In this document: positions 1 through 44,334 of the stretch, piece by piece
How positions within the stretch are numbered: the stretch's first letter is position 1
How the letters are laid out: each line of letters starts with the position of its first letter
From: Thermoanaerobaculia bacterium
GTDB lineage: Bacteria; Acidobacteriota; Thermoanaerobaculia; Gp7-AA8
Length of the DNA: 44,334 nucleotides
Direction: 5' to 3'
Assembly: GCA_017883205.1 (NCBI GenBank)
Contig: JADGNZ010000051.1
Span: forward strand, 1-44,334
The notes under the pieces: model-generated
Told to the model about the DNA's origin: nothing
Seen by the model: only the letters and a program-made list of their open reading frames with translations
Databases searched by the model: none
Position numbers and translations under genes: made by a program

Positions 1-224
1 GGAAAAAGTTTCCCTCCAGGAGGAGAAAGTTCTGCTCCGGGAGCAAATGGTTTTGCTCCGGGAGGACAAAGTTTTGCTCCAGTAGGAAAAAGTTTCCCTA
101 CAAGAGCAAATACTTTTGCTCCAGGAGCAAAAAGTTTTCCTCAGGGACCAGAAAGTCTTCCTCCATGAGCAAAAGATTTGGGTCCTGATCAGAAACGTTT
201 TGCTCGGGGCCTGAAAAGTCTCCT
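1..224. repeat. Array A: 21-bp tandem palindromic repeat, about 11 units
   Basis: Units begin at 1, 22, 43, 64, 85, 106, 127, 148, 169, 190 and 211, exactly 21 bp apart with no indel. Each is a 14-bp imperfect dyad (consensus GCAAA-N4-TTTGC, core mostly AAGT) followed by a 7-bp spacer (TCCAGGA or TCCGGGA, itself near-palindromic). Units 3 (43-56) and 6 (106-119) are the cleanest; the last three are degenerate. Some units change both arms together, for example GGAAA with TTCCC (1-14, 85-98). The array runs off the left edge, so its true length is unknown. Frame 1 translates as heptads such as GQSFAPV up to a TGA at 166-168. Arrays B and C share the geometry but not the sequence. Confidence 0.93.
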
Positions 225-420
225 CATTCGCCGAAAGAACGCAGCCGTTGGCTCCGGGAAAGGACCCCTGCGGTGAACGATTGCACAAACCGTCCCTCAT
301 CCCGGTACCCCGGAGGCAGGAACGCCTGCCCCCAGTCCCCAAACTCCCGACGCGCAGGAGAGGATCGCTCGCCTGCGCGCCATCGCTGACGACTTTCCCG
401 ACGACGCGTCGCCGAAACCA

Positions 421-852
421 TTGACGACGGCGGAACGCCGGTTGGCGAGCCGCACATCCATCGCTTTCCTGGAGAAGGCGGCGCTCTTCGCCGAGGCTGC
501 TCCGAACGTTGGAGTGGCGCTTTCCGTCGACACGTTGGTATTGCGCGACGCCATTGCCTCGGATCTCGCCACCGGAGGCATCGTCGACGAAACACGGACT
601 CTGACCTCGCGCCTGGAGGACGCGAATACCCGCAAGAAGCTCAAAGCGGTGAGGCTTGCGCGCGGCATCTATCGCGTGGCCAAGAGTTACGTGACCACCG
701 ACCTGGGGCATGTCGTGACGCCCCATGTCGAGGAGATGAAGCGCACTTTGCAGCGGCCGTACGCGAACAAGAAGAAGGCGGTGCCAGCAGAGCCGCCGGC
801 AACCACGCCGGCGGCAACGCCCAAGCCGTCTGATTCAACGCAACAGAAGTAA
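421..852 (+). CDS. Uncharacterised protein, start unresolved
   Basis: I do not recognise this family. The 143 residues from TTG 421 are mostly charged and predicted helical, with a low-complexity Pro/Ala/Thr tail (last 25 or so residues) and no signal peptide or membrane segment. The same frame is open upstream to a TGA at 274-276 and reads like protein there (it includes RLRAIADDFPDD), so the coding region probably starts before 421. There is no in-frame ATG or GTG after 276. The best alternatives are CTG 373, which has an AGGAG at 356-360, or ATT 280. This frame is also the heptad frame of array A, separated by the stops at 166 and 274. A strong hairpin terminator follows. A true but atypically started gene is likeliest; a 5'-damaged gene is possible. 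Confidence 0.6.
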   Translation: MTTAERRLASRTSIAFLEKAALFAEAAPNVGVALSVDTLVLRDAIASDLATGGIVDETRTLTSRLEDANTRKKLKAVRLARGIYRVAKSYVTTDLGHVVTPHVEEMKRTLQRPYANKKKAVPAEPPATTPAATPKPSDSTQQK

Positions 853-932
853 GCGAGGGGCCGGAGGAGGCTGTGATTGGCAATCACCCCCCCGGCTCCT
901 CAAACGACCCGTAGTTACGAGTCGAGCAATAC

Positions 933-970
933 CCGACCCGCGGCCACAAACCGCGGGTCGGATTTTATTA
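933..970 (+). terminator. Rho-independent terminator
   Basis: A perfect 11-bp stem (CCGACCCGCGG at 933-943 with CCGCGGGTCGG at 951-961) encloses a 7-nt loop and is followed by a T-rich tail. It lies about 80 bp after the 421-852 gene and would end its transcript. Confidence 0.85.
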
Positions 971-1136
971 CGGAATGCTGCGAGAGCGTCCGGCGATCTG
1001 TTCGAGCCGCTCACTTCGTTGCGAACGGGTCGAGGGTGTCAACATGGAAGGGAGTGAAGTGACGAACGTTGCGCGTCACAACGACCAGACGGTGCACGAT
1101 CGTAGTGACGGCGATCAGCGCGTCCTCGAATAGCTG

Positions 1137-1238
1137 GCGGAAGGGGTCAGGTCGAAACCGAAACTGACGGTATGTCGCGCGGAGCGAATGGTTCAGGCGA
1201 AGCGCCGTCAGTTTCGGTTTCGACCTGACCCCTTCCGC
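1137..1238. repeat. REPIN/REP-like palindrome inserted in vapC
   Basis: Arms at 1137-1170 and 1205-1238 are perfect inverted repeats of 34 bp around a 34-nt centre. The arms carry GGGGTCAGGTCGAAACC near their outer ends. GGGGTCAGGTC-type termini are, from general knowledge, common on REP elements mobilised by RAYT (IS200-like) transposases. No RAYT gene is visible in the window. The element replaces the middle of vapC, so insertion came with a deletion or followed one. Confidence 0.75.
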
Positions 1239-1257
1239 GGCTTGCGCAATTCGGACA

Positions 1258-1265
1258 CAACATTC
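1258..1265. repeat. Target-site duplication, left copy
   Basis: CAACATTC lies immediately outside the left inverted repeat and matches 4067-4074 exactly. Eight base pairs is the duplication length typical of IS1595. Confidence 0.93.
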
Positions 1266-1290
1266 GGCAAAAACATACTTGACTCCTCAG
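1266..1290. repeat. Left terminal inverted repeat of the IS1595 element
   Basis: Begins GGCAAAAACATACTTGACTC and is the exact reverse complement of 4042-4066 over 25 bp. Confidence 0.93.
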
Positions 1291-1313
1291 CGTTTCTGAC
1301 ATATATTACCCCT

Positions 1314-2318
1314 ATGAGCACCCCTGAACCGATCACCCCTAAGACCTTGAGGGACGCAGTTGTCTACTTCGCTGACCCTGACAACTGTCTTAACTACCTT
1401 GCGTTCTACCGCTGGCCGAAAGGCGTTGTATGTCCTACCTGCGGATCGAAGAACGTCAGCTTCGTTGCGTCTCGCCGCTACTGGCAGTGTAAGACTCGGC
1501 ACCCCAAGGCGCAGTTCTCCGTGAAGGTGGGAACCATCTTTGAAGACTCGCCGCTTGGGTTGGACAAGTGGCTTCCTACCATGTGGCTGATCGCGAACTG
1601 CAAGAACGGAATTTCGTCCTATGAGATCGGGCGCGACTTGGGCGTTACACAAAAAACCGCATGGTTCATGTTGCACCGGGTTCGCCTTGCGATGCAGGAA
1701 GGTGACGGCGCCATGCTCGGAGGCGAGGTAGAAGTAGACGAGACCTTCATCGGCGGCAAGGCTCGCAACATGCACGCAGCGAAGCGGCGCGAAAAGATTC
1801 ACGGCACCGGCGGTACTGACAAGGAAATCGTTTTCGGAATGGTAGAACGCGGCGGGAAGGTTCGCGCGAAACACGTCAGCACTCGCGGCAAGGCCGAACT
1901 TCAACCGGAGATCCGCGAGAACGTAGCGGCTGGCTCCGCGATCTTCAGCGACGAACTGCTCTCTTACTCCGGCCTTGACCGCGACTATCAGCACGCCGTC
2001 ATTAATCACGCTGTCGAGTACGTGAACGGGAACGTTCACACTAACACTATGGAGAACTTCTGGAGTCTGCTGAAGCGCGGCCTTCACGGAACCTACATAT
2101 CCGTCGAGCCGTTTCACCTGTTCAGGTACATCGACGAACAGGCTTTCCGCTACAACAACAGGAACGACATGAACGACGGCGACCGCTTCAACGCCGTCCT
2201 TTCGCACGTCGCCGGGAAGAGACTGACCTACGCGCAACTCACCGGCAAGGTGGGAGAAACGACGGAGCCAACGGTTATCGAGGTCAAGCATGTTGAGCCG
2301 AAGTGGGAACCGTTCTAA
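1314..2318 (+). CDS. IS1595-family DDE transposase
   Basis: 334 aa from ATG 1314; the frame is open to 1188 but that extension translates the inverted repeat and REP palindrome, so it is rejected. An N-terminal zinc ribbon carries CPTC and a second Cys in YWQC, and begins with the typical DPDNCLNYLAFYRWP motif. The ISXO2-like catalytic domain shows the three acidic residues in VDETFIGG, IFSDELLSY and NTMENFWSLLKRGLHG. It catalyses cut-and-paste movement of the element. No frameshift or lost catalytic residue is seen, so it should be active. It reads towards the minus-strand passenger genes. Confidence 0.95.
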   Translation: MSTPEPITPKTLRDAVVYFADPDNCLNYLAFYRWPKGVVCPTCGSKNVSFVASRRYWQCKTRHPKAQFSVKVGTIFEDSPLGLDKWLPTMWLIANCKNGISSYEIGRDLGVTQKTAWFMLHRVRLAMQEGDGAMLGGEVEVDETFIGGKARNMHAAKRREKIHGTGGTDKEIVFGMVERGGKVRAKHVSTRGKAELQPEIRENVAAGSAIFSDELLSYSGLDRDYQHAVINHAVEYVNGNVHTNTMENFWSLLKRGLHGTYISVEPFHLFRYIDEQAFRYNNRNDMNDGDRFNAVLSHVAGKRLTYAQLTGKVGETTEPTVIEVKHVEPKWEPF

Positions 2319-2359
2319 GCGGCAGGGACGTGGGAAGCGCCATCGCATGAACTAGACGG

Positions 2360-2962
2360 CTACCTCGCCGCCCCCTGCCTGCTGAAATGTCCAGTCTCGA
2401 TCATCGATCCCTCAACGCGCACCGACCGGAAGAATCGATCGACATCTGGCTTTGCCGCCGTCGCATTCGCTGACGATACTGCACCGATGACCATCACGAA
2501 ATCATCACCCCGCCGGAAGTAAAGGAAGCGCGTAGAGTTCTTCCCGTCGTCAGTTGTTCCGCCTCGCGCGTCTGGATCATCTCCGAACGCTCCGCGGAAT
2601 GTCTCGGTGACGGTTGCGCCGCCCGCACGTGCGCTTCCATACATCGATGCGATGAGCGTTCGTTCCTCATCACTGCCGGGAGGTGTGAGTTGGTAGAGGG
2701 CTTCGCCGCTCGCTCCCGTAAATGTCTTGCTGAGTATCTTCACGCCGACCGCCGCGCCAGTTGCCGAGCGTGAGGCCACGTCGAGCGCTGGATTGTTCGC
2801 GATACCGGCCCGCGGAAGATCGACAGAGATGCCATCACCGGCGGAGACCGTTTTCCATTCTTCCGATTGCGTGACGGGTTGCGCTGCGGCCGGCTGCGAT
2901 GACACTCCATGTTGTCCGCAACCGGCGAGCAACATGAACGCGAAAGCGATGGTGATTCTCAT
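2360..2962 (-). CDS. Putative lipoprotein, transposon passenger
   Basis: 200 aa from ATG 2962; a longer frame starts at 2989 but the signal sequence fits 2962. An N-terminal hydrophobic stretch ends in a lipobox LAGC with Cys15, so it should be lipid-anchored. The mature part has a GDGISVDLP start and ends in a DVDRFFRSVRV-like segment, a pattern common in small secreted proteins that resemble PsbP/DUF1795 folds, but I cannot assign a family. It lies inside the transposon, about 80 bp after the 53-aa ORF and convergent with the transposase. A lipoprotein is an unusual IS1595 passenger. Confidence 0.75.
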   Translation of the reverse strand: MRITIAFAFMLLAGCGQHGVSSQPAAAQPVTQSEEWKTVSAGDGISVDLPRAGIANNPALDVASRSATGAAVGVKILSKTFTGASGEALYQLTPPGSDEERTLIASMYGSARAGGATVTETFRGAFGDDPDARGGTTDDGKNSTRFLYFRRGDDFVMVIGAVSSANATAAKPDVDRFFRSVRVEGSMIETGHFSRQGAAR

Positions 2963-3044
2963 TTCACTATTCCTCCACCGGCGCATCAACCGCGTCAGTA
3001 TCAGACTTCAGGCTGGCTGGGTCAAACAGAAGGGAATCGGCTGC

Positions 3045-3206
3045 TCACGCCTTCACCTTCGGTTTCGGTCCGCGTTTCCGTGGGTTCGCGTTGGATTGCC
3101 GCTTGTACTCAGCCTCACGCCGGAGAATCTCCGACTTCGGCACGGCGAGAATTTTCTTTGTGAGATCGACGAACGCGGCATATTCCTTTGATGGCTTAGA
3201 TGTCAT
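3045..3206 (-). CDS. Small basic protein (53 aa), coupled to the DUF3800 gene
   Basis: ATG at 3206 overlaps the DUF3800 stop as ATGA, so translation is probably coupled. The product starts MTSKPSKEYAAF and ends in a strongly basic NPRKRGPKPKVKA tail; the middle is predicted helical. No signal peptide. In my recollection small proteins of this type (Pro/Lys-rich GPKPK end) recur in mobile elements beside such genes, but their role is unknown. The basic tail suggests nucleic-acid binding, or it could be an antitoxin-like partner of the DUF3800 protein. That is inference from the overlap only. Confidence 0.75.
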   Translation of the reverse strand: MTSKPSKEYAAFVDLTKKILAVPKSEILRREAEYKRQSNANPRKRGPKPKVKA

Positions 3207-3949
3207 TTAGTTTGATTCCTGGTTGGTATTTGCTGCGCCTTGCACGTGCCGACTAGATTCCTAACGGTGTAGACGCTCCAATACTGTTCGATCGCAGAAA
3301 GCAACTGGATCGTGAGTCGTCGATCCTCTGGTGCGGTGTCCTCTGGTTCCCGCATCCCTTTTAGAATTTCCCAAGCGAGGAAGTCTGCTGCCTGTAGCTG
3401 AATCACGCCCTTTTGCCCATCACTGAGATCTCTGCTCGGGTAGAAGGATGGACTTGGGAGCCGCTCCGCTTCAGCGAGATCCACTAGCGCCCCTGCGCCA
3501 TCATCGCCTGACTCGAAAACATAAGAGACGTTAAGGCCGTGCTTATTCGTCCTTAGCCAAGTGTTGCAAGAGGCCATAACATCCCGGCAAGCAAAAACGT
3601 ATGGGTTCTTGTATCTCTCAGAGAGTTGATAGTCGCGATCAACGGCGCGAAAGACATCGTGAGGAACTACGGCTGCGAAGCCATGATCGACAGTCTCAAA
3701 CAATACCTGAATGAGATCGGAAAGCAGCGCTCTTCGACGCGGTTCATCTCCTCGCCAGTCAGTGAAGATCTTAGTGCTATGCGCAAACTCTTTCATGTGA
3801 AAGTAGGGCACGCCAGCCGTGCGTAATGCATCCCTCCATTTCTTCTGAAAGACGCCCCATTTTCTCGCGCTGGAGAGCCAACCGGCGACGACGGTCTTTC
3901 CGTGCTCCTCCTTACCACTCGCATCGAAGAAGCCACGAAACACGCCCAT
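3203..3949 (-). CDS. DUF3800 domain protein, transposon passenger
   Basis: 248 aa from ATG 3949. The longer frame to 4081 reads the transposon end (GKNILDSS) and is not needed. The start GFFDASG matches the DUF3800 opening (F-x-D-x-S-G, Asp9), and the end has LQAADFLAWEI, the conserved DUF3800 C-terminal block. The family is thought to have an RNase H-like fold with acidic catalytic residues and is frequent on mobile elements and near defence genes; its biochemical role is not settled. It is first in a minus-strand passenger operon with the 53-aa gene (ATGA overlap). Confidence 0.85.
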   Translation of the reverse strand: MGVFRGFFDASGKEEHGKTVVAGWLSSARKWGVFQKKWRDALRTAGVPYFHMKEFAHSTKIFTDWRGDEPRRRALLSDLIQVLFETVDHGFAAVVPHDVFRAVDRDYQLSERYKNPYVFACRDVMASCNTWLRTNKHGLNVSYVFESGDDGAGALVDLAEAERLPSPSFYPSRDLSDGQKGVIQLQAADFLAWEILKGMREPEDTAPEDRRLTIQLLSAIEQYWSVYTVRNLVGTCKAQQIPTRNQTK

Positions 3950-4041
3950 CAGGTGGTCCCCGTAGTCGTCATAGCCGAGAAGAACATGCCAAAGGAACTC
4001 ACACGGTGAAGACTCATCTTCAACATCTTGATCCCTCTCTA

Positions 4042-4066
4042 CTGAGGAGTCAAGTATGTTTTTGCC
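4042..4066. repeat. Right terminal inverted repeat of the IS1595 element
   Basis: Ends in GTATGTTTTTGCC; exact reverse complement of the left repeat over 25 bp. Confidence 0.93.
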
Positions 4067-4074
4067 CAACATTC
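4067..4074. repeat. Target-site duplication, right copy
   Basis: CAACATTC, identical to 1258-1265. Removing one copy restores the VapC reading frame, which proves the insertion point. Confidence 0.93.
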
Positions 4075-4097
4075 GTATCAAGAAGGTACAAGATCGC

Positions 4098-4412
4098 TCA
4101 CTCGAACGCAGGAGGCTCCCGCCGGCGCCGTGCCCGGCGCGGAGCCACAGGAATCTCCGCTCGCGGTGCGGCGGCCAGTAACAAGTCCTTCAGCCGTGGA
4201 CGTGTGGCCTCTTCCAGTTGGCGCCAGTGATCGACGCGGACGAGGACCGCCATCTCCTCTCCCCGCCGAGTCACAATCTGCGGACCTTTGGTCAGGCTGG
4301 CATCGAGCAATTCACTGAACCGTGCTTTGGCGTCCTGCACCGGCCAACGTTTCGTCTCTCTCTTTCGAGTCACCCAATCGTCTCCTGAGTTAGTCATCTG
4401 ACTAGTCAGCAC
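4098..4412 (-). CDS. Phd/YefM-type antitoxin of the broken vapC
   Basis: 104 aa. The core WPVQDAKARFSELLDAS, then GPQIVTRRGEEMAVLV, is the Phd/YefM DNA-binding fold. The C-terminal part (about residues 70-104) is the region expected to bind the toxin and is rich in Arg and Pro. Two Met starts are possible (4412 and 4397). Its partner vapC begins 7 nt downstream but is disrupted, so this is now an orphan antitoxin that may still bind its own promoter. Confidence 0.88.
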   Translation of the reverse strand: MLTSQMTNSGDDWVTRKRETKRWPVQDAKARFSELLDASLTKGPQIVTRRGEEMAVLVRVDHWRQLEEATRPRLKDLLLAAAPRAEIPVAPRRARRRREPPAFE

Positions 4413-4443
4413 TGATGATAGCTCGACGCGAATGAAGCCGCCG

Positions 4444-4836
4444 CTACGGCTCCACGCGCTGAACGCTCTTCACGCGATCAATCTGCCGATCGAAGGAGGC
4501 CACAAGCTTCACGTCCGACATTTCAGCCAGTGCGACCAGATACGCCTCGGCGAAATCCAGCCGATCAACTTCGTAGATCTCCACGGCGCGCAGGAGCAGA
4601 CCATGATCACCGGCCACGATCGAAGGAAGTGCCAGCAGCGCGCGGGCCATCGACGCAATGTCCGCTCGCGCAACTTCGTAAAAGGACTCGAGGACGTACA
4701 CCATTTCCGCCAGCACCAGATCCGTGAGAATGAGCTCGTGCTCGCCGCGAAGAAACGCCGTCGCGCGACTCGCTTGCGAAGCAGGATCGCCCGTGAGGTG
4801 GCGAACAAGGACATTCGTATCGAGAAGCGCTCTCAC
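4444..4836 (-). CDS. vapC: VapC-type PIN-domain ribonuclease toxin
   Basis: 130 aa from GTG 4836, chosen because it overlaps the antitoxin stop (GTGA) and gives the standard VapC N-terminus RALLDTNVLVRHL. The acidic PIN residues are present: Asp6, the Glu in VLAEMVYVLES, the Asp in LDFAEAYL and the Asp in ASFDRQ. VapC toxins are Mg-dependent RNases, usually against tRNA or rRNA. It forms an intact operon with the AbrB-type antitoxin at 4833-5081. Confidence 0.9.
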   Translation of the reverse strand: MRALLDTNVLVRHLTGDPASQASRATAFLRGEHELILTDLVLAEMVYVLESFYEVARADIASMARALLALPSIVAGDHGLLLRAVEIYEVDRLDFAEAYLVALAEMSDVKLVASFDRQIDRVKSVQRVEP

Positions 4837-5081
4837 TTCCGAACCGTCGCACGCTGACGCCAAGTGCTGGCTTTGATTGCCGGCCAGGTCGCACCCTTCT
4901 TCTCAGGAGAAACGCTCACGCTACCGGCGAGATCGAGGAAGTCCTCGACTTTCGCCAACACGGCCCGTCCTTCGAAAACCCGAAACAGCACGCGATCCCC
5001 TTCCTTCAGATCGAGCGCCTCGCGCACAGACTTGGGAAGCGTGATCTGCCCTTTGGAAGTTACGGTTGCAGGAACGTCCAT
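4833..5081 (-). CDS. vapB: AbrB/SpoVT-type antitoxin (VapB)
   Basis: 82 aa. The first 45 residues are a swapped-hairpin AbrB domain with the motif TVTSKGQITLPKSVREAL and GDRVLF. The C-terminal half is expected to wrap the toxin; it contains a FLDLAGS segment. It overlaps the downstream vapC by 4 nt, the usual translational coupling. Likely autoregulatory. Confidence 0.9.
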   Translation of the reverse strand: MDVPATVTSKGQITLPKSVREALDLKEGDRVLFRVFEGRAVLAKVEDFLDLAGSVSVSPEKKGATWPAIKASTWRQRATVRK

Positions 5082-5178
5082 GAGGTCTCCTTACTGCTCG
5101 CTGGCGGTAAGGATAGCATCGAACAACGCGAGTCCAACTAGCTCACGTATCACGGCACGCCGGATACCGAATGGCGGG

Positions 5179-5355
5179 CTACAACTCAGCGGGTGTCGTC
5201 TTAGTTGGCTTACGAGGCTTGAGGCGAACCACTTTGTCCCGCATCGCGTCTTCGATCGCGCGGAACTCTCGCATCAGCCCGTCCATCCCGCCGTACTCAG
5301 CCAGCAGACGCTCGCGGATCTTGCGCACTTCTTCAACGATGGGATCGTCGATCAT
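5179..5355 (-). CDS. Small hypothetical protein (58 aa)
   Basis: A short ORF from ATG 5355 to TAG 5179. The product begins MIDDPIVEEVRKIRERLLAE, is highly charged and predicted helical, and has a Lys/Arg/Pro-rich tail. There is GGAGGGA about 8 nt upstream on the minus strand. Short proteins starting D-P-I-V-E-E-V-R are common in TA-rich accessory regions, where they often sit beside toxin-like genes; I cannot name a family. It lies about 100 bp upstream of the VapBC pair on the same strand and might belong to its transcript. Confidence 0.65.
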   Translation of the reverse strand: MIDDPIVEEVRKIRERLLAEYGGMDGLMREFRAIEDAMRDKVVRLKPRKPTKTTPAEL

Positions 5356-5514
5356 TGTTGTCCCTCCATCAATTCAAGCGCCCAAACGAGCGGCGGATTG
5401 CGGCAGCCCACACCGTCAGACGCGTAATCGACAACGCGCCACCGCCACCCTCGACTTTGGACCTCGCCACATCGCGCACCCATTTCCGGACCGCTTTAGC
5501 CGCATAATACAGGC

Positions 5515-6183
5515 ATGTCCGAAGCAGAACTACCAGTCCTAGACATCGCGACAGAAGGTACGGGTAAGCGCTTCATCGAGTGCGTTCAATGCCCGGGCGA
5601 GCGTTGGCACTCTGTGATCGTTCGAGCGACCATCAAAACCGAAGTCGAGAATGCGTTCTCAGAGGATGGCTACGAAGTTGTTCGCTGCGACGGCTGCATG
5701 AGCGTGTCGTTTTACGAGCGATCAAGCGTAGGAACTGCTGGTGAACCGTCGATCGTGCTGAAGGAAGTTCTGCATCCACCGCGTCGTGATCGCAACGCGC
5801 GGAAGATGAATGATGGCAGCCGCCGGCTTCCAGAGCAAGTGGGTACGATCTACGCTGAGACTATTCTTGCGCTGAACAACGGAATGAGCCTCTTGGCTGG
5901 GATGGGCATTCGAGCCCTTGTGGAGAGCGTTTGCAAACACAAGCGGATTAAAGGCCGAAACTTGAAGGAGCGAATCGATGGGCTTGCAGACGCGGGGATC
6001 CTCGGTTCGACCGAGGCAAAACATCTTCATCGTCTGCGATTCCTCGGTAACAAAGCGGCCCACGAAATGAAACAACCGTCTCGACTGGAACTCTCCTCTG
6101 GCTTGGATGTGGCAGACCACCTATTGATGACTGCGTACTTGCTGGCTGAAAAGGCGAAGAGGCTGCCTTCTCGGGGTCGCTGA
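5515..6183 (+). CDS. DUF4145 domain protein with N-terminal zinc finger
   Basis: 222 aa. The N-terminal half has CxxC pairs at Cys23/26 and Cys58/61, probably one zinc site. The C-terminal half is DUF4145: GMGIRALVESVCKHKRIKG, then LKERIDGLADAGIL and LHRLRFLGNKAAHEM. DUF4145 occurs alone or fused to restriction and other defence nucleases; its own function is not known. No nuclease domain is present here. It reads plus-strand, divergent from the TA genes. Confidence 0.85.
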   Translation: MSEAELPVLDIATEGTGKRFIECVQCPGERWHSVIVRATIKTEVENAFSEDGYEVVRCDGCMSVSFYERSSVGTAGEPSIVLKEVLHPPRRDRNARKMNDGSRRLPEQVGTIYAETILALNNGMSLLAGMGIRALVESVCKHKRIKGRNLKERIDGLADAGILGSTEAKHLHRLRFLGNKAAHEMKQPSRLELSSGLDVADHLLMTAYLLAEKAKRLPSRGR

Positions 6184-6228
6184 ATCCGATATCGCGCCCA
6201 CAATCGCCACTCGGCGCTAGGAGATCTC

Positions 6229-6753
6229 ATGCGACTGACCTTCATGACGACCGCGGTTCTCGCTATTTGTCTGAGCACTTCTGCCCAAACAGTGGTTGAC
6301 TGCCAGCCACTCGAGCCATGTACGACCACACAAAAGGCGCTCCTAAATCAGTTCCGCGCGTACATTGCACCATCGAGCTACCCAGATCGGTGGGTTTTGA
6401 TTCAGCTTCAGGATGAGCAGCTCGTTGCATTTGACACAAGATCTGTGTCGAGGATAGCTCCGAATGTGTATCGCGTGTGGTTGCGTACGGAGAAGCAGCA
6501 ATGGATAGAACGCTGGCATGACAAAGATGGCGAGCACGATAAGCGTGCAGACGCGATGATGATGCAGGAGGACTTTGATTGCGCCCGGCGCCAGACCCGC
6601 GCCGTAAAGATTGCCGCCTACCTCAGCCGAACTGTTGTGTGGGGCCCGACCGACTTAAACGAAGGATGGCAGAGTATCTTGCCTGAAAGTTCAGAGGAGT
6701 ACTGGTATCCGCAAGTCTGCAAGAACATCACGGGCATCTTGCCGGACCATTGA
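6229..6753 (+). CDS. Secreted adhesin-E-like protein
   Basis: 174 aa with a signal peptide (about residues 1-20, cleavage near STSAQ). The mature part resembles the surface-adhesin protein E-like domain: a Phe-Asp-x-x-Ser-Val block (VAFDTRSVSRI), a VYRVWLRTE strand, a DFDCARRQTR segment and closing SSEEYW plus a Cys near the end. The domain is known from small periplasmic or surface proteins. The call rests on motif order only. Convergent with priA, 15 bp away. Confidence 0.65.
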   Translation: MRLTFMTTAVLAICLSTSAQTVVDCQPLEPCTTTQKALLNQFRAYIAPSSYPDRWVLIQLQDEQLVAFDTRSVSRIAPNVYRVWLRTEKQQWIERWHDKDGEHDKRADAMMMQEDFDCARRQTRAVKIAAYLSRTVVWGPTDLNEGWQSILPESSEEYWYPQVCKNITGILPDH

Positions 6754-6767
6754 GGACATCTCGCAAG

Positions 6768-9194
6768 CTACAAAATGTTGATCGGATCCACATCGATCGC
6801 CACCTCCACCCCCTTCCACTTCTTGCCGATCATCACGGCTTCCACCGCTTTGCGCAGGGCGGTGCGGTGGGGGGAGCGGAGGAGGATCTGGTAGCGGTAG
6901 ACGCCTTTGATTCTGGCCATCGGGGCGGGGGCTGGGCCCTGGATTCGCGTGCCGGCGATGGGTTTGAGGGCTTCCTCCAGTTTGCGGCCGCACTCGAAGG
7001 CGGCGCGGTCGACATCCGTCAGGTGCTCGCCGCGGAAGAGGATGGCGATCATGGATGTCACTGGCGGGTAGTGAAACGTCTTGCGGAACTGGATCTCGGA
7101 TTCGTAGAAGGCTTCGTAATCGTGGCGAAGGGCGTGTTGGATGGCGTAGTGGGTTGGGAAGGCGCTCTGAATGAGGACGGTTCCGATCAGGTCGCCGCGG
7201 CCGGAGCGGCCGGCGACTTGCGTCAGTAGATAGAACGTCTTCTCGGCGGAGCGGAAATCGGGGTAGCCGAGGATTGAGTCGGCGTTGAGAACGGCGGTGA
7301 GGGTCACGCTGGGGAAGTGGTGGCCTTTGCTCAGCATCTGCGTCCCGATCAGCGCTTGTGTCTCTTGGCGGCGGAAGGCGTCGAGGATGCGGACCAGCTC
7401 CCCTTTCTTGCGCGTCGAATCGCGGTCGAGCACGGCCACGCTGATGCCGGGGAAGTCGCGGAGGAAACGCTCCTCCACTTTCTCGGTGCCGAAGCCGATC
7501 GGCTGCATCGTTACGCCGTTACACAGCGGACAGTGCTCGGGGATCTTCTTACGCAGTCCGCAGTAGTGGCAGATCAGCAATCCCTCGCGACGGTGTACCG
7601 TCAGGGTCACACTGCAATCACGGCAGCGGAAATCGTGGCCACAATCGCGGCATAGCAAATACGGCGCGTAGCCGCGGCGATTCATCAGGATGATGGCCTG
7701 CTCCCCTGCTGCGAACGTCTCCTTCAACCGCTCCTTCAAGGGATTGCTGAAGATGACGAAGCCTTTGTCCTCTTTTTCCGCGCGCTCTTTTCTGAGATCG
7801 ATCACATCGGCGATCGGCAGCGGACGCGATTCGACGCGCGACAGCATTCGGATCAGCGTGTATTTGCCGCGTGCCGCGTTTTCGCGCGATTCGAGCGAGG
7901 GCGTGGCGGATCCGAGGACGATGGGGATGCCGCGGAATTGCGCGCGGACCACGGCCAGATCGCGGGCGTTGTAGCGCGGCGACTCGTCCTGCTTGTACGC
8001 GCTGTCCCCTTCTTCGTCGACGACGATCAATCCGAGCCGCTGAAACGGCGTGAAGAGCGCCGACCGCGGTCCGATTGCAACGTCAACTTCACCGCGGCGC
8101 GCACGCCACCATTGATCGAAGCGTTCGCTGGCCGAAAGACTGCTGTGCAGGATGGCGATGCGCTCGCCGAAGCGCTCCTTCAGCCGCGACGCGAACACCG
8201 GCGTGAGCGAGATCTCCGGCACGAGCAGCAGCGCCTGCTCGCCGCGCCGCACCGCGTCGCGCATTAGCTCGATGTAGACCTCGGTCTTTCCGCTGCCGGT
8301 GACTCCTTCGAGGAGGAACGGCGCGAAGGTTCCCAAGCCCGCGCGAATCGCAGTGATGGCAGCGCGCTGTTCTTCCGAATGACGGATCTCGCCGACGCTC
8401 GCGGGATCGAGCCCCGCCAGAAACGCATCGAGTGTGTGCCGGCGTGCGCGGCGCTGGATCCGGATCACGCTCTTCTTTGACAGCGCTCCGAGCACCGCCG
8501 CGCTGACGCCCGCGTTCTCCAGCGCGCGCACCGACATCTCCCCCCCTCGGCTGGCCAACAGTTCCACCGCCTGCTGTTGCTTCGCAGTTAGACCGTCGGG
8601 TGGCGTTTCGAGGATCACGAAGCGGTCGTAACGGACGCCTTTCGCGTCAGTCAAGCGATCGGCAACGGTAACGATGCCGGCGTCGCGAAGACGATCGATC
8701 GTTGAGCGCGAGCTCGCTTCGAGCGCGGCCGCGAACGGAAGCGGACGCCGGCGCACTTCTTCGATCAGCGCCAAGTCGGTATCGAGAATCTGGTTCGCTT
8801 CGATCGCAGCGGCGATCATCGCCTCATCACCGGCCAGCGAGATCTCGCGCTTGCCGCGCGCTGACATGTTTGCCGGCAGCGCTGTGCGAAGCATGTCGCC
8901 GAGGGGGGCGATGTAGTAGTCGGCGGCCCAGCGGCACAGGTCGATGATCTCCGGCAGCAGCGCAGGCTCGTCATCGTCCAACACGCCGAGGATCGGCTTG
9001 ATCTTCCCCGACTCGGGAGCGCGGTCGGTGAGCGCAACGACGAATCCTGTATTTTGTTTCGCGCCGAACGGAACTTCGACGCGCGATCCGAGGCGGACGG
9101 AGTCGCGGAGAGCGGGAGGGATCGCGTAGGTGAACGTACCGTGCACAGCAACGGGCACCGCCACCTCGGCGAATTCAGAGAGACCGGACGGCAT
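6768..9194 (-). CDS. priA: Primosomal protein N' (PriA helicase)
   Basis: 808 aa. A superfamily 2 3'-5' helicase that reloads the replisome at stalled forks. The N-terminal DNA-binding domain (about 1-110, VEVPFGAKQNTGFVV) is followed by Walker A GVTGSGKT (297-304), the DEAH-box position (393-396), GSATPS, and two zinc-binding groups with Cys 515, 518, 524, 527 and 542, 545, 555, 558. The C-terminal helicase domain has GTQMLSKGHHFP and VAGRSGRG. The box reads DEEG rather than the usual DEEH, followed by the normal DSAYKQDESPRYNARD. All else is typical. Confidence 0.97.
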   Translation of the reverse strand: MPSGLSEFAEVAVPVAVHGTFTYAIPPALRDSVRLGSRVEVPFGAKQNTGFVVALTDRAPESGKIKPILGVLDDDEPALLPEIIDLCRWAADYYIAPLGDMLRTALPANMSARGKREISLAGDEAMIAAAIEANQILDTDLALIEEVRRRPLPFAAALEASSRSTIDRLRDAGIVTVADRLTDAKGVRYDRFVILETPPDGLTAKQQQAVELLASRGGEMSVRALENAGVSAAVLGALSKKSVIRIQRRARRHTLDAFLAGLDPASVGEIRHSEEQRAAITAIRAGLGTFAPFLLEGVTGSGKTEVYIELMRDAVRRGEQALLLVPEISLTPVFASRLKERFGERIAILHSSLSASERFDQWWRARRGEVDVAIGPRSALFTPFQRLGLIVVDEEGDSAYKQDESPRYNARDLAVVRAQFRGIPIVLGSATPSLESRENAARGKYTLIRMLSRVESRPLPIADVIDLRKERAEKEDKGFVIFSNPLKERLKETFAAGEQAIILMNRRGYAPYLLCRDCGHDFRCRDCSVTLTVHRREGLLICHYCGLRKKIPEHCPLCNGVTMQPIGFGTEKVEERFLRDFPGISVAVLDRDSTRKKGELVRILDAFRRQETQALIGTQMLSKGHHFPSVTLTAVLNADSILGYPDFRSAEKTFYLLTQVAGRSGRGDLIGTVLIQSAFPTHYAIQHALRHDYEAFYESEIQFRKTFHYPPVTSMIAILFRGEHLTDVDRAAFECGRKLEEALKPIAGTRIQGPAPAPMARIKGVYRYQILLRSPHRTALRKAVEAVMIGKKWKGVEVAIDVDPINIL

Positions 9195-9199
9195 CGACT

Positions 9200-10048
9200 C
9201 TATTTTCTCCGCCAGACGATGGCGAGTGCGACCACGAGTGCAAGAGCGACGTAGACCGCGGCCTCGGGCGCGCGGATGCGCGTGTGCGGCTCGGGCGCGA
9301 AGCTCATCTCGTACGCGCAGCCATCATGCGAGCCGTTCATGACCTGCGCCCCTGCGGCGATGACGCGCCCCTCGCCGTTGACGCCTCGTACGCGGATGAT
9401 CGCCTGCTCGAGCTTCACCCCGGGAAAGATATCGTGCATGTCGGCGGAGACATGCTCGAAGCGGTCGAGGAAGATGCGCTTCTCGGCGCGCGTCTGGCCG
9501 TGCAGATCTTCGATCGAGACGACGACGGACAACGCTGCGCCTGCGGTCTCCACGAGGTGAAGCTTGTAGCGTGCGTCGCTCGCACCGTCGCCGTGCAGCA
9601 ATGCGAATTGACCGTTGCCGACGCCGAGGCGGGTAGGGATGGCGGTGAGGGTCATGGCGACGGCGCTCGCAGGCCCGGCGGCCGGCAGGTAACCGTAGAT
9701 TCTGGCGGAAGCGACGACGTCGGCATTCGCTTCGATGCGCAGCGCGCCGATGCTGTTGTTGCTCGTCAAAATCGGTGGGCCGAGGGGATCGAAGACATGC
9801 GTCTCGCGCGGCGCGAGCAGAACCGTCGTCTGCCGCGGCGACGGATTGGCGTGCCCGCTCTCGAGGTACGACAACGTCAGCGTGGCGGGATGGTCGTCAG
9901 CGTTCGTGATCCAGAGCGCGGTGAAGAACAGCCGTCCTGCGACTCCGGCTCCACGGCCTACGACCGGAATCAGAAGGTCGTGATCGGCATACGACGCGGC
10001 CAGCGGATGCGCTGCCAGGAGAAGAATGGGGATGATGAGTCTTCGCAC
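9200..10048 (-). CDS. Secreted protein with C-terminal membrane anchor
   Basis: 282 aa. An N-terminal signal peptide (about 1-18, ending PLAAS) precedes a beta-rich domain containing RLFFTALWITNADD and LAPRETHVFDPLG, a pattern seen in secreted repeat proteins of soil bacteria. The end has PEAAVYVALAL, a hydrophobic stretch and WRRK, which resembles a PEP-CTERM-like sorting signal or simple tail anchor. No enzyme motif seen. It lies 5 bp upstream of priA on the same strand and diverges from the YfhO-type gene. Confidence 0.7.
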   Translation of the reverse strand: MRRLIIPILLLAAHPLAASYADHDLLIPVVGRGAGVAGRLFFTALWITNADDHPATLTLSYLESGHANPSPRQTTVLLAPRETHVFDPLGPPILTSNNSIGALRIEANADVVASARIYGYLPAAGPASAVAMTLTAIPTRLGVGNGQFALLHGDGASDARYKLHLVETAGAALSVVVSIEDLHGQTRAEKRIFLDRFEHVSADMHDIFPGVKLEQAIIRVRGVNGEGRVIAAGAQVMNGSHDGCAYEMSFAPEPHTRIRAPEAAVYVALALVVALAIVWRRK

Positions 10049-10089
10049 GTGATCAGTATGCGACGCGCGCGGTTACAATCAATGGTTGA

Positions 10090-12558
10090 GTGGCCAGGTG
10101 GCCGCTCGCGCTTACCGTGCCCGCGCTCCTCTATCTTCTGTCTGCCGGCGGCGCGCTCCTTCTCGTGCGCCGTTTCCTGGCACTTTCGCGTCGCGTGTCG
10201 GCGGTGCTGATTCTCCTGCCCCTGTGCCTCACGGGGCGGGCGCTCGTGACGTCCAACGTCTACGCGCCGATTGATCTCGCCTATCACTTCGATCCGTTAG
10301 CCTCGATGGCGACGCAGGTTGGGATCGAGAAGATCGTCAATCCGCTGCCGTCGGATGTGACGGTGCAGTTTCTACCGTGGAACGCGGTACTGCGCTGGGC
10401 GCTCGCGCACGGCCAGTGGCCACTCTGGAATCCGTTTGAGCTCGGAGGGAACGTGCTGGCCGCGGCGGCACAATCGGCTCCGTTCCATCCCGTCACGCTC
10501 CTCGGACTTCTGCTTCCGATGCCGGACGCGCTCGGATACATGGCCTCGATGATGTACTTCCTCGCGGCGCTGGGCATGTTTCTTTTTCTGCGCAACATCG
10601 AGCTTCGCTCGCTGCCGTCGCTCTTCGGAGCCGCAGGATGGATGCTCTCGACCTACGTCGTCACGTACACGCACACCGCGCACGGGAACGCGATCGCGCT
10701 GCTTCCGTTGGTCATGCTCGGTGCGCGGATGGTGGCGCGCAGTCCAGGAGTGCGCGCGGCGTCGATGCTCGCGGGAGCGCTCATCCTGCTGACGTTGTGC
10801 GGTCATCCGGAGACTTCGCTTCACGTCATCGCCCTTGCCACGGTCTATCTGGTTTTCTGCGCGCGTGAAAGATGGGGACTCGTGATCGTCAGCGGCCTCG
10901 GCGCCGGCATCGCGGCCTTGCTCCTCACCGCGTTTTTCCTGCTGCCGATGATCGACGCGATTCCGCAGACCCGCGAGTACCTGCACCGACGATCGGGTGC
11001 CGAGACGATGAGCGCGTCGTGGAGGGCGGTCGCGCACGTGCTGATCCTCGACGTCATTCCATTCGCCGATGGAACGCCGGGGATTGAGGAGACGCACCAT
11101 GACGTATCGCTGCGTCATCGCTCGCTGGGAACAGCCTATTGCGGCGCGATGATGCTGGCTCCGGTGCTGCTCGCTCTCGTGCGTGCACGGACGCGCGAGA
11201 AGTACTTCTTCCTCGCGGTCATCTTGTTCGGCCTGCTGGCGGGGGCGGAGGCGCCCGGCGTGACCGGTTTCCTGGCCCATTTGCCGGGTTTCAGCCTTGC
11301 CATCAATGCGCGGATGATCTCCTTCGCGGCATTCGGCATCTGCGTGCTCGGTGCAATCGGTCTGCAGGCGTCGCTTGCCGAGCGTCACGCGCTGGCCTGG
11401 ATGTTCCTCGGCGTCGCGCTGACGATCACGATTGCCATCGTCCTCGTCGCGGCCGAAGGCACGCTCACTCCCGACTTCGTTCGTGCCAACGCCATTCGCG
11501 AAGTCGTGCCGCTGCTGCTCGCGTTCGCGGTGCTCCGTGCGTTTACGGTGCATCGCCTGGTCATGGGTGGACTTCTCGCGCTCCTGTTGTTGCAGCGAGT
11601 CATGGAGATCGGAGGCTTCATCGCCACGGTCGACCGGCGTGCGTTCTTTCCTCCGATCGCCGGCTTCGAGCAACTCTCGCGCTCCGGCGAGCCGTATCGC
11701 ATCGTGGCGCAGGGGCCGCTCTTCGCGCCGAACATCAGCGCGCTCTACGGACTGGAGGATGTGCGCGGTTATCAGGCGATGACGTTCGCCAGGCTGGCCG
11801 AGACGTTTCCGCTCTGGTCGATCCCGCAACCAGTCTGGTCGAACCGCGTCGACGATCTGACCGCACCGATGTTGTCGCTGATGAACGTACGCTATGCGCT
11901 GGCGCTGCCGGAGACGGTACCGCCAGCCGGCTGGCGTCTCATCGGACGTTACCCTAGCTATCAACTGATCGAGAACAGCGCCGTGCTTCCCCGCGCGTTC
12001 ATTCCTCGGGTGATTCACTCCGGCGCGAACAACGTGCTGGCAGGAATGGCAGCTTGCCGCGATTTTGCATCCGAGGGGTGGATTGAGACGGAGGGCGCGC
12101 CGACGAGCGTGGCAAACGGCGAAGGGACCGTCGCCGTTCGCGCAGTCGGATCGCACGTGACGCTTCACGCCTCGATGCGCTCGCCGGGATGGATCGTCAT
12201 TTCGGAAACGGCGTGGAAAGGCTGGGACGCGACGATGGGTCGCCAGCGTCTCAAGATCCACTTCGCTGACCGCGCCTTCCTCGGCATCTACACTCCTGCC
12301 GGCGAGCACGACATCGAGCTCTCGTACCGGCCGAAGTCAGTGACGACCGGTGCGATCATCAGCATCGTCTCGGCGTTGGTGATGATTGGAATCGTTTTGT
12401 GGGGAGTGGGGAGTCGGGCGTGGGGAGTGGGAGAGCGAGTTAAGACTATCCGCGCGGGAACCCCAAGCACGTGCGCCACACCCCTCATCCGCCTTCGGCA
12501 CCTCCTCCCCTCGAAAAGCACGAGGGGAGAAGGCGCTCGATTCAAGAGCAACGCATGA
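10090..12558 (+). CDS. YfhO-family integral membrane protein
   Basis: 822 aa from GTG 10090. The N-terminal half has about 12 hydrophobic segments and the YfhO motifs DLAYHFDPL and WPLWNPFELGGNVLAA, typical of GT-C-like membrane proteins thought to modify surface glycans or glycolipids. The C-terminal part (about 500-770) is soluble, with YGLEDVRGYQAMT, SLMNVRYAL and SETAWKGWDA. The last 50 or so residues (from about 12399) are not family-like: they translate two intergenic repeats (a GGGGAGTGGG tract and a CCCTCATCCGCC repeat), so the native stop seems to be lost. Confidence 0.85.
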   Translation: MARWPLALTVPALLYLLSAGGALLLVRRFLALSRRVSAVLILLPLCLTGRALVTSNVYAPIDLAYHFDPLASMATQVGIEKIVNPLPSDVTVQFLPWNAVLRWALAHGQWPLWNPFELGGNVLAAAAQSAPFHPVTLLGLLLPMPDALGYMASMMYFLAALGMFLFLRNIELRSLPSLFGAAGWMLSTYVVTYTHTAHGNAIALLPLVMLGARMVARSPGVRAASMLAGALILLTLCGHPETSLHVIALATVYLVFCARERWGLVIVSGLGAGIAALLLTAFFLLPMIDAIPQTREYLHRRSGAETMSASWRAVAHVLILDVIPFADGTPGIEETHHDVSLRHRSLGTAYCGAMMLAPVLLALVRARTREKYFFLAVILFGLLAGAEAPGVTGFLAHLPGFSLAINARMISFAAFGICVLGAIGLQASLAERHALAWMFLGVALTITIAIVLVAAEGTLTPDFVRANAIREVVPLLLAFAVLRAFTVHRLVMGGLLALLLLQRVMEIGGFIATVDRRAFFPPIAGFEQLSRSGEPYRIVAQGPLFAPNISALYGLEDVRGYQAMTFARLAETFPLWSIPQPVWSNRVDDLTAPMLSLMNVRYALALPETVPPAGWRLIGRYPSYQLIENSAVLPRAFIPRVIHSGANNVLAGMAACRDFASEGWIETEGAPTSVANGEGTVAVRAVGSHVTLHASMRSPGWIVISETAWKGWDATMGRQRLKIHFADRAFLGIYTPAGEHDIELSYRPKSVTTGAIISIVSALVMIGIVLWGVGSRAWGVGERVKTIRAGTPSTCATPLIRLRHLLPSKSTRGEGARFKSNA
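12399..12440. repeat. GTGGGGAGTGGG low-complexity repeat
   Basis: A G-rich tract of GGGGAGT and GGGAG words inside the 3' end of the YfhO-type gene. The same words recur at 14806-14848 and, inverted, at 14961-14991. Confidence 0.7.
12476..12543. repeat. CCCTCATCCGCCTTCGGCAC repeat, copy 1
   Basis: About 68 bp, ending in a hairpin formed by CTCCCCTCG and CGAGGGGAG around AAAAGCA. Nearly identical to copy 3 (12758-12827) and inverted relative to copy 2. It is read through by the YfhO-type gene. Confidence 0.85.
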
Positions 12559-12624
12559 CTACATGAACGCGCGAACGGCGCGGCCACGCAGCTACGTAAC
12601 CCCTTTGCGACCACATCTACCCAC

Positions 12625-12682
12625 GAGCGCCTTCTCCCCCACGCTTTTGTGGGGGAGAAGGTGGCGAAGCCGGATGAGGGGG
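12625..12682. repeat. CCCTCATCCGCC repeat, copy 2 (inverted)
   Basis: Reverse orientation copy with hairpin CTTCTCCCCCAC/GTGGGGGAGAAG and the ending CCGGATGAGGG. Together the three copies fill the space between the convergent YfhO-type and UDG genes (12559-12925), which has no supportable gene. A partial copy of the conserved end is at 41668-41687. Confidence 0.85.
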
Positions 12683-12757
12683 CGCTGGACTTCGCGGCAA
12701 CGCTGCCGAACAGGAGCTGCTCAATGACTTCACGGAACTTGGCGTCGGTGGAATTGC

Positions 12758-12827
12758 ACCACACCCCTCATCCGCCTTCGGCACCTTCTCCCCTCGAAAA
12801 GCACGAGGGGAGAAGGCGCTCGATTGG
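12758..12827. repeat. CCCTCATCCGCC repeat, copy 3
   Basis: Direct copy of 12476-12543 with only a few differences, same hairpin and flanks (CACACCCCTC at the left, GGCGCTCGATT at the right). Confidence 0.85.
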
Positions 12828-12925
12828 AGAGTGCTCCAAGAAAAGGGAGAGCCGAGCAGGAAGGAAAGGTCCACAAGCGCGCCCGAAAATGCGCGTGAAC
12901 TCAAAGCGCCAACGCCCCGATGAAG

Positions 12926-13597
12926 TCAGTCGCTACTTGCCAGTTCCGCCATCACGAGTTTCATGTCCTCCCACACGTCCTTCTTCGCCGCGGGAGTGCG
13001 CAGCAGGTACGCGGGATGGTAGGTGGGCATCACCTTGACGCCCTGGTACTCGAGCCACTTGCCGCGGACGGCGGTAATGCCGTACGCCTTTTCGAGCAGG
13101 CTTTGCAGCGCGAACTTGCCTAGCGTCACGATCACGCGCGGTTGGATGATCTCGACCTGTTGGCGAATGTACGGGCGGCAGGCATCGAGCTCATCGGACT
13201 CGGGATTGCGGTTCTCAGGCGGACGGCACTTGATGACGTTGGCGATGTAGACGTCGTCGCGCGTGAGCTTCATCGCTTTGATGATGTCGGTGAGAAGCTG
13301 GCCGGCGCGGCCGACGAAGGGTTTTCCCTGCTCGTCCTCATCGCGTCCCGGCGCTTCGCCGATGAACATGAGATCGGCGTTCGGATTGCCGACGCCGTAG
13401 ACGACCTGCGTGCGTGTCTTCGCCAGATTGCACTTCACGCAAACGCTGGCGATCGCCTCCAGCTCGCCGAGCAACGTCTTCGCCTCCAAGCTTCTCGCGT
13501 CATCCTGAACCGCGGCCGGCGGCGCGTTACGAAGGTCGAGATGCGTGAAGCCCAGGTCGCGGAGGAGGGTCAGCTCGATGCGAAGTTCATCGTTCAT
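12926..13597 (-). CDS. Uracil-DNA glycosylase, family 4 (4Fe-4S)
   Basis: 223 aa. Removes uracil from DNA in base-excision repair. Motif [12 protein letters not shown] (80-91) is the family 4 uracil pocket, and HPAYLL (194-199) is the second catalytic motif. Four cysteines for the iron-sulfur cluster are present: Cys53, Cys56, Cys124 and Cys140. Length is normal. It lies 21 bp downstream of coaBC on the same strand and probably shares its transcript. Confidence 0.95.
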
Positions 13598-13618
13598 CAG
13601 CCGCGAATTATCTCTTAG

Positions 13619-14803
13619 TCAGCCCAGCCGCTGAACGATCAGATCGAGGATGCGGTTGGCCACCACGATCTTGGGAGCGCGCTCGATATTCGTCGACGAT
13701 CCGTCGCGGGCGATGACCGTGACCGCGTTCTGATCGGAATCGAAACCGATCGAAGGATCGGAGACGTCGTTCGCGACGATGAGGTCGGCGTTCTTGCGCA
13801 CGAGCTTTTCGCGCGCGCTCGCCTCGACTGAGTCGGTCTCCGCGGCAAAGGCGACCACGAAGGGACGTGGTGATCTCGCGCCGATCTCGGCGAGGATGTC
13901 CGGCGTTTTCTTTAGCGTGAGCGTTTTCTCTTCTTCGCCGGCCTGCTTCTTGATCTTCTGCGTTGAAACACTCACCGGCGTGAAGTCGGCCACCGCGGCC
14001 GCTTTGATCACGATCTGCTGGGCAGGAAGCGCTTCCATCACGGCGGCGTGCATCTCCGCCGCGGTGGTGACGCGCGTGATGGCAACGCCTGCCGGTGCCG
14101 GAATTGCGGTCGGCCCCGAGACCAGCGTCACTTTCGCTCCGCGTCTCCTCGCCGCCTCGGCGATGGCGTATCCCATCTTTCCCGACGAGCGGTTGGAGAT
14201 GTAGCGGACGGGATCGATCGGCTCGCGCGTCGGCCCGGCAGTGACGAGGATCGCCTTCCCTTCCAGGTCGAGCGCGGCGAACTGCTGCTTCACGAACTCC
14301 GCGAGCACGGGCGGATCGGGCATCCGTCCCGAGCCTTCGTCGCCGCACGCCAGAAGACCGCTGTCGGGATCGAGGACGATCACTCCGCGGTCGCGAAGAA
14401 AGGCCATGTTCATCTGCACGGTGTAATGCTGGAGCATCGACGTATTCATCGCCGGCGCGACCACGATCGCGCCGCGGTGCGCGAGGGCGTACGTGGAGAG
14501 AGCATCGTCGGCGATTCCGACGGCAAGCTTGGCCAGGATGTTCGCCGTGGCCGGCGCGATCAAAAGAAGATCGGCCCATCGCGCCAGGTGGATGTGATCG
14601 ACGCCGCCGTGCCCGGAGTCGCCCCACTGTTCGACGATCACGCCGTGCCCGGAGACGGCGGCAAGCGAAAGCGGCGACACGAAGCGCGCCGCGTTGGGTG
14701 TGAGGATGACGCGAACGTCAGCGCCCACGTCGCGCAGGCGCCGCACGACGTCCGGCGCTTTGTACGCCGCGATCCCGCCGGAGACGCCGAGGACGATATG
14801 CAT
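13619..14803 (-). CDS. coaBC: Bifunctional phosphopantothenoylcysteine decarboxylase/synthase (CoaBC)
   Basis: 394 aa from ATG 14803; an upstream open frame to 14986 only translates an intergenic repeat. Two steps of coenzyme A synthesis. The N-terminal flavoprotein CoaC part has GVSGGIAAYKAP, the His in DHIHLARWAD, APAMNTSM and the substrate-loop Cys in LLACGDEGSGRM. The C-terminal CoaB part has VTAGPTREPIDPVRYISN, then SSGKMG, and KKTPDIL. A repeat-rich 193-bp gap separates it from rpoZ. Confidence 0.96.
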   Translation of the reverse strand: MHIVLGVSGGIAAYKAPDVVRRLRDVGADVRVILTPNAARFVSPLSLAAVSGHGVIVEQWGDSGHGGVDHIHLARWADLLLIAPATANILAKLAVGIADDALSTYALAHRGAIVVAPAMNTSMLQHYTVQMNMAFLRDRGVIVLDPDSGLLACGDEGSGRMPDPPVLAEFVKQQFAALDLEGKAILVTAGPTREPIDPVRYISNRSSGKMGYAIAEAARRRGAKVTLVSGPTAIPAPAGVAITRVTTAAEMHAAVMEALPAQQIVIKAAAVADFTPVSVSTQKIKKQAGEEEKTLTLKKTPDILAEIGARSPRPFVVAFAAETDSVEASAREKLVRKNADLIVANDVSDPSIGFDSDQNAVTVIARDGSSTNIERAPKIVVANRILDLIVQRLG

Positions 14804-14805
14804 GT

Positions 14806-14991
14806 GTGTGGGGGTGGGGAGTAGGGGGTGGGGAGTGGGAGAGAGAAGCAGATCACGCCTGCCTTTCTGCGACACCCGACACCCGACACCCGACTCCCCT
14901 TCTCTACAACAATCACGGAGTGGTGAGTGACGCATGCGAGAGACGCGCGTAAGCCGCGTGCTTCTCTCCCACACCCCACCCCCCACTCCCC
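14806..14991. repeat. Inverted low-complexity repeat between rpoZ and coaBC
   Basis: A G-rich arm (14806-14848, words GGGGAGT, GGGGTG, GAGAGAAG) is matched in reverse by a C-rich arm (14961-14991, CTTCTCTCCCACACCCC). Between them lies a tandem CGACACC motif (about 14870-14903). The two arms could pair into a long hairpin in the transcript. Likely dispersed element; no gene. Confidence 0.7.
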
Positions 14992-14996
14992 GTGCT

Positions 14997-15209
14997 CTAC
15001 TCCGTTTCCAGAGCCGTCGTTTCTTCTTCCGGCGGCGTGAGCTGCCACTTCACCTGGTTCTTCTCGATCTCTTCCATGGCGATACGCGTCGGCTTGGCGT
15101 GTCTGCTCTTGCTCTTCGGCATGGAGCCTTGTACGAGCTGCTCGGCGCGCTTGGCCACGAGCAGAACGTAACGGAATTTGCTGTCAATGCCCTCTGGCAA
15201 ACCTTCCAT
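14997..15209 (-). CDS. rpoZ: RNA polymerase omega subunit
   Basis: 70 aa. Small subunit that helps assemble beta' into RNA polymerase. The conserved features are the FRYVLLVAKRAEQL helix near the N-terminus and the KPTRIAMEEI block. Its start overlaps the end of gmk by 26 bp, and the gmk-rpoZ-coaBC order is the standard one, which supports the call. Confidence 0.9.
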   Translation of the reverse strand: MEGLPEGIDSKFRYVLLVAKRAEQLVQGSMPKSKSRHAKPTRIAMEEIEKNQVKWQLTPPEEETTALETE

Positions 15210-15867
15210 CTCGTTCCTCCTTCAGACGCCCGGCCATCGCGGTGATCGCTTCGAGCGCTGTCTTCGTCTGCAACTTTTTGGCGATGATCGCCGCTTTCAA
15301 ACATTCCGCGGCGACATTCAGGTCGTCGTTGATGATGACGTAATCGTAAAACTCTTTTCCCGCGTCGATCTCGTCGACCGCTTTCTGCAGCCGCGTCTGG
15401 ATCTCTTCTTCGCTGTTCAGGCCGCGGTCGCGAAGCCGTCGATCGAGATGCTCGAACGACGGTGGAAAGATGAAGACGTTGAGCAACCGCGGCTTCAGCT
15501 CGGCGTCTGCCGCGACCTGCCGGGCTCCCTGATAGTCGATGTCGAGGATGACGTCCTCGCCCCGATCGAGCCGCGCCCGGACCTCGGCCTTTGATGTTCC
15601 GTACCGCTGCTCATGAACGAAGGCCCATTCGATAAATTCCCCGCGGGCGGCCATGGCCGCGAACTGATCGGGCGGAACGAAGTGGTAACTGCGGCCGTCG
15701 ACCTCCCCCGCCCGCGGCTTGCGCGTGGTGTGGGAGACGGAGAAGTAGAGCTTGATACCGATCGGTTCGAGCTGCTCGCGGACGGTGTTGATCAATGTCG
15801 TCTTTCCGGCACCCGACGGGCCCGAGACGATGAACAACGTCCCATCGGGGTGAAAGTTACTCGACAT
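15184..15867 (-). CDS. gmk: Guanylate kinase
   Basis: 227 aa. Phosphorylates GMP to GDP. P-loop GPSGAGKT at 16-23, the GMP-binding SHTTRKPRAGEVDG motif, YHFV and EFIEWAFVHEQRYGTS, and lid residues RLRDRG. The C-terminal 25 or so residues are an extra charged tail. Overlaps yicC upstream by 11 bp and rpoZ downstream, so one operon. Confidence 0.96.
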   Translation of the reverse strand: MSSNFHPDGTLFIVSGPSGAGKTTLINTVREQLEPIGIKLYFSVSHTTRKPRAGEVDGRSYHFVPPDQFAAMAARGEFIEWAFVHEQRYGTSKAEVRARLDRGEDVILDIDYQGARQVAADAELKPRLLNVFIFPPSFEHLDRRLRDRGLNSEEEIQTRLQKAVDEIDAGKEFYDYVIINDDLNVAAECLKAAIIAKKLQTKTALEAITAMAGRLKEERDGRFARGH

Positions 15868-16747
15868 TCTGTACCTGCTCGCGTATCCGCTCGACCTCGG
15901 TTTTCAATTCTACAACGAGCGTGCGCAGCGCCGCGGAGCGCGACTTCGAGCCCATCGTGTTCACTTCGCGCAGCATTTCCTGCGAGAGAAAATCGAGCTT
16001 CTTGCCGGCGGCGTCGGTGCCGCTCACGGCCTTCTCGGCCTGGTCGACATGATGTGCGAGGCGCGTCAGCTCTTCGGCCACGTCGCCCTTCTCGACCATG
16101 ATCACGACTTCCTGGGCGATGCGGTCCTGATTGATCTCGATGCCGGCCGCTTTTGCGATCTCCTGCACGCGCTGCTGGTACGAAGCGAGCAGCTCGCCGC
16201 GGATCTCATCGCGGTGCGAGGCCAGCCGATTCTGCAACTCACGGATCGTCTGGAGGCGCGTGGTGATGTCGGTGCGGAGCGACTCGCCTTCGTGATCGCG
16301 CATGCCAGCCATCTGCGCGAGTGCGGAGCGCACGATGGTGGCGAGTGCCTCGCGCTCGTCATCGGTGATCTCGGTGTCGATCGCTTCGACCTGCAGCAGA
16401 TCGGGAATGCGCAGAAGGTCACCGCCCGAAAACGTCGCTCCGAGGCCGAGCTCTTCGGCGATGGCGCGAAGCTGCGGCACGACGGTGTTGGCGATCTGCG
16501 TGTTGATGCGCACGTTGTAGTCGGGTTGGGCCGTGCGCTGCACGCGGATGGAGATATCGACCTTGCCGCGGGCGAAGGTGTCCGAGGCGATGGCTCGAAC
16601 CATGGCTTCGGCTTCCCATAGGTATTCGGGGATGCGCACGGATGTTTCGAGGAAGCGGTGATTGACGCTCTTGGCGGTCACCGCGACAAAGTAGCGCGAC
16701 GAAAGCGCGCCGGCAGCACGGCCGAAGCCGGTCATGGATGTGATCAT
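15857..16747 (-). CDS. YicC/YloC-family endoribonuclease
   Basis: 296 aa. Starts with the family signature MITSMTGFGRA, followed by SVNHRFLE and, at the C-terminus, the DUF1732 block (KLDFLSQEMLREVNTMGSK, then LVVELKTEVERIREQVQNVE). YicC proteins degrade some RNAs, including small RNAs, in Escherichia coli. Placement directly before gmk is common in Gram-negative genomes. Confidence 0.93.
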   Translation of the reverse strand: MITSMTGFGRAAGALSSRYFVAVTAKSVNHRFLETSVRIPEYLWEAEAMVRAIASDTFARGKVDISIRVQRTAQPDYNVRINTQIANTVVPQLRAIAEELGLGATFSGGDLLRIPDLLQVEAIDTEITDDEREALATIVRSALAQMAGMRDHEGESLRTDITTRLQTIRELQNRLASHRDEIRGELLASYQQRVQEIAKAAGIEINQDRIAQEVVIMVEKGDVAEELTRLAHHVDQAEKAVSGTDAAGKKLDFLSQEMLREVNTMGSKSRSAALRTLVVELKTEVERIREQVQNVE

Positions 16748-16765
16748 GATTCGAATGATGAAAGC

Positions 16766-16816
16766 GGAAGGATGAGGGATGCTTGACCGACAACGTTCAT
16801 CCCTCGTCCTTCATCC
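16766..16816. repeat. GGATGA-type inverted repeat
   Basis: GGAAGGATGAGGGATG (16766-16781) is matched in reverse by CATCCCTCGTCCTTC (16798 on). It lies between the acyltransferase end and yicC and forms a hairpin; the right arm includes the frameshift-corrected stop of the acyltransferase. Confidence 0.7.
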
Positions 16817-17439
16817 TTCACCCTTTTCTCCTTGCACTAGTTTCCCGGCCCTGTCAGCCAGCTTGTTCATCTCTTCTTCCACACGCCGCCGCCACTCTTC
16901 GACGTCGCCGTCGCGGGGAACGACAATCGGCGCGCCGTAGAGGAAGAGCGCTCGCGAGAATGGCAGCGGAACGACCATTGTGTCCCACGAGCGCAGAAGT
17001 TTTTTTTTTGCGCTGCGAATGCGACCGGCACGATCGGCAAGCCGGTTGCCTGTGCCGCGTGAATGACGCCTTCTTTAGCGATCAAAGGTGGTCCCTTCGG
17101 GCCATCGGGAGTGAAGACGATGTTCTTTCCGTCGTGCGCGGCGCGGATCACTGCCCGAAGCGCCGCCGTGCCGCCGCGCGTCGAGGAGCCGCGTGCCGAC
17201 TCGACGCCGTAGTGGTCGAAGACGCGGGCCATGTACTCGCCGTCTTTCGACTGCGAGATCATGACCACGATCGGCCGCCGGAATCGCGAGTGCAGCATCA
17301 GCAGCAGATGCGCGTGCCAGAAGGCAAGGATGTACTGCGGCTGCGCTTCGAGATTCGCGGCATCGATATGGCGCACACGCAACGTGGCGTGAAGTGCCCG
17401 GATGAAGAGCGAGCCGAGTATGGCGATCAATCGCATCAT
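16811..17439 (-). pseudogene. DUF374 lysophospholipid acyltransferase-like protein, frameshifted at an A10 run
   Basis: The N-terminal 145 or so residues are typical of DUF374 (LPLAT superfamily): FWHAHLLLMLHSRF, SQSKDGEYMARV, GSSTRGGTAALR, FTPDGPKGPPLIAKEG. The reading frame then changes at a run of ten T at 17000-17009 (A10 on the coding strand) and ends early at 16867. Adding one A restores KKLLRSWDTMVVPLPF and carries the frame to 16811, giving the expected C-terminus. This could be a sequencing error, a real null allele, or slippage-rescued expression. Likely role: acylating a lipid A-type or phospholipid intermediate, given the adjacent msbA-like and lpxB genes. Confidence 0.85.
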
Positions 17440-19352
17440 GACGCGAGCGACCCGACCGGACGCTCTTCCTCTGCAAACTGAAGATCATAGAGCTTGCGAT
17501 AGACGCCGCGCCGCGCGAGGAGGTCATCATGGCTTCCTGCCTCGACGATCTTCCCCTTGTCGAGGACGACGATCTTGTCGGCGCTACGGATGGTAGAGAG
17601 CCGGTGAGCGATGACGAGCGTCGTTCTCCCCTTCATCAAATGCTCGAGCGCGCCCTGCACGAGCCGCTCTGACTCGGTATCGAGCGAGGAGGTCGCTTCG
17701 TCGAGGATGAGGATCGGCGGATCTTTGAAGAGGGCGCGAGCGATGGCAAGACGCTGGCGCTGACCGCCGGAAAGGAGCACGCCCGACTCCCCGATCTCAG
17801 TGTCGTATCCCTGCGGCATCGCGGAAATGAAATCGTGCGCGTTCGCCGCCTTCGCAGCATCGATCACGCGCTCCGAGTCGACGTCTCCGCGGCCGTAGGC
17901 GATGTTGTTGCGCACCGTGTCGTTGAAGAGCACGACTTCCTGCGTCACCAGTCCCATCAAGCCGCGCAGAGAGGAGAGCTGCAGATCGCGGATGTCGTGA
18001 CCGTCAATGGTGATCCGACCGCCGTTGACGTCATAAAAGCGCGGCAAGAGATTCACGAATGTCGACTTGCCGGCGCCGCTTCCGCCAACGAGAGCCACGA
18101 TCTCGCCCGGCGCGACCGTGAGCTCGACTTCGCGCAGGACCGGCTCTTCCTCGTACTGGAAGGAGACATTCTCATAGCGGATGCCACTGCCCACGGCCGC
18201 GATCGTGGAAGCCTTCGGCCTGTCTTCGACTTCGTTGGGAATGTCAAGCATCCGGAACACGCGCTCGGCGGCCGAGAGAGCCGTGTTCACCGAGAGATTG
18301 ACCTTGTTCAGCTTCTTCATCGGCTGATACATCGCCGCCACCGCCGCCATATAGGCCATGAGCGCGCCGATGCTCAGCGTTCCGTTGCCGATGCGGCGCT
18401 GCGCGTACAGGAAGAGCGCCAACCCGCCGATGCCGGTGATGAAGTCCATGACCGGAGATGAGAGCGCCTGGATCTTCTGGGCCTTCAGGTTCGAAGAGAG
18501 ATGCCGCTTCGTGGCGTCGCGGAAACGGCCAATCTCGAAACGCTCCATGGTGAAGGCCTTGACGATTCGCACACCGCGGATGGTCTCCTCGAGCAGAGTG
18601 GCCATGTCCGCCATTCGTTCCTGCGAGCGGTGCGTCGTGCCTCGCAGGCGCTTGCCGAAGTGGACGACCGGAAAGACGAGAAGCGGCGCGGCGATGAACG
18701 TGATCAGCGCGAGCTCGGGATTCGACCAGAAGACGTAGACGAGCAGGAAGAAGAGCGTGAGCGACTCCTGGAAGAGATCGCCCATGCGCGTCGACACGGC
18801 GGCCTGAATGGCGTCGGCATCCGACACCACGCGGCTGACCATCTCGCCTGTCGATCGTTCCGAGAAGAATCGATGACTCTGGAAAATGAGCCGCTCGTAC
18901 AACTCGTTACGGAGGTCCCGCACCGTCGACAGCCCGACTTTCTGGAACGCGTATTCCGAAAAGAACGAGGCAAAGGTCCGCAGAATGATGACGATCAGCA
19001 TCGCCAGCAGCAGACGCCGGAACTGAATCTTGCGGCTGGCTCTGTCCCACCAGCCGTGAAACTGGTGATTCAGTTCGTCGGCGTGATTGATGATCCAACC
19101 GCGCTGGCCTTCCGGCTTCTCACGCAAGAGCACCGCGTCGATGATCCCGCTCTTCACCCTTTCTTCCTTTGACGGATGGGCTTCCACGTATGGCTTCGAG
19201 GATGGCGGCGTGAGTCCGATGTCGAAGATCGGCTGCACCAGCCCGATCATGGCCGTCTGCGTGACTGCGAAGATGATCATGGAGCCGAACGCAAGCGCCG
19301 CCCACGCCTTGTAGTGGCGAAGGTAGCGGTAGAGCCGGCGAAGAACGGTCAT
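17436..19352 (-). CDS. msbA: MsbA-like lipid A export ABC transporter (fused permease-ATPase)
   Basis: 638 aa. The N-terminal six-helix ABC exporter domain carries a long first extracytoplasmic loop (about residues 45-110). The C-terminal ATPase has Walker A GGSGAGKST, signature LLSGGQRQRLAIARALF, and Walker B ILILDEATSSLDTESE. It overlaps lpxB by 4 bp and the acyltransferase by 4 bp, so it is translationally coupled to lipid A genes, which supports flipping of lipid A core across the inner membrane. Family assignment is firm, substrate is inferred. Confidence 0.9.
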   Translation of the reverse strand: MTVLRRLYRYLRHYKAWAALAFGSMIIFAVTQTAMIGLVQPIFDIGLTPPSSKPYVEAHPSKEERVKSGIIDAVLLREKPEGQRGWIINHADELNHQFHGWWDRASRKIQFRRLLLAMLIVIILRTFASFFSEYAFQKVGLSTVRDLRNELYERLIFQSHRFFSERSTGEMVSRVVSDADAIQAAVSTRMGDLFQESLTLFFLLVYVFWSNPELALITFIAAPLLVFPVVHFGKRLRGTTHRSQERMADMATLLEETIRGVRIVKAFTMERFEIGRFRDATKRHLSSNLKAQKIQALSSPVMDFITGIGGLALFLYAQRRIGNGTLSIGALMAYMAAVAAMYQPMKKLNKVNLSVNTALSAAERVFRMLDIPNEVEDRPKASTIAAVGSGIRYENVSFQYEEEPVLREVELTVAPGEIVALVGGSGAGKSTFVNLLPRFYDVNGGRITIDGHDIRDLQLSSLRGLMGLVTQEVVLFNDTVRNNIAYGRGDVDSERVIDAAKAANAHDFISAMPQGYDTEIGESGVLLSGGQRQRLAIARALFKDPPILILDEATSSLDTESERLVQGALEHLMKGRTTLVIAHRLSTIRSADKIVVLDKGKIVEAGSHDDLLARRGVYRKLYDLQFAEEERPVGSLAS

Positions 19353-20455
19353 CGATGCACCGCGCTCATTATCGCTTCCGCGGCCCGGCGGCTGGCTCCA
19401 CCTGCTCCGAGCGTTGCGCGGACGGCTGCCAGTTCGGCGCGGACACGGGCGTGCTGGTCTCGTTGCGCTAACGCGCGCACTTCCGTCGCGATGCGATCAC
19501 CGTTCACGTCGTGCTGCAACAGTTCCGGGACGACCTTCTTCCCGGCCAGGATGTTGACGAGACTGAAATGCTGCAGGCTCACGAGGCGCCGGGCGAACCA
19601 GAGCGTCGCCCTTGACAGCCGGTACATGACGATGACCGGCGTGCCGATGACCGCACACTCGAGCGTGGCGGTCCCGGACGACGACAGCGCCACATCCGCC
19701 GCGGCCAGCTCTTCACCGCCGCTGTGCGGCACGATTCTCACGTAGACGTTGGCCACCTGCATGATCGCCAGCAGCTCCGGCGAGGAGATCGTCGTGGCCT
19801 GGATGACGAAGGCATCGATCTCGCGCTCGCGGCGGAGATTGGCAACCGCGTCGAGCATCGCAGGAAGCAGTTGCGAGACCTCGCCGCGCCGGCTGCCGGG
19901 AAGGAGCGCCAATCGCAGCGGTGCACCCGGCTCGTAATCGCCGCGCGCCACGCCCGCCAACTCATCGATCAGCGGATGCCCGGCGTAGACGACCGGCACA
20001 TCGTGCTCGCGGTAAAACTCCTCCTCGAACGGAAAGATGACGATCATCAAATCGACGATCTTTGCGATCTTCTTCACCCGCCCCTTCCGCCAGGCCCAGA
20101 CCTGCGGCGAGATGTAATAGATGACGCGGATGCCCATGGCCTTGCAGCGCTCCGCAACCCGCAGATTGAACTCAGGATAATCAACGAGGAGCACGGCGTC
20201 CGGCTTCTGCTGCGCGATCTCATCGATCGTATCGCGATAGATCCGGCGAAACATGCGCAGGTGGCGGAGCACGTTGAAGAGGCCGACGATGCCCATCTCC
20301 CGGGCGTGATGAATCAAGCGCACGCCCTCGGCGGCCAGCAGATCGCCGCCGATTCCGAACACCTCCAGTGCCGGATCGAGAACCTTCAGCTCCCGGACCA
20401 CTTCGGCGGCGTGAAGATCGCCGGAAGCCTCGCCGGCGATGACGGCAAGCTTCAT
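19349..20455 (-). CDS. lpxB: Lipid-A-disaccharide synthase (LpxB)
   Basis: 368 aa. Joins UDP-2,3-diacylglucosamine and lipid X into the lipid A disaccharide (GT19). Motifs: N-terminal AGEASGDLHAAEVV, MGIVGLFNVL, VDYPEFNLRVA, YYISPQVWAW with KGRVKKI, LLPGSRRGEV and SSSGTATLECAVIGTPVIVMY. Overlaps at both ends (4 bp with the small membrane gene, 4 bp with msbA). Confidence 0.96.
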   Translation of the reverse strand: MKLAVIAGEASGDLHAAEVVRELKVLDPALEVFGIGGDLLAAEGVRLIHHAREMGIVGLFNVLRHLRMFRRIYRDTIDEIAQQKPDAVLLVDYPEFNLRVAERCKAMGIRVIYYISPQVWAWRKGRVKKIAKIVDLMIVIFPFEEEFYREHDVPVVYAGHPLIDELAGVARGDYEPGAPLRLALLPGSRRGEVSQLLPAMLDAVANLRREREIDAFVIQATTISSPELLAIMQVANVYVRIVPHSGGEELAAADVALSSSGTATLECAVIGTPVIVMYRLSRATLWFARRLVSLQHFSLVNILAGKKVVPELLQHDVNGDRIATEVRALAQRDQHARVRAELAAVRATLGAGGASRRAAEAIMSAVHR

Positions 20456-20637
20456 CGCAGCGGGAACGGATACATCAGCCAGGCCAGCGCGATTCCGCCG
20501 AGAAACAGCGAGAAGAACACCAGCAGAAAGAAGCGAATCCGCTCGCGGCGCGTCTCCTTCCAGAGCAGCGCGAAGAAGATCCCCGTGCCCAGGGCGTAGA
20601 GGAACATCAGCACGATGTGATTGCGGAGAATGCTCAT
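20452..20637 (-). CDS. Small two-helix membrane protein (61 aa)
   Basis: From ATG 20637, whose ATGA overlaps the stop of the upstream gene; a longer frame to 20766 is a shadow. Two hydrophobic segments (about residues 7-25 and 36-56) are separated by KETRRERIR. I do not recognise a family. Its stop overlaps the lpxB start. Co-translation with lpxB suggests an envelope role, which is inference. Confidence 0.8.
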   Translation of the reverse strand: MSILRNHIVLMFLYALGTGIFFALLWKETRRERIRFFLLVFFSLFLGGIALAWLMYPFPLR

Positions 20638-21005
20638 TCTTTCCGACCCTGCGCGATGTCGAAGGCGTCGAGGATCAGGAGCAGATTCATCAGCCCTGCC
20701 GTAATCGTGAACGCTGTGCCGTGCTCGAACGTGATGGAGGTGACGTCGCCATGAACGCCCATCCACGCGGCGATCCAGTAGATCACTCCCGCGCCGAGCG
20801 AGCCGAGTGCGGCAAGGAACCGCAGCAGCGAGCCGCCGGTGTGGCCGAGCATGTAGAGATCGCCGTCGATGGAGATGCCGATGACGAACATCAACGCGAC
20901 GACGCAGAAGAAGGTGACGGCGCGGGCGTACTTGCCGAGGTAGAGATGTCCGGCGCCCGGAACGAGGTACGCCAGCAGCATCGCGAAAATTGTGCGGCCT
21001 TTCAT
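20634..21005 (-). CDS. Small polytopic membrane protein (DUF6677-like)
   Basis: 123 aa from ATG 21005. The N-terminal AYLVPGAGHLYLGKYARAV motif resembles the PG-x-GH-x-YLG start of TM2/DUF6677 membrane proteins. Three to four hydrophobic segments. It overlaps HIT upstream and the 61-aa gene downstream by 4 bp each. Function unknown. Confidence 0.75.
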   Translation of the reverse strand: MKGRTIFAMLLAYLVPGAGHLYLGKYARAVTFFCVVALMFVIGISIDGDLYMLGHTGGSLLRFLAALGSLGAGVIYWIAAWMGVHGDVTSITFEHGTAFTITAGLMNLLLILDAFDIAQGRKE

Positions 21006-21517
21006 TGGAGGGAGAGAGATTCCTTTCGGATTTGCTGGAAGTGCGGGAGAAGGCGTTCGTAGGTGACTTCGAGATCTTCGGGCACGAGCCGCGTGCGGGC
21101 GGTGACGGTCATGAAGTTCGAATCGCCTCCCCATCGCGGCACGATGTGCATGTGGTAGTGATCGGCCACTCCCGCCCCCGCGACCTGACCGAAGTTCATC
21201 CCGACGTTGAATCCCTCGGGATGGTACACGTCGGAGAGAATGCGCTGCGCCTCGGCGGTGAGGCGGATCAGTGCGCGCAGAGAGTCGTCGCGGCTATCGA
21301 ACAGAAGCGCATCGTGCGCTACCGGCGCAACCATCAGATGACCGTTGGTGTAGGGATAGCGGTTCAGCATGACCAGAGCTTCCGCGGTGCGGAAGAGCGT
21401 CTGGGTCTCACGAAGGCCCTCCGATCTGGCAGCGTTGCAGAAGATGCAACCAGGTGCGGTCTCGCTTTTCGGCGAGGTCAAGTAGGAGTACCTCCAGGGA
21501 GTGAACAGGATTTCCAT
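21002..21517 (-). CDS. HIT-family hydrolase or nucleotidyltransferase
   Basis: 171 aa. Catalytic triad motif HYHMHIVPRW matches the HxHxHxx HIT signature; NRYPYTNGHLMVAP is the conserved strand before it. A CIFC pair near residue 24 may bind zinc with later residues. HIT proteins act on nucleotide phosphates such as Ap4A or AMP-lysine; the exact substrate is not readable here. Start may be 21517 or slightly later. Confidence 0.9.
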   Translation of the reverse strand: MEILFTPWRYSYLTSPKSETAPGCIFCNAARSEGLRETQTLFRTAEALVMLNRYPYTNGHLMVAPVAHDALLFDSRDDSLRALIRLTAEAQRILSDVYHPEGFNVGMNFGQVAGAGVADHYHMHIVPRWGGDSNFMTVTARTRLVPEDLEVTYERLLPHFQQIRKESLSLQ

Positions 21518-21584
21518 GTGGGGGAGTTTGGATCGTGCATGACGGGGATCGAAAAGCGGACTCTCTTCCTGGCCGAGGATCCAA

Positions 21585-21645
21585 TATTGGATGTTTGATG
21601 CTGAATGCTCAGTGTCTCAGCATGCAACATTGAGCATTCGACATC
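21585..21645. repeat. Inverted repeat GATGCTGAATGCTC
   Basis: TGATGCTGAATGCTCA (about 21596-21611) is matched in reverse by TGAGCATTCGACATC (21631-21645). It lies in the HIT-HU gap. A CCAATATTGG palindrome sits at 21581-21590. Confidence 0.7.
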
Positions 21646-21649
21646 TTGT

Positions 21650-22051
21650 TTACGCACTACCACCGCTGTCCGGAGGAGCTGCGTTATCCGAGCCCGCGGC
21701 AACTTCCAACACCTGATTGATCAGCTCCTTCAGCTCTTTCCCCGGCTTGAAGTATGGGATCTTCTTCGAAGGTACTTCTACCTTCTCTCCGGTTTTGGGA
21801 TTGCGGCCGGTGCGCGACTTGCGGCTGCGCAGCCGGAAACTGCCGAAGCCGCGGAGCTCGATCTTTTGTCCGGAGCGGAGAGAATCGACGATCGAATCGA
21901 AGACGATGTTGACGATTGTCTCAGCCTGCTTCTTCGTGAGCTGGACGACGCGGGCCACCTCGTCGACGAGCTCCGCTTTGGTCATCACGCCCGCTTTGTC
22001 TTCGCTCTCTTGTTCGGGTTCCAGGTGATCCAAAGGTGCCTCCTCACTCAT
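21650..22051 (-). CDS. HU/IHF-family DNA-binding protein
   Basis: 133 aa from ATG 22051. Nucleoid protein that bends DNA. A roughly 22-residue acidic extension (SEEAPLDHLEPEQESED) precedes the standard fold, which starts MTKAELVDEVARVVQLT and carries the DNA-arm motif GRNPKTGEKVEVPSKK and FKPGKELKE. A further GTG start at 22063 overlaps the sppA stop. The tail after the fold (about 15 residues) is Gly/Ser/Pro-rich. The acidic N-terminal extension is unusual for HU. Confidence 0.92.
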   Translation of the reverse strand: MSEEAPLDHLEPEQESEDKAGVMTKAELVDEVARVVQLTKKQAETIVNIVFDSIVDSLRSGQKIELRGFGSFRLRSRKSRTGRNPKTGEKVEVPSKKIPYFKPGKELKELINQVLEVAAGSDNAAPPDSGGSA

Positions 22052-22056
22052 GACGG

Positions 22057-23025
22057 TCACCACTGATAGAGAAAACGCGGACGGCGGCTGAGAATCCTGC
22101 CGATGGCGGTCTCTGTATCGGAGTCGTCGCTGGTCAGCGCATCAAACAGGCCGCGCGTTCGTTTCTTCGGATAGATGGTGCCGGGACGTCCGTGAATGCC
22201 GCCCAGCTTGCCGGCGACATTGATGGCATCGTCGAGATTGCCCAACTCATCGACGAGCTTGAGCCCGAGGGCCTGCTCGCCGGTGAAGACGCGGCCGTCG
22301 GCGATCTTCCCAACTTCAGCCTCAGTCAGTTTCCCTTTGCGGCCTGCGGCCACGGCACGTACGAACTGCGAGTGGAGCTGCATGACGATGTCCTGAAAGT
22401 ACGCCCGCTGCGCGTCGGTCAGCTCCTGATACGGCGAACCGGCCGCCTTCATCGCGCCGCTGGTGATGGTCTCCGGCTTCAGCTTCGCCCAGGCCAGCAG
22501 ATCCTTCGTTTGCATCCACTGCAGAATGACGCCGATCGATCCCGTGATCGAGCCTGGATTGGCGACGATACGGTCACAGGCTGAGGCGATGTAGTAGCCG
22601 CCCGATGCCGCGACGCTGTCGAGCGAGGCGATGATCGGCTTGCCGCTGCGCGCGCGGACGTTCCGGATCTCCTCGTAGATCTCCTGCGACGGCGCAATGG
22701 CACCGCCCGGGCTGTTGATCCGCATGATGATCGCTTTGACGCTGGAGTTGCGTGCGTAGCGATGCAGCGCGTCGATCGCTTCGCGCGAGCCGAGGATTTC
22801 TCCATCGATCGGAATGATGGCCACCTTGTCGCCGAAGACATCGCCGCGCGATGTCGTGTCGTTGCCGGCGATCGACGCGATGACGACTCCCAGAATCAGG
22901 AAGCCGATGACGACGGCCAGACAGCCGCTGAACGCGCCGAAAAAGAAAATACCGGCGCGAGATCGGCGCGGCGGTGTGGCCACAATCGGCTCACCGGCGG
23001 ACGGTACGGGATCGAGTTCCGACAT
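22057..23025 (-). CDS. sppA: Signal peptide peptidase SppA (short, 36-kDa type)
   Basis: 322 aa. Membrane serine protease that degrades cleaved signal peptides. One N-terminal transmembrane segment (about 28-52), then the ClpP-like fold with RINSPGGAIAPSQEIY, the catalytic Ser in SVAASGGYYIASACD and the likely catalytic Lys in SGAMKAAGSPY. Four bases after rpsA, so co-transcribed. Confidence 0.93.
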   Translation of the reverse strand: MSELDPVPSAGEPIVATPPRRSRAGIFFFGAFSGCLAVVIGFLILGVVIASIAGNDTTSRGDVFGDKVAIIPIDGEILGSREAIDALHRYARNSSVKAIIMRINSPGGAIAPSQEIYEEIRNVRARSGKPIIASLDSVAASGGYYIASACDRIVANPGSITGSIGVILQWMQTKDLLAWAKLKPETITSGAMKAAGSPYQELTDAQRAYFQDIVMQLHSQFVRAVAAGRKGKLTEAEVGKIADGRVFTGEQALGLKLVDELGNLDDAINVAGKLGGIHGRPGTIYPKKRTRGLFDALTSDDSDTETAIGRILSRRPRFLYQW

Positions 23026-23028
23026 GGA

Positions 23029-24804
23029 TCAGCCTTGCGGCGTCGTCTCCGGAGTGGGAGTCTCTGTTTCGGATTCCGAATGCGTTTCTGGTTCGTGAAC
23101 GTGCGATTCCTCAGCCACACGCGCCACTTCGGCGTAGTGTGCCATTTCCTCTTTCGTGAGCGGCTCGACGTCGCGCGTCGAGAGTCCAAGCTTCTTATCG
23201 GTCCAGTCGATCTTGATCAATTTGGCGCGCACCGGCGAGCCCGGATGGTACGACTGGTCGAGCTTCGCTTTCGGATCGCGCGAAACCTCGGAGACGTGCG
23301 CAAGCCCTTCCACGCCTTCGGCCACGCGGATGAAAAGACCGAAGTCGGTGATCTTGGCGACCGTCCCGATCACTTCATCGCCGACGTTGTGGGTCTTGGC
23401 GAAGTTGTCCCATTCGTTCGGCAGGAACTCTTTGATCGAGAGCGACAGCCGCTGGTTCTCGGCGTCAACGCTGATCACGCGCGCCTGCACGGGGTCGCCC
23501 TTCTTCAGGACTTCGCTCGGATGCTTGAGCCGCCGGTTCCAGGTCATGTCGGAGATGTGGATCAGACCGTCGATTCCGTCCTCGACCTCCACGAACGCGC
23601 CAAAGTCGGTGAGGTTGCGGACCTTCCCGGAGATGACGGCGCCGATCGGATAACGCTCGGCAATCGTGTCCCAGGGATTCTGCTCGAGCGCCTTGAGCGA
23701 AAGCGAAATGCGGCGGTTCTGCACGTTGACGTCAGTGACGACGGCATCGACTTCGGCGCCCATCGTCAGCAGTTTCGACGGGTTGCGAACTTTCTTCGTC
23801 CACGACATCTCGGAGACGTGGATCAGACCTTCGACCCCTTCTTCCAACTCCACGAAGGCGCCGTAATCGGTCAGCGAAACAACGCGCCCATGAACCTTCG
23901 AGCCGAGTGGATAGCGCTGCACGACATCGGTCCACGGATCCTGCGTCTTCTGCTTGTAGCCGAGCGAGACACGTTCGGCGCTCGGATCGAACTTGAGGAC
24001 TACGACTTCGATCTCGTCGCCCACGTTGAAGTATTCAGACGGGTGATTGACGCGTCCCCACGAGACGTCCGTGATGTGGAGAAGACCGTCCACTCCGCCG
24101 AGGTCGACGAAGACGCCGTAGTCAGTGATGTTCTTCACCGCGCCGTGCGCATGCTGGCCTTCCTGCAGACGGCTGAAGGTGTCGGCCTTTGCTGCGGCCT
24201 GCTCGACTTCGACGATGGCACGCCGCGAGAGAACGATGTTGTTCCGTTTCTTGTCGAACGAGACGATCTTGAATTTGTACTCGTGGCCGCGAAGGGAATC
24301 GAGATTCTTGACCGGCTTGGTGTCGATCAGCGATCCGGGGAGAAACGCTTTGACGCCGCCGACGTCGACCGCAAGCCCGCCTTTGACGCGCTCGACGACA
24401 CGGCCGCTGATGGCCTCGTCGGCTTTGAATGCTGCTTCGATTCGGTCCCAGACGAGCATCCGTTCCGCCTTCTCGCGGGAGAGCAGGATGTAGCCGCTGT
24501 TATTTTCGAGGCGCTCGATGAAGACGTCGAGCTCATCGCCGGGCTTGACGGTGACCTGACCGTCGTAGCCGGTTACCTCGTGCGTTGGAAGTACGCCCTC
24601 GGACTTGTAACCGATGTCGACGACCACTTCGGCGCCGGACACCTTGAGAACCTTGCCGCGGATGATGTCGCCCTCTGCGAAATTCGACATTTTCCGGTCG
24701 TACATGTCGAGAAGCTCGTCCATGCCCATGCCTTCAAGGTCGTTCGTCTCCCCCCCTTTTCGGAGCGGTTGTTTACTGTTTTTAGAATCGTCACTCGACG
24801 GCAT
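23029..24804 (-). CDS. rpsA: 30S ribosomal protein S1
   Basis: 591 aa. Six S1 RNA-binding repeats; later ones show GAFVELEEGVEGLIHVSEMSW, DFGAFVEVEDGIDGLIH and GLFIRVAEGVEGLAHVSEVS. A GGAGGT sits 10 nt before ATG 24804. A charged C-terminal tail follows the last repeat. S1 binds mRNA and aids initiation. Confidence 0.97.
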   Translation of the reverse strand: MPSSDDSKNSKQPLRKGGETNDLEGMGMDELLDMYDRKMSNFAEGDIIRGKVLKVSGAEVVVDIGYKSEGVLPTHEVTGYDGQVTVKPGDELDVFIERLENNSGYILLSREKAERMLVWDRIEAAFKADEAISGRVVERVKGGLAVDVGGVKAFLPGSLIDTKPVKNLDSLRGHEYKFKIVSFDKKRNNIVLSRRAIVEVEQAAAKADTFSRLQEGQHAHGAVKNITDYGVFVDLGGVDGLLHITDVSWGRVNHPSEYFNVGDEIEVVVLKFDPSAERVSLGYKQKTQDPWTDVVQRYPLGSKVHGRVVSLTDYGAFVELEEGVEGLIHVSEMSWTKKVRNPSKLLTMGAEVDAVVTDVNVQNRRISLSLKALEQNPWDTIAERYPIGAVISGKVRNLTDFGAFVEVEDGIDGLIHISDMTWNRRLKHPSEVLKKGDPVQARVISVDAENQRLSLSIKEFLPNEWDNFAKTHNVGDEVIGTVAKITDFGLFIRVAEGVEGLAHVSEVSRDPKAKLDQSYHPGSPVRAKLIKIDWTDKKLGLSTRDVEPLTKEEMAHYAEVARVAEESHVHEPETHSESETETPTPETTPQG

Positions 24805-24969
24805 GAAACGGGATACCTCCTGGAATTTCCGGCGCGGCTGGCCGAAGGCGCATCGTGCGTAAATTGTTGATAGTAGTCGAAATGCGGAGTTTAGCGGCGC
24901 AGCTCTCGATCAGTCAAGGAATTACGGAAGGCGCAGAGATCACGAATGACAGACCTGCTCGCGCCAGCC

Positions 24970-25836
24970 TCACCGCCGGCAGTCGCGATGCACGATCTCG
25001 ACTGCGTATCCGCGGGTTGCCAGATCGTCCCCAAGCCGCTGTCCGATGGCGACGGAACGGTGCTTTCCGCCGGTGCAGCCGATGCCGATCGTGAGGTAGC
25101 TCTTCATTTCCTTCTGGTATTGGGGCAGGAGGTAGTCGACGAAGTCGATGAGCTTGTTGTAGAAGATGTCGTATCCGGGCTGTGCCTTCAGATAGGCGAT
25201 GACCTCGGGATCGAGACCGGTTTTCGGCCGCAGCACTTCGACAAAGTGAGGGTTCGGCAGGAAGCGAACGTCGAACAGGAGGTCGACGTTGTAGGGCATT
25301 TGGTACTTGAAGCCGAAGGTGACGATCGTGACGAGCATCGTCACTTTCTCGTCCTTCAGCTCGAACCGGCGCATGACCTCGGCCTTGAGCTCGTGCACCG
25401 AGAACTGCGAAGTGTCGAGAACCATGTTCGCGAGCGACTTCACCTCGGTGAGCGCGGCCCGTTCCGCGGCGATCGCCTGCACCAGCGGCTGATCCTGCGC
25501 CAGCGGATGAGGCCGTCGCGTCTCCGAGTAGCGGCGAGCAATCACTTCATCGCTGGCGTCCAGAAAGATCAGGACCACATGCGGGACGAGCTTTTGGATC
25601 CGCTCGCGGTAGAACGTGGGAAAGACGTTGGCGAAATCGTGCGTGCGGACGTCGACGACGATCCCAACCCGATTGGCGTTCTCGTGCACCCCCACCTCTT
25701 CGAGAAAGGGCTCGATCAGCTCGATGGGCAGGTTGTCGCAGCAGTAGAACCCGACATCTTCCAGCGTCGACTGCACGTAACTCTTCCCCGAGCCGGAAAG
25801 GCCGGTGATGATGACGAGGTACTCCGGGCGAGGCAT
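24970..25836 (-). CDS. rapZ: RNase adapter RapZ/YvcJ-type P-loop protein
   Basis: 288 aa from ATG 25836, where the protein reads MPRPEYLVIITGLSGSGKS as the family does; the frame is open to GTG 25890. Walker A GLSGSGKS, FYCCDNLPIELI, DVRTHDF and the C-terminal GIGCTGGKHRSVAI block are conserved. RapZ binds small RNA in enterics and YvcJ hydrolyses nucleotides in Bacillus; the role here is not readable. It follows array B, which begins only 68 bp before ATG 25836. Confidence 0.95.
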   Translation of the reverse strand: MPRPEYLVIITGLSGSGKSYVQSTLEDVGFYCCDNLPIELIEPFLEEVGVHENANRVGIVVDVRTHDFANVFPTFYRERIQKLVPHVVLIFLDASDEVIARRYSETRRPHPLAQDQPLVQAIAAERAALTEVKSLANMVLDTSQFSVHELKAEVMRRFELKDEKVTMLVTIVTFGFKYQMPYNVDLLFDVRFLPNPHFVEVLRPKTGLDPEVIAYLKAQPGYDIFYNKLIDFVDYLLPQYQKEMKSYLTIGIGCTGGKHRSVAIGQRLGDDLATRGYAVEIVHRDCRR

Positions 25837-25882
25837 TTGTTCGCTCAGTTTATCCTGCCCGAAGGTCACGAGCTCGAAGCAG

Positions 25883-26126
25883 CCGGTCACGATCTATGAA
25901 CGATAGATCGGGACCTATCCCGGGTAGATCGCGATCTACTTTTGATAGATGCGGATCTATCCCGGGTAGATCGGGATCTACTCTTTTTAGATGCGGATCT
26001 ATCCCGGATAGATCGGTATCTATCCCGGATAGATCGGTATCTATCCCGGATAGATCGCGATCTACTTTTTTAGATCGTGATCTACCCGGGGTAGGTCGCG
26101 ATCTGAGCCTGACAGATCGAATTCTA
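25883..26126. repeat. Array B: 21-bp tandem palindromic repeat, 11 units plus a half unit
   Basis: Dyads TAGAT-N4-ATCTA begin at 25904, 25925, 25946, 25967, 25988, 26009, 26030, 26051, 26071, 26092 and 26113; a right half-site (ATCTA at 25892) lies one period earlier. Every period is 21 bp except one of 20 bp (26051 to 26071). Cores are CGGG, CGCG, GCGG, CGGT, CGTG and, in the last unit, CGAA; TAGATCGCGATCTA is a perfect 14-bp palindrome. Spacers fall in two classes: TCCCGGG/TCCCGGA and CTTTTGA/CTCTTTT/CTTTTT. The array fills almost the whole hprK-rapZ gap, upstream of rapZ. Confidence 0.95.
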
Positions 26127-26184
26127 CTTCTCGTAACTAATTGACAAACCAGGGGTTCACCGGAACCTGAAGGCCGAGGTGAGG

Positions 26185-27267
26185 CTACCTCTGCCGCCGC
26201 GTCCGATCCAGCACGTCCGCCTGGAAGCGCATCTTCGTGCTCATGCTGCGCAGCTCCGAGCTGGCCTTCTCCTCGGGATTGGAGCTCGGCAGCGCGCCGG
26301 CTTCATCGCTCCCCTGCTTGGCGATCTGTTCGTCGATGCGCTGGAGGAAGGAGCGGGCCGAGTCGTGGCCCTGCAGTTTCATGAGGTGATTGCGTGCGGC
26401 GATCTCGACGAGCAGCGCGAGATTGCGCCCCGAGGCGACGGGCAGCCGGACGTACGGCTTGGATACGCCGAGGAGCTCGAACGTCTCGCCGGTGATGCCG
26501 AGGCGGTCGTACTCGGTGCCCTCGACCCATTTCTCCAGCCGCACGACCATATCGATCGGCTTCACATCGCGCGTCGATGCCACGCCGAAAAGGTCTTTGA
26601 TGTCGATGATGCCGATGCCGCGCAATTCCATGTGATGACGCAGCAGATCGTTCGAGTAGCCGAGGAGCACGTCGTTGGGATGGCGCTTGATGACCACCAT
26701 GTCGTCGGCGATCAGGCGATGCCCACGATAGATCAGATCGAGCGCGCATTCGCTCTTGCCGATGCCGCTGTCGCCGAGGAGGAGCACGCCGATGCCGTAG
26801 ACATCCAGCAGCCCCGAATGCATCGTCAGCTTCGGCGCCATCGTCTCTTCGAGGAAGTACGTCGTCCGCGTGATCGACGTCGACGACATCGCCTGCGTCG
26901 AAAAGAGCGGCACGGAGCGCTTCTCGCACTCGTGGCGGAACTCCTCGAGCGGCGCGATTCCCTTCGTGACGATGAAGCAGGAGACGTCGAGCGCCGCCAC
27001 GTCGCGTACGCGCTTCTCGCGAAGCCGCGGAGGAAGTGAGAGCAGATACTTGATCTCGGACTCGCCGATGATCTGGACGCGCCACTGCTTGATGTATTCG
27101 TAGTAGCCGGCGAAGGCGAGGCCGGGCTTCTGAACACGCGGACGGAGGATGACGCGGTCCAGGCCGTCCTCTCCCGTGACGAGTCTGAGGGCGAGATCGT
27201 CGAGGTCGCCGGCGCGGAGAACGCTGACTGTCGTCGGGATGAAGTCTTCGGCGGCCTGGTTGGTCAC
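26185..27267 (-). CDS. hprK: HPr kinase/phosphorylase
   Basis: 360 aa. Phosphorylates the PTS carrier HPr at serine and reverses this. Walker A GDSGIGKS at 165-172, His150 in LTMHSGLLDVYG, Asp188/189 in IADDM, and the K3 signature MELRGIGIIDI (213-223). The last 45 or so residues are a charged tail beyond the usual end. No ptsH or EIIA gene is in the window. Starts about 40 bp after the terminator of the upstream operon. Confidence 0.96.
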   Translation of the reverse strand: MTNQAAEDFIPTTVSVLRAGDLDDLALRLVTGEDGLDRVILRPRVQKPGLAFAGYYEYIKQWRVQIIGESEIKYLLSLPPRLREKRVRDVAALDVSCFIVTKGIAPLEEFRHECEKRSVPLFSTQAMSSTSITRTTYFLEETMAPKLTMHSGLLDVYGIGVLLLGDSGIGKSECALDLIYRGHRLIADDMVVIKRHPNDVLLGYSNDLLRHHMELRGIGIIDIKDLFGVASTRDVKPIDMVVRLEKWVEGTEYDRLGITGETFELLGVSKPYVRLPVASGRNLALLVEIAARNHLMKLQGHDSARSFLQRIDEQIAKQGSDEAGALPSSNPEEKASSELRSMSTKMRFQADVLDRTRRQR

Positions 27268-27308
27268 GGGCCTATGGTAAGCGAATCGCGATGCGTGACG
27301 GTCTACGC

Positions 27309-27343
27309 AAAAAAACCGCTGCCATCATCGGGATAGCAGCGGT
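27309..27343 (-). terminator. Rho-independent terminator after the GWxTD gene
   Basis: On the minus strand ACCGCTGC...GCAGCGGT forms an 8-bp stem around a 13-nt loop and is followed by seven T. It closes the lptCA-to-GWxTD unit before hprK. Confidence 0.88.
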
Positions 27344-27365
27344 CGGAGAGCGATCGAGTTGCTGT

Positions 27366-28013
27366 CTACTTTGTTTTGATTGATGCCTGCGCTGCCGCTT
27401 CGAACACGGTGTCGAGTTTCTTGGCGTCATCGCGTCCCTTTGCGCGGTCTTTCCCCGAGTTCGGATCGGCCAGAATCATCACATCGAGGGGTCCCGCCGG
27501 CGTGTTCGCGTACGCGAAGTGATACTGGTTCGTGATCGTCGCCGATCCCATCGAGCGGGAGCCTTCGTTGCCGTCGTCAACCCCGGGCGAGGAGGCGCTT
27601 CCACCGCTCAGTGCGGCCCCCATCGCGGGGCTGTCGTGATGGACTGATCCCTGATCCGCCAGGGTGCTCACATCGAAAGCCTTGTCAGGCGGTCCAAGCA
27701 GAATCACGAGCTTTCCGCGGAGCGTCTTCGATCCCGGGAGCTTCGACTTTTCGATCGTCAGATGCTTGTCTGCCTGCTCGGCGCGCGCGGCCACGTCAGC
27801 GGCAAAGCCCGGTCCGCGGAGTGCCAGGAAGTGATCGACGAATGCCTGCGCCTCGTCGTCGGTCCGGACGGCAGCCCACTGCTGACGCTCGGCCCTGGTC
27901 ATGAAATACCCCTGGGGCGAATTGTCCCAGCCCTTGAACTTCACTAATCCGTCAGCAAGTAGAGATGCTGAGAAAAGAAGAATTCCTGCTGCGAACAGCA
28001 GACGTGTTTTCAT
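27366..28013 (-). CDS. Secreted GWxTD-domain-like protein
   Basis: 215 aa from ATG 28013; a longer frame to 28379 shadows hpf. Signal peptide of about 20 residues ending LLADG. The GYFMTRAERQQWAAVRTDDE block and LRGKLVILLGPPDKAF match the GWxTD arrangement (T-x-x-E-R, then R-G-x-x-x-I-x-x-G-P-P-D) found in Acidobacteriota and related phyla. Role unknown. It lies between hpf and hprK, in an otherwise standard cluster. Confidence 0.72.
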   Translation of the reverse strand: MKTRLLFAAGILLFSASLLADGLVKFKGWDNSPQGYFMTRAERQQWAAVRTDDEAQAFVDHFLALRGPGFAADVAARAEQADKHLTIEKSKLPGSKTLRGKLVILLGPPDKAFDVSTLADQGSVHHDSPAMGAALSGGSASSPGVDDGNEGSRSMGSATITNQYHFAYANTPAGPLDVMILADPNSGKDRAKGRDDAKKLDTVFEAAAQASIKTK

Positions 28014-28141
28014 CGAGAGCCTCCTGTGGCCAATTGCGGCAAGGATACAGCTCCGCCCGCAACACATCAAACGCATGCAAGGAGGAGGAGGCACCCGCTG
28101 GTTAAGTTTTCGACACGAAATCGCAGTTCTGCGGCTCCGGA

Positions 28142-28720
28142 TCAGACTTCCGGCGCGATGAGTCCGAGGTTGTTGTCGCGGCGCTTGTAGATGACGGAGA
28201 TGCGATCGTTGTCGAGATCGCGAAAAACGATGAACTCGTTCTTCGATCCGTCCAGCGACTCCGCGGCATCCTCGATCGTCATCGGCAGGATGGCGATGCT
28301 GTTCGTCTTGATGATCCGAGGAAGGCGCGCCTTGCCCGCTTTGCGCAGCTTGCCGGGCTCGAGCACCTGCACCGCCCACTCGGTTACCCGGCCGGCCACG
28401 GCCTTGTTGAGACCGCCGTCCTTGCGATGATGATCGCGGATGGTTCTCCGGTTCTTCTGGGCCTGGCGTTTGACGTGATCGAGCGCTTTGTTGATCGCGT
28501 CCTGCATCGATTCGTCCGATTCCTGCACCGACTTCACATCGTGATCTTTCCCTTTGATGAGAATCTCGCAGATGTTCCGGTACTTCTCGACCTGCAGAAC
28601 GACGCGAACGTCGATCACATCGTTGAATAGCTTCTCGACGATCTTTCCGACCTTCGTCGTGATCAGAGTGCGGATGTCCTCAGTGACTGTGTAATGCCGT
28701 CCGGCAATTGTCGTGGCCAT
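28142..28720 (-). CDS. hpf: Ribosome hibernation promoting factor, long form
   Basis: 192 aa. N-terminal S30AE domain (1-100) that binds the 30S decoding region, and a C-terminal dimerisation domain (about 130-190, IIKTNSIAILPMTIEDA, EFIVFRD) that joins two ribosomes into 100S particles. A second, short homologue lies 33 bp upstream. Confidence 0.93.
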   Translation of the reverse strand: MATTIAGRHYTVTEDIRTLITTKVGKIVEKLFNDVIDVRVVLQVEKYRNICEILIKGKDHDVKSVQESDESMQDAINKALDHVKRQAQKNRRTIRDHHRKDGGLNKAVAGRVTEWAVQVLEPGKLRKAGKARLPRIIKTNSIAILPMTIEDAAESLDGSKNEFIVFRDLDNDRISVIYKRRDNNLGLIAPEV

Positions 28721-28753
28721 GAGCGCTATCGTATCTCCGCGGGAGCGTGGCCG

Positions 28754-29104
28754 CTACGAAACACGGCCGCTCCCCTCGGGAACCGGCTCCGGCTCGCCGC
28801 GGTGGTGGTCGCGGATCTTCTCGCGGTTCTTCTGGGCCTGGTGCTTGATGTGGTCGACGGCGGCGTTGATGGCATCGGCCATCGATGTCTCCGACTCCTG
28901 CACGGCTTTGGCGTCGTGATCCTTGGCCACGACGAGGATCTCGCACGTGTAGCGGAACTTTTCGACGTGCAGCATCACGCGCACGCTGCTGACGTCCTGG
29001 AACAGCCGGTCTTCGACACGGCCGAGCTTCGATTCGATCAGCGCGCGGATGTCGGGTGTGACTTCAAAGTTGCGCCCCACGATCTCGGGGGTAACTGCTG
29101 CCAT
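28754..29104 (-). CDS. Short HPF/YfiA-type ribosome-binding protein
   Basis: 116 aa. Only the S30AE domain is present (EIVGRNFEVTPDIRALIESK, then LHVEKFRYTCEILV and the AQKNREKIRDHH end); the C-terminal dimerisation domain is absent. It is clearly a paralogue of the next gene: DHIKHQAQKNREKIRDHH here against DHVKRQAQKNRRTIRDHH there. Short forms typically inactivate 70S ribosomes without pairing them. Confidence 0.9.
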   Translation of the reverse strand: MAAVTPEIVGRNFEVTPDIRALIESKLGRVEDRLFQDVSSVRVMLHVEKFRYTCEILVVAKDHDAKAVQESETSMADAINAAVDHIKHQAQKNREKIRDHHRGEPEPVPEGSGRVS

Positions 29105-29133
29105 TCAGGCCTCCCTGTCACTTCTGAGTCACG

Positions 29134-30585
29134 TCAGAAAATCTGCTTGCGGTCCGTCGATGAGGGGATGTTCAGCTCATCGCGGTACTTGGCAACTGTA
29201 CGACGGGCAATATTGATGCCTTCATCGTTCAGGATTTTCATGATCTTCGAGTCCGACAGCGGTTTTCTGGGATCCTCGCCGTCGATGAAGCCCTGAATCT
29301 TCTTCTTGACCGTAAGGCTGGAGATGTCTTCGCCGGTATCGGAGTCGATGCCGCTGTGGAAGAAGTACTTCATGAGGAACAGTCCGCGCGGCGTGTGCAT
29401 GTATTTGTTCGACACGACGCGGGAGACGGTCGACTCGTGCATCTGGATGTCGTCGGCCACGTCGCGCAGGACGAGCGGGCGCAGGTAGTCGATGCCCTTC
29501 TCCAGGAACTCGCGCTGGTGTTTCACGATCGACTCGGCCACTTTGTAAATCGTGCGTTGCCGCTGGTCGAGCGACTTGATGAGCCAGACGGCCGAGCGGA
29601 TCTTGTCCTTGATGTAGTTGACGGTCTCGCCGTCCGACTTCGAGTCCATCGAGCTCAGCATCGAGCGATAACTGCCGTTAATGCGCAGCTTGGGCATGCC
29701 GTCTTCGTTGAGGACGATGACGTAATCGTCGCCGACTTTCTGGATGTAGACGTCGGGCTCGACGTAGATGGCGCGCTCGTTCGAGTACTTGCGCCCGGGC
29801 TTCGGATCGAGGTGCTTGATGATCTCGACGACGCCCTCCAGCGTCTTCATGTCGATGCCGAGAGCCTTGGCGATCTGCACGAAGTGGCGCTGCATGAACA
29901 TGTCCCAGTGGTCGCGGACGATCGACTCGACCATGGTGTTGTCGACCTCGAGGAACTGGAGCTGCAGCAGCAGGCACTCGCGGAGATCGCGCGCTCCGAC
30001 GCCGATCGGATCGAGCGACTGAATCGTTGCGATCGCCTTCTCGACGTCGGCCGGATCGTACGGGCCGGCTGCGGCAATCTCCTCGCTGCTGGCGCGGAGG
30101 TAGCCATCCTCGTCGATGTTGCCGATGATGAACGCGCCGATGTCCTTGACCACCGGCGAGGCATCGCTCATGCCGAGCTGCCAGGCCAGGTGATCGGTGA
30201 GGTTGGGCGGACGGGTGAGAGTGTTCTCGATAGGGAACTCTTCGTGGTCCTCCCCCATCCGCGGGTTGTATCCGTACTCGATGTAGTCCTGAAAGTAGGC
30301 GTCGTAATCGATTTCGTCGAAGGAGTCTTTCTCCTTTTCCGGCGCCGGCTCCGCGGCTTTCGCTTCTTCCTCGGTCTGCGTTTTCTCCTGCGCTTCGACC
30401 TCCGCTTCTTCCTGCTTCGCTTCGTCCGCGGATTCCTCCAGCAGCGGGTTTTCCAGCAGTTCCTGGTTGAGCACTTCCTGGAGCTCGAGTTTCGACAACT
30501 GCAGCAGCTTGATCGCCTGCTGCAGCGACGGCGTCATGATCAGTTTCTGGGATAGCTTGAGGTGGAGTTTCTGTTCTAGTGCCAT
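29134..30585 (-). CDS. rpoN: RNA polymerase sigma-54 factor
   Basis: 483 aa. Region I is Gln/Leu-rich (QKLHLKLSQKLIMTPSLQQ, NPLLEE), followed by an acidic region II (Glu/Lys-rich, 55-100), the core-binding domain, a helix-turn-helix and the RpoN box (ARRTVAKYRDEL). Position between lptB and hpf is the standard Gram-negative order. Confidence 0.96.
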   Translation of the reverse strand: MALEQKLHLKLSQKLIMTPSLQQAIKLLQLSKLELQEVLNQELLENPLLEESADEAKQEEAEVEAQEKTQTEEEAKAAEPAPEKEKDSFDEIDYDAYFQDYIEYGYNPRMGEDHEEFPIENTLTRPPNLTDHLAWQLGMSDASPVVKDIGAFIIGNIDEDGYLRASSEEIAAAGPYDPADVEKAIATIQSLDPIGVGARDLRECLLLQLQFLEVDNTMVESIVRDHWDMFMQRHFVQIAKALGIDMKTLEGVVEIIKHLDPKPGRKYSNERAIYVEPDVYIQKVGDDYVIVLNEDGMPKLRINGSYRSMLSSMDSKSDGETVNYIKDKIRSAVWLIKSLDQRQRTIYKVAESIVKHQREFLEKGIDYLRPLVLRDVADDIQMHESTVSRVVSNKYMHTPRGLFLMKYFFHSGIDSDTGEDISSLTVKKKIQGFIDGEDPRKPLSDSKIMKILNDEGINIARRTVAKYRDELNIPSSTDRKQIF

Positions 30586-30629
30586 AAGCTGGATCGACAG
30601 GTTACTTCGCTTTCTCCGGGAGTAGTTCG

Positions 30630-31418
30630 TTAGTTCAGATTGAAAGATTCGCCGAGATAGATTCGCCGGACCTCCGCGTCTGCCGAAAGACTCTCAGGAA
30701 CTCCCTGCCGGAAAATCTCACCCTCTTTGATGATGTAGGCGCGGTCAGTGATCTTCAGAGTCTCGCGTACGTTGTGATCGGTGATGAGAATGCCGATCCC
30801 GCGGGCACGGAGCTGCGAAACGATTCGTTGGATCTCAAATACCGCAATTGGATCGATTCCTGCAAACGGCTCATCCAGCAAGATGAATGCCGGGTTGATG
30901 GCCAGGCTTCTGGCGATCTCGACCCGCCGCCGTTCGCCACCCGAAAGTGAGAAGGCCCGGTTCTTGGCGATGTGCGTGATCCCGAACTCCTCGAGCAGCA
31001 TCCGCGTGCGCCGTTTCCGCTCCGCCAGCGGCAGGTCCATCGTCTCGAATACGGCCAGCAGATTCTCTTCGACGGTCAGCTTGCGGAATACCGACGCTTC
31101 CTGCGGCAGGTAACTGATCCCGCGCTGCGCACGCAGATACATCGGCAGCGAGGTGATGTCGTCACTGCCGAGCGTGACCTTCCCATCGTCCGGACGGACC
31201 AGGCCGACGATCATGTAGAAGGTCGTGGTCTTCCCCGCACCGTTCGGCCCGAGGAGTCCGACGATCTCGCCCTGCTTGATCTCGACCGAGACGTCTTTGA
31301 CCACCTGGCGCCGTTTGTAAACCTTGACGAGATGCTCCGCGGCCAGACGCAACGGCGCGTCCGGCGTTCGCTCGCGGTCCGATGTGGTGAAGGGCACGGT
31401 GGAAGAACGGTCAGACAT
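30630..31418 (-). CDS. lptB: LPS export ABC transporter ATPase LptB
   Basis: 262 aa. Walker [25 protein letters not shown] signature, [11 protein letters not shown] Walker B, and the LptB-typical [15 protein letters not shown] and [13 protein letters not shown]. Powers LPS extraction from the inner membrane with LptFG, which are not in the window. An N-terminal extension of about 25 residues precedes the usual start. Confidence 0.96.
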
Positions 31419-31476
31419 TCAGGGGTGGGATGTTAGCGTATTGCGTGGCCCTCTCCGTGACTGTCAGAAAAATTGA

Positions 31477-31534
31477 ACCACAGAGACACCGAGGACTCAG
31501 AGTTTGACCTCTGCGACCTCTGTGTCTCTGTGGT
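31477..31534. repeat. Inverted repeat ACCACAGAGACACCGAGG
   Basis: Left arm 31477-31502 and right arm 31509-31534 (CTCTGTGTCTCTGTGGT) are near-perfect inverted repeats with a 6-nt loop, a 58-bp hairpin upstream of lptB. CCACAGAGACAC-type hairpins are, in my recollection, widely dispersed in environmental genomes. Confidence 0.85.
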
Positions 31535-31564
31535 CGAGGGGTGCACCCGCCAGGGCGGCGCACT

Positions 31565-33556
31565 TCAGGGCTGCGGTTTGTACGTTCCCTGCATCGGCTC
31601 CACTACATTGACCTTGTTGCGCTCCAGGTCGATCGAGATCGTCTTTCCCGGCAGCGAGCCCGTCGGCGTGGTGACGAGGGCCGGAGATCCGATCAGGTAG
31701 ACCATCCGCTGCGCAACGTTGTACGTGGCCTTGTCGCCGGTGCCACGCCGCATGGTGGCCTTCTCCACCATAACGACCTTCTCCTGCGCATCGATGTGAT
31801 CCATCTTCCTGGCCGCATCGAAGAAGAACGAGGCGTGCTCGGAGCTGAAGTGCCGTCCCTCGCCGTCATCGATCTGCACGCTCCCGTTGAGATCGATGCG
31901 CCGGTCCGCTTTGCGTGCGACGAGCACATCGCTCGTCGATTGCACCGGCACCTTGCGAACCTCGGCAGCCGCTTTCGTGCTCGTGTTGTAGAGCAGCGTC
32001 CTCACGTTGCCGCGCGCCGTGATCTGATCGCCCGCCCCCTGCACCTGCAGTTCCTGCGCGAAGACCGTGTTCGTTTCCTGCCACGCCCGCACGTGGCCGC
32101 TGAAGATCCCGATCTTCGTGGCCTGCTGCATCGTCACCGTGTCGGAGTTCACGAAGACCGGCTTGCCCGCCGGGAAGATGCTGGTGGCGTCGGCGCTCAC
32201 TGCGGCCGGCGCGCCATTAGCCTGCTTCGATACGAGCAGCGCGATCACCTCGCCGGTCCCTCGCGCCGTTCCGGCCCGCGGCGAGAACTCGATCAGCTTC
32301 GCTTTCAGCGTCTGCCCATCCGACACGACCGCGGGGAAGAATCCCGGCTCGCCCGTCAGCGTGACGTGATCGTTCGTAATGTCGTAATTCGCCCGCACCG
32401 AATGCGCGTCATTCTTCGGATCCTGGTAGTGAACATTGCCGTCGAGCGCAGCGCTGGCGGCGCGGTGCGTGGCGGGATCGAAGTAGACGACGAGATGTCC
32501 CGACGTCATCAGGCGCTTGATCGGCGCGGTCTCCTTCATCGTGACGTTGTCGTCGGCCTTCATCTCGGTGACCTGCTTGTTGGCGAGGCCGACGCGGAAG
32601 GTGTGCGCCACGAGATCGCGGTTGGGCGGACCCTCGATCACCGCATGCGCCGGCGCGGTGTCGCCGACGAAGTTCATCGCGCTGATCTCACCCGTCGCGC
32701 CGATCTCGCTGAAGAAGCGGTCCGCGGTGATCGTCTTCCGCCCCTCCGTGTCACCACTCTTGCCAGCCAACGGCGTCTCGCCGGTCATGACGATGGTCAG
32801 ATGTCCCTGCCCTTCGAGCGCCATGAGCGCTTTGTGATCGGCGCCGAAGCGGCCGACGACGTGATCGACGGTGAAACGGTCGCTGTCGCGCGTGGCCACG
32901 ACGTCCTTGGTGAAGTCGGCGTAGTTTTCCTTGCGCCGGAAGACCCCTTCCTGACCTTTGATGTTCAGCGGCGACTCGGCGGGCGTTTGCGGCGCCATCG
33001 TGGCATCGACCTTTTCGTACAGCCGGAGCATCTCGCCCGGCACGTCCATGTCGAGCGCGCCGCCACTCCCCGTCCAGCGGTCGATCTTGAAGTTGACGGC
33101 GACATGGTTGGTCAGATGGACGCCGTCGAAGTGGATTTCCGCGGTGTTGATCTCTACCCCGTCGCTGGAGGTGACATGAACGCCGCCCTTCGCGTCCGAC
33201 TCTTTCGTGTTGCTGTTGTACTGCGCGCGTGGGCAGGTCAGGTTGTAGACCAGACCTGTCGGGCGATAGATCGTCATCTGCACGCCCTCAAGCGTGTTCC
33301 ATCCCGACGGGAAGACCATTACGCGTTGCGCCCGGATGCGCGAGGAGATGCGGCCGTTGACTGTCTGCGTGTCATCGAACGTGATCGACAACATGCTTGG
33401 CTTGTCGGTCTTCGGGCGCATCGTCGAGGTCACCGGAATCGTCCCACCCTTGTCCCGTTTCGGTTTTCCGCGAGTCCAGCTCAGCGCGATAACGATCACA
33501 AAGCCGATGAAGACGAGTGGAAGTGCGACGCGAAGGATGCGGATCGTGCGCTGCAC
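31565..33556 (-). CDS. LptC/LptA-like (OstA domain) LPS transport protein, long form
   Basis: 663 aa. One N-terminal transmembrane segment (about 9-27), then a periplasmic beta-jellyroll of the LptC/OstA kind: repeats such as SDGVEINTAEIHFDGVHLTN, VTLTGEPGFFPAVV and SVQIDDGEGRHFSSEHASF. The length is far beyond single LptC (about 190 aa) or LptA (about 180), so it probably combines LptC and one or more LptA modules into a periplasmic bridge. It stands next to lptB, which supports the role. Confidence 0.82.
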   Translation of the reverse strand: MQRTIRILRVALPLVFIGFVIVIALSWTRGKPKRDKGGTIPVTSTMRPKTDKPSMLSITFDDTQTVNGRISSRIRAQRVMVFPSGWNTLEGVQMTIYRPTGLVYNLTCPRAQYNSNTKESDAKGGVHVTSSDGVEINTAEIHFDGVHLTNHVAVNFKIDRWTGSGGALDMDVPGEMLRLYEKVDATMAPQTPAESPLNIKGQEGVFRRKENYADFTKDVVATRDSDRFTVDHVVGRFGADHKALMALEGQGHLTIVMTGETPLAGKSGDTEGRKTITADRFFSEIGATGEISAMNFVGDTAPAHAVIEGPPNRDLVAHTFRVGLANKQVTEMKADDNVTMKETAPIKRLMTSGHLVVYFDPATHRAASAALDGNVHYQDPKNDAHSVRANYDITNDHVTLTGEPGFFPAVVSDGQTLKAKLIEFSPRAGTARGTGEVIALLVSKQANGAPAAVSADATSIFPAGKPVFVNSDTVTMQQATKIGIFSGHVRAWQETNTVFAQELQVQGAGDQITARGNVRTLLYNTSTKAAAEVRKVPVQSTSDVLVARKADRRIDLNGSVQIDDGEGRHFSSEHASFFFDAARKMDHIDAQEKVVMVEKATMRRGTGDKATYNVAQRMVYLIGSPALVTTPTGSLPGKTISIDLERNKVNVVEPMQGTYKPQP

Positions 33557-33640
33557 GTCGCCCGCAACTCGTTACGAGTGAAGGCTATTCCGAAGGAGTG
33601 TGGGCGTCTCGCCCGCGGGCAGTCGGGCGTCCTCGCCCGA

Positions 33641-33784
33641 GTGCTGGGCCAACGATGACTGACATTTCGTGCGCACGCTCCTATCCGAAATTCTAACCAG
33701 CTGTGGCGAGACGCCCGAGTGCCGGCCTGACGATGACTGATGCTTCGTGCGTTGAAACTTCTAACCACCGGGGCGAGACGCCCC
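33641..33784. repeat. Imperfect direct repeat with GAGACGCCC motifs
   Basis: Copy 1 (33641-33716) and copy 2 (33719-33784) share ACGATGACTGA, TTCGTGCG, TTCTAACCA and GGCGAGACGCCC in the same order. A GGGCGTCTCGCCC palindrome precedes them (33602-33614). Copy 2 overlaps the recJ stop, and the last residues of RecJ are translated from it. Confidence 0.8.
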
Positions 33785-35476
33785 GCTGGCCGCGAGCGAG
33801 ACGCTCGCACTCCTTGCATCGACAATCACCAGCTTCGCCCCGGCCGGTGCGTAAGTATCTGGTTCGATCTGGAACAACAGATCGACCGTCGCGCCGCGCG
33901 CCAGATCCGGCGCGAGCGCCGACGCAGACGGCCAGAGCACCGCCAGCCCCCTCCCCGTCCCGTCCTCAATCGTGATCTCGCAACAATCCTCGGCGAACTC
34001 GCGCGTTGCAATCACGGATGCGTTGCGGACGAGGAACAGCGGCTGGAGGTTGCCCGCACCGAACGGTTGCAGCATCTCGTGCGCAGCGACAAACTCCCGA
34101 TCGATCTCCGCCAGCGTCACCTCGGCATCCACCTGCGATTCGCGAAGAAAGAGCGCATCGTCGAGCGACAGGAACCGCTCCTCGAGCCGCCGCCGCAGCT
34201 CATCGACGTTCGACGCCGGCAACGAGAATCCGCACGCGAACTCGTGCCCGCCGAAATGCGTGAACAGCTCGGCAACCGATTCGAGCTGCTCGTGCAGATT
34301 GATCGTTCCGATGCTGCGTCCCGATCCAACCGCCACATCACCCTCGATGCCGATGGCCAGCGTCGGCCGGTGGTAACGCTGCGCAATCCGTCCAGCGGTC
34401 AATCCGAGGACGCCTTTGTGCCAGTTGTGTCCGGCGAGGACGAAAATGCGGTTGCTTTGCATCCGCGCAACATCTTCCTCGGCTTCGGCCCGCACACCCT
34501 TCTCGATCTCCTGCCGCTCGGCGTTCAGGCGGTCGAGCTCCGCGCAGAGCGTCCAGGCCGATTCCTCCGTCGCCGCGGCGAAGAGATCGATTGCGGTCTC
34601 GGCGGAAGACAAACGTCCGGCGGCATTGATGCGCGGGCCGATCTTGAAGCCGATATCTACCGCGCGTAGAGGCCGTCCCAGCATCCCCAGACGCCGGATC
34701 AGCGCTCGCAAACCGGGATTGCGAGGATCGGCCAGACCTGCGAGGCCGAGGGATGCGATGGTGCGGTTTTCGCCGATGAGGGGCGCGACGTCCGCCACCG
34801 TTCCGATCGCGGCGATCTTCAGCAGCGACGCAATCGACATCTTCGAGCCGCTCCGCCGCAGCAGTTCGCAGCAGAGCTTGAACGCGACGCCGACGCCTGC
34901 CAGCTCCTTGAACGGATACTCGCACCCTTCCTGTTTCGGATTGAGCACCGCCGCCGCCTCAGGGAGCATTTCCGGCGGCAGGTGATGATCCGTGATGATG
35001 ACGTCGATGCCCCGCTCGATCGCCACGCGAACCGGATCGACGCTGGTGATCCCACAGTCGACCGTGATCACGAGCCGGACCTCTCGCTCAGCCAGCACAC
35101 GGTCGAGCACCGACGTCTTCAGCCCATAGCCGTCGACAAGCCGGTGCGGAACGACGTGCGCTGCGTCGGCACCGAGCGCGCGAAGCACCGTCTGCAGAAG
35201 AACGATGGAGGTGACGCCGTCGACGTCGTAGTCGCCGTAGATGAGGATCGTCTCCCGATCCCGCACCGCCCGCTCGATCCGCGTACACGCGTCGCCAATC
35301 CCGTGAATCGTCGAAGGATCGTGCAGGTCGTCGATACACGGCGCGACAAAGCGCCGGTAGTCATCCAACGTCGTGATGCCGCGCCGGACCAGAATCGCCC
35401 GCAGCTTGTCATTGCCGATAGGAAGGTCCGGAAGCTCCCGCGGCGCCTCGAGCATGTGCCATGCGTCGTGGAGCAT
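33761..35476 (-). CDS. recJ: Single-stranded-DNA exonuclease RecJ
   Basis: 571 aa. 5'-3' exonuclease of recombination and mismatch repair. DHH phosphoesterase residues: GDYDVDG (81-87), VDCG (139-142) and DHH (163-165). The DHHA1 part has FGGHEFACGFSLP. The C-terminal OB part ends VIDARSASVSLAASGA, and the last few residues (SRPGG) come from a repeat that overlaps the stop. Confidence 0.96.
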   Translation of the reverse strand: MLHDAWHMLEAPRELPDLPIGNDKLRAILVRRGITTLDDYRRFVAPCIDDLHDPSTIHGIGDACTRIERAVRDRETILIYGDYDVDGVTSIVLLQTVLRALGADAAHVVPHRLVDGYGLKTSVLDRVLAEREVRLVITVDCGITSVDPVRVAIERGIDVIITDHHLPPEMLPEAAAVLNPKQEGCEYPFKELAGVGVAFKLCCELLRRSGSKMSIASLLKIAAIGTVADVAPLIGENRTIASLGLAGLADPRNPGLRALIRRLGMLGRPLRAVDIGFKIGPRINAAGRLSSAETAIDLFAAATEESAWTLCAELDRLNAERQEIEKGVRAEAEEDVARMQSNRIFVLAGHNWHKGVLGLTAGRIAQRYHRPTLAIGIEGDVAVGSGRSIGTINLHEQLESVAELFTHFGGHEFACGFSLPASNVDELRRRLEERFLSLDDALFLRESQVDAEVTLAEIDREFVAAHEMLQPFGAGNLQPLFLVRNASVIATREFAEDCCEITIEDGTGRGLAVLWPSASALAPDLARGATVDLLFQIEPDTYAPAGAKLVIVDARSASVSLAASGASRPGG

Positions 35477-35560
35477 TGGGTAGGAGTTTACGCGAGAGGG
35501 AAAGGTCTACGGGTGGTAGAAGTCAGACGATGGATTGGCGCGCCGAGGTAGCCTCGAAGT

Positions 35561-35836
35561 ATGAAGTTCGAGTGGGACCGCAAGAAGGATCTCGGAAACC
35601 TGAACAAACACAGGCTTTCGTTCGCGGAAGCCTCGACGGTCTTCGGAGACCCGCTACACCGGACCTTGGCGGATCCGCGACACTCATTTGGGGAGTTTCG
35701 TTTCCTCACGACGGGTTACACTTCCGCAGGACGGCTGGTAATCGTGGCACACTCCCAACGCGGCGAGCGCGTTCGGATCATTACCGCTCGTGTCGCTCTG
35801 CCGAAGGAACGAAGATTCTATGAGTCAGAAACCTAG
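35561..35836 (+). CDS. brnT: BrnT-family toxin
   Basis: 91 aa. The start MKFEWDRKKDLGNLNKHRLSF and VFGDP are the BrnT signature (E-W-D-x-x-K, N-x-x-K-H). BrnT is an RNase-like toxin. The end (IITARVALPKERRFYE) is the usual family end. It overlaps the next gene by 17 bp. Confidence 0.92.
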   Translation: MKFEWDRKKDLGNLNKHRLSFAEASTVFGDPLHRTLADPRHSFGEFRFLTTGYTSAGRLVIVAHSQRGERVRIITARVALPKERRFYESET

Positions 35837-36047
35837 CGAAGTCGAAGAAGACGACATTCCTGAAATGGACCTTCGAGGCGGCGTTCGTGGCAAGTACTAC
35901 GAGCGTTACATGGAAGGGACGAACGTGGTTCTCCTCGAGCCAGATCTCGCCGATGTTTTTCACGACTCAGCGGTGGTCAATCAGGCGCTGCGGGTGTACT
36001 TGTCCGAGCATGGGGCGCCCCCAAAGCACGCCAATCGCGCGGGCTGA
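35820..36047 (+). CDS. BrnA-type antitoxin (likely)
   Basis: 75 aa from ATG 35820; the frame also opens at 35790, but the toxin overlap supports 35820. It is acidic at the start and has a C-terminal helix-like region (VVNQALRVYLSEHG) resembling the ribbon-helix-helix tail of BrnA-type antitoxins. It contains GGVRGKYYERYMEGTNVVLLEPD, seen in other antitoxins of this position. The pairing with BrnT is the main evidence. Confidence 0.78.
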   Translation: MSQKPSEVEEDDIPEMDLRGGVRGKYYERYMEGTNVVLLEPDLADVFHDSAVVNQALRVYLSEHGAPPKHANRAG

Positions 36048-36069
36048 TCGTAAGACTCTCAGCCCTTCC

Positions 36070-37029
36070 TTATCCCTTGCAGAGCTTGGCTGTTTCTGCG
36101 ACCGGGCGGCGCAACACGTCAACGTAGTAGTCCATCAGACTGCGCGTGAAGGTCTGTTCGTCGGGTCGGATGAGCGGCGCAATCCCGTTGATCCATCGGT
36201 CGATGCATGATGCCTTCGTTGCGTCGCTGCTCGCACATTGCAGAAGGTTGCTGAAGGCCGCGCGATACACATCGAACTGGCGATGAGTGAGCGGAGGGCC
36301 ATGTCCGGGGATGAGCAGCTCGAAATTCTTCTTGCCGATTCTATCGAGCGATTCCTTCCAGCGCGGCGCACAGGCGGTATCGAGAAATGGAGCTGGAAGC
36401 GTGACAAGGTCGCCCGACGCCAGAACGCCGCCCTGCCGGTCGAACAGCCAGACGTCGCCGGCGGTCACCGCAAAGCGCTCCAGTCCGACCTCGAACTCCC
36501 GTCCAGCGATCTTCCGCACGCCGGGCGTATCAATCACGATGTCCGGGGCGAGTTGCGCGGCGTCGTCGATAAGCGCGGCCTCGGTGCGAAACCGCGCCGC
36601 AGCCTCGGGCGTGGTCGTCTTGGACGCAATCATCTCTTCGAGCTGGCGGTGATAGCTCGCAAGAAAACCGGTGCGGGCCGCGGCGAGGGCGTCGCTCGCG
36701 TAGATCGTGACTTTCGGAAATGCGTGGCGGACGAGATCGTTGCCGCCGATGTGGTCGAGATGCCAGTGGCTGTTCACCACAGCTGCAATCGGCGTTTTCT
36801 CGGAGGCCGCGAAGTCCAGCAGCGTCTGCGTATGTTGCGCGTGCCGGCCTGTGTCCACCACCACGAGACCGTCAGGTGCCGCGAAGATCACGGTATTACC
36901 GTCGGGCTGCGTTCCCGGCACGAAGCGGCCGCGAATGAGATGGATGCCCGGCGCCACTTCGCTCCGCGCAAACGCAGAAGAGGCGAGAAGCAGAGCTGCT
37001 ATCGAAATCATTCGCTGCAGAGCCATCAC
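36070..37029 (-). CDS. Secreted MBL-fold metallo-hydrolase
   Basis: 319 aa. Signal peptide of about 21 residues (ending AFARS). Zinc ligands in NSHWHLDHIGGN (His-x-His-x-Asp-His). Later GDLVTLPAP and GHGPP provide the second Asp and His. Metallo-beta-lactamase fold; could be a hydrolase of esters or lactams, but the substrate is not predictable. Convergent with the BrnTA pair. Confidence 0.9.
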   Translation of the reverse strand: MMALQRMISIAALLLASSAFARSEVAPGIHLIRGRFVPGTQPDGNTVIFAAPDGLVVVDTGRHAQHTQTLLDFAASEKTPIAAVVNSHWHLDHIGGNDLVRHAFPKVTIYASDALAAARTGFLASYHRQLEEMIASKTTTPEAAARFRTEAALIDDAAQLAPDIVIDTPGVRKIAGREFEVGLERFAVTAGDVWLFDRQGGVLASGDLVTLPAPFLDTACAPRWKESLDRIGKKNFELLIPGHGPPLTHRQFDVYRAAFSNLLQCASSDATKASCIDRWINGIAPLIRPDEQTFTRSLMDYYVDVLRRPVAETAKLCKG

Positions 37030-37060
37030 AGTTTTCGTCCTTGGAGCGATAAGAAAACCG

Positions 37061-37121
37061 TTTCACGCGGAGGCGCGGAGATGCGGAGAAAACCACCGCG
37101 CCCTCCGCGTCTCCGCGTGAC
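37061..37121. repeat. TTTCACGCGGAGGCGCGGAG inverted repeat, copy 1
   Basis: Arms TTTCACGCGGAGGCGCGGAG and CTCCGCGTCTCCGCGTGA form a long imperfect hairpin about 60 bp. A nearly identical copy is at 40036-40097 and a half copy at 39593-39620. Confidence 0.85.
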
Positions 37122-37146
37122 CGGTTCTCTTACGCAATCACAACAC

Positions 37147-39543
37147 TCAGTGCCCCGCCGCCTCCCGCCGCCCTTTGCCGTATTGGTTCACCGTGAACGG
37201 CTGGCCGGCGATCGTGATGGTGCCGGTGCGAGCGTTCGCGCTCGCGTTGGCGCCGACGACATAGTTCGCGGCGCCTGCGCCATTCACGTTGACGCTGATC
37301 CACGGGTCGCTCGCTGAGGCGGTAACCGTACAACCAGGCTCCACGAATACGTTCACACTCCCCGTTGAACCGCCGGAAACGACCTTCACGCTGCTTGCTG
37401 AAAGCGTATAGCTGCAGCCGCCGTCGAGCGTCGTGTTCGAGCGCGCGCGGCCGCCGGTCTCGCGCCAGAAGCGGCTCTGCCAGCGGAACAGGAGGTTCTG
37501 CAGTTGTTGCAACTGCGCGTCGCTGACGGTCTCTCCCTGCCGTTTGACGACGAACGCAGGCACGCGGAACACCTTCTGCTGGCCGCTATACGATGGCGTT
37601 CGCGGACCATTCGCCGCGACGACCTGATCGATGGTGATCTGACTCGTTCCACTGCTCTGCACGAACGTGATCGGCGTGACTTCCGCAGGCGACGCCAGAC
37701 CGAGGAAGTACATTTCGACGCGGCTGTAACCAAACCGCGGCGCAGTCAACTGATACACGCCCCCCACACTGCCGCCCATTACGGAGATCGTCTGCAGACC
37801 GGACTCGCTGTCGGCGAACATGCTCTCATTGGCCAATCCATTATTCGGATGCGCGCCGCCGAAACATGGCACTCCGGCATCGCGCCACGGTCCCTTTACG
37901 ACTCCGTCGACGTCTTTGTAGTCGGCGTAGAACACACACTCATGGCCAAGCTCGTGGGTGAGCGCAACCTGCGTCGTCGATTCGGAACCTAGGGATTCGG
38001 AGACGGAGGAGAACTCGGCGCCGTAATGGCAGTCGCAATCGGTGCGGGCGGGAATCTGACCGGCGCCGGTCACGCTCTTCTGGCGTGGATAGGTGCCGGC
38101 GTAATTGGAGTGTTTGAGACCGTCATCGTAGCCTGTCGGGAAGAAGCGGAACGAGTCGACGCTCTGTCCGCGGCTGACCAGATAGGCAGCGATCGATTCG
38201 CGGATCCGGTCGGTATCCCACACATCGGGCGTGTAATGAAAGATCTCCGCCGGAACTTCGACCGAGGCGTCGATCTGCGTAGGCAGCAGCGACTGCCGCA
38301 CGGAGAAATTCAGCGGAAGAGTCTGTGTAATCGTTCGCTCGATGAAACCGGCGCCACCGAAACGGTTGCTCTTGATCGCCCACGTGCTCGTGCCCGTCGT
38401 GGAGAGGTACGGCACGAGACTCGTGGCGGGCATCCGGACCGAGAGCGTGTCGCCGCTCAGCTTCGTTTCCCACGAACCGATCTGCGCGCCCGGAAACTCA
38501 GGGAGTTTCGGCACGGGAACGACCACCTGAATGGACTGGCTGGAGGTGTACTCCAAACCGATGACCTCAACACCATTGATCATCAGCGTGTAGCGGAATG
38601 ACTCCCCCGCCGCCGGGACTGGAATCGGCGCGTTGACCTTGAGCGTGACGCCGGCAATGATTCCGCCGTAATTATCAAAGGACGCGCTCGCGGCCTGTAA
38701 ATGGGCGGGAATGTCGGGATTCGACACCGGGGTGGTGGCCTGATGCGTCACGGTCTCCGTGCCGGTACTGAAGCCCACCAGGCCATCCGGCACAGGAAGC
38801 GTCTGATAGGAGAGCTGAATCTCTCCAGAATCCATGAACAGCTCCGCCTGAAATGTGCATGGCGTCGGTGAGTGCCGGCTCAACACGTTCTGCCAGGTGA
38901 TGACGACGGAATTTGCCTTGTTCCTGGCGATGACGCGGGCATTGCTCGGGTAATAGAAAAGCTCGTACCAGACGGCCACCATCGGTACGCGGAACATGTT
39001 GCTCACAACGGTGGGATCGTAATTGACCTGGGTCGTGTCGGCATCGCCGAACGCGATCGCACCCCAGGTCGAGATGCTCAGCTTCGTGTACTGCTTCCCC
39101 GCGAAGGTGAAGGGAGCAGGAAGCGTGTAATGAGGAGGAATGTAGTTGGCGTCGAGAAAGCCGAGGATCGGGCGCTTTGCGCCGTCGTAGATCACCACGC
39201 CGGCCGACGGATCATCGAACTGATAGGCGACCTTCTTCAGGATGAAGGTGTTGTTCGCCGTCGGCGTGGCGCGCCACGTCTCCTGCCCTTGAATCGGAGA
39301 CGGAAGGCCGGGATAGAGCGACTTCCCGTCATCCTCGAGGATCCCGATCCCGCGCGAGACCGTGAAGTTCTGCACCGGCAGCGGCGTGGTCTCCACATGT
39401 GGCGTGCGCGCATCGCTGGCGCGCAGGTGCGGCGCGGAGGTGGGCGTGATGACATCCACCGACTGCGCTGCGACGGTGAAGAGCTCCGGGAGAACGAATG
39501 CCGAGACGAGAACGAATGCCGCCCGAGCGTGCTCAAAACGCAT
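37147..39543 (-). CDS. Large secreted protein with HELGH motif and C-terminal BACON-like domain
   Basis: 798 aa from ATG 39543; an extension to 40041 is a shadow over a divergent gene. Signal peptide of about 27 residues. The centre has HELGHE at 530-535, a zinc-peptidase-like HExxH site, in a context (THELGHECVFYADY) typical of metallopeptidases. The last 90 residues (CSYTLSASSVKVVSGG, WISVNVNG, GTITIAGQPFTVNQYG) match the BACON domain, a carbohydrate or mucin-binding module. N-terminal half: beta-rich, unidentified. Probably an extracellular protease; no third zinc ligand could be fixed by eye. Confidence 0.8.
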   Translation of the reverse strand: MRFEHARAAFVLVSAFVLPELFTVAAQSVDVITPTSAPHLRASDARTPHVETTPLPVQNFTVSRGIGILEDDGKSLYPGLPSPIQGQETWRATPTANNTFILKKVAYQFDDPSAGVVIYDGAKRPILGFLDANYIPPHYTLPAPFTFAGKQYTKLSISTWGAIAFGDADTTQVNYDPTVVSNMFRVPMVAVWYELFYYPSNARVIARNKANSVVITWQNVLSRHSPTPCTFQAELFMDSGEIQLSYQTLPVPDGLVGFSTGTETVTHQATTPVSNPDIPAHLQAASASFDNYGGIIAGVTLKVNAPIPVPAAGESFRYTLMINGVEVIGLEYTSSQSIQVVVPVPKLPEFPGAQIGSWETKLSGDTLSVRMPATSLVPYLSTTGTSTWAIKSNRFGGAGFIERTITQTLPLNFSVRQSLLPTQIDASVEVPAEIFHYTPDVWDTDRIRESIAAYLVSRGQSVDSFRFFPTGYDDGLKHSNYAGTYPRQKSVTGAGQIPARTDCDCHYGAEFSSVSESLGSESTTQVALTHELGHECVFYADYKDVDGVVKGPWRDAGVPCFGGAHPNNGLANESMFADSESGLQTISVMGGSVGGVYQLTAPRFGYSRVEMYFLGLASPAEVTPITFVQSSGTSQITIDQVVAANGPRTPSYSGQQKVFRVPAFVVKRQGETVSDAQLQQLQNLLFRWQSRFWRETGGRARSNTTLDGGCSYTLSASSVKVVSGGSTGSVNVFVEPGCTVTASASDPWISVNVNGAGAANYVVGANASANARTGTITIAGQPFTVNQYGKGRREAAGH

Positions 39544-39592
39544 GGGAACCTCCTGCGTGAGAGGCGACAATAACATACGGTTGATTTGGATC

Positions 39593-39620
39593 ACCGCGTC
39601 CTCCGCGTCTCCGCGTGAAA
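39593..39620. repeat. Half copy of the TTTCACGCGG repeat
   Basis: ACCGCGTCCTCCGCGTCT plus CCGCGTGAAA matches the right arm of the copies at 37061 and 40036. Confidence 0.75.
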
Positions 39621-39675
39621 TGTCTCCACTGTTCCCTCCGTAGGAAAGTGCTATGTTCCGAAGGGGATTAATACG

Positions 39676-40023
39676 ATGTCCGAGAGCTCCGCGCAGCTCG
39701 TCGCCGAGGTCGTCGTCCCCGATCTCGGTAAGACGATCGACTTCCTCACCGCCCTCGGATTCCGCGTCGAGCGGGTTGATGGAACCTTCGTCGTCCTCCG
39801 CTGGGATGATTCCTACCTCTTCGTCGCAGAGAACGCCGGAGCAATGACAACGGCTCGATGGATCAACATCCGCGTGATCGTGCCGGACGTCGATGCGATG
39901 TGGTTGAAGGCGACGCAACTGGGGCATACCGTCACGATGATCGGCGACCGGACGTACGGATTGCGAGACTTCATCGTGGCTGGTCCTGGTGGTGTGGAAA
40001 TTCGGTTTGCGCAGGTAATCTAA
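39676..40023 (+). CDS. VOC-superfamily (glyoxalase/bleomycin-resistance type) protein
   Basis: 115 aa. One VOC unit: VVVPDLGKTIDFLTALGF at the start and GLRDFIVAGPGGVEIRFAQ at the end. Members act as dioxygenases, isomerases or drug-binding proteins; the metal ligands are not clear here. A single domain of this size would normally dimerise. Confidence 0.88.
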   Translation: MSESSAQLVAEVVVPDLGKTIDFLTALGFRVERVDGTFVVLRWDDSYLFVAENAGAMTTARWINIRVIVPDVDAMWLKATQLGHTVTMIGDRTYGLRDFIVAGPGGVEIRFAQVI

Positions 40024-40035
40024 TTGGTAAAATCG

Positions 40036-40097
40036 TTTCACGCGGAGGCGCGGAGATGCGGAGAAAACCTCCGCGTCCTCCGCGTCTCCGCGTGAAA
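40036..40097. repeat. TTTCACGCGGAGGCGCGGAG inverted repeat, copy 2
   Basis: Near-identical to 37061-37121; the right arm reads CTCCGCGTCTCCGCGTGAAA. It lies between the VOC gene and the carbonic anhydrase gene. Confidence 0.85.
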
Positions 40098-40133
40098 CGT
40101 CTCTCTCTTCAATACGCTATCCTCACCCGTTCC

Positions 40134-40769
40134 ATGCGCTTCCTCAGCCACCTCTTCGACAACAACCGCAAATGGGCCGCCGAGATGACGCGGCAGGACC
40201 CCGGCTTCTTCCGCCGCCTCGCCGGCCAGCAGGCTCCGCACTACCTCTGGATCGGATGCTCCGACAGCCGCGTCCCCGCGACACAGATCACGGGATTGTT
40301 GCCCGGCGAAATGTTCGTGCACCGCAACATCGCGAACGTCGTCGTCCATACGGATCTGAACTGCCTCTCGACGATCCAGTTCGCTGTCGAGGTTCTGAAA
40401 GTCGAGCACATCATCGTCTGCGGCCACTACGACTGCGGCGGCGTCCTCGCTGCTCTGCGCGGCGACAAACTCGGCCTCGCCGACAACTGGCTCCGCAACG
40501 TGCAGGATGTCCGCTCCAAATACCAGCCGCAGCTCGACGCCCTCCCCGCGGACGCCCGCCAGCAACGCCTCTGCGAACTGAACGCGATCGAACAGGCGAT
40601 CAACGTCAGCAAGACCACCGTCGTCCGCGACGCCTGGTCACGCGGGCAATCCCTGACCATCCACAGTTGGGTCTACGACCTCCGCGACGGCCTCCTCCGC
40701 GACCTCGGCATGTGCATCACGGACGATGGGGAAATCGCGAGGAATGGCGACGCGACTGCGCGCAGCTAA
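40134..40769 (+). CDS. can: Beta-carbonic anhydrase
   Basis: 211 aa from ATG 40134. Interconverts CO2 and bicarbonate. Zinc ligands Cys42, His98 and Cys101 with the Asp44-Arg46 dyad (CSDSR and HYDCGG). The frame is open to 39858 but only 40134 gives the family start MRFLSHLFDNNRKWA. Confidence 0.96.
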   Translation: MRFLSHLFDNNRKWAAEMTRQDPGFFRRLAGQQAPHYLWIGCSDSRVPATQITGLLPGEMFVHRNIANVVVHTDLNCLSTIQFAVEVLKVEHIIVCGHYDCGGVLAALRGDKLGLADNWLRNVQDVRSKYQPQLDALPADARQQRLCELNAIEQAINVSKTTVVRDAWSRGQSLTIHSWVYDLRDGLLRDLGMCITDDGEIARNGDATARS

Positions 40770-40781
40770 CGCTCCAAAGCG

Positions 40782-41012
40782 CTATGGGAGCAGGCTGGAC
40801 GAGAAAGTGTTCAGTTGCTCCTGGCTCAAGTACGACCAACGAGCCTCCTCATCCGGGTGAAGCCAATCATGGAGCGCTGGTTCAGCGAGTAGCGCAGCCT
40901 CCGGAGCTGAGATCAACGTAACCAGAACACGCTGGCCAGGAACAAGCTCGATCGGCTCCACTGGCTGAAGTATCTGATCAGGTCCGATCACAGCTTCTAC
41001 GGTTCGCGGCAT
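40782..41012 (-). CDS. DUF104-type antitoxin, no partner seen
   Basis: 76 aa from ATG 41012; a longer frame to 41111 is a shadow. The start MPRTVEAVIGPDQILQPVEP and GQRVLVTL are those of the DUF104 antitoxins that usually precede a PIN toxin. No toxin gene follows on the minus strand: the next is the convergent carbonic anhydrase. It lies about 170 bp downstream of array C. Confidence 0.8.
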   Translation of the reverse strand: MPRTVEAVIGPDQILQPVEPIELVPGQRVLVTLISAPEAALLAEPALHDWLHPDEEARWSYLSQEQLNTFSSSLLP

Positions 41013-41180
41013 ATGAGAATGATACATCGCGCGATACGGCGAGAGGTGCCGTCGGGCCGCCGCGCAGCTCACCGGCGAGCCGGGAAGCGGCAAACGGACG
41101 TCACGATGCAATCACGCACCTTCGAGCCCGGTAACTTGACGTCACGGCAACCGGGCAACCGCGTCGCCATCCTCGTCCCG

Positions 41181-41551
41181 CGAGTGCGGAGTCAGACTAT
41201 TCGAGTCCGGGCTTAAAACCGATGAGCCGGTACTCAAACTCTTTGAGCCGGTACCCACATCGGTTGAGTCCGTACTCACGTCCGGTGAGTCCGTACTCAC
41301 GTCCGGCGAGTCGGTACTCACGTCCGATGAGTCGGGACTCACATCTCGTGAGTCGGTACTCAAGTGACGTGAGTCCGGACTCACCACGTTTGAGTCGGTA
41401 CTCACATTTTGTGAGTACGTACTCATATTCTTTGAGTCGCGACTCACATTTTTCGAGTCCGTACTCAAGTTCGGCGAGTCCATACTCAAGTTCGGTGAGT
41501 CCGTACTCACATTTTTTGAGTCCGTACTCATATTTTTTGAGTCGGTACTCA
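41181..41551. repeat. Array C: 21-bp tandem palindromic repeat, 18 units
   Basis: Sixteen clean dyads TGAGT-N4-ACTCA begin at 41223, 41244, 41265, 41286, 41307, 41328, 41349, 41370, 41391, 41412, 41433, 41454, 41475, 41496, 41517 and 41538, exactly 21 bp apart without a single indel; two decayed units precede (41181, 41202). Cores: CGGT, CCGT, CGGG, CCGG, ACGT, CGCG and CCAT. Three units are perfect 14-bp palindromes (41370, 41412, 41433). Spacers: CGTCCGG/AGTTCGG and CATTTTT/TATTTTT classes. The 686-bp gap 41013-41698 has no other supportable gene. Confidence 0.97.
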
Positions 41552-41667
41552 AATTTGAAATCGACCGAGGGGCCGTCGGAGGGTCAGAATCATCTGATTT
41601 TGGTAGAAAACGGGCCGGAATCGACGGAGCGGTGCCGTAACTGACCTCAGTTATTCCAGCGAGTGTG

Positions 41668-41687
41668 GCCGAAGGCCGGATGAGGGC
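41668..41687. repeat. Partial copy of the CCCTCATCCGCC repeat
   Basis: GCCGAAGGCCGGATGAGGG matches the end of 12625-12682. Confidence 0.6.
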
Positions 41688-41698
41688 GTTTGATCCCC

Positions 41699-43510
41699 CT
41701 ACCTCCAGATATCCGTGATGTCCTTCGCCGTCGTCGCCCCTCCGAAAGGCGTGATGCCATAGATGTCGAGAAGCGTACGCAGGAGGTCGTAGTGCGTGTA
41801 GCTCGTCGGCGATGTCGTGCCGGGCGCTACCGGCTGTCCCATCACGATCGTCGGGATGCGGTTCTTCGGCGGTGTCGTCGTGATCACCGTGCCGGGGCAA
41901 TGGGTGGTGTAGGAGGAGCTGTCTTCGTCCCATGTCACGATCAGCAGGCTGTTGTTCTGCTCGGCCCAGCCGGCGTAGGCGCTGAGATTCGTCTGCAGCC
42001 ACGTGTCGCCGGCGCCGACCTCGTTGGGGATGCTGCTGCCGTTATGCATGTCGTCACTCAGGTTGGGGATCACGAAGCTGACGTCGGGCAGGGCCGCGAA
42101 ACCGGCGGCATCGTGAGGGAACTGGCTGAAGTTTTTGCTCGATGATGCCGGGACGTTCGTGAAATCGACCCACGGACAATGCTTCGGCGCAAACAGCGTG
42201 TCGTTGCACGTGGTGCGTGCGCCGGACGACGGAAGGTTCTCCGCGAAGCCAACGAACGACTTGCCCGCGCCGATCATCGCCGCGCCGAGGTTTTGAGAGG
42301 TGAACGGGCCGATCGGACATGTGTCGGTGCAGACGCCGAGGGTGTCGCCGGCGAAGAAGTCGATGTAGTTCGGCTGGCTTGGGTGATGCGAGGCAAAGAA
42401 CTTCGTCAGCAGCGCGCCACGCGACGCCAGATGGTTGATGAACGGAGCCTTCGACGAGCCGATGACGTTGCCGAACGACTTGTTCTCCTCGATCACGATC
42501 ACGATGTGGCTGGGAGCGGGAAGCTTCGTGTTGACAATCGTGCCCTGACCGCCGAGCGTGATCTCGAGCAAATCGGCCAGCCGGTAGCCGGCCAGCGCGA
42601 TCGCCTCGTCCGCGATCGAAGACACTTTCTTCTTATAAGCCGTAGCCGGCGTCTGGTTCTCATGCAGGCTTGCCGGATACGCCGAGCTCTTCGCCGTCTC
42701 GAACCCTTCCAGCGACCAGGCATCGAAGTCTCCCGATTTCAGCCGCGCGGCCTCGGACGCCTTCGGATGATCGTGCACGATCACGGCGATCACCCGGTCG
42801 AGGTAGACGAGCTGCGTCTCCGACGAGCCCTGCAGAATCGAGTTGTCGATGATTCGATCCCAGAACTTGTGCAGAGGAGAGATTGCCTGCGGCGCCAGGA
42901 GAAACAAGTTTCCGCCCTGGTCGCCGGCCGGATTCGCATCCGTGACGCGGGAGGCGGCGTGGAGCGGCTGGTGGACGTCTCCCGTGAGGTGCATCATCCA
43001 GGCGAGTTGCATCGCCCGCTCCGACACCGCTCCGCAGGGAACGGTGTCGCAGGCAACGGTGTGGCGAAACGTGGTCAGGCGCTCGACAGCGTTGGTTGCC
43101 GGCGTCGGGATGGCGGTGTCGTCGGTGGGGGCGTCGCTGCCCGTAGCGCCCGAAACACCCTTCCAGAACCTGTCGATGAAATGCCACTCCCTCTGATGGA
43201 AACGCGTACACGCGCGGGGATCGTTCTGATCCTTCGGCCGGACGACGTCGGGCCAGGTCGCAGCACGCATGAAGAACTCGCGCTGGCGGTCTGCGAGTGG
43301 TCTCGCATCATTCGGGAAGAGATCGAGCAGGCAAGCGTCGCTGGGAGCACTCTTCAGAAGCGCGATCGCCTTGTTCCGGGCGTCCGGCGACATGTTGTCC
43401 CAGGCGATTCCGGCGACCAGCTCATGACCGGTACCGTTCCAGGCAAGGAGCGACGAGGGCAGGCACGAGACGAGGACGAGAACGAGAGCAGGAAAGCCGA
43501 GGCGTTTCAT
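41699..43510 (-). CDS. S1/P1-type nuclease fused to a phosphoesterase-family domain
   Basis: 603 aa. After the signal peptide (residues 1-23) Trp24 becomes the mature N-terminus; Trp1 and His6 (here Trp24 and His29) are zinc ligands of P1 nuclease. Further zinc motifs: FHQREWHFIDRF, MHLTGDVHQPLH and LHKFWDRIIDNS, so the first 320 residues are an S1/P1 nuclease. From about residue 330, PSHIVIVIEENKSFGNVIG, SHHPSQPNYIDFFAGD and TWDEDSS identify a phosphoesterase of the AcpA/phospholipase C type. Probably secreted and acting on nucleic acids plus phosphoesters, perhaps for phosphate scavenging. Confidence 0.92.
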   Translation of the reverse strand: MKRLGFPALVLVLVSCLPSSLLAWNGTGHELVAGIAWDNMSPDARNKAIALLKSAPSDACLLDLFPNDARPLADRQREFFMRAATWPDVVRPKDQNDPRACTRFHQREWHFIDRFWKGVSGATGSDAPTDDTAIPTPATNAVERLTTFRHTVACDTVPCGAVSERAMQLAWMMHLTGDVHQPLHAASRVTDANPAGDQGGNLFLLAPQAISPLHKFWDRIIDNSILQGSSETQLVYLDRVIAVIVHDHPKASEAARLKSGDFDAWSLEGFETAKSSAYPASLHENQTPATAYKKKVSSIADEAIALAGYRLADLLEITLGGQGTIVNTKLPAPSHIVIVIEENKSFGNVIGSSKAPFINHLASRGALLTKFFASHHPSQPNYIDFFAGDTLGVCTDTCPIGPFTSQNLGAAMIGAGKSFVGFAENLPSSGARTTCNDTLFAPKHCPWVDFTNVPASSSKNFSQFPHDAAGFAALPDVSFVIPNLSDDMHNGSSIPNEVGAGDTWLQTNLSAYAGWAEQNNSLLIVTWDEDSSSYTTHCPGTVITTTPPKNRIPTIVMGQPVAPGTTSPTSYTHYDLLRTLLDIYGITPFGGATTAKDITDIWR

Positions 43511-43608
43511 GGACCTCCTCCTGGCTGCCCTTCATCAAGGTGAGGGCCGGCAGCCTACTTGAGGAGAGTCCGGCTGGACACGGATCCCTACCCTGCGGTG
43601 GAGGACCG

Positions 43609-43677
43609 ATCCGCAGATGACGCAGATGGACACAGATGCCGGCAATCTCATCTGCGTCATCTGCGTAATCTGCGGAT
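43609..43677. repeat. CCGCAGATGACGCAGATG inverted repeat
   Basis: Left arm ATCCGCAGATGACGCAGATG and on; right arm CATCTGCGTCATCTGCGTAA and on, with tandem internal GCAGAT words. A 69-bp hairpin between the two minus-strand genes. Confidence 0.82.
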
Positions 43678-43687
43678 GGGGGGCGAA

Positions 43688-44197
43688 TCACGGTTTGGCT
43701 AACGCTTTGTCCAACACATTCCGCCAATCCTGAACCTCGCGGCGCAGCGTCTCGACTTCGTTCTGCGCGCTGATGGTCTCCCGGGTCACGGCAGCGGATC
43801 GATCCTGAATCGCCGCCAGTCTGCTCTTGATGTCATTCATTCTGGATTGACGCGATGCGCGCGCCTGCTCCGAGGTCGCATCTTCGGCTTCGATTCTGCT
43901 TAGCAGCCCTTCGAACTCCCCTTGGTCGCTCTTGAGACCGGCGGACTCCTGATCCAGCCGCCTGAGCCGATCTTGCGCCGCCGCCAATTCCGTTGACGCA
44001 AGGGTTACGCGCCTCATCAGAAGATCGGTCTTCTGCATCGCGGCTTGCTCCTTCAGCAGCACGACCATCTCTTTCAGAGTGCCGTTGATCTCGGCCAGTT
44101 GCGCGCGCGTATCGCGATCCTCAGCATCACTCGGCGATCGCGCCGCCAGGCTCGGCGCCACGAAGACAAGCAGTACGACAAGCGATATCTTTCTCAT
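43688..44197 (-). CDS. Secreted coiled-coil protein, function unknown
   Basis: 169 aa. Signal peptide of about 19 residues (ending SLAARS). The rest is charged and helical, with heptad-like stretches (LLKEQAAMQKTDLLMRR, LASTELAAAQDRLRRLD, AQNEVETLRREVQDW), so a periplasmic coiled coil is likely. No family recognised. No lipobox is seen. Confidence 0.7.
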   Translation of the reverse strand: MRKISLVVLLVFVAPSLAARSPSDAEDRDTRAQLAEINGTLKEMVVLLKEQAAMQKTDLLMRRVTLASTELAAAQDRLRRLDQESAGLKSDQGEFEGLLSRIEAEDATSEQARASRQSRMNDIKSRLAAIQDRSAAVTRETISAQNEVETLRREVQDWRNVLDKALAKP

Positions 44198-44242
44198 GGT
44201 TTGTGCTCCGACTTGTTAGACGCAGTTGAAAGAGTTGGCGCT

Positions 44243-44334
44243 TCAGGCAATCGAGTGGATTGAAGACGGAAGGTTGGGAGACAGATCGAGGCCACCGAGG
44301 TGAAAGAGGATGGCTTCGCGGAAACGGGTGCGGC
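44243..44334 (-). CDS. Possible C-terminal fragment of a gene cut by the window edge
   Basis: The frame ending TGA at 44243 reads RTRFREAILFHLGGLDLSP to the edge, which looks protein-like. Only 29 codons are visible and no family can be given. Also possible: noncoding. Confidence 0.25.
   Translation of the reverse strand, partial: RTRFREAILFHLGGLDLSPNLPSSIHSIA

Follow-up and report, generated by a model that had tools for sequence, protein, structure and literature searches.

Does the tandem array of short dyads at positions 41181..41558 of the window (the whole stretch of 44,334 nucleotides analyzed here) stand alone, or is it part of a larger genetic unit, and is it conserved as a DNA site, an RNA stem, or a coding repeat? 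The initial annotation of this array (array C) described 18 units without an indel, invariant arm positions, and core changes that keep the dyad, and took the pattern for protein-site or stem conservation. The window belongs to a genome of 6.37 Mb in 105 contigs (hereafter, G000). Array C, for which the minus strand is the gene-sense orientation, and its conserved flanks are arranged as follows.

41181..41558, minus strand: array C, 18 units of 21 bp, each a dyad TGAGT-N4-ACTCA followed by a 7-bp spacer
41559..41657, minus strand: leader, a conserved flank on the gene-sense 5' side, away from the would-be position of the gene, with a sharp outer end (GGAATAACTGA)
41137..41180, minus strand: conserved gene-side flank of array C, 44 bp

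The unit structure was as first described. Starting from 41181, array C comprises 18 units with no indel (17 of 17 spacings are exactly 21 bp), and its last dyad ends at 41551, as claimed, or at 41558 if the last spacer is included. The first two units (41181 and 41202) are degenerate, and positions 2–4 (GAG), 10–11 (AC), and 13–14 (CA) are identical across the 16 clean units, with the arms TGAGT/ACTCA nearly fixed. Based on three C-type arrays (L090, L130, and the window), the arms vary at 1–3% of positions compared to 34–36% in the rest of the unit, which upholds the reading as protein-site or stem conservation; the argument drawn from pairing at core positions 6 and 9 was refuted. The complementary pairs reported at these positions are present (C/G at 41328, 41370, and 41433; A/T at 41412), and the degenerate unit 41202 carries C/G there too, so that 5 of 18 units are complementary in array C alone. 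When pairing covariation was examined in 130 units from eight homologous arrays, however, positions 6 and 9 were complementary 28 times versus 39.0 expected, and the share of 5000 column shuffles at or below the observed count was 0.0004. The core changes thus do not keep the dyad, and complementarity at 6/9 did not hold up as a pairing constraint: the C-type core avoids pairing at these positions. The inner core pair (7/8) was complementary 72 times versus 64 expected (134 units). We also found, in agreement with the annotation, that the variation is not codon-like. Mean variability by phase of the 21-bp unit was 0.24, 0.13, and 0.30, the differences between phases stem from the 7-bp spacer, and of the two plus-strand frames that are mostly open, one is least variable at the third position.

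Judged by its relatives, array C is far beyond chance, because homologous arrays occur in five other places of G000 (76–84% identical, six copies in total) and two in the same-genus genome G002 (79–80% identical). The same search returned no C-homologous arrays in 58 other genomes. The homology extends into the flanks in both genomes: a query covering 41552–41680 matched the other five G000 copies with 88–95% identity over 106–117 bases, and on the gene side, homology beyond the 44-bp flank stops at points that differ between copies. Aligned in gene sense, the six G000 copies share a sharp start at GGAATAA and have a variable opposite end. In one of the six (the C42 copy), a protein-coding gene of the family described below follows the array, as it does in the C module at L130 in G002, and array C itself is a gene-less copy, without an adjoining family ORF. 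Neither a target-site duplication nor an empty site could be established for these modules; in a DNA synteny comparison of G001 and G002, the matches listed were those of the element and of a short repeat unrelated to it, with no empty site.

Several other elements were noted around these arrays. A single minus-strand ORF with S1/P1 nuclease and phosphoesterase domains (PF02265, PF04185) spans window positions 41699–43510. A GC-rich short palindromic repeat of the CCTCCGCGTCTCCGCGTGAAA type, unrelated to the 21-bp arrays, lies at 40036–40097, with dozens of matches scattered over G001 and G002. An inverted repeat around 'ATCCGCAGATGACGCAGATG ... CATCTGCGTCATCTGCGTAATCTGCGGAT' occupies 43602–43679, with similar letters in the 5' flank of the L093 array. 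Outside the window, a phage-type integrase gene (L202, 6525–7436, minus strand) has as its neighbor, 47 bp away, a gene-less array grouping with the C type.

A common ORF of 259–298 codons (stop to stop), directed away from the array, was present beside the arrays of loci L006, L009, and L019, and 80 ORFs from the initially identified loci constitute one family. This family is lineage-specific and strongly expanded, and its small proteins have a core of about 165 aa that is probably helical. Using a 69-row family profile (threshold E 1e-5 or better, all candidates scored), we recovered 160 matches, including fragments at contig ends: 65 in G000, 54 in G002, 30 in G009, nine in G001, and two in G016, and none in G008, G010, and G012. 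Among 297 genomes drawn evenly from the phylum, with 12 candidates per genome scored, family matches were limited to G000 and G009. Database comparisons gave no name to the family. There was no match over the cut-off in Pfam (three members scanned) or NCBIfam (six members), and NCBIfam, PHROGs, and PADLOC together gave nothing of weight for six members (the best being a PHROG of unknown function at E 0.003). The 69-row profile found no relative in the PDB (best E 0.67), a 10-row profile (A2) had no match in viral contigs, and one member searched against plasmids and another against phages had none. Transposase or recombinase domains were absent from the members scanned (three and six). AlphaFold2 models were of low confidence (pLDDT 42.9 and 57.8), with no DNA-binding fold visible, and basic tails gave no support to DNA binding (charge of +4 or more in 10 of 80 ORFs).

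We compared the position of arrays and family genes. The array search covered 80 ORFs of 72–73 loci together with the window and L208, out of the 160 matches. Counted by locus and restricted to loci with at least 1600 bp on the side examined, an array of ~21-bp units was found within 1600 bp upstream of the family ORF in 53 of 60 loci versus 0 of 65 loci downstream. By genome, upstream arrays were present in 24/26 loci of G000, 18/20 of G002, 8/10 of G009, 2/3 of G001, and 1/1 of G016. Counts per ORF, in which ORFs sharing one locus array are counted apart, were 57/66 upstream and 0/72 downstream. A repeat downstream of the L104 gene was not included, as fewer than 1600 bp are available there, and it resembles a Lys/Ala-rich coding repeat. 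Under a second criterion (TRF within 2.6 kb), arrays were identified at 60 of 80 ORFs. The 20 TRF-negative ORFs comprise 11 with <1 kb of contig upstream, one in a three-gene, single-array cluster, and eight that have >2 kb of upstream sequence yet no TRF array. The array is often several hundred bp away from the gene, and in 12 loci another ORF lies between them.

This second ORF (L111, L114, L115, L142, L145, L147, L148, L157, L158, L165, L166, and L168) is mostly about 240 codons long with an Arg-rich N-terminus, and the ten aligned sequences carry GRAPP near the end; in two G009 loci, it forms one continuous frame with the family ORF. A conserved ORF also occurs 3' of the family gene in seven loci (L113, L121, L150, L161, L162, L163, and L167), and in the four loci checked with Pfam (L113, L121, L161, and L163), it belongs to the protealysin-like M4 peptidases. 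Contig ends, including the starts of G000 contigs C92 and C37, often carry arrays and family ORFs; the repeats therefore probably break the assembly there, and the gene numbers given above may be low.

Besides array C, the window contains one array with its gene and a second one without.

1..230, plus strand: array A, 21-bp period, dyad type GGAGCAAAAnnTTTTGCTCC, upstream of a family ORF
277..852, plus strand: family ORF, core 322–810, profile E 4e-18 and 6e-20
25902..26104, no strand assigned: array B, 21-bp period, dyad TAGATCNNGATCTA, flanked by two predicted genes on the minus strand

Array A is cut by the contig start (TRF extent 1–174), and its last units are degenerate. Because the first in-frame ATG, GTG, or TTG of the ORF at 277..852 does not occur before 421, the 5' end of this ORF, or the copy as such, may be degraded, and G000:C37:323-811 holds a close paralog. 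The array at L208 likewise has an adjoining family ORF. Array B has none, and its sequence is related to arrays that precede family genes, such as those at G000:C1:74377 and C32:1716. Of 23 arrays in sampled G000 sequence and the window, 20 are intergenic according to our own simple hexamer gene caller, even though 86.5% of this sequence is predicted to be coding, and no preference of orientation is evident. Half of the array regions in the G000 sample (10/20, in eight places) group with a gene-linked array type. Array density per 100 kb was 4.50 in G000 (400 kb), 1.67 in G002 (180 kb), 2.50 in G009 (160 kb), 0.52 in G016 (191 kb), and 0 in G001 (176 kb), and no arrays were detected in 190 kb of G012 and 136 kb of G010 (326 kb), which both lack the family gene. 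Across these seven genomes, array density broadly tracks the number of family genes, with two exceptions: G001 has nine matches and no array in the 176 kb, and G002 has fewer arrays than G009.

Array sequences vary from locus to locus, and a feature that they share is the spacing. In 81 tandem regions (at least 150 bp each, mostly from family loci), the mean unit was 21.05 bp (SD 0.56, units within 18–24), and four fell outside 19.5–22.5. Periods of 20, 41, 43, 64, and 65 occur among them, so the spacing is helical rather than codon-based. Dyads were analyzed in 65 of 84 arrays, the others having a consensus of only two or three units or too few units. Consensus units formed, on average, 6.2 of 9 pairs versus 5.1 in shuffled units, reaching p < 0.05 singly in 19/65 arrays; the stem was 3 or shorter in 10/65. 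In 44 of 55 arrays with a stem of at least 4, the stem was less variable than the remaining positions of its unit (mean 0.109 vs. 0.223). Double changes in stems were complementary in 45 of 80 cases, which is compatible with symmetric sites as well as with stems.

Single changes in the stems were used to compare a DNA site with an RNA stem. With the better-scoring of the two symmetry axes of each tandem unit, G-T mismatches on the gene-sense strand numbered 114 versus 130 A-C mismatches (p 0.34; 39 gene-linked arrays with a stem of at least 4), and by array, 11 were for wobble, 17 against, and 11 tied. Because there is no pooled excess of G-T over A-C, this result speaks against RNA stems and favors a DNA site for the arrays in general, within the limit set by the use of one axis per unit. 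The C family taken alone behaves differently, with G-T 31 versus A-C 7 on the gene-sense strand (distinct 21-mers, p 0.0001; the copies are related and not independent). Part of this excess derives from shared descent and from the outermost pair, without which it is 16 versus 6. It is the main evidence against the DNA-site reading for array C itself, which may be under stem constraint.

In another reading, which the G-U excess of the C family favors, transcription runs through the array towards the gene, and the array acts as a string of RNA hairpins, either as the RNA partner of the protein, as in the layout of type III toxin-antitoxin systems, or as a leader controlling expression. The one-sided upstream position of the arrays agrees with this reading, the C-type units of L090 and L130 could fold into hairpins with a 4-nt core, the avoidance of pairing at 6/9 is loop-like, and the complementary double changes fit a stem. 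We nevertheless consider it unlikely: wobble is not preferred when the arrays are pooled, several arrays are perfect palindromes with a loop of 0 (e.g., L099, L114, and L141), a period fixed near two DNA turns would be unexpected for RNA, and Rfam has no match in the window at the gathering threshold.

The history of the arrays relative to their genes was examined in 53 of 69 proteins by comparing protein identity with shared array words. Among pairs with 70–80% identity, 8/12 share almost no array words, and among those with at least 80% identity, 3/16 have almost none in common and 13/16 have words in common. Among the closest pairs, arrays thus follow kinship, and in-place replacement is not the rule there. 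Even so, L165 and L168, with proteins 90–91% identical and second ORFs 84% identical, have unrelated arrays. Five amino-acid changes between these two proteins lie within ten codons, which we treat as a lead only; no protein positions co-varied with array type (84 pairs, p 0.79), and the L165/L168 pair speaks against simple recognition of the array by the family protein. Leaders were compared using L090, L130, L091, and L093, and L099, L100, L139, and L144, as their own seeds. The leader of the C module (L090, L130) has a shorter likeness before other dyads at L091 and L093, which is weak (E 0.013 and 0.05), and the leader shared by L099, L100, and L139 recurs at L144 before a different array. 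A universal leader motif was not found, and leaders are clade-specific. From these sequences, we infer that an array can change between a leader and a gene that are both kept.

Alternatively, the modules could be selfish mobile elements, with the family protein, alone or together with the second ORF, promoting their spread, the arrays serving as its sites, and array C being a non-autonomous copy. Dispersed copies whose homology ends inside the flanks, the sharp outer end at GGAATAA with a variable inner end, the 65 matches in a single genome, and the occurrence of gene-less and gene-linked arrays of common types would all be expected of such elements. This explanation appears unlikely, given that the scanned members have no transposase or recombinase domain, that the family is without matches in viral contigs (A2 profile), plasmids, or phages (one member each), that neither a target-site duplication nor an empty site was established, and that unrelated arrays can stand beside nearly identical proteins.

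It is quite improbable that the arrays are neutral, satellite-like repeats that collect between genes and carry functionless dyads. Close paralogs with wholly different array sequences, the many gene-less arrays, and the weak dyads of several arrays would agree with neutrality, but the one-sided linkage to the gene, the conservation of the dyads, a common period across unrelated sequences, and the lack of arrays in the sampled sequence of two family-less relatives do not. Hardly credible is a heptapeptide repeat encoded by array C (21 nt as seven codons), in spite of the few units with stops (of 130 units, 6 and 2 in two plus-strand frames, and 11 and 0 in two frames of the minus strand), since the variation is not codon-like, sister arrays have periods of 20, 41, 43, and 65 bp, and our hexamer gene call predicted no gene across the array; for the array set as a whole, a coding heptad repeat is refuted.

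Known systems resemble these modules in part. ToxIN, as outlined in one source (PMC8860590), pairs an antitoxin made of multiple RNA repeats with an endoribonuclease toxin. The modules resemble such type III toxin-antitoxin systems in that an array of tandem repeats immediately precedes a gene for a small protein. The arrays studied here differ in being mirror-symmetric, spaced at two DNA turns, and without a pooled RNA-stem signature, and the family differs in having no Pfam match over the cut-off (three members) and up to 65 matches per genome. ToxI repeats are also longer than the units found here. Membership in a ToxN-type endoribonuclease family was rejected for want of a match in Pfam (three members), NCBIfam (six), or the PDB; a distant relative beyond the reach of sequence methods may exist.

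The REP/BIME elements and their RAYT genes are similar in comprising dispersed short palindromes outside genes that form clusters, exist as copies with and without a gene, and fall into several types per genome, whereas the gene linked to the arrays here belongs to another family. REP palindromes carry a GTAG or CGTC tag at one foot, according to the description in PMC3733652. Array C was rejected as a REP/RAYT member, with GTAG in 0 of 18 units and no adjacent Y1 transposase gene. CGTC directly follows the dyad in 3 of 18 units (41265, 41286, and 41307), inside the variable spacer. The Y1 (HUH) transposase domain (PF01797) has 15 matches in G000 and none on the contig of the window, the nearest one to a listed family match being about 2.2 kb away (on C29).

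The iterons of plasmid replicons are direct repeats of about 20–22 bp in helical phase beside a gene. The arrays share with them units of about 21 bp in helical phase next to a gene, but number in the tens within a single genome, spread over many of its contigs; an iteron replicon was rejected, given no replication-protein domain (Pfam, three members) and no plasmid match (one member). Operator and centromere-like arrays bound by dimeric proteins, such as plasmid partition sites, are tandem phased dyads beside a gene. In this respect they match the modules, which differ in that the site sequence can change wholly between close paralogs. A CRISPR array, with identical repeats and unique spacers of ~30 bp, does not fit array C, whose spacers are 7 bp and in several cases common to different units. 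Because type III toxin-antitoxin loci, REP/RAYT elements, and iterons each fail at least one tested defining feature, we regard the module as categorically new as an arrangement, and we found no description of such modules in the open-licence literature searched.

The arrays are most likely DNA-level sites, phased at two helical turns, that serve the adjacent gene. Array C is a gene-less dispersed copy of a leader-array module that normally stands upstream of a gene of the unnamed family; our confidence in the explanation taken whole is evenly balanced. The module consists of a short leader and an array of 10–20 dyads every 20–22 bp (about 16 to 18 in the array C type) upstream of the family gene, with a second ORF between them in some loci. 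With a two-turn period, every unit would present a single site of dimer size, all of them facing the same side of the helix, so that a putative dimeric protein could coat the array cooperatively, and the coated array may set the output of the adjacent gene, either as an operator or as a nucleation array. For the binder, the family protein would be the obvious candidate, but no protein positions followed array type and the structure models showed no DNA-binding fold. Over time, the sites would be replaced in place, the leader and gene persisting while the dyad sequence changes, and gene-less copies such as array C may act as decoys or extra nucleation sites or may be by-products of module spread. 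More tentatively, these modules could represent a chromosomal leader-array-gene system in which the array is actively rewritten in place, the leader and protein are kept, and the gene-less arrays are dispersed targets or products; it would be a nucleoprotein or self-recognition system particular to this lineage, and its specificity would change.

A family with 65 matches in one genome, most examined members of which stand behind a phased-dyad array of their own, is not explained by the repeat and gene families tested here. Unrelated arrays before close paralogs, partly under a similar leader, point to in-place turnover of binding-site arrays, and such turnover, if true, would account for an entire class of the tandem repeats that these genomes carry.
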